Shown piece by piece: positions 1 through 64,000 of a DNA stretch of 64,000 nt (positions within the stretch are counted from its first letter, which is position 1; the number at the start of each line of letters is the position of its first letter). The stretch lies in the NCBI GenBank assembly GCA_025526935.1, contig JAHLKD010000002.1, forward strand, positions 475,001 through 539,000, in the 5' to 3' direction. This stretch comes from Cladochytrium replicatum. Taxonomy: Eukaryota; Chytridiomycota; Chytridiomycetes; Cladochytriales; Cladochytriaceae. Under the pieces are notes generated by a model. That model was not told the origin of the DNA, searched no databases, and was given only the letters and a program-made list of their open reading frames with translations. The position numbers and the translations under genes were made by a program.

Positions 1-1
1 G

Positions 2-1355
2 GACAGCACCTCTCACAGAATACGTATCAAGCTATCACAGACGACCGCGGCTCCACCGAAGCCTTACACCACTGATAACCCTTCAAGTTCTGGAATCCAG
101 ATGCAGAACACAGTGGTTGCGGTCCTCATCGTGATGGTGGTCATATTTGCACTGGGTTTTGTGGCATCGCTCTATTTCTACCTTCGAAGGCGCTCGCGAC
201 AACGCAACGAAGCGCTCGGGTTGAATGCACCGGGGACACGACGGGTTCGGAGGTTGCGGATTCAGTGGGGTTCTGATGCGGAGCGAGAGACTGGTGCGGC
301 AGTCAGATCAGATAACCCCACCTCCACTCTAGTCAGGAGGCGGAGGTGGTTCCCGTTTTTGTTCACTTGGGAAGACGAAGTCATCAACGACGGATCCACC
401 CAGCTCGTCGAATTTGCGCCTGCGAGTGAAGGCTGGTCAACCAACGTACTAGAACCAGCAGTAGTTGAACTGCTACCTGTGAAAATGTTCAACAAAGACG
501 AAGCAGCAACCGCCAGACGGACAGAACGAATACGACACATGCTGGATCGCCGAAAGGGTGCACAAACACTTCCGCGAAAGCTGAATACCCAAAGTGACCC
601 GCCCCCCGGTCGTGGGATTCACCGAGCTGCATCCATCGATTTCCCAATCGCAGCCAGAAACCGTCTCGCGGTGGAATCAAGGCGGCACTCTGAAACGACC
701 ATCGCCGTACCACCGACAGCAGTGCATTCAACCCACCACTCTCCAGCCGAATCCGTTGCGTCCCCTCAAACACCCACCCCTCCATCGTCCCTGTCCCCCA
801 TTGAACCTGCCCAATCCGTCCCGTCGCTCTCGCGGCGACCGCAATCAATGCCCAGCCTCGCTGAACTCGCGACCATGTCGCGAAATTCGAACGCACGTAC
901 TTCACCGCCTCCAGACGACGACGTTATCTCCGTGCGGACAGTGAACGAATCACATATCTCCGCGTTCACTTGCGCCATTTGTATACAGGAGTACGCTGAT
1001 GGAGATCGGCTACGTGAGTTGCCGTGTCGACATTCTTTCCACGTATCGTGTATCGGTATGGTGTCTAGATTTTTTCCTGCCCTGAAGATGGATTAATCTG
1101 ACTTCGGATTTCCATTATATAGACCCTTGGCTCACGTCGCACAGCGCCGCGTGTCCGCTGTGCAAGCGATCGGCTGGACCTTCTGTCCGTGCAAATACTA
1201 CCCCGGATGGTGTTGTTCGCGGGGTAGTTGGGGTCATGCCTGGAGTGGATGGAGGTGTGTTGGTCCACATCAACTCGTTCCGATACACTGCGATGGATGA
1301 CGATATGCAGACGGAGGATGGAGGTAGTGTTCATTTCGGAGACGACATGTTCTAA
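2..1355 (+). CDS. Membrane-anchored RING-H2 E3 ubiquitin ligase, 5' end outside window
   Basis: Exons 2-1055 and 1123-1355 join across a 67-nt intron that splits the RING. The first ATG seen is at 101, but the frame is open to the left edge, so the protein probably starts outside and may carry a luminal domain. A hydrophobic helix follows the ATG (about 25 residues, [16 protein letters not shown]), then a basic RRR stop-transfer stretch and a long Ser/Pro-rich linker. The RING-H2 reads [14 protein letters not shown], then DPWL and CPLC after splicing, so all eight zinc ligands are present. Such single-pass RING-H2 proteins recruit E2 enzymes to endomembranes and ubiquitinate membrane or trafficking clients (family knowledge). 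The substrate is unknown. The frame ends at TAA 1353-1355. Confidence 0.85.
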
Positions 1356-1878
1356 TAGGTACTATCCCGAGAATTTTTTATGGTGGGAGCTCCGTTCATT
1401 TTTGCTTGATTCAATTATTAATAGGAGGAAGTGATGCTGTTTCTTATGCATTGTTATTAGTTCTTGTTTGCCAGTTTTGTGACTTTCCGATTGCTGCGTT
1501 TCTTAGCATATCCAATGAACACTTTTCATTGCCGACTCCCCTGAACATTTTGTTGTTGAGGTGAACAGCAGTATCAGCTGGCCACATGTCTTCTCGATCG
1601 TTGCAAGTAAGAATGCAGCCAAGTCAGTTTTATTCGATTGGTGACAACGGGAGTTGAGTGATCTGTGAGCACCGATCGTTCGTAATGAGTGGGTCAAGTT
1701 TGCATAACTGCCCGATTCCCCATATTGCAATTGCAAGCCGTCCATAATACACCAACAACTTTATGGGTCAACGATGGTTCACACTGCTATCCTATGGCCA
1801 CTCTCAATGCAGCCATTAACCCAAATAAGGAATCTGTCGCTGCTTTGAGCGATATCCCCAAGCTCAAGCAAGACACGC
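1356..1878. other. Intergenic stretch, nothing recognised
   Basis: Short open frames occur on both strands but none shows a family motif or a convincing splice pattern. It probably holds the 3' end of the RING gene and eroded sequence before the pol12 remnant. Confidence 0.5.
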
Positions 1879-2227
1879 ATGGAGGTCGTCTCGAAACTGG
1901 CTCAGCTCTGTCGGATGTTCAAGATCAGCGCCGACGACTTGCTTGCGAAATGGGAGGCCCATGCAATGCGAATATACGCTTGCAGTTGAGGAGCTGGATC
2001 CTATCCACGATGCGCTAAAGAAGGCTTCGGAAGCGAGTGTGACAGCCGGAGGTGGGGGCCGGTCGCAACGATACGATGCGAACGGGCTGAATAACATATT
2101 CTCGCAGAGGAGCACGTCGCCGACTGGAGGGAGGACACCGAAAACGACGAAGACACGAGCAGAAGGGGATTTCAAAGGGGGGGCTGGGTTGCACATAATA
2201 TACGCGAATAGAACGCATCTAAAATGA
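1879..2227 (+). pseudogene. N-terminal fragment of DNA polymerase alpha subunit B (Pol12/POLA2)
   Basis: The first frame (ATG 1879) gives a helical segment with LAQLCRMFKISADDLLAKWE. It then stops, and the next frame continues with LAVEELDPIHDALKKASEAS and later YDANGLNNIF plus TPKTTKT. This order matches the N-terminus of fungal Pol12: the helical 'DLxxKWE' unit, a second helix, then a Ser/Thr/Pro linker. A frame change near 1960-1975 has no usable intron. Neither the OB fold nor the inactive phosphoesterase domain that should follow is present before the next gene at 2379. I infer a truncated, frameshifted copy. The match is recalled family pattern, not an alignment. Confidence 0.55.
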
Positions 2228-2378
2228 AAGAAAAGCGCTTACCATGAAAAAAAGAAACAGCTTGATAACGACTGGCAGCTGTTTAATGGAAATTAGTATC
2301 ATCTGGTCCGTCCTTCTTGATCATCAATCGGGTTTCGATCCTTTTTTCCATCCGTTCACACGGTGTCTGTTATTGCGC

Positions 2379-5300
2379 ATGTTCTCTCTTCGCAACGTCA
2401 ACCCGATCAACCTGCTCAAACACAGCAATGGGCCCAGCTCAAATGCTCGAAGGTCGCTCGCAAACGTCGCTGCGGCCGCGGGGAAAAGGTCGGGAATCCA
2501 GTTAAACGATGTTGTCCACGGCTTTCAGTTGAGAGAAGTAAATCTCATGGGTACACTATTCTTCCGCTGACAATTGCAATAGCTTCAACCAGTGCCCGAG
2601 TACAATATGACCGCCCTTCAATTTCAACATCTGAAGACGGGGGCGAAATATGTACACTTGCAGAGTGATGATTCCAACAACGTGTTCAGGTATTCATCCC
2701 CAGGTTGATTCCCAGAAAATCGCACTCATCAATAATAGCGTTACTTTCAAGACTCCTCCTTTGGACAGCACTGGTGTACCGCATATCCTGGAACACACCA
2801 CACTGTGTGGGAGCACAAAGTACCCTGTGCGCGATCCATTCTTTAACATGCTCAACCGATCGTTGTCGACCTTCATGAATGCATTGACGGGTATTTGAAT
2901 AATGTGAAAGACGAAGTGGACGTCTCACCAACAGTTTCGAACCCAGCAAACGATTACACAATGTACCCCTTCTCAACTGAGAATCAGAAGGATTATTACA
3001 ACTTGATGTCCGTATATACGGACGCAGTATTCTCGCCGCTTTTGAATGAGCTTGATTTCAAGTATGTGGTGACCTATTTTTCAGTTTTTCTAAAGGTAAC
3101 CGAGGTGCTGTGGTCCAGGCAGGAGGGATGGAGGCTTGAGCACGAGAATCCAAAAGGTAGGCATCACAACAGCAATCATGGGAGACTTCCTAAATTTTGC
3201 AATACCAATAAGATTCGTCAACTCCGATCATATTCAAAGGAGTTGTTTACAATGAGATGAAGGGTGCTCTCTCAGATCCCTCTCAGCTGTTCGTTAGTCG
3301 TCTCCAACAACGCCTCTATCCCGGCACAACGTACTCTACCGTCAGTGGTGGCGACCCGGAGAATATCACGGATCTCACGCACAGTGCACTCGTCGATTTC
3401 CATACTCGGCATTATCACCCTTCAAATGCTTTGTTCTACACCTACGGAAATTTCGATGTGGTCGAACATCTAAAACGGATCGACGAACGAGTTCGTGATA
3501 TTCAGCCACTCTCTAAACAACCCAACCCGCTCGGAAGCATAGTGCCTTTTGATAAACCACAACACGTGGTGGAGAAGTGCCCACCTGATCCAAGTAAGTA
3601 TCACGGAATTGAAATCATAGACCCTGATCTGATGTATTATGTTTGAATAGTGGGAAATCCTGAAAAGCAGACCAAAGTTAGTGTTACGTATCTGACAAAC
3701 GAAGATCGGGTAATTAAGACCGATTTCATGCATGAAATACCTGTTGAATAAGTTCTTTCTTGCCAGGACGTGCAAGAATCTTTTGCAATCCGTGTTCTCA
3801 CTTCGTTGTTGATCGAGGGCGCGGCGTCTCCGATGTACAAGGCACTTATTGAAACAAACATCGGAAGCGATTATGCCGCGTCTGTCGGTTATGATAATGG
3901 TGCATGGTCAGTGAGAAGTGCTGCTCGCATAATGTAATTACTGACGTTTCCGCAGGCAAACAAGCGTATCTTTTGGGCTCCAAGGGATTCGTCCAGACGA
4001 TGTTGAACTCGTATGTAACCGACAATGTACGTCGATTCAGAACTCAAGCATTTTGCCGATCTTACAGGTTCAGAGAAAGATCAAAGAAGTTCTCGAAACC
4101 GTTGCGAAAGATGGTTTTGATCCTCAAAGGGTTGAAACAGTGGTGCACCAAATTGAGCTTGGCATGCGTCATGTAAGAGGCTACTAAAATCGCCTTTCAA
4201 TTGCTTATCTCACTGGACGGATTTCCAGCGTGTTCCCAATTTTGGTCTGAACGCTGGGTTTAACGTTAGCAGAGTGTGGGCACATGATGGAGATGTGCTA
4301 GAGTCGCTAAGAACTGCTCAGCAAATCCAAAGATTCCGTGAAGACTACCGTCGCGAAGGAAACAAATACTTCCGCGACCGAATTCAGCGTTACTTCCTGG
4401 ACAATTCTCATGTTCTGGTGTTTGTTATGGAACCGTCGACAGATTACTTAAACACTTTGGCGGAGTCTGAAGGTCGGAGACTGAACACTCATGTGTCCAG
4501 TCTCACTGACAATGCTAAGCAGAAGGTCTTTGAAGACGGTGAACGGCTGATCAAAGAGCAGGAAACAAAAAAGGGTACAGAGATTACACACTTTCTTATG
4601 AAACATGCTGACCATTCCGCTATTGAAGATCTTTCTGTTTTGCCAACATTGGAGACGAGCGATATTGCAAAAGAAGGAAAGTCGTATCCGGTGGAACTCA
4701 TTCCCGTCGGCTCCGCTTCGTCGCATGCTACACATGCACCCACTACTCAATGGCGATCCACAAACACCAATGGTGTCTCTTACATCACATTGGACTCTTC
4801 TGCATTCAGCTCCCTTCCACGGGACTTGCTCATGTACGTCCCGCTGTTTTGTTCTGCTTTGACGAGCCTTGGCACGAAAACGAAGTCACTGGCCGAACTC
4901 GATGAAGAGATTCGCCGGCTTACGGGAGGTGTTTCTGCGTCTTCGTACGAGTCAATTCGCCCGGACTCGCTATTTTCCGGGGGACGAACGCACTTTGCGG
5001 TGTCTACCAGCTGCATCCACTCGCTCGGTGCTTCCGACGGAGTCGATGCTGAACGGCTTGCTCAGGTGTATGACCTGCTCCGTGAAGTGCTTACCGAGAC
5101 GGCCTGGGATGGACCGGAAGTTGAGGAGCGCCTTACGACTGTTTTAGTTGGGCTGGCGTCCAACGGAATGAACTCGGTTGTCCACAGCGGCCACAGTTTT
5201 GCGATGGTGGCTGCACAAGCTGCGGAAAAGTTTGGTCCAACCCCTTACGCGGTGAACGAGGAGTTAACGTCAGGGTTGACGCAGATTGGGTTTGTGAATA

Positions 5301-6411
5301 ACCTGGCGAGCGGTGAAATTAACATCCCTGATATCATTCAGAAGCTCAAGGTTAGCTATCCATTGTAGTTACACATCTAAGAGTTACTCAACCCGATTTT
5401 TAGTTGATTGCTGCACAGCTGCTTGGGAATAAGTCTGACATGAGATTCATGGTCAATGCGATTGACTCCGTAAAATCTGTGCACATGTCAGAACTTCAGC
5501 GACTCTCGAATGTGCTCAACCTTTCAAACAGCGGCAGATTGGGCGGCTCCAACAGTGACGCCCCAGCTATATCCACTCGAACCTCGCAAAACTCGTACTC
5601 CCTTTTCCCTCTCCCGATTCAAGTCAACTATACGGCCCGTGCTTTCTTGACGGTTCCGTACACCCATCCAGATGTCGCCCCGCTGTCGGTGAGTGACGCG
5701 CAATCAAAAGACCCATTCTAGTCTAACGCGCTTTCTTGACGCAGCTGCTTTCTTCGATGATGACATCCCAGTTCCTTCATCGCGAGCTTCGGGAGAAGGG
5801 TGGTGCGTACGGCGGTGGCGCTCGTCTTTCGCCGATGGGAGGGACTCTATCGATGTTTTCGTACAGGGATCCGCCGAGTGGGATGTCCCGCACCCTCGAA
5901 ACGTACGACCGGGCTATTGATTGGGCGTGTGGCATCAAGCAACACGTCAACGAAAAGGTATAAATCCATGTTGACTTGTGCGCTCGACTATGATTTCTGA
6001 AATGCGATTTTCAGACACTCTCTGAGGCAAAGTTGTCGTGGTTCTCGAAGATGGACAGTCCTGTTGCTGCATCTGCGGAGGTGAGTTGCGCCTCATCGGA
6101 ATTATTTGAGTGACTGATCGGTTTCTGTCCAGGGCTCGGCTCTCTTTCAACATGGAGTAAGCGATGAGATGAAACAACGGTGAGTCTTTTCTTAGTAATG
6201 ACAGCGCTGTGTGCTTACTTATGCGTGTGCTTTACCCTATGCTAGTCGCCGACAAGAAGTACTCGCTGTAACATTAGATGCGGTTCAAGATGTTGCACAC
6301 AAATACCTTGCTGGTAGTGGCGTCACTTCTTCAGTTGCTGTACTTGCTGCAGAGGAGTCGATTAAGTCCATTGACGGCATGAAGGAGGAGTGGGAAGTGC
6401 GCAGGTTGTGA
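2379..6411 (+). CDS. CYM1: Mitochondrial presequence protease (M16C metallopeptidase, Cym1/PreP)
   Basis: Sixteen exons: 2379-2537, 2583-2689, 2739-2890, 2947-3061, 3119-3156, 3213-3593, 3651-3709, 3767-3906, 3956-4010, 4068-4172, 4229-5350, 5404-5688, 5745-5957, 6015-6080, 6133-6179 and 6246-6411. They keep frame and give 1069 residues, a normal family length. The N-terminus is Arg/Ser/Asn-rich with few acidic residues, as for mitochondrial import. The inverted zinc motif HxxEH is present as [11 protein letters not shown], with the usual KYPVRDPFF and [12 protein letters not shown] following. The C-terminal half keeps [11 protein letters not shown], part of the substrate-closing domain. The enzyme degrades cleaved targeting peptides in the matrix (family knowledge). 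The start was chosen because it gives the basic leader in frame with exon 2. No lesion was seen. Confidence 0.93.
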
Positions 6412-6685
6412 AGGGAGGAAATCTCGATCGCTTCTGATCAGTGAAAAGAATGAACCTAAATAAATCATGAAGAAATGCCGGTCGGAGAAATGTGGTCGTT
6501 CGTTATGTTAACAATCTTTTATTTGACTTTGTTCAGATAGTCAACTGGGAAGAAACTTCAAAAAAAGGGGGACAAACAACACTAAAGCAGGGAGCAGGAC
6601 AAGCATATGGATACAATCTCCCATAGTAGATGCAAAAAAAAAAAATCAAGAGAAGAGAGCGGAAAACAAAGTAAAGAAAGTCGCT

Positions 6686-9600
6686 TCATCCCACTAATAA
6701 ATCATCCTCGTTCGTCGAGGATCCCATCACATTCTTCTCGACATTCACCGCTCCGACATCATCGTTCGCGGCCACTTTATTCGCCTCCGCCCCTGATGCG
6801 TCAGCGTTCGCAGCAGTAATGCTCTGTCCTTGCTCCGACAACGAAAATAAGAATTGAAACACTCCATGAACAACGTGAGATATCCTCACAGCACCATTTC
6901 CGTTCGCCGCAGCAGCCGCTTCTTCCGTCTCGTTTTCTAGAACAACAGGGCAGCCCGCATTGTGCTTGATCAGCATTGGAAGTTGCTCCCCGTAATGTCC
7001 TCCATCCATCTTAACATCCGCAAGCAGCATTGGCGGAGAACTTCCGCTTCCGGGCGCAGCATCGACCCCAACTCCTCGTTCGTATTCTTCTCGAGACCGC
7101 AACCAAAATACCATCTCAATCTCCATCGGGATTTTACAGACGCATCGCACAGTCAATGCACCTGGCGGGATGTTCCGTCCCTCGGGCGACTGGCCTATTC
7201 CGTTGGCCCAGCCTTCTACTACCAAACTCTTCAGATGAAGATTTTCGTCCAGCGTTCGTAGTTCGACGTCCAAGCTCAAAGAACCCTGATAAGAAACCTC
7301 GGTTGGTTCTCTGATCGGCTCTCCGTTTGAGGAAGAGCCTGACGACGAGATTCCGTTAACTTTCTGCTGAATCGATTCGGGAACATCAATTTGACCAATC
7401 GAATCATCTTCGGATGTGCTCTGCAGCCTTGCTCGCTTCACAGGAGACCCATCACTTTTGTCCGTCAGGGTTCCAGGCGTAGACCCCCCATCGTCGGCAC
7501 AAATATCAGCTTGGATTTCATCTCTCGGTCGCTTAACTCCCGCAACTGGCGTATTTGTATTTGTAGCGGGTGCTTTGTCTTCGTCGAAGTTGAAAAATTC
7601 GTCCAGATCTATGTCTAATGAATGATTTTGTTAATAAACTGCCAAAATAAATAAAGCCTGCATGAAGTTACCTTGCTGTTGCTCAGGCACTCCGTTTGCA
7701 ACACCCCCGTTGCCGACCAGGTAAGACATATCGAAAATATCTCCCTGCTGCGTTGATGGAACACCGGGATTTGCTGAACTGACCGCAATCGACTGATGTT
7801 GCGAGGATGGCACTCCATTTGGAGCAGATGACGCATTCACGTTGCTCTCATCGTACCCATATCGAACAACGGCATTACCTTGTATCACCATTGGGTGTCC
7901 AGGTTGCCCAGGAACCGAAGTCTGCATCAAAGATTGTTGCATCGGTGCTTGGGAAGCCATCTGGGCGTGTTGAGCCGCCACTTGACCTTGTTGAGCTGCC
8001 TGCAGTTTCATAGCTTGCTGATAAGCCGCCTGCTGCTGCAACATCGCTTGTTGTTGCTGTTGCACTTGTTGGACGCTCATTTGGCCCTGTTGTTGTTGCT
8101 GCTGCTGCTGCTGTTGGAACTGGTACTGTTGCATAAACTGCAAGTGCTGATACTGTTGTTGCTGCTGGTGCTGGAGCGCCGCATGCGCCTGTTGCTGCTG
8201 CTGTTGAAGTGCTGCGTGCGCTTGGTGTTGCTGTTGTATGGTCGCCTGCCTCTGCTGATGGACCTGCGAAGCTGGCTGTTGGTGGGGAGGCTGAGCGCTG
8301 CCATACCCAAGCTGCTGCTGGTGCTGCTGGGCTGCTTGAGCTTGAGCAAACTGTTGCTGAGTTATCATTTGCTGATGCCTTTGAATATCTGCGGCATGGG
8401 GAGCAAGACCGTGCTGTGGTTGCTGGGTGGGTTGGGCGGTGTCAGTGGTAATGGCATGACTCGGGAGCGGACTGATGCCATTGACAGACGACGGCGTCGC
8501 AACCTGCACTGCGGGTGTACCAATTGTGTTGGAATTTGCACCCACATGTGTTGCTGGATGTGATGAACCATGAATGCCTGTCGAGGGACTAGTTGGTGGA
8601 GGGGATGCAATTCCAGGTGTTCCTGATTTATCCATTCCTCCATTCGAAACCGGCGGCGATCCTACGTTGTGGAGCCGAGGTGAAACAAGGGTCCCATTAT
8701 GCGCGACATGTTTGTTTTGAGGTGACGAGCTCGTTGCTTTTGGTGGATCGTCAGCCGCGCTTGCATTACCCGATCTACGGAAATCGTTTGCGATTCTGGT
8801 ACCATCTCCATGACCAGAACCGGTGCTTGCATCATTCACACCAGTGGGTGGCCCCGGCTTCTCTCCAGCACCTGCGACACTTTCGCTGTTCATTCCTGTG
8901 CTAATTCCCGTCCCCGAAACCGCTGTAGACTGCCCTGCATTACCCACAAGTTGTGCCGAAGAAGGGATTCCAGCATATGGAACTGCTCCTTGCACTCCAA
9001 CGTGAGCACCTGCCGGAATCTGTACGGGAGGCTTAGTTGCGGCAGTTGCCGGTCGCATCACCATGATTTGCTGCTGACCAGCCTGTTGCTGCTGAGCACT
9101 AAACTGCTGGAATAGTTGGCTGTACCGCTGTACGTGAGCGGCGGCATTTTGCATTTGAACATTGATGTGTTGGATGGTAGGAACGAGCATCGCATCTGTA
9201 CTTCCCTGGTTTCGAGCCGCATTCAATGTAGAAAGTCGTCGTTGGTGCTCCATTAGAACCGCTTGCCAATGTTGAAGTTGTTGATGGATTGCAAACAATT
9301 GTGCTTGCTGGTGCTGCTGTGGTGTTGCAACCTGCGGCTGTCCAATCGGTAGAGTTGGCTGAGGACCTCCTGCAAAACCCGCGCTTGTCTGGTTCTGGTG
9401 TGGAGGAAGGGTGCTCTGCGATGCTGATGGGGTCAAGGCTGCCGGTTTCGGACTCATTCCGACAGCTCCATTTGATCCTGAAGTTGGCATCCCATGCTGA
9501 GCGTTCGCGACAACTGGGCTAGCCGTCCCAGATAACTTCATTTGTTGAAGTTGAGCGTGCTGGACTGCAGGGCTTTGATTTGCTCCAAGACCTACTGCAG

Positions 9601-12339
9601 CGGGTTTGGGCGATATCTGCATCACGCTGGATTGTCCATTTGCAACATTGCTTTGCTGCTGGAACATAAGCTGTTGCTGCTGTTGCTGCTGTTGCTGATG
9701 TTGATGCTGAGCCGCTTGTTGAGCCTGTTGCTGCGCTGCTGCAATCTGTGAGACCTGCGCGAAATGGGGTGTCTGCTGCTGGGTAGGTTTCTGTGACCCC
9801 GCATCTGCTTGGCCGCTTTGCGCCAACTGCTGTCGCTGCTGAGCATACAGCTGGTGCATTTGCATGCCCTGCATCTGCATTTGAAGCTGTTGCTGCTGCT
9901 GCTGCTGTTGCTGTTGTAGTTGGTGTTGTTGCTGCTGCTGCTGCTGTTGAAGTTGTTGCTGTTGTAGCTGGTGTTGTTGCTGCAACTGCGCAGTGTTTCC
10001 AGCCATCGTCTGAGCGAAGTTGGGGTTGGCTGAACCGCCTCCATTCACAAGTTGGGCTTGAATATTAGCGTTGGCGAATGCTACAGATTGGGCGTGTTGA
10101 GCTTGTTGTTGCTGGATTTGCTGCTGAACTTGTGCCTGGATGTGCTGAACAACTTCTGGTGGTGCAGCTTGTTGATAGAGCTTCAAATACTCTCCAAGAG
10201 GCTTCGTGAACTCCTTAACCTCATTCAGATCTTTGAAAAGGCCGTTCTTTAATTCGCTGCTAAGATTGATTATGGTTTGTCGCTAATGAAATAAGCTGAT
10301 ATCAACAACCTAAAAATCTAGGCCAAACACGTAACTTACGAGAACACTATACTGAGGATGGATGCGCTGAATATCTGGATTCTGACTCACGGGCAGATGT
10401 CTAAATAAGCCTTCGATCTGCACCACTGTCTGAAGGCAGCTGTTGATATGCCCAATGTAAGCTTCGCGCTCTTCATGGAGTACAGCGGACGGATTTCCTA
10501 TACCGTACGTGTTAGACTTTGTGTTACCAAAAAGTTTGGTCACTTACTCGGAATTGACGTTGACACCACCGACTGTCCAGGGTTGGCAGGAGCGGGTGCG
10601 GGAGTTGATGGCCCGGGTTGACTGACCTGCATAACGGGAGTCCCAGCTGCGCTCGGACTGCCACCTTCTTTCTTCGCGGCATCGTTTCCAGTGGAAACCG
10701 TGGCATTGGCCATAGGAGGACTGGTTAATCCGTTGCCGGTGGCTGATCTAGCCCTTAATCTCTGTGCTTGTTGTGCAGCTGCCTGTCCATTTATAGCGAC
10801 GGATCCGGGCGGCTGAGTGGCAGAGACAAACGATGCTGGTGCTATTACTGGGGTTGCACCAGTGGGCCTCCGCTGAATTGTTGGCGGAACCGTGTTCACA
10901 AGCTGTGGTGTAGACGAGTTTCTTGGAAGCTGGGCGGGATTTGGTACGGGAGTGGATTGCGGTGTTGTTTGAACGTATCCTGGAACAGCCTGGGCAGGAT
11001 GTCCTCCAATGACTTGTGTACCAACAGGAGTCACACTCCCGTCCATTGATCGTGCTAATTACGAATATCAGAGAAAGAAGAAATCGTGGAATGAAATTCT
11101 ACGGACCTCGGGTTATGAACTGATTGAAACTGATCATCACCCATTGCTTATAGACATCAAGTGAATCGGATCTCTGCATTGCAGCACGCTGCTCGATTTC
11201 CATTGCCCGCTGCTGTATCAACTTTCGCTCCGGGTGCCCCTCAGGTATATTATTCGAAAGAAGTTGCATTCTGGAAATAAATCACGTTAAGCCGGCTAAC
11301 TTGTGAATCATAGCTTAACTTACATTTGTTCGATCATTTGCTTCCTAGCTTCCTGGCTTTTCCAAGGCTGGAGGGATGTAGCGCCATGCATCACAGTGCC
11401 CGTTACGTGCTGGACGCCATTCTGAACTATTCCTATCCCTCCACCAGGCAATTGTACAACTCCGGCAGGAACCCCACCAGCATTTGCCATCATCGCGGCG
11501 CGCTGCTGCATTAGAAGTTGTTGGTACTGGGCTTGCTGGAGTTGTTGGACGTGATGAGGGCCCAATGCCGCCACACCAGTTCCCGCAGCGACACTAAAAT
11601 CACCTGCAGTACTTCCAGCCTGACCAGGTGTTCCCGCTCCCCCAGGATTTTGAGCTTGAAGCAGGTGCTGATGATACTGCAGTGCCTGCTGTTGTACTGG
11701 TTGCCCGGCAATATGTACTTGCTGGGTATAATTCGGCGGAAGCTGTTGGTTCATCATGGGTTGTTGGATGTTCAACATCGTTTGTTGGGTATGCGGGGCT
11801 TGCTGGGGATTTGGCGAAACCAGCGACTGTGATGGTGTTTGAGAATTTTGTACAATTTGTCCCTGCATAGACTGAACATGCGACAGGAGTTGATGGTGTG
11901 ACTGGGGTTGTGAAGCCGAAGGATGTTGCTGGGATGGCTGGTTGACTTGGGGCTGTTGCTGAAGTTGTTGCTGCGTTTGGAGGAAGCTCGACTGTTGCTG
12001 ATGTAGTTGAGATTGACCCTGCAGTTGCTGATGTGCCTGGAGAGTAACCTGTTGAGCTGACGGAAGGGAAGCATTTGAGAGTATATGTTGTTGCTGCTGC
12101 TGCTGCTGCTGCTGCTGTTGTTGTTGGGACTGCTGGAACTGCTGCTGTAGCATCAGCTGCGGGGCCATCTGGTTTTGCATCTGTAATTGCTGCAACGCAG
12201 CTTGGGGAAATTGGTGAAACTGTTGAACTCCTGAGGAAGAACTCAGCGTTCCGGCCGGTGGCGGTTGTTGTGGGATCAACATATTCAACTGGTGTTCAGG
12301 TCCGTTAACCAATTGAAATGTATGGGCATTTGTATTCAT
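6686..12339 (-). CDS. MED15: Mediator complex subunit 15 (MED15/Gal11 type), glutamine-rich
   Basis: Six exons read on the minus strand: 12339-11324, 11270-11107, 11054-10548, 10497-10340, 10282-7672 and 7614-6686, giving 1794 residues. Residues near 324-392 (the exon 1/2 junction) form a KIX domain: PWKSQEARKQMIEQ, then RKLIQQRAMEIEQRAA and a YKQW end. This is the activator-binding fold of the Mediator tail. Long polyglutamine and Gln/Ala tracts fill exons 1 and 5. An acidic-aromatic motif, DIDLDEFFNFDEDK, opens exon 6, and a conserved-looking C-terminal domain follows. MED15 transmits activator signals to RNA polymerase II in the nucleus (family knowledge). Glutamine codons are CAG/CAA mixtures, so the tracts are not pure triplet repeats. 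A decayed partial copy lies at 14.5-16.0 kb. Confidence 0.88.
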
Positions 12340-13092
12340 TGTGGTGTGATTGCGCTCGCTGGCGATATTGAACCTTCAGCACGGCGGATTGGCCTGGGCC
12401 TCGCAAGGACGTACAGTATTGAGCTGCGATCAAAAAGCTTCACGTTAACCAGACGGTCGCAAGCAAGTGTCGGAGAAGAGTTTTTTAATGCCGTGAACTT
12501 CGCAAGCGCCGTGAATATCGCCAGGTGAAACTTGCTGGGTCAAAAACCGCCCTGTCTTCTCTTCGAACAAAGTTACTTCGTCAGCTGGAAAAATAGATGT
12601 CCTGAAAGCTCTTTCCGTACCTGGTCAACGATAACGGTTGTGAAGGCAGATCCAAACCAAGGTAACCCAAATCTGGACGAAAACGACCACTTTTCCGGAT
12701 ATGAATATATGAGATTGAGAGTTTCTTCGAGAACAGGCAACAAATATAGACCAAGTATCCTCGAACGGCTCCCAACGGTATACGATTGAGGATTTGGTGG
12801 GAACTAGTCACGCTCAGGCTCTACACCCCCCTGTTGAAGCACACCGACAATCGCCCGAATGCCAAAAAATTAAACGTCCTTCCTTCCCCGATTGATATAG
12901 TCCTTCGTCTGAGCTGAAGTGTCGGCCCGTCCGCTTGGTCCGATTTTGGGCAGTTATTCACCCTTTGAATTTGCAGCCAACCCTACGGACCCTAGCGTGT
13001 GGCTTCTTGTGGTGCAAAGCAACTAAAAACAAAAAGAGATGAAGCTCGTTGAATGCCCTGTAAGCTCCACTTAAATGATTTTATTGAGCCGC
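12340..13092 (-). other. MED15 upstream region and TPI 3' flank
   Basis: Both flanking genes read leftward, so this stretch contains the MED15 promoter/5' UTR and the TPI terminator. No coding segment with a family match was found. The small plus-strand frames at 12265-12789 look like chance. Confidence 0.6.
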
Positions 13093-14219
13093 TCATACTG
13101 CCTTGCATCGAGCTGCTGATGAAATTATCACTCCAAACTCGGGACGGAGAGAGGCACCACCAACTACAAATCCATCACAATCAGGACACCCTGCGAGGAG
13201 CTCTTGACAGTTACTCGCGTTTACAGAGCCTTCCAATCTCTTTAATGTTGCCCTTTCTTCAACTAATAACGAGGTACCTGTGTAAAGTATGCGCACCACA
13301 ATTGAGGCTGCGTTCCCACGATTTTCTGCTATCCATTTGCGAATGAAGCCGAGCATTTCTTGTGCCTATTGTACCATTCAGAAACTTGATGATAGGTAGA
13401 ATCACAGAAGACCTCAGAGGCGCTTGCAAAGCGACCTGTTCCGATCGCCCAAACTGGCTCGTATGCAATGACAACTGTTGAAAAAAACGGTCAACAAAAT
13501 CGTCCGCGAAATATTGTGATTATACCAAGCGAAAAATCAGTAACATCCTGAAGGACTACGCCCAGCTGTTTTCCAACAACTTCCATTGCCCTTCCATGGT
13601 CTCGATCGTCAAGCTTTTCTCCGACGTTCACGATCACCTAATCGGTTGTCTTCATAAATCAATTTGAAGATAACAACTTTTATACCTGGATTCCATGGTG
13701 GCTCGCCGATAAAACCTTCTTTTGAACAAGCTAATGCTGACACGGGCCTTGATCAGCTCCATTGAGGATTTTAAAGTGTTCCTTTACCGAATCTGTATCG
13801 CCAAATATGCTTCTACGCTCGGAATGTCCGACAATGGCCCATTTTACCCCACAGTCTTTCAGCATCTCGATCCTTTTTAAATAGATTGAAAAGATGCATT
13901 GTCTCCAAGAAAATCCTCCCACCCAACTTCACCCGTATAGGGTCCCACCAACTCTGGTCCGTGAATATCCTGTGCGGCGATGTCTATCGCTAAGCGAGGA
14001 GGCAAATGTGCTGCATTCACATATTCACAGCAATGAGTCCATAGCGTCGCAGGAATTCCCAAAACAACATCTGCACGAAAATTATTTAATCTTTTGGAGA
14101 GCTGATGGAGAATTACAACCATACTCACCAACCTCACATTGCAAACCTTCTATTTTTGCAACAAGATTGATCGTGTCATCCACTAAACCTTTGCTCCCAT
14201 TCATTTTCCAGTTCGCGGC
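13093..14219 (-). CDS. TPI1: Triosephosphate isomerase (first exon unresolved)
   Basis: Exons on the minus strand: 14219(approx)-14129, 14070-13923, 13872-13788, 13730-13686, 13637-13526, 13474-13413, 13365-13278 and 13229-13093. Phases agree at every junction. The catalytic residues are all visible: Lys in NWKMNG, His in AIVGHSERR and Glu in [11 protein letters not shown]. The C-terminus has [11 protein letters not shown] and [10 protein letters not shown], the phosphate-gripping loops. The strand before SV reads ILYTGSV where most TPIs have YGGSV, a notable change in that loop. The enzyme interconverts dihydroxyacetone phosphate and glyceraldehyde 3-phosphate. No ATG joins in frame before AANWK: an in-frame TAA lies upstream, so a short first exon or a lost start is needed. 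The gene may therefore be intact or 5'-damaged. Confidence 0.82.
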
Positions 14220-14539
14220 CTTTCCATGTATCAAACCTTTCTTCTTGTTTTATTTCGTGTTTATCTCACCACAATCAGTCTTCTCTGTCTGGCATATCCA
14301 GGCCGCGGTTTGGACAACAGAATCCCCATAGGTGCGTCGATGGCGAAGTTCGCGTTTTCGTAATTAACAGTTCCCACGTCCCATCAGAATTGTTGGATAA
14401 TTCTTGCGCATTGCAAACCACTTTGGTCGACCATAATACAACGATACAGAATTTTTCAACCTTCCACAACATCCATTGAAATCTAACCATTTCAACTCCA
14501 AAGTTCCCTAAATGAACAAATCATGGTCTAAGCATGGAC

Positions 14540-15990
14540 AAAATGACAATGTGAACGTTAAACGAGGCAATCTCCATGTGTTTCGAAACTTCTTGTATCG
14601 AAGCCACAACCATCGCATCTGTATCCTTCTGATTTCGGGATGCATTCAATGCACAGAGTCGTCGTTGATCTTCAAGCAAGACTGTTTGCCAGCGTTGAAC
14701 GTGTTGATGAGCAGCTACCGCAAAGTTGGACGCGGGTAACTAGCTGGAAGAAGGGAGTTGAGTGGACTTCTGTGATCTCTATTGCAACTTGTTCATTTTT
14801 TGACCTCCCTGCGGCAGCTTGAGCATCTACTGGATTTGCGCTGTAGCTGAAGAGGTCATGTCATTGGAGCCAGCGGATTCTCCCGCTCCAACTCCCGTCG
14901 TCGAGATCTCTGCACCCCGACTTGTTGCAACGAAGCAGGCAAGTCACTTGAAACTGCTCCTTGGCTACAGGAACTGCGCCAGGCATTCTGATGAAATTAT
15001 CCCGTTGCTGATGTGCTCTTGGGAGTTGGAATACTTGGCTGTAATGGTGTACTTGAGCGGCAGTATTTTGAGTTTGAACATTTATGTGCTGGATTGTTGG
15101 ACTGAGCATCGGATCTGTGCTCCGCTGATTTCGCGCTGAGCTCAATGTGCCAAGTCGCCGTTGGAGGTGGAGAAAGACAGTATTCAATTGTTGAAGTTGA
15201 TTATAGATATCAAAAGGTTATGGCATTGAAAACGCCGAAAACTGTGTCGATTCCAGCACCTGATTCCGTTGACGGCTCATCCGGTGCTGAATTGATACCT
15301 TGTTGTTGAGAATTTGCAAGAGCTGTGTTAGTCAACAGAACCCGATCCAACTGTGAAAAGTGTCGAAGTTGGTAACAGACCTACAGATCGCCCGCAACAT
15401 CACTTTGCCGCTGCAAGGTAATCTATTGACTCTGCTGAAGCTGTTGGGTGAATAGCTGCTGATGTGCGGTGAGCTCTAATTCGATTTCAGATGGAAGGTA
15501 GGGTTCCGTGATCCTGCATCACCCTCCCTTCTTTGAGGTTGTTGTTGAACCTCTTGCAGCTGCATTGGACTATCTGACTTACCAGAGGTGTTGAACCGAC
15601 TGATTTGGATTATCCCGAATACAACTTTTCGATCTGCTCGACATTCTGAAGACAGAACTGATATGATCAATGTGTGTAATTAATTCGTTGTTGGGAAGCA
15701 TCTAATGGAATTTCCCGGGACCTAATGAGAGTCAGGAGTTGCAGCGATGGCAAAAAGTCACTCACTCGCCAATTCGCCAGGATTAACGTAATCAGGTGAA
15801 GACCCGGTGACCAGTCTGTACTGCGGCTGTACTTGGAATACCACCATCCCTCTTCCATGCATCTACCGATGATACTGGAACGCCTGCTGCCACTGTGCTG
15901 GTGCCCCGAAATCTGCTGCATCCAGTGGTGGAGAACACGTGCTGATGTGCTGAGTTTACTCTCAATGTGGCAGTTGAGCCACACTGTGTT
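14540..15990 (-). pseudogene. Decayed partial duplicate of the MED15 gene
   Basis: Minus-strand reading gives RRLGTLSSARNQRSTDPM and PTIQHINVQTQNTAAQVHHY (about 15170-15020). These closely follow the intact MED15 (RRLSTLNAARNQGSTDAM, PTIQHINVQMQNAAAHVQRY, near 9250-9110). A second, more eroded copy of the same segment lies at about 14575-14740. Sequence around 15590-15690 resembles MED15 exon 4 (near 10400-10470). Frames are broken by stops and shifts, and no long Gln tracts survive. The order and strand match the parent, so this looks like a duplication of part of MED15 with TPI now between the copies. The 5' limit is uncertain. Confidence 0.75.
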
Positions 15991-16241
15991 TGTCCACTTC
16001 TCTATGCTCCTTCATTTTTCAAGCAACTGAATATCAACTATCAATCGGCAAAGGGCATGGTTAACTTTGTTTTTGATCCGAATGACATGAGAGAATGGCT
16101 GGTTTCCAGAAAGAGTTTATTTCGGGGGTGGGAAACATTGTCAGTTGCCTGGTGTTGAGTGTCCGCATGAAAACGAACCTCCGCCAACACTTTCGCCCCT
16201 AGGAGCCGGTTGGTATACGAAAATTTGACACTCCATGATTT

Positions 16242-17641
16242 TTATTTCGGATGCTTGCGGATGTGGCTCAAAACACTCTCAAACACTTCCACAGCAATGT
16301 CAACATCGCTCTCCTCAAGAATCAGAGGTGGAACAAGTCGAATAGTCTGACCGCCTGCCGTGATCACCAAAACACCTCGCTCTCGGCAAAGTTCCACAAA
16401 GCGATCTGGAGCAGACGCATCTTCCAACTGCATAGCAAGCATCAAGCCACTACCCCTGACATCCACTATCACTGAAGGGAACTTGGCATGCAGAACTTCG
16501 AGCTTTGACTTGAAGTACGAACCAACCCGTGTAACGTGCTCGAGGAAAGCAGGCTGCGTAAGTTTCTGAAGGACTGTTTTCGCGACATATGTAGCGAGCG
16601 GACTGCCGCCAAAAGTCGTTCCGTGATCCCCTGGTTTAATGATTGATGCAACATGCTCGGAAACGAGGATCGCACCAATCGGAATGCCGTTTGCAAGTGG
16701 TTTTGCCAGCGTGATGATATCTGGGGTCACGGTAGGATGATGGTGGTGGGCAAAAACTTTGCCTGTCCGAGAAAGACCCGCTTGGATTTCGTCGAAAATC
16801 AAAAGAGCCCCAACTTCGTCACATCTTTTTCGCACAAATTCCAAGAACTCGGGCTTTGCAACGTGGACGCCTCCTTCGCCCTGAATGGGCTCCATGATTA
16901 CTGAACATGCACGCTCGTCGATGAGTTTAGCAGCAGCTTCTATGTCGTTATACGCGCAGTTGAAAAATCCCGGAGTCAGAGGGAAGAATGGTTCCTGGTA
17001 TTTCTTGTTTGGCGTGGCTGACAGTGAGCCGAGAGTGCGGCCGTGAAAGGCGTTTCCAAACGAAATGGTGTTATATTTTGCTGTGGGGTCTTGTGAAAGG
17101 GATGGTGCAATGTACTTTCCGTACTTGCGGGCAAACTTAAACGCACCTAACAATGATAAGATCAGTTCGTGTGCATGACAGTTTCCCGTTCTTGAGGCAC
17201 ACCTTCATTGGCTTCCGTGCCGGAGTTGCAGAAGAATACTTTCCCACCCTTTTCAAACTTCCCTCGAGCGCCAACAGCTGCAAGAAGCATTTCCGCTAGT
17301 TCTCCAGCATGCTCGTGTCTATAGAGGTTGCTAAGGTGCACAATTTTCGCGGCTTGCTCCGAGATAGCCTTAACGACATCAGGGTCTGCGTGTCCAAGTG
17401 CATTCACCGCGATTCCAGCGTTCAGATCCAAAAACTTCCGACCAGACTCGTCAAACAACCATACGCCCTGACCATGTGAAAAGTATACAGGTGGTTGGCC
17501 ATAAAGCTTCAGCAGGCTCTTTCCGTCTCGCTCGAGTCGTGCCTGAGTGGATGGATGTGCATTTGCGTCAGCGTGGGGGAGAGCTATTAAGGAAGGTCGG
17601 GTCGTGGAGAGGAGACGCTGGGAGCGAAGGATCAATGACAT
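16242..17641 (-). CDS. ARG8: Acetylornithine aminotransferase, mitochondrial
   Basis: Two exons (17641-17203 and 17146-16242) give 447 residues, a normal length for class-III aminotransferases. The N-terminus is basic and Ser/Leu-rich (SLILRSQRLLSTTRP), as expected for matrix import. PLP-binding landmarks are in order: FCNSGTEANEGA, GNAFHGRT, MEPIQGEGGV, LLIFDEIQAGLSRTG, and the Schiff-base lysine in TLAKPLANGIPIG. HGTTFGGSPLA then binds the phosphate of the second subunit. It converts N-acetylglutamate semialdehyde to N-acetylornithine in arginine synthesis. Ornithine or GABA aminotransferase are less likely because of the LNAGIAVNALGHADP start and overall pattern. A further in-frame upstream stretch exists, but the ATG at 17641 gives the cleanest leader. 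Confidence 0.92.
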
Positions 17642-18111
17642 TTTGATTGAATCACATTTTAAGTATCGTACCAGTCTGAGGCCATGGATTGGGCCTTTGA
17701 GCAGCAATGCTCCCCTGCTACGTGCAGGTAGTAGTGTCATGGCAACAATGGAGTGAGAAACCGAGACTGGCGGGGATCTTTTGTTTGCAAACAATTGGCA
17801 AAGGTTCAGAGGAAATAAAATTTTTGTGAGGTGAGTCACGTGGTTTTCTCGTCCCAGATGAGATCGAGTCCAGGGCTGGCCAGATTCGTCTGATCCAATA
17901 ATAGAGCATGGCTGTAGTGTTGGTGGTCAGCGACATTCCGCCGATCGCATTGTCGATCATTTTACAAAACTAGATCGCCATGAAACTTTTATGACCATTG
18001 TATGTCCAAGGACCGACTGTAAATCTTCTGGAATTGGCTCATCTCTGTAAAAATCTCTCGATCTTCCAAAAATACCCCTCGTCGCTCCGCTTCTGACATT
18101 CACCGCACACC
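17642..18111. other. Divergent intergenic region
   Basis: Lies between the minus-strand ARG8 start and the plus-strand sensor remnant, so it would hold two promoters. No further gene seen. Confidence 0.5.
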
Positions 18112-21100
18112 ATGGAATCAAAGGAGGAAGATGATCGTGGCCGTGAAGCGCTCTCGCGTCGCTTGAGGAATGGACTCTTTGGCGTTCTAATCATTTGCAA
18201 TAAAAACTCGGAGCAGCATCCGGTGATATCTTGGTTGGAGATGCTGATCGAACATTTTCAGGTAAACGAACCTCCGTATTTTGCCCAGTGCTTCAACGTT
18301 CATTTGTATCCAAGGATCTCTCTTTTTGTCTTCTTTCTCATAAAACTCCCTGGCAGTCTGAAATCGGCTGGTTTGAGAGTTTACTCATTGTGGTCAACCC
18401 GGGGCACTTGGTTACAGATGAAACACTGCAAACTATGTTTCTCACGGCTCTCCCTAGCCTTGCTGCTATACTACTCCATACATTCTGGGTAAGAGATATC
18501 ATTAGTTCATCCTTGCAAAGCTTCAATTTGGTTTAGGTTGGGTACATGTTCAGTTGAAACAACTTTCGCTTCATGTGGTACGAAGTCACAACAACGCTGT
18601 GAGGTTTTGTTGGCTGATTGTTTGCTCCCAGGACTCTGCGACTTCTTCGCGCCACCCTTGGTTCTTTTGCGACAATTTTATATATACCCATTCTCTCAGT
18701 GTTTCCCACGATCATTCCCTTGCAATATCGTCAATGAACATTCCTATTTGAGCTCACTCTTGGATTGCTGGAAAGACGTTTTCATGATTCGGTCTATTGG
18801 TGTAGTTATCGTGATGGTTGTATTCATCCTCGCGGTGATATGCGTTACACTCACTTTCTTCGAGCCCGACCCAAGAAAGAAGTCTGTCCTCTCTAGAGCT
18901 CATTCTCGAGTTGAGCTATTGTAAGAGACACGCTGGAGCTGGAATGTATCGGGATTAATAGTCACTTTCAAATACAGTTACCTGGGATGTCGCACGGTTC
19001 TCACAGCTCTTTTTGTCCTTCTCACCCGCACCGTTCACGTCGCGCCAGAAAGTAACTGGATTCTTGTCGCGGCATGTCTCATTACATTAGTGGTTTTGTT
19101 TTTTGCATATTCATGGGTAGGTTGGTCAAATAGAGCAAGTTTCCCTGGCTCACGAAGGACAACCACCTGAACAGTACCTCCCCGACTACCACTTCGAGTA
19201 CAATTGAGTTCGGGCCATGGTATTAATGACCAGTTGTAAACCATTGGCTTCTTCTGACCAACATCTCCGCAGCTGATGGCAAACTTCATCTGGGTATCTG
19301 TGTGCATGATTTTACATCGGTGCGACCGAATTCCGATGTGGGTATTCTGTTTCTTGTCATGAGCCCGGTTGTCATGGGCTTCTCAGTCTCCATCACGAGG
19401 GCCAGATGAACAATTATCTCGAACATGCCCTATCAGAAATGCCCCAATGCATTCATCCTGGAGCCCAAAGTTCGGTTCATGCTCGACAATGAGAAGCTCC
19501 TGTTTCGCAGACATCAGCCATCTGGTGCGGATGCTGCAAACGTCAAATCGCATAACAATGACATTGAGATTGGCGTCTCCTCCTCACCTATCAATGATTG
19601 TTGCGTTGAACCACTTTTGTACGAAATCAATGGGATTTACATGCACGGAGTTCGAAAGTTTTCGCATTCGTGCTTCATGAACCTTTACATGGGCCAGTTT
19701 CATCTCATTTGGATGGGAAATCGTGCGTCATGCCTCGCGTCGCATGCACGAGGAACGACCTTGTCACCGAAGCTGGACGAAGCTTTTTTGATCTTTCGAC
19801 GAGAAAGGTTACTGAATGAGCGCTTTGCTGGAGGTGATGTCATAGCTTTATCGGTAGGGTTGGTATTTGATTGAACTCGAGGATGAACGCTAACATTGCA
19901 ACTGATAGCTTTTGAACAGAACCTCAAGTCAGCGAAAAAGAACGAAAAGAAAGAACGAAAAGAAAGCGTTGATCAACATGGTGCAATTCTGGGCCGAGCA
20001 ACTAATGCGAAGTCCAAACTATCGAAAGCTTCATGAGTCTGCTCCACAAATCGTGTTGCTTCTGGGATGGCACGAGCTAAGTACTTGGCTGTTATCAAAC
20101 TGAATCCAGACAACGCGAAGTGTAACCGACTGTGTAATTCCATGGCAGATCTGACTGTACATTTTTTGCTGAAACTTACTGGCAGATGGCTCTTTCCTGA
20201 TTAATATTTTGAATGACAAGAAAACTGGCAGTGCTATGCTGCAACATGCTGATTAACTCGATGACGTGCGTGAACATCACGGAGATGAAAATGTTGACTT
20301 GCTGCACTTGATGTCTGGAGAGTGCGCAACGATAACAATATCTGGCAATCCCGATTCGCTTGGAAAGGTATCAATGTCATGAGAATTATAACCAGCCAGC
20401 CGGATCTAAAAGAACATCTCACAGATTGTTGACGCAAACGCCATAGTGATGAAAGTTTTGGGGTTCAAAAAGTTGCAACTAATTGGTTTGGCATACTTGC
20501 TTACTGACCAAACGAACGTTGTTAACACTTTGATCTCATTGTAGGTCAAAGCGTCAATACGATCGTACCCATCCATTCAGTGAGAACCATGACAATTTCT
20601 TGAAGAGTTATTTGTGCACAGGAATTTAAAGGTGGAGCCGCTGACCCAGTTTATGCACAGTTTTTTAAAGGTTTCCTCAGGTTATTGATAGGCAGCTTCA
20701 TGTTCTCGGACTCCACAAGAGTGGCTTCATGATTATATGATTATGATATCGCTTGCTGTGAAGCACATCAGCACCGATGACGGAACATCGTTCATGGCTT
20801 CGTAAAGCTCCTGCCGACAGCGAATGCGGAAGAGTTCATTATTACGAATGAGAATCTAAAGATCTTGCACCAGACTCAAGGATGTCCAGAGATTTTGAAG
20901 CTTCCGTCTGCGGTCGAAGGTTTGTGCGGAGTTTCCAGTAATCCTCGTATCATGTTAGGAATGGCTGATGTCAAGCAGGTCGACGTTATACTGTCGAATT
21001 GCATCCCACAATTCGAGCATTTCAGAGATCAGCTTATGTCGAAAGAAGGTGGACGATGGGTGATTCAAAAAGAAGGTCAACCGTTCGACGTTTGCTTTGC

Positions 21101-21830
21101 GGCGGAAGAGCTGATCGTGGCCGGAAAGCTCAACTATCTTTGCGGGCTCCGGTTGCCATCACTGCTCAAACCACCTTATCAGGAAGAAATTGCCAAGGTG
21201 TCTCCAGAGTGACCAATGGCCAGTATCTACCAAAACTCGCCCCCAAATGTTTTTGGCCCTGATGAGCGACAGATCTCTCTGAATTTCCATGCCGACAGTG
21301 AGGGAGATTTGATGAGTGAGGAGATCATGTTGTCCAATGTCCGTCGCGGTAAACTTTCACCCGAACAGTGACGTTAGAGCTCTGTGGGTGATTGTATGCG
21401 AACGAGACAAGCTTCACAATCATGGCACTCCATCTCATCACAACATGTGTCTACGTTAGTATGCTTGGTTTGATCTACATTGTGCTCATACGCCAAATGG
21501 TTCGCAAACTCCATAACGATTCTTACCGATTTGCTGTCATGCTTTTGAGATACCACCTGAGCTTTTTTCAAACATAAAAGCGTTGGTGGATTGGGCAACG
21601 AATCCGGACTTGTTGATCAGCTTTGATGCAACGAAAAAGAAGAAGACGACAAGGCTGAAGAGCGATGTTGAGAAGCAGCCCAGATGGTTGAAAAGCAGGT
21701 GGTCGTCTCTATGGGTCGTAGAGATTCTATTTCCCGTACTGATTCTATTGCCCGTAGAGATTCTATGGGACGCAGAGATTCTAGAGCCACAAGCGAGGAA
21801 AAAGTCCGTTTTGTGGACGCATCATAGTGG
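18112..21830 (+). pseudogene. Decayed multi-membrane PAS sensor gene (tiny-macrocyst/tmcB-like family)
   Basis: Translated pieces in order: RRLRNGLFGVLIICNKNSEQ; a membrane region with GWFESLLIVVNPGHL; another with TFFEPDPRKKSVL; a TPR-like stretch (FEQNLKSAKKNEKK, then AVIKLNPDN); a PAS-like stretch (ATITISGNPDSLGK, then QTQGCPEILKLPS); and a last membrane helix near 21440-21510. The pieces join through plausible 50-60 nt introns but also show damage. A TGA follows GYMFS near 18555, a frame change lies near 20060, and a TAA follows MLQHAD near 20254. Much of 18600-18770 is unreadable. Intact relatives are large sensory membrane proteins found in amoebae and chytrids (recalled). I infer an inactive copy, but sequencing errors could mimic single lesions. 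Confidence 0.6.
21711..21782 (+). repeat. Four 18-bp units coding RRDS-type hexapeptides
   Basis: Four head-to-tail 18-bp units encode MGRRDS, ISRTDS, IARRDS and MGRRDS. They are followed by RATSEEK and a stop. They fall in the C-terminal tail of the decayed sensor gene. R-R-x-S is a basophilic kinase (PKA-like) consensus, so the original tail may have been phosphorylated; that is inference. Confidence 0.8.
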
Positions 21831-22565
21831 TAGTTGGGGACCTCACTCACAAATCAAATTTTGCTCCGTTTTCTTTACCCCGCAATACACTTGTACTCTG
21901 ACTCCGTTTTCCCAGTAATACACTTGTACTCTGACTTGGAATGCATTTCTTGAGTGGTTTATGTTCGTGGCGAAAGTAAGATCGGCTGTTGCATCTTGTG
22001 AGCCCGCTTGCAGCTCCTCCTTGGATCACTGGGTCTGTTCTATGACCACAAAGAGACATAACTTTCGCTGAGCAAACTCCGCATGGGCCAGTGGCAGAGC
22101 TCGTGCTGCTCATTCGGTGATGATCATCATCACATCATCATCACAGTGCTTGTGTCTATCACACAAGCTCCATAAACTAACTCTGTTGCCCGGTGTTCAA
22201 GTTGAAGGTCTAACGTGGAAGGTTGGTGTTTGCTCGGCCTAACTCGAAATCAATGGCAACTTGACACCGCTGTGCATTGGAAAATTTAAGGAAAATAGTC
22301 AGATTGCTGCGCAAACTGATGAGACTTGTGCCAGTTAACCCAAAGGAAATACTTCGCACTGTTGTTTCTTGGGAAGTCTCATCTCTTTATCATTCTGGAC
22401 TGAGATCGAGGAATATTTTGGCTCTGATCCGAGGCTTTGTGCGATTGGTATCTGTATTACGAAGATCCAGCACGAGGGGGTAAAACCTGCATTTTTTCCC
22501 TTTCCTCATTTGGGTTTAGACGCTGCGCTTCTCCTTGTTATTTTTATAAAAGAATGGTCGGCGAC
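21831..22565. other. Intergenic, no gene recognised
   Basis: Follows the sensor remnant and precedes the DUF3455 gene. Contains a small CATCAT-rich patch near 22126-22145. No coding evidence. Confidence 0.5.
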
Positions 22566-22572
22566 TATAAAT
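22566..22572 (+). promoter_or_regulatory. TATA-like element of the DUF3455 gene
   Basis: TATAAAT lies about 50 bp before the ATG at 22616, a short promoter spacing that is plausible for a strongly expressed secreted-protein gene. Confidence 0.45.
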
Positions 22573-22615
22573 GCACCATAAAAGCACACCACCACACAAA
22601 CCACAACCGTAAATC

Positions 22616-23264
22616 ATGTTGACAAAGTTCGCCCTCCTTTTCGCGCTCCTTGGTAGCACTGCGGCTGCACCGGCAGCCGCTTCTGGTGAACCAACTCTCC
22701 CGTCCCAGGTGACTCCGCCAGCGGGGTCCGTCTACATCACGAGTGTTCATGCTGTTGGCACTCAGGTAAGTCACAATATCAACACGTTTTGGGATGTAGT
22801 TTTGTGGTAAAGGGAAACTGATTTGAATTTCAACTGTTCTTCCTCAGAACTACGTGTGCACGAACGGTACCTTTGTTTTCTCTCGTCCGGAGGCAAAGCT
22901 CTACGCAACCGAAGCTCGCCCTTACGCCAAGTGTATCCCCACGGTTGGAATTCACTACTTCCTGGATACCGCAGACGTGGGAGGTGGGCGTGCCACGTGG
23001 GAGTTCACTGACGCCCCCACTTCGGTGGTCACCGTGAAGACGCTTCTCTCGCTTCCGTCGCCAGACGGCACCGCCAACATCCCTTGGCTTCTCACCAATG
23101 CGACTTCGCACGAGGGCACCGGTGTGTTGTCGAATGTTCAGTACGTCGTCAGGCACAACACCAAGGCTGGAACTGCTGCAGGCTTGCCGACATCTGGTTG
23201 CACTGCAGGAGCTGTTGTTAAGCAGCCTTACACGGCCACCTACTCGTACTATGGGAACGCGTAA
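22616..23264 (+). CDS. Secreted DUF3455-family protein
   Basis: Exons 22616-22765 and 22848-23264 give 188 residues. The first 18 or so residues form a signal peptide (Lys, a Leu/Ala/Phe core, then TAAAPAAA). The mature part has the DUF3455 layout: YVCTNGTFVF near its start, GIHYFLD, WEFTDAP, then IPWLLTNATSHEGTG, a variant of the conserved DG..IPWLLL patch. A ...GCTAGA...Y.YYG end closes it. DUF3455 proteins are small secreted proteins of fungi and bacteria with no established function. No membrane segment follows the signal, so the product should be extracellular or wall-associated. Confidence 0.85.
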
Positions 23265-23546
23265 GCAAGCACGGTTCGTCCAAGGTGTTAATTAGAAGAT
23301 GCTCCAGGCCCTTATGTTAAAGATAGAGCTTACATATTCATATTCAGCTTTCTGGTTCATGATCATGCCATGCCTATTAGCGCTATCTTTTGGACATGTT
23401 TCGGATTTGCATTCGCTAACATCTTTTAAATAAATTGAGGCCAATTGACAAAGATAGGTTATAAGGCAGATCATTGAAAAATCATTCACGCAAAATGTGT
23501 CGCATTCGTAGATCGGTACCAATGGGGGAGTTCAGGAGCATTACTA

Positions 23547-24264
23547 TTACAAATCCAAATCATCATCATCATCATCATCATCAGAGTCTGATCTCCTCCT
23601 GTTGTACTGAGATAGAAGTTTGATTATCTGACCCATGTCCACATCAAAAAAGCGAATTTTTACATACCACGATCTTGTTCTCGGTTTTTCCTTGGTTGCT
23701 GATTTGCTCTAACAGCTCGATCAACTGACCTTCTGCTACTTTTCCAGAGAGCTGACGACTTTGTGCCTGTCACAAGCCAAATCAGGAGTTAACGAAGTGC
23801 TAATAGGGGTTGGAAACCTGTCCTACCAGCTTCAACAGATAATCTTCCACAGCTCGAGCCTTCTCGGGCTTAACGATAGAGACTCTCGATACTGAAAGGT
23901 GAAGCACGTCGTTAACAATTTCCATATGAAGTCTTTTTGAAAGTTTACATCGTTCGCGGGCTTCATTTGAGAGAATCTGGACGAGCTACTACCAAAGTTA
24001 GATCATAGGAAAGGAAAGAGAATACTGCATAATATCTACCATGCCTCTTCTCATCTCCTCCATCTGCCTAAAATTTTGCAAGGGTCAGGGTTACTTCCAG
24101 CACATCTATTGTTGAACGTACGCTCTTTTTGCTGCATCGTCTGCACCCCCAGTACCACCGCCTGGTGCGCCTGCTGCAGGAGATGCACCTGCATCGGGAG
24201 CCCCTTGCTGAGCTCTCAGTTGCTCCAGCCTCTTGGCACGGATATGGGCCAAATCGTCGTCCAT
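23547..24264 (-). CDS. PDCD5-family DNA-binding protein
   Basis: Six exons on the minus strand (24264-24122, 24067-24040, 23985-23949, 23891-23827, 23766-23668, 23606-23547) give 143 residues, the usual size. Recognition comes from MDDDLAHIRAKRLEQLR, a low-complexity Gly/Ala insert, then MEEMRRGMLVQILSNEARER, RVSIVKPEKARAVEDYLLKL and QLSGKVAEGQLIELLEQIS. An Asp-rich tail (an eight-Asp run) closes the protein. PDCD5/TFAR19 proteins are three-helix-bundle factors linked to apoptosis in animals and to nucleic-acid or tubulin-chaperonin binding (family knowledge); their role in fungi is unclear. Exon 2 is only 28 nt and exon 3 only 37 nt. The Ala/Gly-rich insert after residue 20 is longer than in most relatives. 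Confidence 0.92.
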
Positions 24265-25277
24265 CTTGAGGCTCAGCCACGTGGGGGTAGTGTGGGGAAA
24301 CAGCACGGGTGGGTATTAATACAGGTCGCATGAAAGACAGTATGCAAGTATCTGGGGTGGGAGGTTTGTTCTTTATGGGGAGAATGCAATTCAGCACCAT
24401 TGTCCCATGCTATTTTCGCAGAGCTGCTGATATCTATATTACTTAATTAAAACTCAGTTTGACAACGGTTATCAGCAATATCTCGTAATCTTAACGGTTG
24501 CTGTCGTTATCACACATGAGCTTGCTTTGAGCCTGCAGCGTCTGGTGAATGTCCGTCCGGTACTTGTGTGATGCCGCAACATCGTCAGCGCCAACACCGG
24601 TTGAGTATTGCCCAATTCGAGAGATACACTGACGCCAGTTTCCCCAGCCATGCTCCGAGCTTTTGAATCTTCCTCACTATTTTAATAGAGCCCCCGAGCA
24701 GAGCTGCTGATGATCTGATGATGATGAAATTGCGCAGGGTTGAGTAAAAATATACATGACAAAAAATTCGGTGTGCTGCCAACACCCCCATGATCTGCGA
24801 GATAGCTGCTGCTGCCGTAACGATGCACTGTAGACCAGCTCTCTTGCCCTCGTCTGCCCCGACATGTTTCTCTGTGGATCAGTCTGGTATTTTCGCTGCC
24901 ACCGCCAAACTCAAACTTGCGCGCGTTCTCTCACACACTTTGCGGTCACACTGGGCTCGCCTTTCCCCGGCAAACTCAAACTCATCCGCCGCTAAACCCG
25001 AAGCGGGTGCCCTGATATTTTATTGCACCAGCAGCGCAAACAGCCACATCACTTCGGACATTATTTTCGTGCTCTCGCCCCTGATACAACTATCTGCCGG
25101 GTGTCTGCACACACCCACTCGACCAGAAAACCTCTGTCTCATCGCAGATCTGTAATTACGCTTGGGGAAAAACAAAATTACTATCTGCATCCACAAGCAG
25201 CTACCATTGGCTAATCATTCGGGTGTATTTGCGCGCTGGCAGCTGTCGGTCCTATCCCGCTTTTGTTCTCTCGGTTC
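24265..25277. other. Bidirectional promoter region between PDCD5 and the ARID gene
   Basis: About 1 kb separates two divergent gene starts. Open frames here (for example 24790-25155) have no family match. CA/CT-rich stretches just before 25278 fit a fungal promoter and 5' UTR. Confidence 0.5.
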
Positions 25278-28200
25278 ATGAACGGTCCTGATCAGGCTTC
25301 CGTGCGTCAGCAGTTCCTTCATCAGCAGCATCAGCAACTGCAATCCCAGCTGTCACAACAGCAGCAACCTTCTGCGAATCAACACAGTTCTATCACTGGC
25401 TCTGGGGCCCCATCTCTGTCAATAGGAAACTCGCAAAACAGCTTCTTCAATAGCCATGCGATGCTCAATCAGCAGCAGCTCCAGACCACGCAGAACCAAC
25501 TTTACCAGCAGGCCCAGTTTCATCAACAGCATCAACAGCTCCCCCCGCAGTATCATCAGCTTCAATCGCGACCACCCCAATTTCAGCTCTCATCGGCGCA
25601 ACAACAGCAGCAGGTGCAGCAAGTTTCCCAATCAATTTCAGAGCAGCTATCGCAGCAGCAGTCCGTAACGCCTAATGTTCAACAAACACCAGTCCAGCAT
25701 CAGCAAAGCTTTGGCATGCCAGGGAATAGAGGTTAGTTCAATTCTGATTTCGTCTCGTTCGTTCTTATATTTATGAGTTGGATTGATCCTTTCAGCAGGG
25801 CAAATGATGACCACCCAGCCGTCGTACATGAATGCAGCTGCCGCAATGAGCGTATGACACACTATACTAATTCTGAATTGTTTCCTTCCTAACATGATCG
25901 CTCTCAGGATCCGCGAATGCAGCCTGCAGGGCAGCAGCAATATTTTGGCGTTCCCAACGGCAACGGGCGTCCGATACCACTGCATAATCGTCAGAATTCA
26001 GGACAAGGAATGCCTCTGCTTGCTAATGCTCATACTCCGCAGCATCCTTCCGCTCATCTGTGGAATCCGCTCTCCTCTTCAGTCAATCCTTCGCCGCGAC
26101 CTTCGCCTGTGTCACTTTCTCCGGTAACTGCTACGAATACGCCTCCACGTGTGCAGGAAGTTGCGCGGATGCCGAAGGATGTATTTGATCAAGCTCTGGA
26201 GCGATCACTGAGCGGCACAGGAAAAGTATCTCGTACCCCCGTCGTTGGGGGACGACAGGTCGATCTTTACAACCTGTTTTACGCAGTTATTGAATCTGGA
26301 GGTTTCGAGAAGGTAGACAAAAGGTTTTTCATGGGGTGCTTCGCACTTATTCGTACTCAACAATCCTAGCTTACGGCGGAAAAGAAATGGAAGGCCTTGA
26401 GTAACTCGATGGGGTTCGATGGAACCAACGTAGGCAGTCATATGCGGAAGCACTACGCAAGCCTTCTGCTGGCGTTAGAGCAGCAGCTGTATCCAAATAT
26501 CAACACAAGACCTGCATCGGTTTGTACTCGAAATTAGCCAACACATACATCAACTCACCACATGTTTAAAGACTCCTCAAGTTCACCCACCATCTCACCA
26601 AGTTCATACTTCCCAACAGCCGCCCACAATGGCCCAGCCAGTACAACCCACGATCGGGTACCAACCCCCAGCTGCCCAACCCACCCAACATCAGCAACCA
26701 ACTCTTGGTGCACACGCCCATTCGCAAGCATCAGGTGCTCCGCATCAACCCGCAATGCCAACAAATTTACAGTTCGCATCGCATCCAACGTTGCAGCAAA
26801 CCCCAAATCCTCCCGTCCAACCCCAATTTGCATCACAGTACCTACAAACTCCTCAGCAGCAGCAAACCCCACAACAAGTCCTCTATCAGCCACAGCAGCA
26901 AAATCCTGCCCAAATGCTCCGTCCTCCACCTCAGCAACACAGCATAGGACCGATATATTCGCAACCACCATCGATGCAAACAACACCAAATCAAGGCTTG
27001 CAAACACCACAGCAGCCATTCCAATCTCCCCAAGTTCAAGCCCTTCGATCTCCACAGGTTCCTGCGATGGCTTCGCCAGCACTCCAAGCTGCATACGTGC
27101 AGAGCCTGTCAAGACGGCAGTCGATGGCTGCACAAAGCCAGATCGGGGACCCGGAGATTTGTGAACCGGACGCAAAGGCAAAGGAGACCACGAAGAGGGA
27201 AGATGAGGATGAAGAAATTGCTGTTGAGGAGCTTGGGGAAAATGAGACGATTATCTATGTTCCGTTGAGGCGGTACGTCCCTGAGACCTCCCTTGGAGGA
27301 TGGTCGTACGAGGCCTTGAAAGAGGCTTCTGGGCAGGGGTACACCAAGTTGGGGAAGGAGAGCTGTGGTAAGCTCTTATCTGTTGCTATTACCGCTTCCG
27401 TCTCTGAATTTGTTTGCTTCCACAGGTATTGTTCAATTGACGGTCGTCACTCGCGAGATTCTGTCGGGAATGCCGCAGCATGTGTCAAGAGCCCTGAATC
27501 AGCTTGCGGTCATTTCCGCAGATAGAACCTGTGGTATTTTTCTGTCGCAGAATGTTGAGCTGGTTGACGCTCTGATCTCATTGGGACGGGGCTGTATTTT
27601 CGAACTCGTCGAAGCGGCTCAAGCTCGTCATGAGTATGTGCGCAAACAGCAGCATCGGCTAAAATCCGAGAAGCGAAAACGCGGGGTCGACGTCGAAATA
27701 GGGGTAGATGCGGGTGCTCTGGGCTGGGCTGTGAGTGACGAAGATGATGACTTCCACAGGACCACAGAGGATGATAGTGAGTACGACTGGGGGGTGTACG
27801 GGGCTAAGCACACGAAGCGAACACGCAGAAGACGGTCGAAACGACGGAAGAGGCGTGGTGTTGACAAAGTAGGAGTACGGAAGACTTACGCTGAGTTATT
27901 CGAAATGGAAGCCAGGGAGCAAGGTGTGGATACACATCTGTATGTGGGTACACCGCTACCTGTTCTTTCTGGGACTTTGGATCCTGGCCGATTTGTGAGC
28001 GAAGTGGGGTTGTGTGTGGGGACCATCTTCCGAAACCTGAGCTTTCAGGATCAGAACCAAGCTTTCTTGGCGGAAAATCCAGAGTACGTTCAGTTCTTGG
28101 TGGATTGTCTTAGGGTTGCGGAGATGAGCGAGGACAGCGGTCGATGGGCAGGAGAGAAACATGGAGAGGCGACCAATCATTTGAAAGAAGAGCACGGCCA

Positions 28201-29914
28201 TAGTAGTAGCGAAGATGAGGAGGGCGATTCAACTGAAGACGACGATGTCAAGCAGGAGAAGGTGCTTCAAAAAGGCAGAGAGGACCGTAAAGGACCATCT
28301 GGAGAAGATAGGATCTCGCCACTGAAAAACGTGAAAGTAGAGCCAGAATCGACCCTGCATCTTTCCAAGGCAACTCCTGTGCACCATAATTCAGTGCAGT
28401 ATGCAGCGTCCGTATCTCAGCCAGCAATTCAGATGCTCATGCCCATAATCAAACGAAAACCGGGTCGTCCACGGAAAGCTGAACAACAGCTGATTGCTCA
28501 GATGAGGGCTGCTTCAAATGCCGCCAGCAACGCCGGCTGGGCAGGAGGGATTACTGGTGCGAGCTCACGATCGAGTGCAGGAACTGCGCTAACTGCCACT
28601 CCCGCTCGATCCGATAAATCTGGTCCAAAGAATCCTAGCGTGCAGGAGTTAGTGCTAGCGAATGCGGTGGGGGACTCAAGTGGGCAAGAGAGAAAACGGC
28701 ACGAATCATTGTCGCGGACTGCTCCAGGTGCTACACTTGTTCTTGAGTGTATGGGGAAGCTGGGCGGTGATGTCTGGAATGCACGGGAGGCAATACGGAA
28801 AGTCAATCAGCTGCATGTTGATGAGCTCTCGATGCTTAACAGCCCACTGCATGCTCTCGGACACCGAAAGAATTGCCTACTTGCGCTCTCCAACATCGGG
28901 ATGCACTTTCGGATTCCGTCAATCGCCGTGGGCCAGATTCTCGTTGACGTGATCTCTGATTTTCTGTCAGATGACAGTAGCGACCTTTACTACGTCGGCC
29001 CCGCTTTGGACGCCTTGGCAAAGATTGTGGTGCAAGCAGACAATCGTGAGATGGTGGCTCAGCTTGAACGGTTAGAGCTCCTGATCGACCGCCTGGCTGG
29101 ATTATTGCCGGACGCAGTAGAGACTGCGGAAGAGCATCTAGAAAGCGGGGATAACGAGGGGCGTGGACTGTATCCTCCTATATTGCTAAAGCCCGGACCA
29201 AACAAGACACCCCATAAGAACACATTTGCTGGAATGGATGCTCCATCCACGACAATGCCGATTGTGAACTTGCTGGTTCGAGGACGGTTGGAGGAGCTGA
29301 CAACGTGGCTGCAATCGCTTATTGTGCTCTTCACGCTCACATCGCTGAACGACAAACTGCGAATATATGTTGGTTCGCGGCGAGGGACCGTCTCGCTTTT
29401 CCTCCGCATTGCCAGAGCCACACATACGGTTGTAACGAAGGAATGGCTCCCAGCGGATTTCTGGGCCGATGCGGCAACCGTCGGTGCCGTTGAAGCCCTG
29501 CAGGTAGCCACTGCGGTGGCCGGGCGGAAACCGGAAGAGCTTGCGACGGCATTGGAGCGATGGGAGACCATGGTGGACATGAGCGCGCATGCGATGCGGA
29601 CGGTTGTGGAGTGTAGCCGCGCTGCTGGGAATCGTATTCTCATGACACGATTCGAAAGTACGTTGATGAGCTGGGCGAGGACACAGTGGGATTTGCTTGA
29701 GACGGCGCAGAAGGTGGTGGTGAAGGCGGAAACGATAGTAAATCAGCAGCGAGGGTTCAATGTTGGTGCACGCCACCACCATTCGATGATGGCGAACCAG
29801 CAGAATCGGGTGGAGGCGCTCGGAAGGATGAGTGCGCGGGTGAGTTCGCTGATTCAGGCTGACGTAGGCCGGATGGCGGCAGAGTGTTTGTTTATGATAC
29901 CTGGGGACTTGTGA
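25278..29914 (+). CDS. SWI1: ARID-domain subunit of a SWI/SNF chromatin remodeller (SWI1/BAF250 type)
   Basis: Exons 25278-25731, 25796 (or 25799)-25851, 25908-26312, 26370-26519, 26572-27367 and 27426-29914 give about 1449 residues. The N-terminus is Gln/His/Ser-rich. The ARID DNA-binding domain spans about residues 258-350: QVDLYNLFYAVIESGGFEK, then LTAEKKWKALSNSMGF and MRKHYASLLLALEQ. A Gln/Pro-rich linker follows. Near residue 960 a typical AT-hook reads KRKPGRPRK, next to acidic SSSEDEEGDSTEDDD. The last 400 residues are helical, in the position of the BAF250/Swi1 C-terminal repeat domain, and include ALSNIGMHFRIPS. The complex slides or evicts nucleosomes at promoters (family knowledge). 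The exon 2 acceptor is a CAGCAG tandem site, so a one-Ala difference is possible. Confidence 0.86.
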
Positions 29915-30087
29915 AGCCAGCCCATGAAGGAAATGTTACGAGATTTCTTAGTGTTGTCGTCTTTATGTTTAAATGTGATAGAATATCGCGGCTTTAAAGT
30001 TGTGACAGAGGGCAATTGAACGATGGCAGACACTCCCATGGACTACCATTCAATGATACATAAGAGGAATGCTCCTCAAAAGTGCGG

Positions 30088-31107
30088 TCAAACGAAAAGA
30101 AAGTTCATGTTGCGAGCAGCATCAACGATAATCTTTGCAGCTTCATCGCCATGAATATTCCAAACGCTGTTCCCAATAATCGCCAAAAGAAAAGCCATGA
30201 ATTGAGCCCCGTCGGCCTCTACAACTCGCACATTCATATTCGCCATGTAGTGGGACACCAACGTTTTTCGGAATCGGGTGACTGCAGAACCATCGAACAC
30301 GCTGGACTTCTCCATGAGATACAGGTTTGCGCACATCTGAACCACTTCAAAGAAGCCGCGACCATATCGCATCATCTCCCAATCCAGAATCCAAATCTGG
30401 GCATCTTTCCCGAGGTACACCGAGTTGGGCCAAAAATCTCCCATGAGCAAGCATGTCCTCGGCTCTTCTTCGGATTTGTATTTTGCCACCAGTGCTCTCG
30501 CACCAGACAATGCTTCTTGAACATCCCCCGGATATCGACCGAGTGCGTCCGCAAACGTTCCATAGTAGTACCCTTTGATGATGCTGTGGCCATTTTCATT
30601 TCTGAATCGATCGGGATCAGCCATGTTTTGTGGTGTGTATGAATGAACCGTCGAAAGAAACGACACCAGTGTCTCCGCTAGACTCTCTACTTCAGCCGAG
30701 TCCCTGTTCGCTCTGAAGTAATCTAGCAGAGAGACGAGTTCGTTCCCCGCATCTTCCATGATAATCACGTAATGCGGTTCTCCATGGCTGTGATAGAGCT
30801 TTGGGACACGGATGCGACCATGGTTCACGAATGTCTGGCCCGCCCAGGACAGCGCGCCCGCTTCAATGTCGAAACGGGTTCGTGGAAGTGGGAAGGACGA
30901 CTGCTTGGCAAGGAAAGGTGCATAGTGTTTCAGGATGACGCTCGGTCCGTGGTCGAAGGACACGCGGTACACAAAGTTTGCCAGGCCACCAGATAGAGCC
31001 GTGCATGATTTCGGAGGATGAGGGAAGGATGGAAGGTCCAGCGTGCGGAATAGGGAGAGTGCGCGCTGCGGAGTATCGAGGATCAGCATTTTGTGATCCA
31101 TCGCCAT
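30088..31107 (-). CDS. APH/choline-kinase-like phosphotransferase
   Basis: A single exon of 339 residues starts at ATG 31107; the open frame runs further up but only with GTG. The N-lobe has a glycine-rich turn (ALSGGLANFVYRV) and a lysine in SVILKHYAP. The hinge region reads YVIIMEDAG. The catalytic loop is LLMGDFWPNSVYL and the metal-binding motif is WILDWEMMRYG, i.e. GDxxxxN and D-W-E of the aminoglycoside phosphotransferase superfamily (PF01636 type). The first Asp and the Asn fit the usual catalytic base and Mg ligand. Fungal members phosphorylate small alcohols or are of unknown substrate. Methylthioribose or choline kinases are possible, but nothing here decides it. It converges with the ARID gene, 174 bp away. 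Confidence 0.8.
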   Translation of the reverse strand: MAMDHKMLILDTPQRALSLFRTLDLPSFPHPPKSCTALSGGLANFVYRVSFDHGPSVILKHYAPFLAKQSSFPLPRTRFDIEAGALSWAGQTFVNHGRIRVPKLYHSHGEPHYVIIMEDAGNELVSLLDYFRANRDSAEVESLAETLVSFLSTVHSYTPQNMADPDRFRNENGHSIIKGYYYGTFADALGRYPGDVQEALSGARALVAKYKSEEEPRTCLLMGDFWPNSVYLGKDAQIWILDWEMMRYGRGFFEVVQMCANLYLMEKSSVFDGSAVTRFRKTLVSHYMANMNVRVVEADGAQFMAFLLAIIGNSVWNIHGDEAAKIIVDAARNMNFLFV

Positions 31108-31265
31108 ACCGTTAAGAACGGGAGGACGCCGGGCTTTGAAGGATGGACTCACCACCTCACCAAACTAGGATACCAATTCAATTCATTCAATAATATGGAC
31201 TTGTTTCAACGAATACAAATAATAGACTCAATACTTATTATCTTCACCTCGAAATACCAAAGTTT

Positions 31266-32282
31266 TTGAACGTCGCCGTCGTTGGTCCTGGCTTCGTCGG
31301 TTCGGCACTGCTGCCACAGCTCTCAAATCAGGTTGTAGCAACCCGTGACTCGTCTAGATACCCCTGCGTCGTTGTTGAGTGCACTTCATCGCAGGATCTG
31401 GCCAAGACCGATACCCCGTTGATTGTCCCGGCGGCTCCATCTTGCAACTCCAAACTAAAAATGGTTTTCGGGAAGCCTGGAGCTTTACAAGGTCATCAGG
31501 GATCGGTCAAAGCCAGCGAGTGGACGCACGGCACCTTTGGTGTAGCATGAGGCAACCGTTTGCTGTGCTTTTGCTCGCGTGGATCCTGTAGTGTGCTCTG
31601 TTGACACCATATCTTCAGGGCTGGCTTGCCGATCCTCAGCACGCTGAACGCTTTGGTCCGCACGGGTGACGAGATCGAAAAGATCGAAGGAATTTTCTCG
31701 GAACATACTCGTTCATCTTCAACTCCAACTCATTCTCAACTCCTGGTGCGTCGGCTTCTGCACGCAAATTCTCGGACATTGTGCTAGCCGCTAATGAGAA
31801 TGGATATCCGTTATGCTCTGCATGTCATTGCAATGACTTATTTACTCATGTGTACTTATTTTCCTTTCAGCAACCTGACCCGCGGTTTGAATTGTCTGTC
31901 TCAACTTGGGTCGTCTCGCTGGCATCCCTCTGGATCATTTCACTTTGTCTGTTGAGAACATCGTCCCAGAAGCGCGTCGCACAGTTGCCAAGGAGTTCTT
32001 GAGGGCTGCCCAACTTTTGCTGCGCTTAATGCACAGGCGCAGGCACACGGTGAAGTCATTCGTAACGTTGGGTTTGTTGTGGACGGGAAGGACGGTGTGA
32101 GGTTACAGCGTGCCCTGGCGCGCACACCGTCGCCGCACTAAAAGGGAGCGACACCGTTGTCGCCGTCACAACAAAACGTCCCGAACCCCCTCATCGTTCA
32201 AAGGGCGGTGCGGGTGCAGATGTCACTGCATTTCGCATCTACTCCGATCTCTCGCAGATTTTCGACCAGACATCCAATTGAA
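31266..32282 (+). pseudogene. Homoserine dehydrogenase pseudogene
   Basis: Pieces in three frames follow the Hom6 order: NVAVVGPGFVGSALLPQLS (NAD-binding start), VVECTSSQDLA, HEATV, GLPILSTLNALVRTGDEIEK with IEGIF (catalytic region), then NIVPEARRTVAKEFL, EVIRNVGFVVDGKDGV, VVAVTTKR and TAFRIYSDL at the end. The enzyme would reduce aspartate semialdehyde to homoserine for Thr/Met synthesis. There is no ATG before NVAVVG, the frame changes several times (near 31440, 31540, 31690, 32000 and 32150), and stops interrupt it. Some breaks could be introns, but not all. A functional copy must be elsewhere if the organism makes threonine. Confidence 0.8.
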
Positions 32283-32461
32283 TTTTTGTATTTATTACAT
32301 CGAAAGATGAAAAAGAAGAAACACGGCGATCGGGAATCCATTTTGGATAAACTTTACAGAGGTAGATTTGAATCAAGCCGTGCCCAGCTGTTGGCCGATG
32401 ATCACTTCGTTTTGCGCAATCCCGCAAAGCATCTAGAAATGAAAATAGGTTGAGCCACAGC

Positions 32462-33601
32462 TTAAAAGTCAGACCACTTCATCACGTACGCGATCAAGTC
32501 TGACTGAGAAACAACACCGATCGGGGAGCCCTTCTCATCATCCACAACCCAAATACGGTGAACCTTGTTATCCGCCAATTTATGCAGAAGAGTCTTCAGA
32601 GTATCAAACTTAGAGCAAGTGATGGGAGTTGAGCTCGGCTGAGTGATTGTCTAACAAGACCGGGTGAGACATTCAAGCGGATTCCTCGTTGACTTAATTC
32701 GAATCAGCATACCTTCAGGTAATCCAACACCGGGAGTGCCAGATTATTCAAGCTCGCTCGGGTAATGCCCCGAAGATCAGACGAGCTCAGTGTTCCGACA
32801 ATCAACCCTGCACTGTTGACAATAGGCATCGCTGGAACTTTCTTCGACGCCATACGCTTGTATCCGTCGATAGCAGTCTCCGTATCGTGCATAATAGACA
32901 AGGGACGGGCCGGCGGAACGAGACCGTTGTCCGCAATGGTCTTATTCCAGTCGATTATGCCATCCAACAGATCCGTGTGGCTCGCTGCGAAGCGAACAAT
33001 GTCGCTCTGCGTGAGTATGTAAGGCGATCGTTCATTGAGCGCGTCTGTGATCAGAGCGCGGTGTGTTCCCTTCGTAAACGCAAACCTTGGGAAGTAGCAA
33101 CTTAAGAGTCACACGTTGAAGTAATAAAAAAAAAGGTTTCCGTACAAAGTTGATTCGATGGTATCCCTGTAATCCCTCTCAAAAATCCTGTAGGACTCCT
33201 CCTCGGCGTCAAGCGTCATCGCGCTTTCAAGGTTGGCGGAAAGGTCTGGGGCTGCACCACTGGGATTTGTCAAGTGGTGTCCAAACTTTGCGACGACAAA
33301 ATTCAGAACGTCCATTGTGGAGATGATGTACACGATGACCTTCCCGTTGTGGGAGAACACGGGGAGGGAGAGGAGAGAGTGCTTGGCCATGGTTTGGAGG
33401 GCATCTTCGATGGAAACTGTAGGACCAACAGCAATGAGCTGGAAAACGGTTTAGAGGCATTCTGGCATTGGCATGCTTGATTACCTGAGGCTTCACGAGC
33501 CCAAGATCTGCAAATGTCACCGATCCGAATCGGGTCATCGTCAAATTGAGTGGATTTACGGTGCACGTGGATGAATGAGCTGCATTTTCATCTTTCAACA
33601 T
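32462..33601 (-). CDS. Four-CBS-domain protein, AMPK-gamma/CBSX-like
   Basis: Four exons (33601-33485, 33438-33146, 33100-32713, 32650-32462) give 328 residues. CBS-like strands include ALQTMAKHSLLSLPVFSHNG and STMDVLNFVV in the second domain and PYILTQSDIVRF before the third. The third has AIDGYKRMASKKVPAMPIVN and IVGTLSSSDLRGI; the last has HRIWVVDDEKG and IGVVSQSDLIAYV. Paired CBS domains bind adenine nucleotides and act as energy sensors (family knowledge). The layout resembles Snf4/AMPK gamma and plant CBSX5/6 proteins. It lacks enough of the Snf4 start for me to call it SNF4, so a kinase-regulating role is only inference. The last intron junctions are clean and no lesion was seen. Confidence 0.82.
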
Positions 33602-35439
33602 TATCTCTTGGGTTCACCCAAGATGTTTATGGCTTGAATATCTATTATGTAGGAAACGCTCAATATTATTATAATGTGAGTTGCTGGACGGATCACCCGA
33701 ATTGGGGACTTTCGCAGCAAACAGAAAACAAGAACATCAGACCCCTTCTTCAACATCCAAGGCCGATCCCTCCCGTGCTGGTTGGAGTACATGAAAATCA
33801 GTCAGATATTTATGGCTCCACACACATCCCTGTTCCACCGAGTATGCCACCCAGGGCAGTCCAGAAGCTTCCATGGTCGGTGGCATGGATCCCACAGTCG
33901 TCGTCTGAGTGCCAACGTCTTCGATCCTTGCAGTCCGGGAGGTTCAATGGGCAACCAGACTCGAAGCGAAGACATGGGTGGACAAGCTTGGGCAATTGGT
34001 GAGGATCCGCATTCAGCGCCCCAATCGCACATCGAAAGCACCCTGACGAGGTTTACGCTTCGGCCGTTTCACGGATAAGCCGTACACGCAACACCAATCG
34101 TGCCTTGATGCGCTTCTGAGAGCCCAAATTGCCGGATATGCGTTGGAACCGGTTGACTGGTGCATCTCCCCAGGCAATGACCAGATCGGTCTTGGAGTCC
34201 CGCCAGTCGTCCCGCGTCACGCTTGCTCTACTTCTTGCTGCTTCGACCGGTGTTGCGACTGCTGCTCGATGCAATGATGATCTTCAAGCAGGCTGATGTC
34301 TGTAGAACTCCCGGTGATTTGTTTGTGAGTATTTGTGTACACATTCACTCGTTCTCGTCTATGTTGCACTGCCACCACCAATGTGCAAAGTGTGATAAAA
34401 AATAAACGAGCTGAAAAAGAACTTTGCGTCCATAGCTCAATAAAACACACTCTGTAAATAAAACAAAACGCACATCCACAAAGAAAACAAACTCAAAGAA
34501 AATCTCGTCCACTTGTTTCAACTGCCAATGAAAATCACACCATACTCGATCATCTTCTCTGCAAGACTCTTCCAAATGCGCCCGACTGCTACAGTTCTCC
34601 CTGCTTGACACGTGAGTAACGCAAATGTTGTTGGTCAGAACTGCTAGTCAGCACTGCGCTTTCGGAAGAGTTTCAAACGTGCTCCTGATACCGGCTCGGT
34701 GTACTGTATCTATTAGGCTCCCTGATTTGGTAGGTTCCACCTATCATTTCTCTGTAATCACATATGGTCCCATCCTCCTCGTTTCAAACTTTTGTGAGCC
34801 CTGCCCATCCAATGATGAATTGTAAAGTAACACCATGTCTCCAATGTTGATCTCCTGCGGTCCTCAAATTTGATGTTTTCTGTCCCACTGCTCCTTATGA
34901 CTCTCGCGCTTTTCATTCATTCAGTCAAGTGCTTCTTCTCCCATCTCCTCGATAGCAGCAATATGGTCTGCTCGCCTGTGGATCAACTCTTTGAAAGACA
35001 TTGGCTCACTCCAATTAACGATGTTCCAAGACGAAGTCAAAGAACTCTATCAGCATGATCGCCATACACCCGAACCACAAAAAGTAAGGTGGATAACCTG
35101 TGACTTTGCTCACTATCAGATTGTACGCCATGACTGCATACCGATGTATCAAGCCCACTGATTTCCTTTTCCTTCAAGCCACCTCGTCAACACTCTCCGA
35201 ACCTCCTGCCATCTTCGCTCAATTGGTGAGTTTGCCCGTGGATGATATGTCGTTGACCAAGTTGCCCAGATTCCTGCCGCAGTCAAAACCCTTACTGCGG
35301 CACATACGCAATGATGACTTTTGCTGCGTTCGCTGCAGTTAATGCTCAGACCGCCTTATCCAGATAACCAGATGTGTCATTGCAAATGCTGATCAGGCCA
35401 AGGGTAGCATTCGCTCTTCGCTCCAGGTTTGAACGAATC
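33602..35439. other. Long stretch without a recognised gene
   Basis: About 1.8 kb with many short open frames on both strands but no family motif, signal peptide or consistent splice pattern. Small pieces such as LLLAASTGVATAARCNDD near 34230 look like old coding sequence but cannot be assigned. Confidence 0.5.
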
Positions 35440-35454
35440 GATATCAGGGTCTGC

Positions 35455-35770
35455 CACGAGTCAAATCAAGTCAAATATTTTGCTATATTTGACTCGTTAC
35501 CATTTGTGGCTTCCTTTGATTTGACTCCCCAGTCAAATGCCAGACGCCCCATTTGACTCGCCAAATATTTGATATACCAACCTGTTGGACCACTCGTCAA
35601 ATGCTTTACAAATATTTGATTTTGACCAAATATATTTGACAAATAGATATTTTCCTATTCGATTTGTCAAGTATTTGCAGAATGTTTGCTATTCGCCAAA
35701 TATTTGTATTTGATTCGACAAATATTTGGCAAATAGTTATCATTTGGCAAATATTTGACAAATCACCACT
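35455..35770. repeat. A+T-rich tract of interspersed CAAATATTTG-like words
   Basis: Over about 315 bp the words CAAATATTTG, TTTGACAAAT and GTCAAAT recur in both orientations with irregular spacing. CAAATATTTG is its own reverse complement, so the tract can form many small cruciforms. It looks like neither a simple tandem array nor a gene. Confidence 0.75.
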
Positions 35771-35828
35771 TTTTGCGTAAGTAGATTAAAGGGTCCTTTC
35801 AGTAATATTACAATCTTTCTGGAGCTCC

Positions 35829-36029
35829 GAGCAGGTACAAATCTGTACCTGCTCTTGGAAAATCAAGTCATGCAGAAAATTAGGTACCCACTGTCCTAGC
35901 AGAGAGCACAGCGTCGACCAAGACGTGGGTGACGCCAGGCAATTGAATTCACTCGATTGAGGGGTGTACAATATCTGTCCTTACCTTCTGGTCTTGTCTG
36001 TGGGAGTGGGTACAGATTTGTACCCACTC
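35829..36029. repeat. Pair of related 26-nt hairpins framing about 150 bp
   Basis: Positions 35829-35854 form a perfect 11-bp stem (GAGCAGGTACA) with loop AATC. Positions 36004-36029 form another perfect 11-bp stem (GAGTGGGTACA) with loop GATT. The two loops are reverse complements and the stems differ at two positions, so each hairpin also resembles the other inverted. The layout suggests a small non-autonomous element with hairpin ends; this is inference. Confidence 0.7.
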
Positions 36030-36169
36030 GATGTCGATTTGCTTTGCCATACAAACAGTAGTCTATACCCGCGCGCACTGGCACCCCATACAAGGCTAAT
36101 GGAAGACATACACCGCTATTGGAATAAAGAGTCTGACGAGCTGGTACGGTTGCGTACTTGATCCAACTG

Positions 36170-36189
36170 AGTCAGTCACGTGACTGACT
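36170..36189. repeat. Perfect 20-bp palindrome centred on CACGTG
   Basis: AGTCAGTCACGTGACTGACT reads the same on both strands. Its centre is a TCACGTGA E-box. It stands alone between the hairpin pair and the LINE fragment. Confidence 0.85.
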
Positions 36190-36317
36190 TTTTGAGAGCC
36201 GCACCTCCTGAAGTTGTCAGTTGATTTCCTACTCAACCACACCCTCGGCTGACACCCAGGTTTCGAACCTGCAATCTGATTGCGCGTCAGCCTCGCTCAA
36301 CCCATCTTCGTCAATGA

Positions 36318-36655
36318 TTAGTGTTCAAGTTGGTACCTTCAATTGTCGAAATTTGAGCTTTGGAGTTCTTGATTCACTGTTTCGTTTTATGCACGCAAAT
36401 CACATTATTTTTCTGCTCCTGACTGAAACACACCTTTTTCCTTTAGACCCGCTGCCTTCCCCAGATTTGATTTTTGACACTCGTTTTTCTCCTGGTCATC
36501 GGGTACACGACGGGCTGGTGTGGGAGTCTTGATCAATCGCAGTCTTTGTAGAGCTTCTGATTTCCGTCTCGTTTCTAGTTCTGGTGGCACCTCTCTATGG
36601 TTTACATTCGTGGGCTTTTGGTTGGAGGGTATTATTTGCCTCCGTGTGGTATTGC
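36318..36655 (+). pseudogene. Endonuclease fragment of a non-LTR (LINE) retrotransposon
   Basis: Two frames give VGTFNCRNLSFGVLDSLF and HIIFLLLTETHL, then SPGHRVHDG, GVLINRS and SLWFTFVGFWLEG. These are the start of an apurinic-type endonuclease/exonuclease/phosphatase fold: the N-C-R-N-L opening, the T-E metal site and the later G-V-L strand. The frame shifts near 36515. No LINE reverse transcriptase follows; the sequence changes to copia pol at about 36655. Confidence 0.65.
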
Positions 36656-38333
36656 TCAGGTCCTCATATCCAACACAACCAATTGCGAATGGAAATATAC
36701 GGACTGCACCAAAGACTCTTTGTGAGGCTTTATCACGATCCGATGAGGCTCCATTCTGGTTAGCGGCGATAAAGGAGGAAGTCACACAACTAGTCGGCAA
36801 CAATACTTGGGCCGAAACGTTTTTACCTGATGGACGGAATTTATTATCGGGCAAATGGGTTTTCACATATAAGCTTGACGAACATGGCAATATTACTCGA
36901 TTCAAAGCACGTTGGGTCGTACGAGGATTTTCACAGATTGAAAGATTGGATTTCGATGAAACTATTCTCCAGTTACGAAAACGTCCACGATCCGTTTTCT
37001 GATTGCATTAGCAGCATTAATCAGCATGATCATATTCCAGTTTGATATCAAGGGTGCATATCTCAATGCGATACTGGAAGAAGAGAACTACGTCGAACTC
37101 CCTCATGGTTTCGGACGAGTAGATTTCCGGAATTGACCCATCGTCTGCAGACTTATCAAAAGTCTGTACGGTCTACACCAGGCAGCTCGAGAATGGTACA
37201 AAACTCTTTGGAAACAATATCTCAGTGTTGGTTTCGTGAGGAATATTGCAGACATCTGTCATTTCTGGCGATACAATCCAACAAATAATACCCGCGAACA
37301 CACTACCGTTCATGTCGATGATATACTACATTTTTCCACAGATCCAAACGCATATCATCGGTTTCAGACTGATTTGGAAACTTCGTTCACAGTAGGCAGT
37401 ACTTCGAAAGCGAAATGGATTCTGAAAATGGAGTTATTGCAGACAACGGAAGGATATTTCCTTAGCAATGCATTGTACGTAAAGAAGATTCTCGAAGAAG
37501 CGAATTTATGGGGTACCAACATCAAACCGACCAAAACACCGATGTCGAAATCATATATCTTTGATGAGACTACACCAACACTGTCCGATGCCGAGGCAAC
37601 ACAATTTCGATAAATGTTAATGAAGATATCGTACGTGGCGACTAAGACACGACCGGATATTTCATACGCAGTCAATATTTTGGCACAACATCAGATTGAT
37701 CCTCGACAGTCAGAATCAAAGGCTCTCTATCGATTACAACGATATTTACTCGGTACTTGGGATTACGGTTTACACTATACACGGACTGGTATCACGTCTC
37801 TGATGCTGAGACCCGACGGTCTCTACACGTTTGATTCGGCTAACAACCCACAAGGTTATGCCGATGCAGACTGGGCGGGCGATGCAGATAGATACTCACG
37901 AACCGGTTACGTGGTAATGTTCGCTAATGCGGCAATCAGTTGGCAGTCGATTCGACAACAGACTATTGCAGCCTCGTCGTCGGAAGCCAAACTGTATGCA
38001 TTGAACAAACTATCGCGTGAGATGAAGTGGATGAAAAATCTTATGACGGGTATCGGAATTACGTCGTTCAATCCGCTCCGTTTATGGCAAGACAATCAAT
38101 CCACCGAGTCTATCGCAAACAATCTGTTCAACAACAAACGGACTAAACACATGGACGTTCGCGAGAGATTTGTGAATCTCCAAGTTGAACAGAAACATCA
38201 GGAGTTACACCATATGGATACTTCTGATATGATCACGGACATCTTAACTAAACCTCTTGGAAGTAAATTATACCTTAAACACAGGGGCTCGTTGGGGCTA
38301 GTCAGTCAGTCTTCACTTAATATACTATCTTGA
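36656..38333 (+). pseudogene. Decayed Ty1/copia pol: reverse transcriptase and RNase H part
   Basis: Starts in the copia reverse transcriptase (SGKWVFTYKLDEHGNITRFKARWVVRGFSQ). A frame change follows near 36970, then HQAAREWYK, the catalytic VDDIL (the Y/F-VDD box, here HVDDILHF) and WILKMEL. A TAA at 37611-37613 interrupts the frame where a related copy at 51.6 kb has a sense codon. RNase H follows with YADADWAGDADRYSRTGY, SSSEAKLYALN and the LRLWQDNQSTESIANN end. Gag, protease and integrase are missing. It cannot move on its own. Confidence 0.88.
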
Positions 38334-38460
38334 ACGACCGACTGGCGATGTCCATACAACTCACCTTTATTTCAATGGAATATCAACTTCAGCATTTACA
38401 GAAAGTTATGATCGGTTGAGTGATACTCTCGGTTGTACCTATCTAATGACTGAGGGGGTG

Positions 38461-39017
38461 TGTTAAGTATTTCGATTGATGGACTTGGCCAATCCAATCA
38501 TTGATAGTACAAAAACACAAACGCCCGATATACAGAAATGTCACTCTTCACCGAGCAACATTTCTAACTATTGAACTTAAGCATATAGATGATGATCTAT
38601 TACGAGTTTGGATACCTCCGGTTATTTCTTCATGGGTTATATTTATTGCAGCCATAGGTATAGTAAACTGTCATTACTTTTCTATCATCCACTTGTAGAA
38701 GTGAAGCCCGGATCAGATCAGAGCAAAGGTTTACATATGATTAACGCGTTCGTGGGAATCATGTGTGAGAACAATCCTGTTGAGGAGAGCTAGATCTCAC
38801 GCACAGCTTAGCATGATTATGCTTCGCTACGCCTGTGAGAAGAAGAGTCAAACCTTATCGCTGCGATCCAGATCTTCCGGAAGGAAAAGCCAAAACGACA
38901 GTACACTTATTTAAGGAGCCTGTGGCGATACACACAAGGAGCATTCTCTTGCGCTAGCACTTGTGACTCGCAATCTTCTTTATTCATCTCTTAGCAACAT
39001 TAACCCGTGAATTAACA
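38461..39017 (+). mobile_element. 3' LTR of the copia element
   Basis: The segment begins TGTTAAG right after a purine-rich GAGGGGGTG tract and ends ATTAACA, so TGTTAA and TTAACA form the short inverted ends of an LTR. It is 557 bp. A TATTTAAGG promoter-like word lies near 38909. No matching 5' LTR was found because the element is 5'-truncated, so the copy-to-copy difference cannot be used for dating. It ends inside the hAT gene. Confidence 0.7.
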
Positions 39018-39723
39018 ACACACACAACCTGAGGATCCAGACCACAGCTTTGTTCAACACAATCCAGTCCAAAATCGACCGCCACGCTACGTCTGGATTG
39101 AACACAAAGTTTTGCTCCTTCTCCTGCGAGCCGAAATTCAATGTCTGTTGTCCCTTGGGGACGATGTCCAACAGTCCAAGCGACCTGGCAATACTTCCAT
39201 GGTGGTTTTTCAGATGCCGGAGGAAGTTTTGTGTTGATCCCGTCTTATCGACCTTCTGGCTCCACTTGCATTTCGCAACCAAACATGTTCTCAGTCCATT
39301 ATCAACCTTATAGTAATCCTTCGCTATGCCGCCTCGACTACCTCTACAGTCCGACATGCTATCAACATCTGCGTCTGATGAAAGCATTGATGGTTGAACT
39401 GATCCAGCTGCAGGCTCCTGTCGCACTGAAGAGTCAGCAAAACTAACGTCGGCAGGAAGCTCTGGTGCATGCTGAGAAGCCAGGCCCAACTCGCTGGAGT
39501 CATTGGAAGAAGATGTGGAGCTCGGCTCTCGAGCGCTGTTGTTGCCACCATGTCCTGATACACGTCTGCGTTTGTCCTGCATGCTGTTCCCCTCGCTGGA
39601 CGCCTCTGAAATTTGGGGGGCTGGCAGACTTCGCTTCCGTGTGTCAAGCGGATGACTGTCCACCAGTCTTTGGCTTGCGTCGGACGCTGCCTTACGCTTT
39701 GGTTTAACAAAGGCGGCGTCCAT
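39018..39723 (-). pseudogene. N-terminal part of a hAT-family transposase, cut by the copia LTR
   Basis: The frame starts at ATG 39723. A Lys/Ser-rich leader with KPKRKAAS and DKRRRVSG nuclear-localisation-like clusters leads to a BED-type zinc finger: C..C in CLVAKCKWSQK, then GSTQNFLRHLKNHH. After DVAWRSILDWIVLNKAV the reading frame runs into the LTR at 39017 and stops at 38980. The RNase-H-like catalytic core and dimerisation region are absent. BED plus the 'LDWIV' helix is the usual start of fungal hAT transposases. Confidence 0.7.
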
Positions 39724-39760
39724 TTTTGCTGTGGTGTGGCTGGAACGTTACCGACTCTAA

Positions 39761-40150
39761 GTGTCCAGGTGCACAGAAAGCACAGCTCTCGAGGTCTGTC
39801 GTGGTAGAAATTGTTTGTTACAGAACTTCCGTTGTGACTTCTTGGAAAGTGTCTGGGTGGACAGAATCGTATTGCTAGTAACATTGATAGAGAGGTTAGT
39901 TGTACTGGGTAGAGATCACTGAAGTACGTCAATGAGTTGAGAAAGTGTCCGGGTGGACAGAATCGTATTGCTAGTAACATTGATAGAGAGGTTAGTTGTA
40001 CTTGATAGAGATCACTGAAGTACCGTCAATGAGTTGAGAAAGTGTCCGGGTGGACAGAAAATACATGCCTCGATGTCTGTTGTGATGCAAAATTGTTTGA
40101 TACATACAAAACTTATATTGCATCTTCTTGGAAAGTGTCCGCGTGGACAG
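39761..40150. repeat. Five copies of a 16-bp word GTGTCCGGGTGGACAG
   Basis: Copies begin at 39761, 39849, 39945, 40042 and 40135, with one to three changes each. Three are spaced 96-97 bp, and the 39849 and 39945 copies sit in a nearly identical block of about 97 bp. TGTCC and GGACA make the word an inverted repeat. They lie just upstream of the hAT transposase, where hAT elements carry subterminal transposase-binding repeats. Confidence 0.8.
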
Positions 40151-40189
40151 AAAGAACAATAGCTTCGTTTTAGCTTCTCTATCACATCG

Positions 40190-40346
40190 GGTTTTACTCG
40201 GGTCTGATTTTTGACCCGAGAAGGGTTTTCCTACTGGACCCAATACCCGACCCGAATCCCACCCGAAAATTTTCCATGAAAACCGGGCACTCGGGTCGTG
40301 TACATTTGGTATATGGACCCGGACCCGACCCTAAAGACCCTAAAAC
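40190..40346. mobile_element. hAT-like terminal region rich in (A)CCCG/CGGGT
   Basis: ACCCG and CGGGT words occur about ten times in both orientations, ending GGACCCGGACCCGACCC then TAAAGACCCTAA. Fungal hAT ends often have GGGTCGGGT-type inverted repeats (recalled). The WD40 coding sequence of the receptor gene stops exactly at this block, so I take 40346 as approximately the element end. Target duplication could not be tested because the other end is missing. Confidence 0.6.
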
Positions 40347-40349
40347 CGG

Positions 40350-43300
40350 CCGATCCTTAGCTGTGTCCCACAGCTTCACAGTTGTGTCAGATGATCCTGA
40401 CGCCAATTTGCTGCTGTTGGCGCTCCAGGCAATTACATTGACCACTTTATCGTGGCCCCTTAGAGTGTGTTGCTCTGTACCTGTTGCCCCATCCCACAGC
40501 TTCACTGTTTTATCATATGAGGCTGAGGCAACCATTGTTCCATCCCTGCTCCAGGCCACCGATTTAACCGAACTGCCATGGGCCTCCAAGGTACTCAGCA
40601 GAGTTGGCCACTGGTCATCTGCTCCAGCAAGTGGCCGAGGCCTTGGAAGGTCTGAACTGAACGAGGGTTTGTCCATGAAATGAGATGCGATAGGGCGATT
40701 CTTCGGTGCAAGTGGAACTGCTGTCCAGTATACATGCATAATGCCCTGCGATAAAGCTGGGTTGAACCGCCGCAACAAACGAATTGCATCCTGCAGGAGG
40801 TTGGTACACGTTGCGGAGTGTTGATCCTGGCCGAGACTCACAGTTAGGAGAAAAGTATTTTCTTTTTAGGAGTTGATAATAATTACCTCCAGGTTGGTTT
40901 GGTAAACAGTCAACAGTTGGTTGCACGTCGGAATCACAACATCCAGCCTTTCAATTGCTGACAACATCTCAAACCAGTGAAGCAGGTGCTGGAGGACGAA
41001 ACTTTGTACAAGGTCTCTCAACCCAAACTTCACTTCGTCGAGACTTCGCAAGTGCACATGTAAATACACCGCCGCGTAAAGCCGATGCGGAGGAATGCCC
41101 TTGTCAATTTTCATGGCAAGGACGTTAGGTGGCAGCATGTCCCGCCGCTGGTACATCTCCTCCTGGGAAATTCGCACATGTTGAAGTGGAGTTCATTGTT
41201 GAGTGCAAGCAAGATGTCCTGTGCAAAGTTGTGTTCGTCTTGAGCGCTGACGGCAAACAGGGGATCGGTGCACCTTTTCGGGTCGATCAGGTAATCCTTT
41301 ACCGATTTGTGGAAAACCTGAATCTTCCAATTCGAATCCACGTGAAGAACTGACATGAGTTGCCGGACACAAAACTCGACAGTCGCAATGTCCATCTGGA
41401 GCAACGCTGCAATGTCTGCAGCTGTGAGGTTCTCCTGAGCAAAGACGATGGCTGCAAGAACCCTGCGGAGTACAGGCGCAAGAACACAGTGGAGATTCTG
41501 GTGTAGCCCTTCGTTAAAGATCCGTCGGAAGGTTCTGTTGTACATTGTGTCCATCTTTCGGTCGTTGCTGTCAGTGCTGGCGTCAAGTTTGTGTATGGCG
41601 TCGAGGGTGATGGATGGCAGATTCTCCAGAACCTTGCACGCCATGACCAACCAGACAAAGAGCCCGGCAGAACTGTCCACAAGTGCATCAGGTCCCTTCG
41701 TGAGAGCGTCTGAATCAGTGGTGTGACGTGCCAAGAAGTGTTTGATGTATAACAGTGCATCCTGCTTATTCTGCTTCGCAGTGGGGTCAAGTTTTTCCTT
41801 CGGAATAATGTGAAACGCCGTCACAATGTCGTCTTCCGGGCGGGACGTGATGACCATTCGTACGTAGCTCGGGAGGCGACCACAATAGGAGGAGAACAGC
41901 TGCAAGACGTCATGACGTCGATGAAGCATGCCGCACTCATCAAGCGCATCAACCACAATGACCACCGGCTTGTCGAGCTGACCAAGTTGTTTGAGCGGGT
42001 TTTCTATAAGAACCTCAAACATGACGCTCAAGTTCTTTTGGGCGATGCTATTCGCGCGCATCGCATCCAGAAGATGGCGGCCAAACCGTGGATTCCAGTA
42101 GCACAGTTGCAGTGCAATCGTAGCGACCATCGATTTAGCATTGGTGCGACGCGTGTCATCGTGCTTGCAGTAGAAGTAGGCGTCCAGTTGATTCTTCGCG
42201 GTCAAATCATTGATGATCAACGACGCCATGACTGACTTCCCAACTCCGGCTGACCCGTCCAGCCAGAGAAGCCGCTTGTGTGTCGCGCTTTCGGTATCCG
42301 GGAACAGGAACGTGTTGACTGTGTCCAGCAACCAAGTCCTTGTCCCATCAAGATATTCTTTGAAACGCGCCTGTTGCGTTTCGACCATGTCGGCCACGAG
42401 TGTTTCGTGCGGGGCAAGCCACTCGAGAAGTGATCTCACTTCAGAGATAGACAGCTCATGCATGATTTCGCCCAGATTGTCAACACGTTTGAGTTTCCCC
42501 AGCAAAGCAGTGACCAAACTGAAATGAAAACAAATCGACAAAAAATCATTTGTCTATTGCACACATAGAATGCCTGCTCACCTGGAAATCTGGGCTGGTT
42601 CTGATGGATTGAGGGAGTGTGTCTGAACTTCGAATATCATCTCCATGGTTTTGCGCACTTTACGCTTGTGTGGGCTGAGGGGACATGCGTGCATAGAATC
42701 CGGGAACTCTGATGCAGTGAATCGGGAATACCGTTTGAACAAAGTTTCGCTGTCCGTTTTGCCCGACACAGTTGCTGTAACGTTTGCCCCAACTGCAACT
42801 GGAAAGAGCACAATCTCATTTTTGAGGTGGAGATCGACCGCTAGCTCCCACTGACTCAGAAAGAATTAATTATGAGGATTGGTGACAGGAACAAACCAAC
42901 CATACCTCCAGGAACATGTTGTCAGCGATTTCGTGCGCCTTCGTGACCCTCTCCAACCCTTTCTCAGACATAAAGAGAACCACAACCTTGCTGTGATGGA
43001 GTGCGAAAACGAAATTGTGCACCCATTTCTGGGCTTTGTTGAGGCACAGCTGATCCCAAAAGGCAGTATGCGAAGAAAGGGCGAACGCGATGGACTGTAC
43101 AACAGTGGCTTCGGTTGCGACGCGGTAGCTAAAATGGCAGTAAAATGGATGGTTTGTTATGTGAGTTACTGGAAAACGAACTCAAACAAAGGGGGCAATC
43201 TCACCTCAGGAAAAAGTTGTGTTTCGTAGCATTGTGGAACTCACACGTCACTTCCTTCAGGCAGTCATTGAGACTTGTAACTAGCAATGAGGCAAATCAG

Positions 43301-44179
43301 TTTGACATTTGACCGCCACACAATTGGAGTCTCTTTGCTCACCGTCAATTTTGTCCACGTCCGCATGCCCGTTGTCAACAATAGGCATCTGTTGATTCAA
43401 ATGGTCAACCACTGCGACATGCGATCGAGAAAAAGTGCTCGAGTACCTCTTATACCGAGAAAGGATACGCTAAGCGGATCTTTTCAAGAATGTCGGTGTC
43501 CTCCCCGCACACGTAAATCTTTTGCGCCGGAGGATTGTGATACTTGACCACTGTTCGCCAAGGATCCAGACCGAACTCACTCGCTATGCATTTCCGTAGT
43601 TCATGAAACGTTACAGATGGATCCACGTTCAGTTGGTGTTCTTTGTGCTCCCCGGCCTTATTCTTCCCAGAAACACGCAGGCGCGGGAGATGCAAAACGA
43701 CTGAAGCGGAACATTAGTGTCGCCATGCTTAAGGCTTCTTTTAGTAAGATCACTGACCTCTGACTACAATTGGTCGCTCTCGAGATCCAAAATCGGCAAA
43801 GCTCCAAAGATGATCGTCCGTCGCCAAGGCCACTGCATCCGACTCAGACCTGTAGATCTGGAAGCTTTCTTCGGAAAGTGTCCCAATGTCTGCACCCTTA
43901 AGATAATTGGTTAATACCAGTCTCGCCAGAAAAAATTCCATACATCCTCACCAGACGCAGTTGTGAAACTTTCTCCAGAAGTAACTTCTGCAGTTGAATA
44001 ACATACTGAACCTCGGATGTAGGGACAGCTAGCAAGATCTTGACTTTGTTGGTGGAGTCGAGAACACGATGGAACCAGAGTTGCTTTTCGATCTTCCTGA
44101 AGAACCAGATGAAAACGGTTGCGGATACAATGAGAACAGCCACAAGGATCGGGATGAGGATGCCGTGGTTCCCCATCAT
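40350..44179 (-). pseudogene. TIR-NACHT-WD40 STAND receptor (NLR-like) with N-terminal membrane anchor, disrupted
   Basis: Exons on the minus strand, approximately: 44179-43952, 43896-43758, 43700-43456, 43411-43343, 43280-43205, 43128-42906, 42850-42582, 42518-40887, 40826-40350. Residues 7-28 form a membrane helix (ILIPILVAVLIVSATVFIWF). A beta-grasp-like region follows. Next is a TIR domain: NFFLSYRVATEATVVQ, FWDQLCLNKAQKW, VVVLFMSEKGL and DNMFLEWELAVDL, where the last Glu fits the TIR NADase position. The NACHT ATPase has Walker A GSAGVGKS and Walker B VVIVVDALDEC. Two WD40 repeats end KTVKLWDGA and TTVKLWDTA. Damage: a frame mismatch near 43450, another near 41170, and the WD40 part is cut by a hAT end at about 40350. 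Intact relatives would sense intruders and oligomerise (family knowledge). Confidence 0.75.
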
Positions 44180-44541
44180 TCCAGCAGGTGGGGTTGTGGT
44201 GGTGGTTTGTGAAATTTGAATGGGGGAAATTTTGGCTTGGGTGAAGTGGACCCCTGTGCCCCCAAATACATCCCCTTCTCAACCACAAACTGACCGGCAG
44301 CAATAGTTTAAAACATATTTACGTTTCTTAGTTGTGACCCATAGTATGCACACGGTGTGGTTTAAGTCTGTGGGGGGTAGGAAGCGGCGACGGGGGTGGA
44401 GTCAGGAACGCGGACCGCTTGGAAAAGTGAAGGTGGACGTTTTCGTACGATTCGGCCGCCTTTCCGAGAGCCTCCATGAACCGAATCTGCTCAAAGTGCT
44501 GTCAAAATGCGTAAGCGCTCGATGACGCTTCTCTACCCCAT

Positions 44542-44631
44542 TGTCTAGCGTTGAGCTCCCTGGGGCTAGAAAACGTGCTTGACAATATGTACAGCACATT
44601 TTCTAGCGTTCCCCTACCCCAACGCTAGACA
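44542..44631. repeat. 90-bp imperfect palindrome (foldback element)
   Basis: TGTCTAGCGTTG at the left returns as CAACGCTAGACA at the right. Inside it GGGGCTAGAAAACGTGCT faces AGCACATTTTCTAGCG. The whole unit folds into one long stem with a short loop near TTGACAATATGTACA. It could be a MITE or the 3' hairpin of the neighbouring minus-strand gene at 44.7 kb. Confidence 0.75.
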
Positions 44632-44729
44632 GGAGTTTGATTGATATGATCTCCGCTTCCGTCAACTTGGTTCTGCCATCATCACTGAAAGTTTCAGAAG
44701 TGCTAGTGGACCACACTACCGAGTCAGAG

Positions 44730-45260
44730 TCACACGTTGATGTTGAGGGTGACGTTGGTGTCGACAATGCGAGCGGTGCCAGGTTGTGACAGGGTCGTGG
44801 AGAACGACGGCCAGGCGTGTGACGACAAATCGCGACGGGGTTGTGGAGAACAACGGCTGGGCGTGTGAGGACAAGTCGCGACGGAGTCGTTACGGGCGGG
44901 CGGTGAGCACAGGGTTGCAGGCTTCCGCACATCACCCCATTCATCGTTGCTGTCGACCTGGTACCGGTTTACCAGACTCGAAACCTTCCCATTCGCCTGC
45001 CCCAGTTCGACCGAAAGACGCCCGTTCTCTTGCCGCAAGTTGTAAGCAGTTTTCTCCAACGTTATTATTCTCTCTTCGAGCTGCTTTGTCGGGGACTGGT
45101 GAGCCTGGTGCTTCCTGACTAGATCATCCAGCGCGGTTTGATCTTGAATAAGCGCCGACTGGTCCTCGAGCTGGAAATCAAGTTCCTTGCAGTAAGCTTC
45201 CCAGTACGCAATCTGCTGTCGCTCGTATGTCAATTCCTTTTCAAGCAGCCGGATTTCCAT
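44730..45260 (-). CDS. Coiled-coil protein, start unresolved
   Basis: From ATG 45260 the frame gives 176 residues, and it stays open upstream to about 45412 with protein-like text (RFCSAPLTDRDELFWATLEG), so a 5' exon is likely. Residues after the ATG form a strong coiled coil: LLEKELTYERQQIAYWEAYC, then KQLEERIITLEKTAYNLRQE and LSVELGQANGKVSSL. The last third is Ser/Thr/Pro-rich and partly encoded by two 46-bp direct repeats at 44796-44887. No family was recognised. Confidence 0.45.
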   Translation of the reverse strand: MEIRLLEKELTYERQQIAYWEAYCKELDFQLEDQSALIQDQTALDDLVRKHQAHQSPTKQLEERIITLEKTAYNLRQENGRLSVELGQANGKVSSLVNRYQVDSNDEWGDVRKPATLCSPPARNDSVATCPHTPSRCSPQPRRDLSSHAWPSFSTTLSQPGTARIVDTNVTLNINV

Positions 45261-45711
45261 TTTTTGCCGGCGCCCCTCTAACGTTGCCCAAAATAGCTCG
45301 TCCCGGTCGGTCAGAGGAGCACTGCAAAACCGCTCGAATGCAGCTACGCTTCCCTTGTCGTTATTTTCTAGCCGAAACGACGAATCGCTTCTGATTCGGA
45401 CACATGAGGTGTATGCTCAGAAGCGCACCTGCTTTCTCTTCGACGGTTTCGCAATTCTCCGTGGCCATCTCATACACAAAACGTAAACCACAAACGGATC
45501 TGTCAAACGGGCACCGGCTGTGTGAGTGAGGCTCCCTCGGCAATCCTGATTCCACAAAAAGGTATCCCATGCCGGGCAAACATCATTTGTTGTATTCAGA
45601 ATCCGGACAAGCAATGTCATGGTCTCGTCACTGCGGGTTGAGAAAGTGCTAGGCATTGATGAGGTCACAGGCGGCAAGCTTGAATTTTGCAAAGGAAAAT
45701 TAACAAATTTA

Positions 45712-46629
45712 TTACAGGTCGACCTCTGCATCTCTTAACGCCCACAACTGATCCAACACAACATATTTAGCAGCGCTCAATTTCCAGAAAGCGACACATC
45801 TTTTGATTGAAATCGCAGCAATGAAACCTTTTCCTCTGTATCCAGCAAAAGTTTTCACGCCAAATGCATTTTCTACTACTTCATCGGTGTACTCGACATA
45901 CGCCAGCATGGATACTTCGTTGTTCGCTCTGTGCTCAACAAAAAAAAGGACTTTAGCAAACTCCACTCTGGGTACATATGCTGTCGGGTCTTGCGGGTTT
46001 CCGCGCCGTCTGTCGTAAACATCATGTTGGAGCATTACACAGTGATTTAGCTCGAGAACGTGCCAGCGACCTATCATCTGATATGGTTGCTAGTGTTAGT
46101 GAGCGAACTGATTCTCCATTTCGTGTGATCATTCGACCATATTGTGTTCCTGCTCTGCCAATCTCCTAAAAAAGACATTGTAGTGATTACATGATATTGA
46201 TCATCAACCCACAATAGAAACTTCTCACATGTCCATGGTGGAGACGAAATTGTGCAACATCTGCCGCGAAGTGTACTGTAAATCCTGTTGAGTCTGACGT
46301 TCCACAGGGTTAGAAAGTGATGTGGGATGTTGACTCCCCGATGATTCTGCAACGGGGGCAAGCGATGAATGTTGTAAAGGTATTAGAGGTTGTAACAGAC
46401 CCCGTAGGTAAAGTGCCGATCCAACCGCGCGGAGCTTTTCAGATGGTGGGAGTGCCACTTCAGACCCGACGCACAAAGGTGCAGTTACGGAGGCGTTTCC
46501 GCCGTTCCATGTCGACTTGACTGTGTCGGACGCGAGCGAATTGAGCGACGAGATCATTCTTGGGAAGGTCCAGGCTATGTCGGGGTCGAAGAGCTTTGTC
46601 AAGTGAAGCATGTACTGCTCCGTGCACAA
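45712..46629 (-). CDS. Uncertain gene, possibly transposon-related domain
   Basis: Two open stretches (46629-46225 and 46077-45712) could join through introns. The second reads VEFAKVLFFVEHR, VSMLAYVEYTDEVVENAFGVKTFAG and ISIKRCVAFWKL. This resembles a module seen after transposase-like regions in fungal elements (recalled loosely). The first is Ser/Pro/Leu-rich with no motif. Splicing was not resolved and the start at 46629 is a guess. It may belong to one gene with the coiled-coil protein downstream. Confidence 0.35.
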
Positions 46630-46821
46630 AGTAGTTGATCTCTCGCAGCATCAATATCTCTTTGGTCTTTTGGATGTACTACCACTCACTGGACAACGTT
46701 CTTCCCCAAAAATTCAAAAATGGTTCTGTTTTAAACAAATCTCGTTTGATACAAACTGCCTGTAGTGGGAGAATGCACTCTCGTCAACAAATTTTCATCA
46801 CCCACACTTTCCCATTTGCAA

Positions 46822-48351
46822 ATGTCGAGCCACCGAGTGCCAACGTGGAATCCTTCTGTCGATGACCGCGCCGAGCAGCAGAGCATGCAACCCCTGAATT
46901 TGTTTGCTCAGATGCCCGTTGATCTTTACCCGAGGTTCACTTCAACTGTTGCCCCGTTCGACATCAACGTAAACACCCAGGTTGCCGCACAGCTCGGTCA
47001 AGCACCACCCTTTTATCTCCCGAGCCTGCAAATTGCTTCTTACACAACGTCCGGGGCTGCGCATCCCGTTTTTCAGATGCCCGTCAACTTGGGGGCAAGC
47101 CATCGCACAGATGTTCCCGGATCATCCAACGCAGCTCCCCCCTTGAAACAATGGCTGACCATGCACAACACCTCCTCGACATCGTCTTCTTCCTCTACAT
47201 CACGAACGCCGCAAGATATGTTGTTCAATGCGCAGGGAACCACCGCCCATACATTGAATCCTCCTCTCCACAATTATCCTGAGTCCGTTTTGAATTTACG
47301 TTCTTCCATATGGAACTTGGTCAACAATCACGGTCGTACCGGTGGCAGTAGCCTTCCACGCACTCCGCAGCTAACACACCGCCCTTCGCCCAGACCGTAT
47401 AGTGGACCTCCGATGCCGGTAAGGCCACTCCCGATGGAGATCGTCGACGCGATTCTCATTCAGGTGGGACTTGGGGATAGACAGCCCAAGCTTGCCTTCC
47501 AAGTGGCCACGCAATTGCGACGAAAGGCCGTCCAGCGTCGCTTGGCGTTCCTTGTGATCGACGTAGACTTGGCGAGCGCACGTGGGGGAGTGGATGCGCT
47601 CGAGTTTCTGAAGAGCACAAACACCACGTTTTGTGTTCAGGTTGATTCAAGGCCCCCGAAAACTTACTATTACACGTTGCTTGAGAACCCGAACCAACCG
47701 GTGTCGTACTACAGCTACATTGCGGTCGACGAGGCAAGCTCCCATGGACACGTCAACGTACTCGAGTGGTGGAAAGCGAGTGGTATACAGATGGAATGGA
47801 TGAGGGCGCTAGAGTGCGCGAGTGCGGGAGGGTGTCCGCTGCCCAACGAGGACTTGGACGAAGACGTTATCGCAATATACGGGGAGCGCGATTCCTGCCT
47901 TTCGCGCAGGATGTTTCCCAAACCTGCGGGAGTCGGCCAAATGGACGTTCTGGAATGGTGGAAAGCAAGCGGGTTACCGTTACACAGCAAGCTCTCGCTG
48001 GCGTGCGGGTCGCCGATGGACTGGGCGAGTGAGTATGGATGTGTGAACGCGCTCGAGTGGTGGAAACACAGCGGGTGGTCGATTCGGTTGTACACAGAGA
48101 ATTCGATGGACGGGGCTAGCAAGCGGGGACACATAGAGGCGCTTGAGTGGTGGAAGTCAAGCGGGTTGGAACTCAAGTACTCTCATTATGCGATGGACGA
48201 GGCGAGCATAGCTGGACGTGTGGAGGTGTTGGAGTGGTGGAGAAAGAGCGGGCTGGAGTTGAAATGGAGTGACAGAGCGTTGGCGACAGAGAAAGGGACT
48301 TCGTTGGGATACCTCTGGTGGAAGTCCAAGTTGATTTTGAGGTTGGACTAG
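46822..48351 (+). CDS. F-box-like protein with LEWWK-x-SGL repeats
   Basis: One exon of 509 residues from ATG 46822; the frame is open further up without ATG. The first 210 residues are Ser/Pro/Asn-rich. At about residue 205 PVRPLPMEIVDAILIQVGL looks like an F-box helix. About seven repeats of 33-45 residues follow, each with a core such as VNVLEWWKASGIQM, MDVLEWWKASGLPL, VNALEWWKHSG, IEALEWWKSSGLEL and VEVLEWWRKSGLEL. The x-D-x-A-S-x-x-G-x linkers recall ankyrin-type helix pairs. Such repeat families are expanded in chytrids and slime moulds (recalled). A substrate-binding role in an SCF ubiquitin ligase is inference. Confidence 0.7.
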   Translation: MSSHRVPTWNPSVDDRAEQQSMQPLNLFAQMPVDLYPRFTSTVAPFDINVNTQVAAQLGQAPPFYLPSLQIASYTTSGAAHPVFQMPVNLGASHRTDVPGSSNAAPPLKQWLTMHNTSSTSSSSSTSRTPQDMLFNAQGTTAHTLNPPLHNYPESVLNLRSSIWNLVNNHGRTGGSSLPRTPQLTHRPSPRPYSGPPMPVRPLPMEIVDAILIQVGLGDRQPKLAFQVATQLRRKAVQRRLAFLVIDVDLASARGGVDALEFLKSTNTTFCVQVDSRPPKTYYYTLLENPNQPVSYYSYIAVDEASSHGHVNVLEWWKASGIQMEWMRALECASAGGCPLPNEDLDEDVIAIYGERDSCLSRRMFPKPAGVGQMDVLEWWKASGLPLHSKLSLACGSPMDWASEYGCVNALEWWKHSGWSIRLYTENSMDGASKRGHIEALEWWKSSGLELKYSHYAMDEASIAGRVEVLEWWRKSGLELKWSDRALATEKGTSLGYLWWKSKLILRLD

Positions 48352-48719
48352 GCTTTTTGGGAGGACATGCATTGGGCAAATTCTGATTGGGTTTGTCCAG
48401 CAACCACGACCACCATCACTCCGCATCACTGCACCATCGAGGCTCGAAATCTTCCGACCGATCTTCGTCTCCTCTGTGATCCCCTGTACGCTGCATATCC
48501 TGGCAGTCTGTCACCCTCGTCTCGAGAGTCCACACATTTTTGGGATGGAAATAAAGACAGCATCCTAAGAATTGCCCCATGTCTTGTTGGCACATGTATC
48601 GACGCAACCACATGAGAAATGAAAGTTACATGTCAGAATTGGTCTTCGTTTGCTTATTTTAGTTTATTATTGTAATCGCACGTGAGCAAGCAAATGAACA
48701 TCCCGTCGTGACAAAGCTG

Positions 48720-49082
48720 CGGAGGACGCTCCCGACGATGGGCTCGTGTGCGGGACGATTGGTTGCAGGGTTGCATTCTCTGCGTACCCTGAAAGCACCA
48801 ACGCCATTTGGGCTGATTGAACGATCGCAGTTAATGGAGCCATGGCAGAAGAGAGTGCAGGTGGCCGGCGAGATCGGCCGCCTGGTCGATTCCGGTGTCG
48901 GACAGGAAGGGGTCGTTCACGCGAGAGGAGCGGAAATCGGGAGGGAGGGCAGCGACGTGCTCGTCGTCCAGCCAGTCGAAGCGATGGCCGTGGCGACAGA
49001 ACACGATGGAGTGCGCGGACATGTTGAAGGGGATCTGGCGATGCAACTCAATGAAATTGTTGCGAATATGAACTTTGAACAA
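48720..49082 (-). pseudogene. N-terminal fragment of a histidine-phosphatase (phosphoglycerate mutase-like) gene
   Basis: From ATG near 49021 the text reads SIVFCRHGHRFDW (R-H-G catalytic motif), then DPFLSDTGIDQAADLAGHL, the first third of the fold. A stop follows LLPWLH, and the next frame only vaguely continues (PLTAIVQSAQMAL). The second catalytic His and the rest of the domain are missing before 48.6 kb, so this is a truncated copy. Confidence 0.6.
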
Positions 49083-49892
49083 ATATAATAAAGACTCTTC
49101 AGGTTACGAGCAGCTACTCGGAGTTACTTGGATGTACTTGATGTGATTCACCAAGTACTATAAAAGGAATTCCCCCTAATACGCTTATGGGAGACTCTAT
49201 TGAGATTAAACAACCACTCACTGAGCGATCAGCACTTCCATCGACCTATCCCAAAACGTTATCAGCACCAAACTCTTTGGTCACTGGAGATCGTGAAAAC
49301 ACTGCATCATGCCGCACAAGAGTCAACGTGGAACCCGTGGAACCTCTGCACCCCCTGCCCTGATCCCCCAGCCGCAGACCAGAACACATTGAAGGTCGCG
49401 GCTGAAGCAAACAGAGATAAGCTGACCATTTCCACCTACGATTGTACGCAACATCCCCTTCCAAGCGACCAAGAACGATCTCCGCCAGCTCTTTGCGTAA
49501 GCTACCCTTTCATACGCGTCCACGATCCGTTGTTACCTGTGCTCTACCTTACAAGACGAGTTTCGAAATCCCGCAGTGACATGGTGGATGCTGAAAACCA
49601 TGTTTTACGACATGACCAAGGTGATGCTTCCCCTGCAGCGCAGTCGACGCCTGGAACCGCATTCGCTACTGCGATTATCCGTTAAAGTCTACCCTTGACG
49701 TGAACAACTGTTCTGTTGTATTTCTTATGGTTGCAATTATCCGTTCAAGTGTACCCCTTGACGTGAACAACTGTTGTGTTTGATTTATGTGACAGTAGTG
49801 GTGACAGTATTTGCATCAGTTGACAACGTGTGTGCTTGAGCCAACACTACTGGTGAATACACTGTAGCATCAGACTATCCGACTGACCACGC
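49083..49892. other. Intergenic with a short direct repeat
   Basis: No gene recognised. A block of about 40 bp (ATTATCCGTT then CTTGACGTGAACAACTGTT) occurs twice, near 49673 and 49736, 63 bp apart. It may be worn retroelement leader sequence before the copia fragment. Confidence 0.5.
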
Positions 49893-49899
49893 GTGTGCT

Positions 49900-52366
49900 T
49901 GTCACTGGTGGTGGTGGTTGCAACTGTGTTGGGTTGGGGGGAGTTCATTTACAACTATTTCATCCGATCGAAATCACTTGTGTCGCCAAAGGTTATTCAA
50001 CATGTTGAGATGCCTGAAAATCGATTCGACTGCAAGGTAGCGGAGTTGCGAATGGACTTCGGGGAAGCCATCACTCATGAACTACGGGATTTCTGCAGAG
50101 ACAGATCACCCACTATTGCTTTGCATCCATCACCTCCTTATGTCAAGGAAATGAATGGATTGGTGGAACGAAACATCAGAACTGTTGAACAGATGTCTGA
50201 GGCCATGCTTATTCAGTGCGGATTACCACGCAACCTTCAATTCCGACAATACGCCATCCTTTACGCTGCGACGGTCAAGAATATGGTGGTGCATCGACGG
50301 ACTGGCGAAGTGCCTCATATCGCTTATCTTGGCAAGGAGATCAAACTGGCAACGATCCATACATTCGGAACTCTGGTATCTGTCTATATACCACACGAAG
50401 TACGAATGCGTCGCAAGACTATTGAACACTCAGAGTTCGGCACGTTTCTTGGCTTGAAGGGTGAAGATTTACGGATAAATTGGTCCTCAACTTTCGATCC
50501 AATCAGATTCGGGAATATTTCGACGTTACTTTTCATGAGGGAGTATTTCTTGGCGCACGTCCTTCTTTTGCTGCTATCGAAAAGATTTCTCACACTTTCC
50601 CGATTCCTAAAGGTGTCTTTGCGGACGAAGCGACACCTACGTATGGCTCCTACGATCTAGTCGGAACCATGACAACCGATATGTTCGATGGGGATGCTCC
50701 GAGGCGGGATGCCGAGGAGCATCCCCAAGGTGTTGGAACGACCGGATGAGTTACCGTTTTGGCTTGCTGCAATGTACGAAGAGAAGACACAGCTGGTGGA
50801 CTTCGGTACATGGGAAGAGACAGTTCTCCCGAAAGGGAAGAATCTACTCTCCGGCAAGTGGGTTTTTGCGTACAAGCTAGACGAGCACGGCAACATTGTA
50901 CGGTTCAAAGCACGATGGGTTGCGAGGGGTTTTTCACAAATTGAAGGCGAAGACTTCAATGAGGTTTACTCTCCAGTCACCAAGACAACCACTATCAGAT
51001 TACTCCTTGCGTGGGCGGTGATGATTTTACTCTACATACATCAGTACGATGTCAAAGGAGCTTTCCTGAATGGAATTCTTCGAGAAGTAAATTATCTTGA
51101 AATGACTCATGGGTTTGAGAAGTTCAACAAACATATGCAGATGATCGTTTGTAAGTTACTCAAGACCTTGTATGGTCTACATCAAGCCGCCCGTGAATGG
51201 TACATTACTTTATGGGGAAAATATGTCAAGATAGGATTTTCACGCAATTTGGCAGACGTTTGTCATTTCTGGCGGAAAGTACCAGGGAAACGTGGGGCGA
51301 GAGAACACACAACAGTACATGTTGATGATATTCTACTCTTTACACCAGATCATGCACGACATCTCACTTTCAAGACCGATCTCGAAAGGTTTTTCACCAT
51401 TGGTAGTCACACGCGAGCGAAGTGGATTCTGAAGATGGAGTTGGTGCAAACAGAGAATGGATACTACATTGGGAATGAACTTTACGCACAGCAAATTCTC
51501 GAAGAAGTTGGACTGTGGGGAACGAACACCAAGCATGCGGACACGCCTATGTCAAGATTCTTTGCAAGACCTATGGATTCGCCGGACCTTCAGGATTCTG
51601 CGGCAACCACATATCGATCGAGACTTATGAAGCTTTCATATCTCGCGACGAAGACACGTCCAGATCTGTCATATGCTGTCAACATCCTTGCACAATTTCA
51701 GGTTGCGCAAAGGAATGTGATGTGAAAGCATTAAACAGAATCTTTCGTTATCTATTGGGGACATGGGATATGGGATTGCACTATACGCGCAATAACACTG
51801 TCGCACCAACGATACGTAGAGACGGTACTCACGAATGGGTCAATAAGGAAGACACGGCTATGGAACAACAATATCTACAACGCGGATATGCTGATGCTGA
51901 CTTCGCAGGAGAAGCATCTCGATATTCACGCACGGGATATGTTGTCATGTTCACCAATGCGGCAGTCAGCTGGCAGTCTGTTCGACAACAAATTATTACC
52001 AACTCTTCTACAGAGGCGGAATTAGTTGCACTGAACGAACTAGCCAGAGAGATGTCATGGATCACTATTATGATGGACTCAATCGGGATTGTATCTCGAT
52101 CTCCACTTCTTGTCTATCAAGACAACACGTCAACCGAGTCAATTGCTAATGACCTATCAAATAACCGTCGCACGAAACACATGGAAGTTCGTGAAAAATA
52201 CCTCACCGAATGTATTGAACGGAAAAAGATAGAGATCAAGCATTGTCCAACTGAGGAAATGGTTGCGGATATCTTTACGAAACCGCTAGAACCACGACTC
52301 TTTCACCGTCATCGTAAATCAATGGGACTAGTGAGTTTATCGAGCTTGAAAGCCATAAATTCCTAA
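49900..52366 (+). pseudogene. Second Ty1/copia pol: integrase core, reverse transcriptase, RNase H; 5'-truncated
   Basis: Integrase text runs from about 49930: CKVAELRMDFGEAI, HPSPPYVKEMNGLVERNIR and LIQCGLPRNLQF, i.e. the second Asp and the Glu with N-G-x-x-E-R. The first Asp and zinc domain are missing. Reverse transcriptase is in another frame from about 50700: SGKWVFAYKLDEHGNIVRF, VKGAFLNGIL and HVDDILLF. A shift near 51715 leads to RNase H: YADADFAGEASRYSRTGY, NSSTEAELVALNELA and VYQDNTSTESIAND, ending LFHRHRKSMGLVSL. It is better preserved than the copy at 36.7 kb and belongs to a different lineage (about half the residues differ by eye). Confidence 0.88.
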
Positions 52367-54049
52367 GAAACCATCATTGCTCTGCAAGTATCCCAGCTTT
52401 TGTTTATAGTTGTTAAAGACTGGGAGTGTGTGTCGGTTGTTTTGGTGAACTCAATATATTGTACAGTCTCTTAACAATCAATGTCAACCTATAGTCTATG
52501 GACCGGAGACGTCCGGGAGGCGCTGGGAGCGTTGGGGGGCTCGCAGCAGTAGGACGAAATTCTGGCCATGTATCCTCTCGACCGCAGCCGCTCACGCACC
52601 CACGAAACATACGAAGTCTTCATGATGGTGAACGTTAACATTCCCAATACCAACAAGAAGCATCGCGAACTCAGTTATCGCTGATGTGTCCAAAATGTCA
52701 ATGCCATAAGGCAGGCTGCACATTGGGTCCTTCTGCCAAGGATGCAGCCACTAGTTCTGGTAACGGTTCCAAAGGTGGCATGACTTCAATCCCACCCTCA
52801 ACAGTGGACGGGATTTCAGGTCTTGTAGAACACATATCCGTTCCAGAATCGCAACGGCGAAACACTTGGATGCTGGAGCAAACTCCCGGGAGAGTCACAG
52901 CTGGATTCCGGTACACTGTCCGTGGCAGTCTCGACAGCCCGGTACGTCTTCATATAGAGATCCCCTCCAAGAACAATAACATACACGAACAAAGCAGGAC
53001 GCTGATCGATTGACACGTCCCTCACAAAGTAGCGATCTCCCTCCTTGGTGGAATCGCTTCCTTTCTTCTCACGCAACTAGCCAAAATTTTCAATAAGACA
53101 TGATCAACAGCATCAGTCCTTACCATATCAACAGCCCACTGTACTAGTCAGGATCCAGAACCTCGTTCAAACAATTCTCGAACGATTGAACCCTGGCATC
53201 ATCTTCATGGCATTCCACACCTTGTCACTCCTTCCCAGAGAACCGATCTCGACAGAACTTGCAGTGATCCTGTCCCATTGCACTGCCGTTGAGTTTGCAA
53301 TGCCAGTTGCCTCTTAAGAAACATGAGTGCAAGAGAATTACTCAACTTGGAAAACCCACCTGAATTGTGGATGCTCGAGGACTTCAACGTCTTTCTTGCC
53401 CTGGAAGTGCTTCCACCGACATCGTCATGACTACGTGCACGCTTTTCGGTTCTTCCAGGCATCGCACGCCCGCGAAAACACTTTCGAATTGATCAACTGG
53501 AGGGGAACACAGTCAGATTTCAAATCCAATGCTCGAATGACATCACATAGCACCTTACCTCAAAGGGAGACACCCAAAACCAACCAATTCAGCAACCACT
53601 TGCGACACCGACCAGAAAAACGTCCACCCAATACCTTCATCATCGCTAATACCACTCGAGCAAGAACTCGCCGCCTGCGTGGTCCCACCGGCGCACCAAG
53701 TTCTTGCACCCTTACCAACTGCCTAAAAAGTGTCCATATAACCATAAAAGTCACCACCCAATCACCCATATGACCATAAAAGGGTCGAAATCCAAAACAG
53801 GGAAGAACCAAAAAAGGCAAGAACTGAACACTGCCTACCTGAAGTGCACCTACCAATTCCTCATTCTCTGATCACTTTGGAGTTATTATACCAAGTAAGG
53901 AAATGCATGTCTCGTGTATGTGTGAGTGTGTATTCGCATGTAGCCCAAAAAATAGTAACATGTGTACGCATCGTTGCAAAACGTAGTGAAGCAGTGCCGT
54001 TCTAGACGTCAGAACAAGAGAAATTTACAGAGAAAAAGGCGTGTACTCT
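52367..54049. other. LTR remnant and unassigned sequence
   Basis: A purine tract GACTGGGAG at 52418-52426 is followed by TGTGTGTCGG, the expected start of the 3' LTR of the copia copy; its end was not found. The rest (to 54049) has short frames on both strands with no family match. A TGACCATAAAAG-like word repeats near 53745-53780. Confidence 0.45.
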
Positions 54050-55064
54050 TTATACACCCTTGAGGGCAGCAACGGCCTGGTTGAGGAGGTCAACCAACTT
54101 CTGAACAGTAGCGGCGTCGAGACCCTTAGCACCGTTGTTGCCACCATTGTTGTTTCCATTGTTGTTGTTGTCGTTTCCACCGTTGTTACCACCGCTGTTG
54201 GCGTTGCCACCGTTGCCGACAGAAGCAATAAGCTGGGCACGGGAGTTCTGGGGGTTACGGCCGAACTCAGTGCCAGGAAGCTGAAAGTCAGCGAGAGTGA
54301 TACAGTCTATGGCATCGCCAGCCTTGAAAGACAGACCAGTGACAGGGTCCGTGAAGGCCTGGGGAGCAGTGACAGCCTTTCCAAAGTTAGCCTTGTCGGT
54401 CTCGAAGTCCCGGTTTGCTGAAGTGGGACCGTCGCAGCTGGCACCGCGACCGTTGGTGTTTCCGTTGCCCTTCTGCTTGCCGAAAGTTGCAGTCTCTAGA
54501 ACAGCAGTGGCGGCTTCATCGGCTGAGAGGCCGACAGATTCAACGAGAACCTTCATCAATGCGAGCTCGATGCCACTGTTACGGGCGGCAGAAGCGGCGT
54601 TGTTGATGTCCTGGTATTGCTTAAGGGTGGAGAGGAGCGCGGATTTCGGTGCAGTAGCACAGTCTTTGGAGAGCACACCAACACCACCGGTGTTGCGCTC
54701 AAGAACACGGTACTGGAGGGAAACCTTCAAGCAGGTCTTGTCATTGCCACAGCCAGCGATGGCAAGATCAGCGAGGTTCTGCTGGAGGCAAGACTCGCCA
54801 CCATTCCTGATGTTGGCGTCCTTGGATTTTGCGGCGTTCTCCCCAGCAACCTGCGCACCAAGGGGACTAACGAATAGGATCGGTTAGCGTCTGGAAATAC
54901 ACTTCTCTCATTAACAAGACCTACCCGAAGATGGGGTCAACATCTGCTTTGTTGAATTTGCGGAAAGCGTTGATGGTGATGTCATGGGAGTGCTCCTGCG
55001 GAACAACAGCTTGGGCGGTAGCGGCGAGGGCGGCGACGGCAACAAAGATGGCTGTGGATTTCAT
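54050..55064 (-). CDS. Secreted protein with Asn/Gly-rich C-terminal region, family unknown
   Basis: Exons 55064-54925 and 54866-54050 give 318 residues. A signal peptide is clear (STAIFVAVAALAATAQA). The mature part has paired cysteines (GESCLQQN, CGNDKTC, SKDCATAP, GASCDGP, AIDCITL), suggesting disulfides. Near residues 270-295 lies a run of Asn/Gly (GGNDNNNNGNNNGGNNG), then a short helical tail (LDAATVQKLVDLLNQAVAAL). No glycosidase or protease motif was seen. It is probably an extracellular or wall protein; the flexible Asn/Gly linker may tether the tail. The start is fixed by the signal peptide. Confidence 0.75.
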
Positions 55065-55560
55065 TGTTATTTCTGTGTGGGTGGGTGACAGAGGGCTTGT
55101 GAATGGGGTTTGTGGGCAATTTCAAGGGTCGTATGGGTGGCAGTGCTCGCGCCACAACGGACGCCAAGCACCCTGAGCGGCAATGTGCATTTAAATTTTA
55201 ACGTTCGGATTGTTTTTTGAATATGAAACAATAGAGCTACTCCAACCATTCAGGAGTCTCTGATGCTTGAAACCGCAAAATTCTTGGAAGCTTCATATTG
55301 CTCGAAAAAGTGTTGCAGATGTCTGCTGCAGTGGTTTCAGGACGTGGCAATTATCAGTTGAAATATGAATTGGTAAAATCGGTTTGAATTGGTCTTCATG
55401 GAGGTTCACCAAAGGAGACCCGGACACATAGCTGTTGGTGACCACTCAAATGTCTCCCCGAGTCCTTCCAACCGGCGATGTCATGTTTCCCATCATTACA
55501 TTCTTTTAAAATGCGGAAGAAGCCTCAATTCTGCCTAGACGAAAGCGAAACATTCAACAG
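55065..55560. other. Divergent intergenic region
   Basis: Holds the promoters of the secreted protein (minus) and the four-helix membrane protein (plus). No further gene recognised. Confidence 0.55.
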
Positions 55561-56168
55561 ATGCCCCCATCAAGAAACCCCACCGTTCTTGCGCTGGTTA
55601 CAGCAGCGAGTTTCAACAAGTTCGATGCCCTTCCTGGCGAAGATGATCAACACAAGGCGTTTGATCCTGCTTCTAAGAACCTTTGGATCGGTGCATTCGT
55701 TTTGTTCTTTCTTTGGTGGATCGCCCAACTTGGACTTTACATGTTTCAGATGAGAGAACCAGTCATCGCACTTGCAGTTGAACGGGTCGATAGCACCATG
55801 GTGAGTAATTCTCAGCTTGACCGATCAATTTGCTTTTCTGATACTGGAAATACAGACTCAGAAGCTGGCCCGCGCTTCGAAAGTTGCTAGAGACTGTTTC
55901 ACGTTCATGTTTGTCGCAGCTGTAATGGGGACGGCGACCGGAACAACGGCAGTAATGGGTATTTTGGGCTGGTATGTGGTGCATGAATGCGAATAAAGTT
56001 ATTCATGGTCTATTTTGATGCTTTCGTTACAGGGCATTTACGCTTCTTTCCGTGTCATGGTTCGGCACATCCCTTTACACCACAAGCCCAAAGGTTCATG
56101 TTCTTGCCTCCATTGCCACTCTTCCTTCCATTATCACTTTTATTGGACTCTCCTTCTCCAATTTGTAA
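55561..56168 (+). CDS. Small four-helix membrane protein, function unknown
   Basis: Exons 55561-55800, 55856-55971 and 56033-56168 give 163 residues with consistent phases. After a soluble start (NKFDALPGEDD, DPASKNLWI) come four hydrophobic stretches: FVLFFLWWIAQLGLYMF; FTFMFVAAVMGTATGTTAVM; AFTLLSVSWFGTSLY; and VLASIATLPSIITFIGLSF. A basic loop KLARASKVARD separates helices 1 and 2. No family motif was recognised. It is compact and ends at TAA 56166. Confidence 0.7.
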
Positions 56169-56566
56169 CAGTTTCGCTTCGTGGTGGTGATGTTTGCTTG
56201 GCGGTTGGTCTGTAAGTTACAGCACATTATCGATCTAGTTAAAAATAAAGACGCCTGCTCTTTGATCACTCCGTGATTGTCTCGAGCGTCTGTCATATTA
56301 CTACCAGGTATGGCGATCTTAAAATCGTTTTATACAAATTCAACCACTTGCCAGTAGAAGTGAGAATGTGTAGAACTACTACGGCTGTCACTCTCCTATT
56401 GCGTCAAATATAAGGTTCAAATATAAGGCTGCAATGCAGTGCAATCAAGACCAAATACACAACCAGCTGCACAAAAGCATCATAGCGTCCTTTATCATAC
56501 AACGAATGAAAACATGAGGGGTAAAGGTAAATGGGATGGCTCTACGCAAGCGCTGAATTCGAGCTA

Positions 56567-58339
56567 TCAGACATCCTGCTTGGTCACAAGGGCAACGTCG
56601 GCTTGGTCCCGCTCGGCGGGGTGAACGGAGTGAACCGACACGTTTGAGACAGCAGCGTTCTTGGCAGCCATGTCCATCGCCCATTCCTCTCCGCGGAACG
56701 AACCGTCCCACTTGGCTACAACAATGCATGCGATGAACGATCCGATAAGGTTGACACCAGTACGTGCAATCTGCGCAATTATTCAGAATCCGAAATTTGG
56801 ATTCGTTTGTGCAATGGTACTCACGTCTAAAATGGCGTCCACTCCGAGGATGAGAGTAATGGCTTGGACTGGGAATCCGAACTTTCCAGCGGCGGAGGCG
56901 AGAACGACCAAAGTCGCTCGGGGCACCGAAGCTACACCCTTGTGCAACAGCATCAAGTAGAGGAGCAGAACAACCTGATCGGAAATGGTCATCTGAACTT
57001 GGGCAGCTTGGAGACAGAATAATGCGGACTGGAAACACAATTTTAGGTCAAAACTCATTCAAGATAGTTTTTGCCAAAATGCTCACGTTAGCCATGTGGA
57101 TTGCAGCACCGTCAAGGTTGAAGTTGTAGCCAAGCGGGAGGACAAGAGCGGCAACTCGGGTCGGTACACCGTACTTGGTTACCTCTTCGAGGGTAATAGG
57201 GAAGGCGGCTTCAGTACTGGTGGTGGTCATAGCGACGATGAGAGGCTTGTAGATGTGTGCAAAGAACTCCTTCCAGTTTGTTCGGAGAATGAGGAGCGTG
57301 GGAAGGGTAACAATCAACAAGAACAGGGCTACACCGAGGTGCAAACTTCCGATCAGCTTTCCGAGCTAAAATGCCATCGTCGTTTGAGTGTGGGATTTTC
57401 AGTAGGTTCTTAGCAAGTACGTACAGCGATCAACGTAGCACTGCCCTGAGATGCGCAAACCACTGCAATGGATGCACCAATACCGATCGGAGCTTGGGGA
57501 GATACATCAGGCCAGATATTTCGCCTCGTCTATCTGAATGAACTCACCGTAGTTCATCACCAAAGCAATGACACGGAAGAGCGCCTTCTGCATAGCCTCG
57601 AAGAACTTAATCAGCACATCCGCACTTTGGCGATCTTCCATCGTCAGGATAGCAACTGCCATCATGAGGGCGCAGAAAACGACTGCGATAACTGTTCCGT
57701 CTACCATAGCAGCAAAGAAAGACTTTGGCACGATGGTGTAGAGTTCACCGTACCAGGTAATCTGAGTTTTTCCTGTAAACCTAGGATTAGAACTTGCACA
57801 ACCACAAATTAGTGTGTGATTATTACCAGTTCCTGCATCGCCAAGAGCAGAGGTGTCCGCGTTCTGCGGGATTGTGATCCCAACACCAGGTTGGATGAGG
57901 TTGGCACAGACTGCACCAATGACCAACGAGATTCCGCTCGCAAAAATGAACCAGATCAAAGTTTTTGCGGCTAATCCACCGAGTTGCTTCACGTCCTTAG
58001 AATGAGCCGAGATACCTGGATGTTTCCCGTCAGGTTTTGAGTATGATGGTCAATTGCTGAGCATACCGTGAATGAGAACGACGAAAACCAGAGGTGAGAT
58101 GACTGCCTGAAGCATGCGAATGAAAACCGTTCCCAAGGGTTGCAGTTGCACCACAATGTCCTTCTGTCCTGTGAAACCAATCAGGATACCAAGCTACAAC
58201 AAAGAGGGCAAGTCAGGAATGTGGAGTAAACTCGTGCGAAAGCCATTACCGCAAGAGAGATGAAGATCCATCCTGTGAGCTTGGGCTTGGCGAGAAGGTA
58301 GAACAGCCGATTAACGATGAGACTAATGTTGAATGCCAT
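56567..58339 (-). CDS. Dicarboxylate/glutamate:cation symporter (SDF/DAACS family)
   Basis: Nine exons on the minus strand: 58339-58250, 58193-58067, 58015-57827, 57772-57548, 57492-57425, 57365-57087, 57028-56825, then 56770-56567 (eight listed cover the frame), giving 461 residues. Landmarks: VISPLVFVVLIHGI (TM2/3), GIGASIAVVCASQGSAT, the first hairpin TTTSTEAAFPITLEE, LPLGYNFNLDGAAIHMA (family N-M-D-G-T motif, here N-L-D-G-A), the second hairpin GVASVPRATLVVLAS, and DAILDIARTGVNLIGS with the Asp/Arg/Asn that bind substrate. The family carries acidic or neutral amino acids or C4-dicarboxylates with Na+ or H+ across the plasma membrane. The substrate cannot be fixed here. The Thr/Ser-rich first hairpin and D-G-A change deserve attention. 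Confidence 0.9.
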
Positions 58340-58998
58340 GTCGCAAGCTGAGCTGCCAGGGAGGGAAGGAGTGCCCAATTTATGAGAAAGATCAAGATTT
58401 TTCGGGTCACCGAGCCCGAGAAGATTTGCCTTTTTAGAAGATAGGATTACGGTTTTGACCTTTATATATCCACTATATATGTTATTGATATACATTGGAA
58501 AAAGGAAACAAGGTTGTTGGAATCGAAAATTTGGGAGCATGACCTGCCACGTTCCCAGCGCCTCGTTTCAAAATGGGCTTGATATTATTCAAGGAAACTG
58601 GCTTAGTGGAACAGTTCGGCGAATAAATGTGCATTCGTGGATCTCTGCGCTGCGCGACTGCGCGAAGTGAAGATCAAAGGTAGGTAAACTGCAAATCGTG
58701 CCCCGTAATGCTTTCAATCGACCCATGCATATTAAATGATCAGTCAGGTGTTAGTGGAGTAGCTGAATTTGTTGTTAATCAACACTGCGGACACTGCGGA
58801 CACGTTCGGCCTCGGACAATTCGCACTACTGGCAGATCAAAATTTGATTGTTGTGTTGTTGTCATTTGACCAGATTTGGTTATATTTGCAAACCACGAGA
58901 GAACGGCACGTGAGCTAGAAGGCACCCTTCCTGCGCTCCTGGGCTTTCGACGGCTGAGGACAAACCTTCGCTAACCTGTATCACTCCCGTTCAGGACA
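58340..58998. other. Divergent intergenic region
   Basis: Lies between the symporter start (minus) and the prefoldin remnant (plus). A TATATATCC-like word near 58463 could serve the symporter on the minus strand. No gene recognised. Confidence 0.5.
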
Positions 58999-59594
58999 AT
59001 GTCGAACTCTTCCTCACTGATGGAACTCGTCGAACCAACCCTTAGAAAGTTCTAAAAGATGATTTCGTATGTCCAATGTTTCTAAAATTGAGCTTTATAG
59101 ATATTGATTAGAAAATACAAGTACATGGAGGTTTACCTTCTTCAACGTCAAAAGGCTCTCGACACAAAAATACCCGAGATTAAGACTTTGGGTACTGTTG
59201 ACCTACTCATCACTCAGAACGTGTGTGTGGGATCTTGATGATGATGAGAAGTCGATGCTTGTTAGAATTTCAGCATTAATGCGAAACCAAAAATGCAGGA
59301 TGCGGATGAGCCAATCGAAACGTCGTTCGGGCTCACTGAGACACTATGGGTTTCAGCAAAGGTTCCCTCAACGAAAACCGTGTATCTCTGGCTTGGTGTA
59401 TGTTAGTCGCGTTTTTTTGTCTGAGTTGTGCGATATTGAAGTGTTGTGGCCAAATAGGCAAACGTGAGGCTCGAATATCCCGTTGAGGAAGCCGTTCGAT
59501 TCGTTGCTGAAAGAGAATACGGAAACGCCAAAACTTGTTGTACAACTGGGATGTCAAGCAACGACGTACTAGGCGGGAGGGACCGTCCAGTTGA
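58999..59594 (+). pseudogene. Prefoldin subunit 3 pseudogene
   Basis: Pieces follow prefoldin 3 (VBP1/Pac10) order: VEPTLRKF, a TAA at 59053-59055 where the family has a Gln codon, KMIS, then after an intron KYKYMEVYLLQRQKALDTKIP, EPIETSFGLTETLWVSAKVP, TVYLWLG, ANVRLEYPVEEAVRFV and the very end VYNWDVKQRRTRREG. Between EYGNAKT and VYNWDVK about 35 residues of the second coiled coil are missing, with a frame change. Functional prefoldin 3 hands unfolded actin and tubulin to the CCT chaperonin. The nonsense codon plus the deletion make this copy dead, so an intact copy should exist elsewhere. Confidence 0.82.
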
Positions 59595-59906
59595 ATCATC
59601 AAGGGAATATGAAGAGATTTGGAGCACACGGGCTGATGGAGATACCGTTTGGTGCTGGTAAAGCGGTTAACCCTTCCTCTTCACGGAGAACTGTACAACA
59701 AAAGCGTGTATGTTGCCGGGTAGACAAATATTCAGCGTTTGTGATGATACATGGCATGAACTTTCTGTTCAAGTTTTTGTTTCCCTCATCATGTCGTGGG
59801 GAATAGAATGGCGCATAATATTCTTGCACAACCGCATCATGTTTGGATTCGAAACAAAGTTTTCAAAGTTTTCAGGGGAGCTGTAGTCCATCATATTCGA
59901 GCATAG

Positions 59907-60870
59907 TCAGAAAATCGCTTGCGTTTGGCGTTTCATGTCGTGCAGCTTCATGTGTAAATGCATGTCCTTGAGCTGCACATGGGCGTTGCACTTTACGCAC
60001 TGGATCGTCCGTGCGCCGCATGAACTCTCATGTTCCGTCAGACCAGTCACCGGTATAAGTCTTTCCCCGTTTAGAAGGTGGTCCCCCCCAGTAAACACGC
60101 TAACCCTGTCTAACATGCACGTTAGACCCCCCCTCTAGTAAACACGCTAACCCTGTCTAACATGCACGTTAGAGCCCCCCTCTAGTAAACACGCTAGCCC
60201 TGTCTAACATGCACGTTAGAGCCCCCCTCTAGCAAACACGCTAACCCCCGGCTTTGACGAGGAGATGACAATCTGCATAGAATCTTCAGATCTGGGCATT
60301 CTTCTTTCCGATGTTTTTGCAGTGCAAATAGAGGCAGCTCTGGCCCGCATTCGCACACAATGGGCTTATGTACCAGCTCGATGTACTTATCCCACATCAC
60401 CTTCAAGTCAGATTAAGCAGAGACTTCATTTGGACTGGCAATTACCTGGAAGCAGTAGTCGCAGTGCCAATGCGAAGTGAGTTCTCCTTTCCGCATGACC
60501 TTTCTGCAAAGTTGACAGACCTCGTTGTTTCGTTGACGAAATGCTTCATGCATCACCTGTTAAGATCAACAGTTAATCACGCTCGAGAAAACGCCTACCT
60601 TTCGTACTATAGTTCGATCTGGTATCCATTTCGTGCAATTGGAGCACATTGAGTACCCAGGGACTGAATCAATTTCGTCAACCTGCTCGGTCGGTTGCTG
60701 CTCATCGGGAAAAGGCTCAGCACTTGACTCGATGCGGAGAGTTTAATCAGAAACAGGGGAATATCCTCTAACCGCAATCCAAGCAAGCGGATTTGACACC
60801 ACGTTGACATGAAAGTGAACAGTTTTGTTGCCAACTCCAATTTCGAATACGTCCCAGTTGTTAAATTCTG
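59907..60870 (-). pseudogene. TRAF-type zinc-finger protein gene interrupted by tandem repeats
   Basis: Reading leftward: EQVDEIDSVPGYSMCSNC with IPDRTIVR, then NNEVCQLCRKVMRKGEL and HWHCDYCFQ after an intron, VCECGPELPLFALQKHRKEEC, and finally LTEHESSCGARTIQCVKC with HMKLHD. Repeated C-x2-C...H-x3-H/C pairs are those of TRAFD1/FLN29-like zinc fingers. Between the second and third finger groups a 47-bp tandem repeat (60091-60245) replaces coding sequence, and the text before VDEIDS is out of frame with the ATG upstream. An expanded intron cannot be fully excluded; I found no good donor/acceptor pair. Confidence 0.55.
60091..60245. repeat. 47-bp tandem repeat, about 3.3 copies
   Basis: Units begin at 60091, 60138, 60185 and 60232, each starting GTAAACACGCTAACCC or close. 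Each unit contains CTAACATGCACGTTAG, an inverted repeat, and a C-rich stretch. Units are almost identical, so the expansion is recent. Confidence 0.9.
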
Positions 60871-61053
60871 TGTACCCTTGGAGGGCTTACCCATTGTTTT
60901 GTGCAATAGGCTTTTCTCTTGGGCTTGAGAAGTTTTTATGCTATTGCTCGATTTATGTTTTGGGCAGTCATGCTGTTTATTTTCTTTATTGTAATTGTTG
61001 AATATTCTTCTGTGTGGGAATATTTATTGCGGTGTGAGGGTGGCTGGTTCCTT

Positions 61054-61139
61054 GAGACAGTGGAACAAACCAAACACTCACACACCACAGGTATAAATAA
61101 AGGAGACAGTGGAACAAACCAAACACTCACACACCACAG
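61054..61139 (+). repeat. Two 37-bp direct repeats flanking a TATA word
   Basis: GAGACAGTGG...ACACACCACAG occurs at 61054-61090 and again at 61103-61139, separated by 12 bp that hold TATAAATAAAG. The block lies about 340 bp before the Gag-integrase start and may be the retroelement promoter or LTR end. Confidence 0.75.
61092..61099 (+). promoter_or_regulatory. TATA box candidate for the retroelement transcript
   Basis: TATAAATA between the two direct repeats, pointing toward the Gag-integrase frame at 61476. Confidence 0.4.
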
Positions 61140-61475
61140 TCTTCCTGGTTAGCAATCCCAGCCTTGATTTGTATTAGCCACAGAGTGCTTGTGTGCAACA
61201 AGGGAATTTGCTTTATCATCACCCCATATTCAACTGGGCCAAGAGACGGAACCTGGAGCTGTTGTGCTAGCTACAGTACAGCTAAACACGCCCTACCGCT
61301 GCCAGGAGAAGCCCTTGGTTTTTAACAGGTGGTGGTTTCATCCAGGACCCACCATTTTTGGACCTTTTTGTGCGTTTACTCAGGAACGTATTACCGGCTA
61401 CACAAACACTTCCCTGATTACTCAGAATTACGGGCGATCAGTTTCGATTATTTTACGCATTTTTCTGAGCACAAT

Positions 61476-64000
61476 ATGTCGACAACTTCGAGGGTTCAGG
61501 ATCGCTTGGCGAGGGCTCATGTTGGACAGCCTTTGGAACCTCGGGAACGATTGCGGCATCTTGCGGAGCGCTTGGGGGAACCTCGCAATGCGTGGAGGAA
61601 TGCGTTTTTGTTGATGTATTCATTGGAGGACGTTGCTGGATTTTTGGCCAGTATTGGATCTGGCCAGATCGCTGTCCCGAATGCACTTGTGGAATTGCTA
61701 AACCGTGCGCGTGAAGAGGGACGCGCTGAATCGGCCGTATCGCTCGAGCAGCTTGAAATCGAGAACGATGCACTTGTGATGCAGTGCTCGGCGCTTGCGG
61801 ATAACTTGGTTCTGGCGACGGATCAGCTTGATCCCATTGATGTTCCTGATGTCGAGGACGATGGAGAGAAGCGTTGGACTGATTCCCAGACCCAGACCGA
61901 TTTTTGGGATGCCGATTTATCGAACCATGATGGAATTGGCCAAAACTTGGCAGACCTGCAGCAGGAACTGGCTAGTGCTTGTCGAGAGCTTCGCGTTGCA
62001 CAGGAGAATGCAGCGGAAGCACGGCGCAAGGCAGCCAGTGCTGCAGCGGAGCTAGAGACGGCTCGATCGGTGGAGGCAAAGCGAGTTTCAGCTCTGGATG
62101 ACTTGGAGAAGCAGTTGAAGGTGTCCCAAGAGCTTGCCAGCCAACTCCGCATCGAGGCCGAACTGGTAGAGGCGGAATTGGCCTCAGTGAAGGCTGCCGG
62201 AGCCAGTCTTCGCACTCGTTTGGATCGCGCCAACATACCCGACGGCGAAATGGCGCAGCAGAGCGGGCGTGGGAGCGAGGTCTCTTCACAAAACGAAAAT
62301 GGACCTCCAACGTTGGCAGATCGATTTTGTGGTCTGTGGCGAGCAGAATGCAGGGCCAACCACAAATTGCGTGAAGCTTTGGATTTATCAATTGCTGAAT
62401 GTGACAGATTGAAGAGGGATCGTGATCAGATTCGAGCATTACTTGCAGTGTCATCATCATCTGACGATCAGCACTCCGATATGCAAGAGCTTGGACCAAA
62501 GGACTCGGCATCACAACAAGCTTCCCCAGTTTTACCATCTGCCCAATTTGTTTTGAAAGATGCAGCTGTACCAACAGTGAAAACACTTGGAACTAGTGAT
62601 TATCATGGACCTACAGCGGATGTTTTCCAGAGCTTTCCAGTTGGCCAATCTTCCCCTCCACAGGGAAACATTGGACTGGAAATTGTTTCAGCACTCCAAC
62701 AAACTGGGCTTCTCACCAAACGATCAGAGAAGTTAGACCAGAATGCTCTAAACAGCATACCTCTTTTTGCTGGGACTTCTTCTTCAGGCCAGGCTGATGA
62801 TGCCAGCTCAAATGAGTTAGGGAAGTTTTTCAAAGCAGTGACAAAAGTTGCAATTAGTCAAGCTTGGACAGAACCAATGCAAGCTCAAGCTATGGTGCTA
62901 CGGTTCAAAGATAATTCTGCAGTGTCACGCTGGTGGGACGATCGTGATGAACAGTGGAGGCGTGAGCGTGTTCAGGATTTGGAAAAGCCAGCACAGCGTT
63001 ATCTAGCAATTATAGAAAAAAATAATGGAGATTTGAAGCAGTGCAGTGAGCAAGAGCGAGTCTTTGCCACCTCTTGGGAATTTATAGATAATATTCTGTA
63101 TCATAATGCTGGAGGTTGGAAGGTATTTGTACCAACTGAGGTTGCCGAAGCAACTATCCTCCAGGATAGACATGAAAGAGGTGGTCATTTTTCTGCTGAA
63201 AAAATGTTTGCTGCATTAGCTACAGTCTTCTGGTTTCCAAAGATGCTGCATAAGATCAGGAGATGGGTCAAAGGTTGCCAGGTGTGTCAAGATCATGCCC
63301 GAGCACCCCCTCATTCAACTTTCCTCCGGAATATTGCAGCCATAACTGGTCGTTGGGCTCATTCATCTTTAGACAATGCAGGTCCATTCTGTGGTTGTCA
63401 TCCATTGATTGGCATTCTTGTTGTAGTCTGCTGCTTCTCTTCACGATGTCATCTCTACAAGTGTAACATCAACCCAACATCCGAAGAAGTTGGCAATTTG
63501 ATATACGAGAGATATTATCCACTCCATGGTTTACCAGAGAGATTCACATCAGATAGAGGATCTGCCTTTGTTAGTGGGATGATGCAGACAGTCCTGAAGC
63601 GATTGGGAATCGAGCAGCATTCTAGTACAGCTCATCATCCACAGGCTAATCCATATGCAGAGAGCACAGTGAAATTGGCAGTTGCAGTTCTATCCAAATT
63701 AGCTGATGCAGTGTACGATGGGGATGACTGTGGGTTAGCATGGGAGTGTTACCTTCCGATGGTTGAGTTCGCAATCAATTCACAAGTTCGAGCCAGTAAT
63801 GAACCTTTGGGAGTTACCAGATTTGAACAGGATTTGGGATATAATCCCACTGGTCCAGGAGCCCTTATCGATTCGTCAGAACATCGTGCCCTACGGTCAG
63901 CTGATGCAGAAAGACTAGTCGATCGATTGAGGGAATTGCAAATCCAGTGCACTACACTTTATTCAGAATATCAGGAGTATTATAAAAGAGCTCAGGACAC
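61476..64000 (+). mobile_element. Retroelement ORF: Gag-like coiled coil joined to a gypsy-type integrase; runs off the right edge
   Basis: From ATG 61476 no stop occurs in 841 codons. Residues 1-50 are Arg/Leu-rich (RERLRHLAERLGEPRNAW). From about 170 to 260 there is a long coiled coil (LQQELASACRELRVAQEN, LEKQLKVSQELASQLRIE). Near 550 a zinc-binding integrase unit begins: RHERGGHFSAEKMF and KGCQVCQDHA (HHCC). The catalytic core follows: LDNAGPFCG, GLPERFTSDRGSAFV and HHPQANPYAEST, i.e. the D, D, E residues of a Ty3/gypsy or related integrase. No D-S/T-G protease and no reverse transcriptase (no F/Y-x-D-D) lies between Gag and integrase. They may lie downstream, or the protein may be a domesticated fusion. 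Confidence 0.8.

Follow-up and report, generated by a model that had tools for sequence, protein, structure and literature searches.

A damaged TIR-NACHT-WD40 receptor gene with a predicted membrane anchor and its paralogues in a flagellated fungus

What kind of gene occupies the minus strand of this window, by which we mean the whole stretch of 64,000 nucleotides that was analysed, and could it still encode a working receptor? An earlier note, made from the letters alone, had proposed a damaged, membrane-anchored receptor combining TIR, NACHT and WD40 domains. Our preferred reading, to which we give a probability of roughly 65%, is that the gene in question is a pseudogene of a NOD-like receptor (NLR) of the membrane-anchored TIR-NACHT-WD40 type from a flagellated, chytrid-type fungus, and that its family would consist of membrane-tethered, NAD-cleaving TIR-NLRs with diversifying recognition surfaces.

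Gene structure, domains and damage of the window copy

An ATG at 44179, the gene start proposed in the earlier note, opens a series of eight phase-consistent exons on the minus strand (44179-41131). All seven introns (55-76 nt) have GT/AG borders, and the end of exon 8 at 41131 is the point where reading stopped. The features were as follows.

43952..44179, minus strand: exon 1, with the ATG at 44179, a predicted transmembrane helix at residues 6-24 (44164-44108) and the donor GTGAGG
43758..43896, minus strand: exon 2, a linker ending in GSRERPIVVR (GT-AG, phase 0 in, phase 1 out)
43456..43700, minus strand: exon 3, a probable beta-grasp (PB1/ubiquitin-like) domain
43343..43388, minus strand: exon 4, a short linker
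43205..43280, minus strand: exon 5, a linker and the first TIR strand (HNFFL, with S across the border)
42906..43128, minus strand: exon 6, the first part of the TIR domain; the E319 codon (42908-42906) is the last codon of the exon
42582..42850, minus strand: exon 7, the second part of the TIR domain (beginning WELAVDL)
41131..42518, minus strand: exon 8, the NACHT/NPHP3_N ATPase; similarity leaves the frame near 41170
40887..41192, minus strand: the NACHT-WD40 linker, continued in a shifted frame as far as a GT donor at 40886, with likeness to the C9 paralogue ('HWFE' region) by eye
40361..40826, minus strand: last exon, whose two WD40 repeats (about 40583-40361) are broken off at about 40360
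39900..40360, minus strand: start of an interspersed repeat that truncates the propeller (copies 94-96% identity)

Residues 6-24 of the product have a Kyte-Doolittle (KD) mean of 2.82 over 19 aa and are predicted to form the N-terminal membrane helix that had been claimed. When the spliced translation was compared with domain profiles, as the earlier note had advised, TIR, NACHT and WD40 were all matched. The Pfam family TIR_2, of the clan STIR, was found at residues 242-340 of the 871-aa product (E 7e-6, 27.0 bits, cut-off 28), and the isolated domain scored above the cut-off (E 4e-7, 30.9 bits). An intron falls within the 'SYR' of the window gene, and likewise, by eye, in the C9 and C63 paralogues. 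The ATPase lies at residues 467-637, with NPHP3_N at E 5.2e-34 and NACHT at E 7.4e-8 (32.8 bits, cut-off 26.7), and it carries the two Walker motifs that had been read there, Walker A (GSAGVGKS, 42256-42233) and Walker B (VVIVVDALDE, 41965-41936). The WD40 repeats were likewise recovered: the Pfam family reaches E 2.5e-24 across two repeats, which lie in a frame different from that of the NACHT domain, and longer arrays occur in paralogues. With Walker A, Walker B and C-terminal superstructure repeats, the window gene is a fungal NACHT-type NLR.

The domain in exon 3 had been missed by the earlier note and is probably of the beta-grasp (PB1/ubiquitin-like) type. Its Pfam scores (OTU1_UBXL, E 0.004; PB1, E 0.05) both fall under the cut-off. 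AlphaFold2 modelling of exon 3 with two relatives gave the order E-E-H-E-E-H at a best pLDDT of 77.5, the five models spanning 53.5-77.5. A Foldseek search with the exon-3 model returned 0 matches at E 0.001, and from the best value of E 0.15 there were weak ubiquitin, PB1 and unrelated matches.

The damage noted earlier was found at two places. The NACHT frame stays open until the stop codon at 41,111, but from about 41.17 kb the likeness to the C9 paralogue lies, by eye, in another frame. Further on, the propeller breaks at about 40,360 on reaching a repeat that has at least 40 copies, the number scored out of 761 candidates. In the 39 best copies other than this one the matches start close together: 34 begin at query 59-63 (about 40362-40358), a span of five bases, and the other 5 at 54-75. 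When the window was scanned in six frames with a WD40 profile built from one paralogue, only the two repeats were found, and the idea that the remainder of the propeller follows the inserted repeat was rejected for the window. The window copy is a pseudogene.

Paralogues and predicted N-terminal anchors across the genome

A genome search with the NACHT exon gave 56 matches, representing 50 loci on 21 contigs with the window copy included, and half of the loci (25 of 50) sit on C61 and C63. The TIR_2 search gave 71 matches, to which the window and C9 TIRs were added by hand, so that 73 were used. We found a same-strand TIR within 1.5 kb upstream of 30 of the 50 NACHT loci, and within 2.5 kb upstream of 32 of them an exon of the MGN type, which starts MGN[S/T]QS and bears an N-myristoylation signature (family B). 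Both features were present at 24 loci, either at 38 and neither at 12, as plain counts without a shuffled control. Thirty of the 32 MGN exons precede the NACHT match by 906-1058 bp, and the remaining two by 460 and 686. The searches were run in six frames, so these counts are lower bounds, and the window copy is one of about 38 NACHT loci with a TIR and/or an MGN exon.

The earlier note had expected intact paralogues in the same genome, and had allowed that the TIR and NACHT exons might belong to separate transcripts. Several paralogues look intact in the parts read. The C9 paralogue, at 329.8-335.3 kb, has a NACHT 40% identical to that of the window copy and, as far as its exons were read (by eye), shows no interruption from the helix through the beta-grasp-like region, the TIR and the NACHT to the WD40 part. 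Open frames at C80 (2327 codons) and at 139-140 kb of C61 (1349 codons) contain the TIR minus its first strand together with NACHT and WD40, the introns being read through and the C80 WD40 array being partly N. The three domains are therefore not on separate genes at those loci, and the idea of separate TIR and NACHT genes was rejected.

Proteins that are N-myristoylated begin with the pattern MG-x-x-x-[STAGCN]. The genome search with the MGN exon gave 42 matches, of which 36 were fetched, and 30 of these fit the pattern (29 when L079, with a stop inside the motif, is removed). The other six have an altered start, an altered sixth residue or a stop, and three further exons, in L049-L051, also start MGN. 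The window gene starts MMGNHG and was not assigned to the N-myristoylation group. A hydrophobic helix stands in place of the MGN exon in the window copy and in the C9 paralogue (KD 2.56), where it lies at the corresponding end of an open exon of 432 aa, whereas the best hydrophobic stretch in one family-B N-terminus reaches a KD of 1.41. In C63, the third member of the window clade, an ATG lies just ahead of the beta-grasp-like exon, and no helix was found in the exon read. A model of a family-B N-terminus, from an open reading across the intron, gave E-E-H-H-E-E-H-E at pLDDT 50.5, a strand order that is suggestive only.

Since BLASTP between the window and C9 N-termini gave E 0.27, we do not claim homology for them; the two are not alignable, and an alignment of the window exons, taken one by one, with the C9 exon carried no meaning and was discarded. 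The C9 N-terminal exon matches only itself and one decayed copy, on C24, in the genome. With this result, and with the window and C9 N-termini lacking supported homology, the helix anchors appear to be rare and may be independent gains. The predicted anchors recur in different guises, and the lipid tag or helix would place the receptors at the membrane.

The TIR glutamate and the putative WD40 recognition surface

Fourteen TIRs of this genome were aligned: three from the window clade, two C121/C60-type domains, four family-B domains and five stand-alone ones; among those left out were L011, L030, L034, L035, L041, L043, L044, L046, L023 and L012. TIR_2 matches all 14, and conservation is complete in S, Y, D, E, A and P columns only. 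The fully conserved glutamate is E80 of the window domain and E319 of the product, and by eye it is also present in the left-out TIRs that cover the position. The earlier note had pointed to a glutamate in a W-E-L-A region. The conserved glutamate was there, but the residue meant was the wrong one, as E319 stands before the W of FLEWELA and not after it.

A profile of the 14 rows was needed because searches of solved structures with single sequences gave nothing or marginal matches: 0 matches at E 5 for the window TIR, and for one family-B TIR five matches at E 0.47-0.95, two being TIRs. The profile found 56 distinct solved-structure sequences at E 0.1 or better, including Cat1 (1.3e-14), Roq1 (3.5e-13), L6 (6e-11), Caenorhabditis elegans TIR-1 (1.6e-10) and SARM1 (1e-9). 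The description of this domain as a SARM1-like TIR therefore holds for the TIR and not for the likeness, which is not specific, since Cat1, Roq1 and L6 score above TIR-1 and SARM1. In the printed profile alignments the invariant glutamate aligns with the E of the C-L-x-E-L motif in Roq1 and L6; we take E86 to be the catalytic residue of Roq1. Judged from match coordinates, profile position 72 falls on residue 642 of full-length SARM1 (7knq, 724 aa) if the last 15 positions are gap-free. In the part of PMC7282519 available, SARM1 E642 and RUN1 E100 are given as putative catalytic glutamates, and the E86A mutant belongs to RBA1. The window domain, as judged from these alignments, is a TIR with a glutamate at the catalytic position, and the TIRs of the family would cleave NAD.

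The recognition surface was studied in two sister genes with lipid-anchor exons, C80 and C61, and not in the window copy or the genes nearest to it. Units were taken consecutively without a filter, 14 of 42 aa in the C80 gene and the first 7 of the array in the C61 gene; earlier variability tests had used patterns that fixed some positions, and the unfiltered repetition gave the same result. Positions 5, 7, 23 and 25 had a mean entropy of 1.99 against 0.27 elsewhere in C80, and of 2.06 against 0.52 in C61. Random four-site sets reached the observed entropy 6 (C80) and 2 (C61) times in 200,000, and the spacing pattern fitted best at this register out of 42 in both genes. The four sites rank 1-4 in C61, and in C80 position 4 ranks above 25. 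Nonsynonymous to synonymous codon differences were 264:1 at the four sites and 372:235 elsewhere in C80, and 71:0 and 194:123 in C61 (counted over unit pairs, which are not independent, and not from a codon model). Among 41 distinct units from eight fetched stretches of seven genes, collected with a pattern that fixes some other positions, there were 40 different four-site combinations. Mean unit identity was 83% in C80 and 70% in C61, below the 85% threshold given for highly conserved repeats in the accessible text of PMC4986451, and the four variable sites were present in both.

In the repeats of Podospora anserina, codons 7, 9, 25 and 27, flanking the conserved codons 8 and 26, are under strong positive selection according to the part of PMC1805685 available. 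Because positions 5 and 7 flank V6 and positions 23 and 25 flank D24, our sites agree with the Podospora ones after a shift of two. This pattern in two genes, and the N-myristoylation-type exon at 32 of the 50 NACHT loci, go beyond the earlier note.

Proposed function and relation to known receptors

Based on these domains, we hypothesized that a lipid tag in most members, or a membrane helix in the window and C9 copies, would hold the receptor at the membrane, where the WD40 propeller would bind a foreign or modified ligand. The NACHT domain would then oligomerise with nucleotide, and the TIR domains, once clustered, would use the conserved glutamate to cleave NAD or to produce a signal derived from it; the outcome would be cell death or defence, giving the family an immune role. 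Against this reading count the weak score of the window TIR by itself (27-31 bits) and its failure to match a solved structure as a single query, the apparent rarity of the helix anchors, the 12 of 50 NACHT loci without a TIR or MGN exon in reach, and the measurement of hypervariable WD40 positions in sister genes instead of the window copy.

Some TIR domains serve as scaffolds. The TIR here might likewise act only as a scaffold for homotypic contacts, bringing in other TIR proteins of the genome without cleaving NAD: 43 of the 73 TIR matches are not adjacent to a NACHT match, so that potential partners exist, and the window-type TIR bears an insertion ahead of the glutamate. We regard this as unlikely, as the glutamate is invariant in all 14 aligned TIRs and coincides with the catalytic position in NADases of solved structure. 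A somewhat better case, though still an improbable one, can be made for recognition of self and non-self between strains, as for HET-D/HET-E, instead of defence against other species. The four hypervariable WD40 positions are the same as those of HET-D/HET-E, but diversifying surfaces would fit either use, and heterokaryon incompatibility by hyphal fusion is not known from flagellate fungi.

Two further alternatives concern the window copy itself. Its N-terminal hydrophobic stretch could lie outside the gene or be a chance feature of a decaying copy, considering that it is a pseudogene, that the N-termini of its clade are not alignable and that the C63 relative has no helix in the exon read; against this, exon 1 joins exon 2 in phase and C9 has a helix of its own, and we consider the proposal doubtful. 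Continued function as a short receptor with two WD40 repeats is very improbable: the reading is open in exons 1-7 and over most of exon 8, but the frame changes inside the gene and a high-copy repeat is inserted, and a sequencing error could explain the former and not the latter.

Among known receptors, the HNWD proteins of P. anserina (HET-E, HET-D, HET-R; HET-NACHT-WD40) are similar in being NLRs with NACHT, WD40 and tandem 42-aa repeats, with variation at the same four positions (7, 9, 25 and 27 in the available part of PMC1805685; 5, 7, 23 and 25 in the two lipid-anchor relatives here). They differ in their effector, which is HET rather than of the TIR_2 type, whereas our family adds a membrane anchor and a beta-grasp-like domain, and the window copy has only two repeats. 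The 13 families listed at E 1 for the 871-aa product include TIR_2 and no HET domain, and a HET identity was rejected. Plant TIR-NLRs (Roq1, L6, RUN1, RPP1) also carry a TIR with a catalytic-position glutamate ahead of a nucleotide-binding switch, but here NACHT/NPHP3_N takes the place of NB-ARC (E 0.087 against 5e-34 for NPHP3_N) and WD40 that of LRR, which was absent from the families listed for the window gene (the best 25 of 46 for the WD40 piece). The text seen of PMC3801107 offers plant precedents for anchoring: N-terminal signal anchors are predicted for the flax proteins L6 and M, and N-acylation is given for the NLR RPS5. If the TIRs are NADases and the anchors work, TIR-NLR signalling at membranes would occur in an early branch of the fungi as well as in plants, with differing sensor and switch modules. 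SARM1/TIR-1 belongs to the TIR NADase family and shares the glutamate position. SARM1 has ARM and SAM domains and neither NACHT nor WD40; the 13 families listed for the product of 871 aa include neither ARM nor SAM, and a SARM1 orthologue was rejected.

The earlier note had held a TIR to be unusual for a fungal NLR, and this view is weakened, because TIR-NLRs of Chytridiomycota are already on record (PMC9815663, in the part available). The same source gives Pezizomycotina NLRs with TIR-like effectors, and also a Crinkler (ubiquitin-clan) N-terminus; in the chytrid and TIR-like cases a TIR is fused to a NACHT-type fungal NLR, as here, and the anchor, expansion and repeat diversification of TIR-NLRs are not described in the text at hand. 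The window gene is thus a variant and not a new class. TIR domains are known from fungi (PMC7075850) and a small group of fungal TIR-NLRs is mentioned (PMC10197012), and Mortierellomycota NLRs are reported to derive from endosymbiotic bacteria (PMC11291939), each in the part of the source available. Our literature searches found no paper on TIR-NACHT in fungi or on TIR, WD40 and NACHT together in early diverging fungi, one explicit TIR statement on chytrid NLRs (in the available part of PMC9815663) and, by title, no fungal-NLR paper on myristoylation in NACHT NLRs.

The accessible part of a 2014 survey of fungal NLRs reports none in the chytrids analysed and ties NLRs to multicellularity (PMC4986451); set against this is a flagellate fungus with about 50 NACHT loci, of which 30 have a TIR a short way upstream. 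At about even odds, a zoosporic fungus would possess a plant-like innate immune repertoire of dozens of membrane-tethered, NAD-cleaving TIR-NLRs, many clustered on few contigs, with WD40 repeats diversifying at the four HET-D/HET-E positions. If true, the recognition device would not be confined to filamentous Dikarya or to heterokaryon incompatibility, and the shared hypervariable sites make it testable whether HET-D/HET-E style recognition arose from defence against other species. The gene content fits a flagellate fungus: an IFT57 gene scores above the cut-off, which no control passes, and the genome has strong matches to chitin synthase (best 1.7e-226), a family that also matches in 4 of 14 prokaryote controls.

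Further TIR domains, MGN exons and a decayed N-terminal copy in the genome

Throughout the genome, 43 of the 73 TIR matches, a lower bound from six-frame searches, were found without an adjoining NACHT match, and several of these (in the fetched stretches L037-L046) are by appearance complete stand-alone TIR ORFs. Window-type TIR domains (DNVLMEWE...) were also observed in L008, L009, and L011 (contigs C121, C60, and C14, respectively), where they are followed by a different long region, for example ISADDHN..., perhaps representing a second TIR gene family.

Exons of the MGN[S/T]QS type, an N-myristoylation signature, had no NACHT match behind them in 10 of 42 cases genome-wide (C3:70101, C38:16158, C80:86614, C23:482888, C61:211008, and others), and these are orphan or decayed family members. 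L089 (C24:265 kb) holds a degenerate version of the C9 paralogue's N-terminal region.

ORFs surrounding the receptor gene

The receptor gene is flanked by two Ty1/copia-like pol regions, both judged by eye from the ORFs listed for them, and other ORFs lie nearby (positions in the window):

36405-38333, pol region (ORFs: reverse transcriptase, RNase H-like)
38980-39747 (-), ORF containing a C...C...HxxxHH stretch that resembles a BED zinc finger
46750-48351 (+), ORF in which WWK-type units recur
49887-52366, pol region (ORFs: reverse transcriptase, RNase H-like)

The minus-strand ORF adjoins the high-copy repeat that cuts the receptor gene and had no Pfam match at E 1. In L051, units like those of the WWK-type ORF occur directly 5' of the receptor gene on C61.
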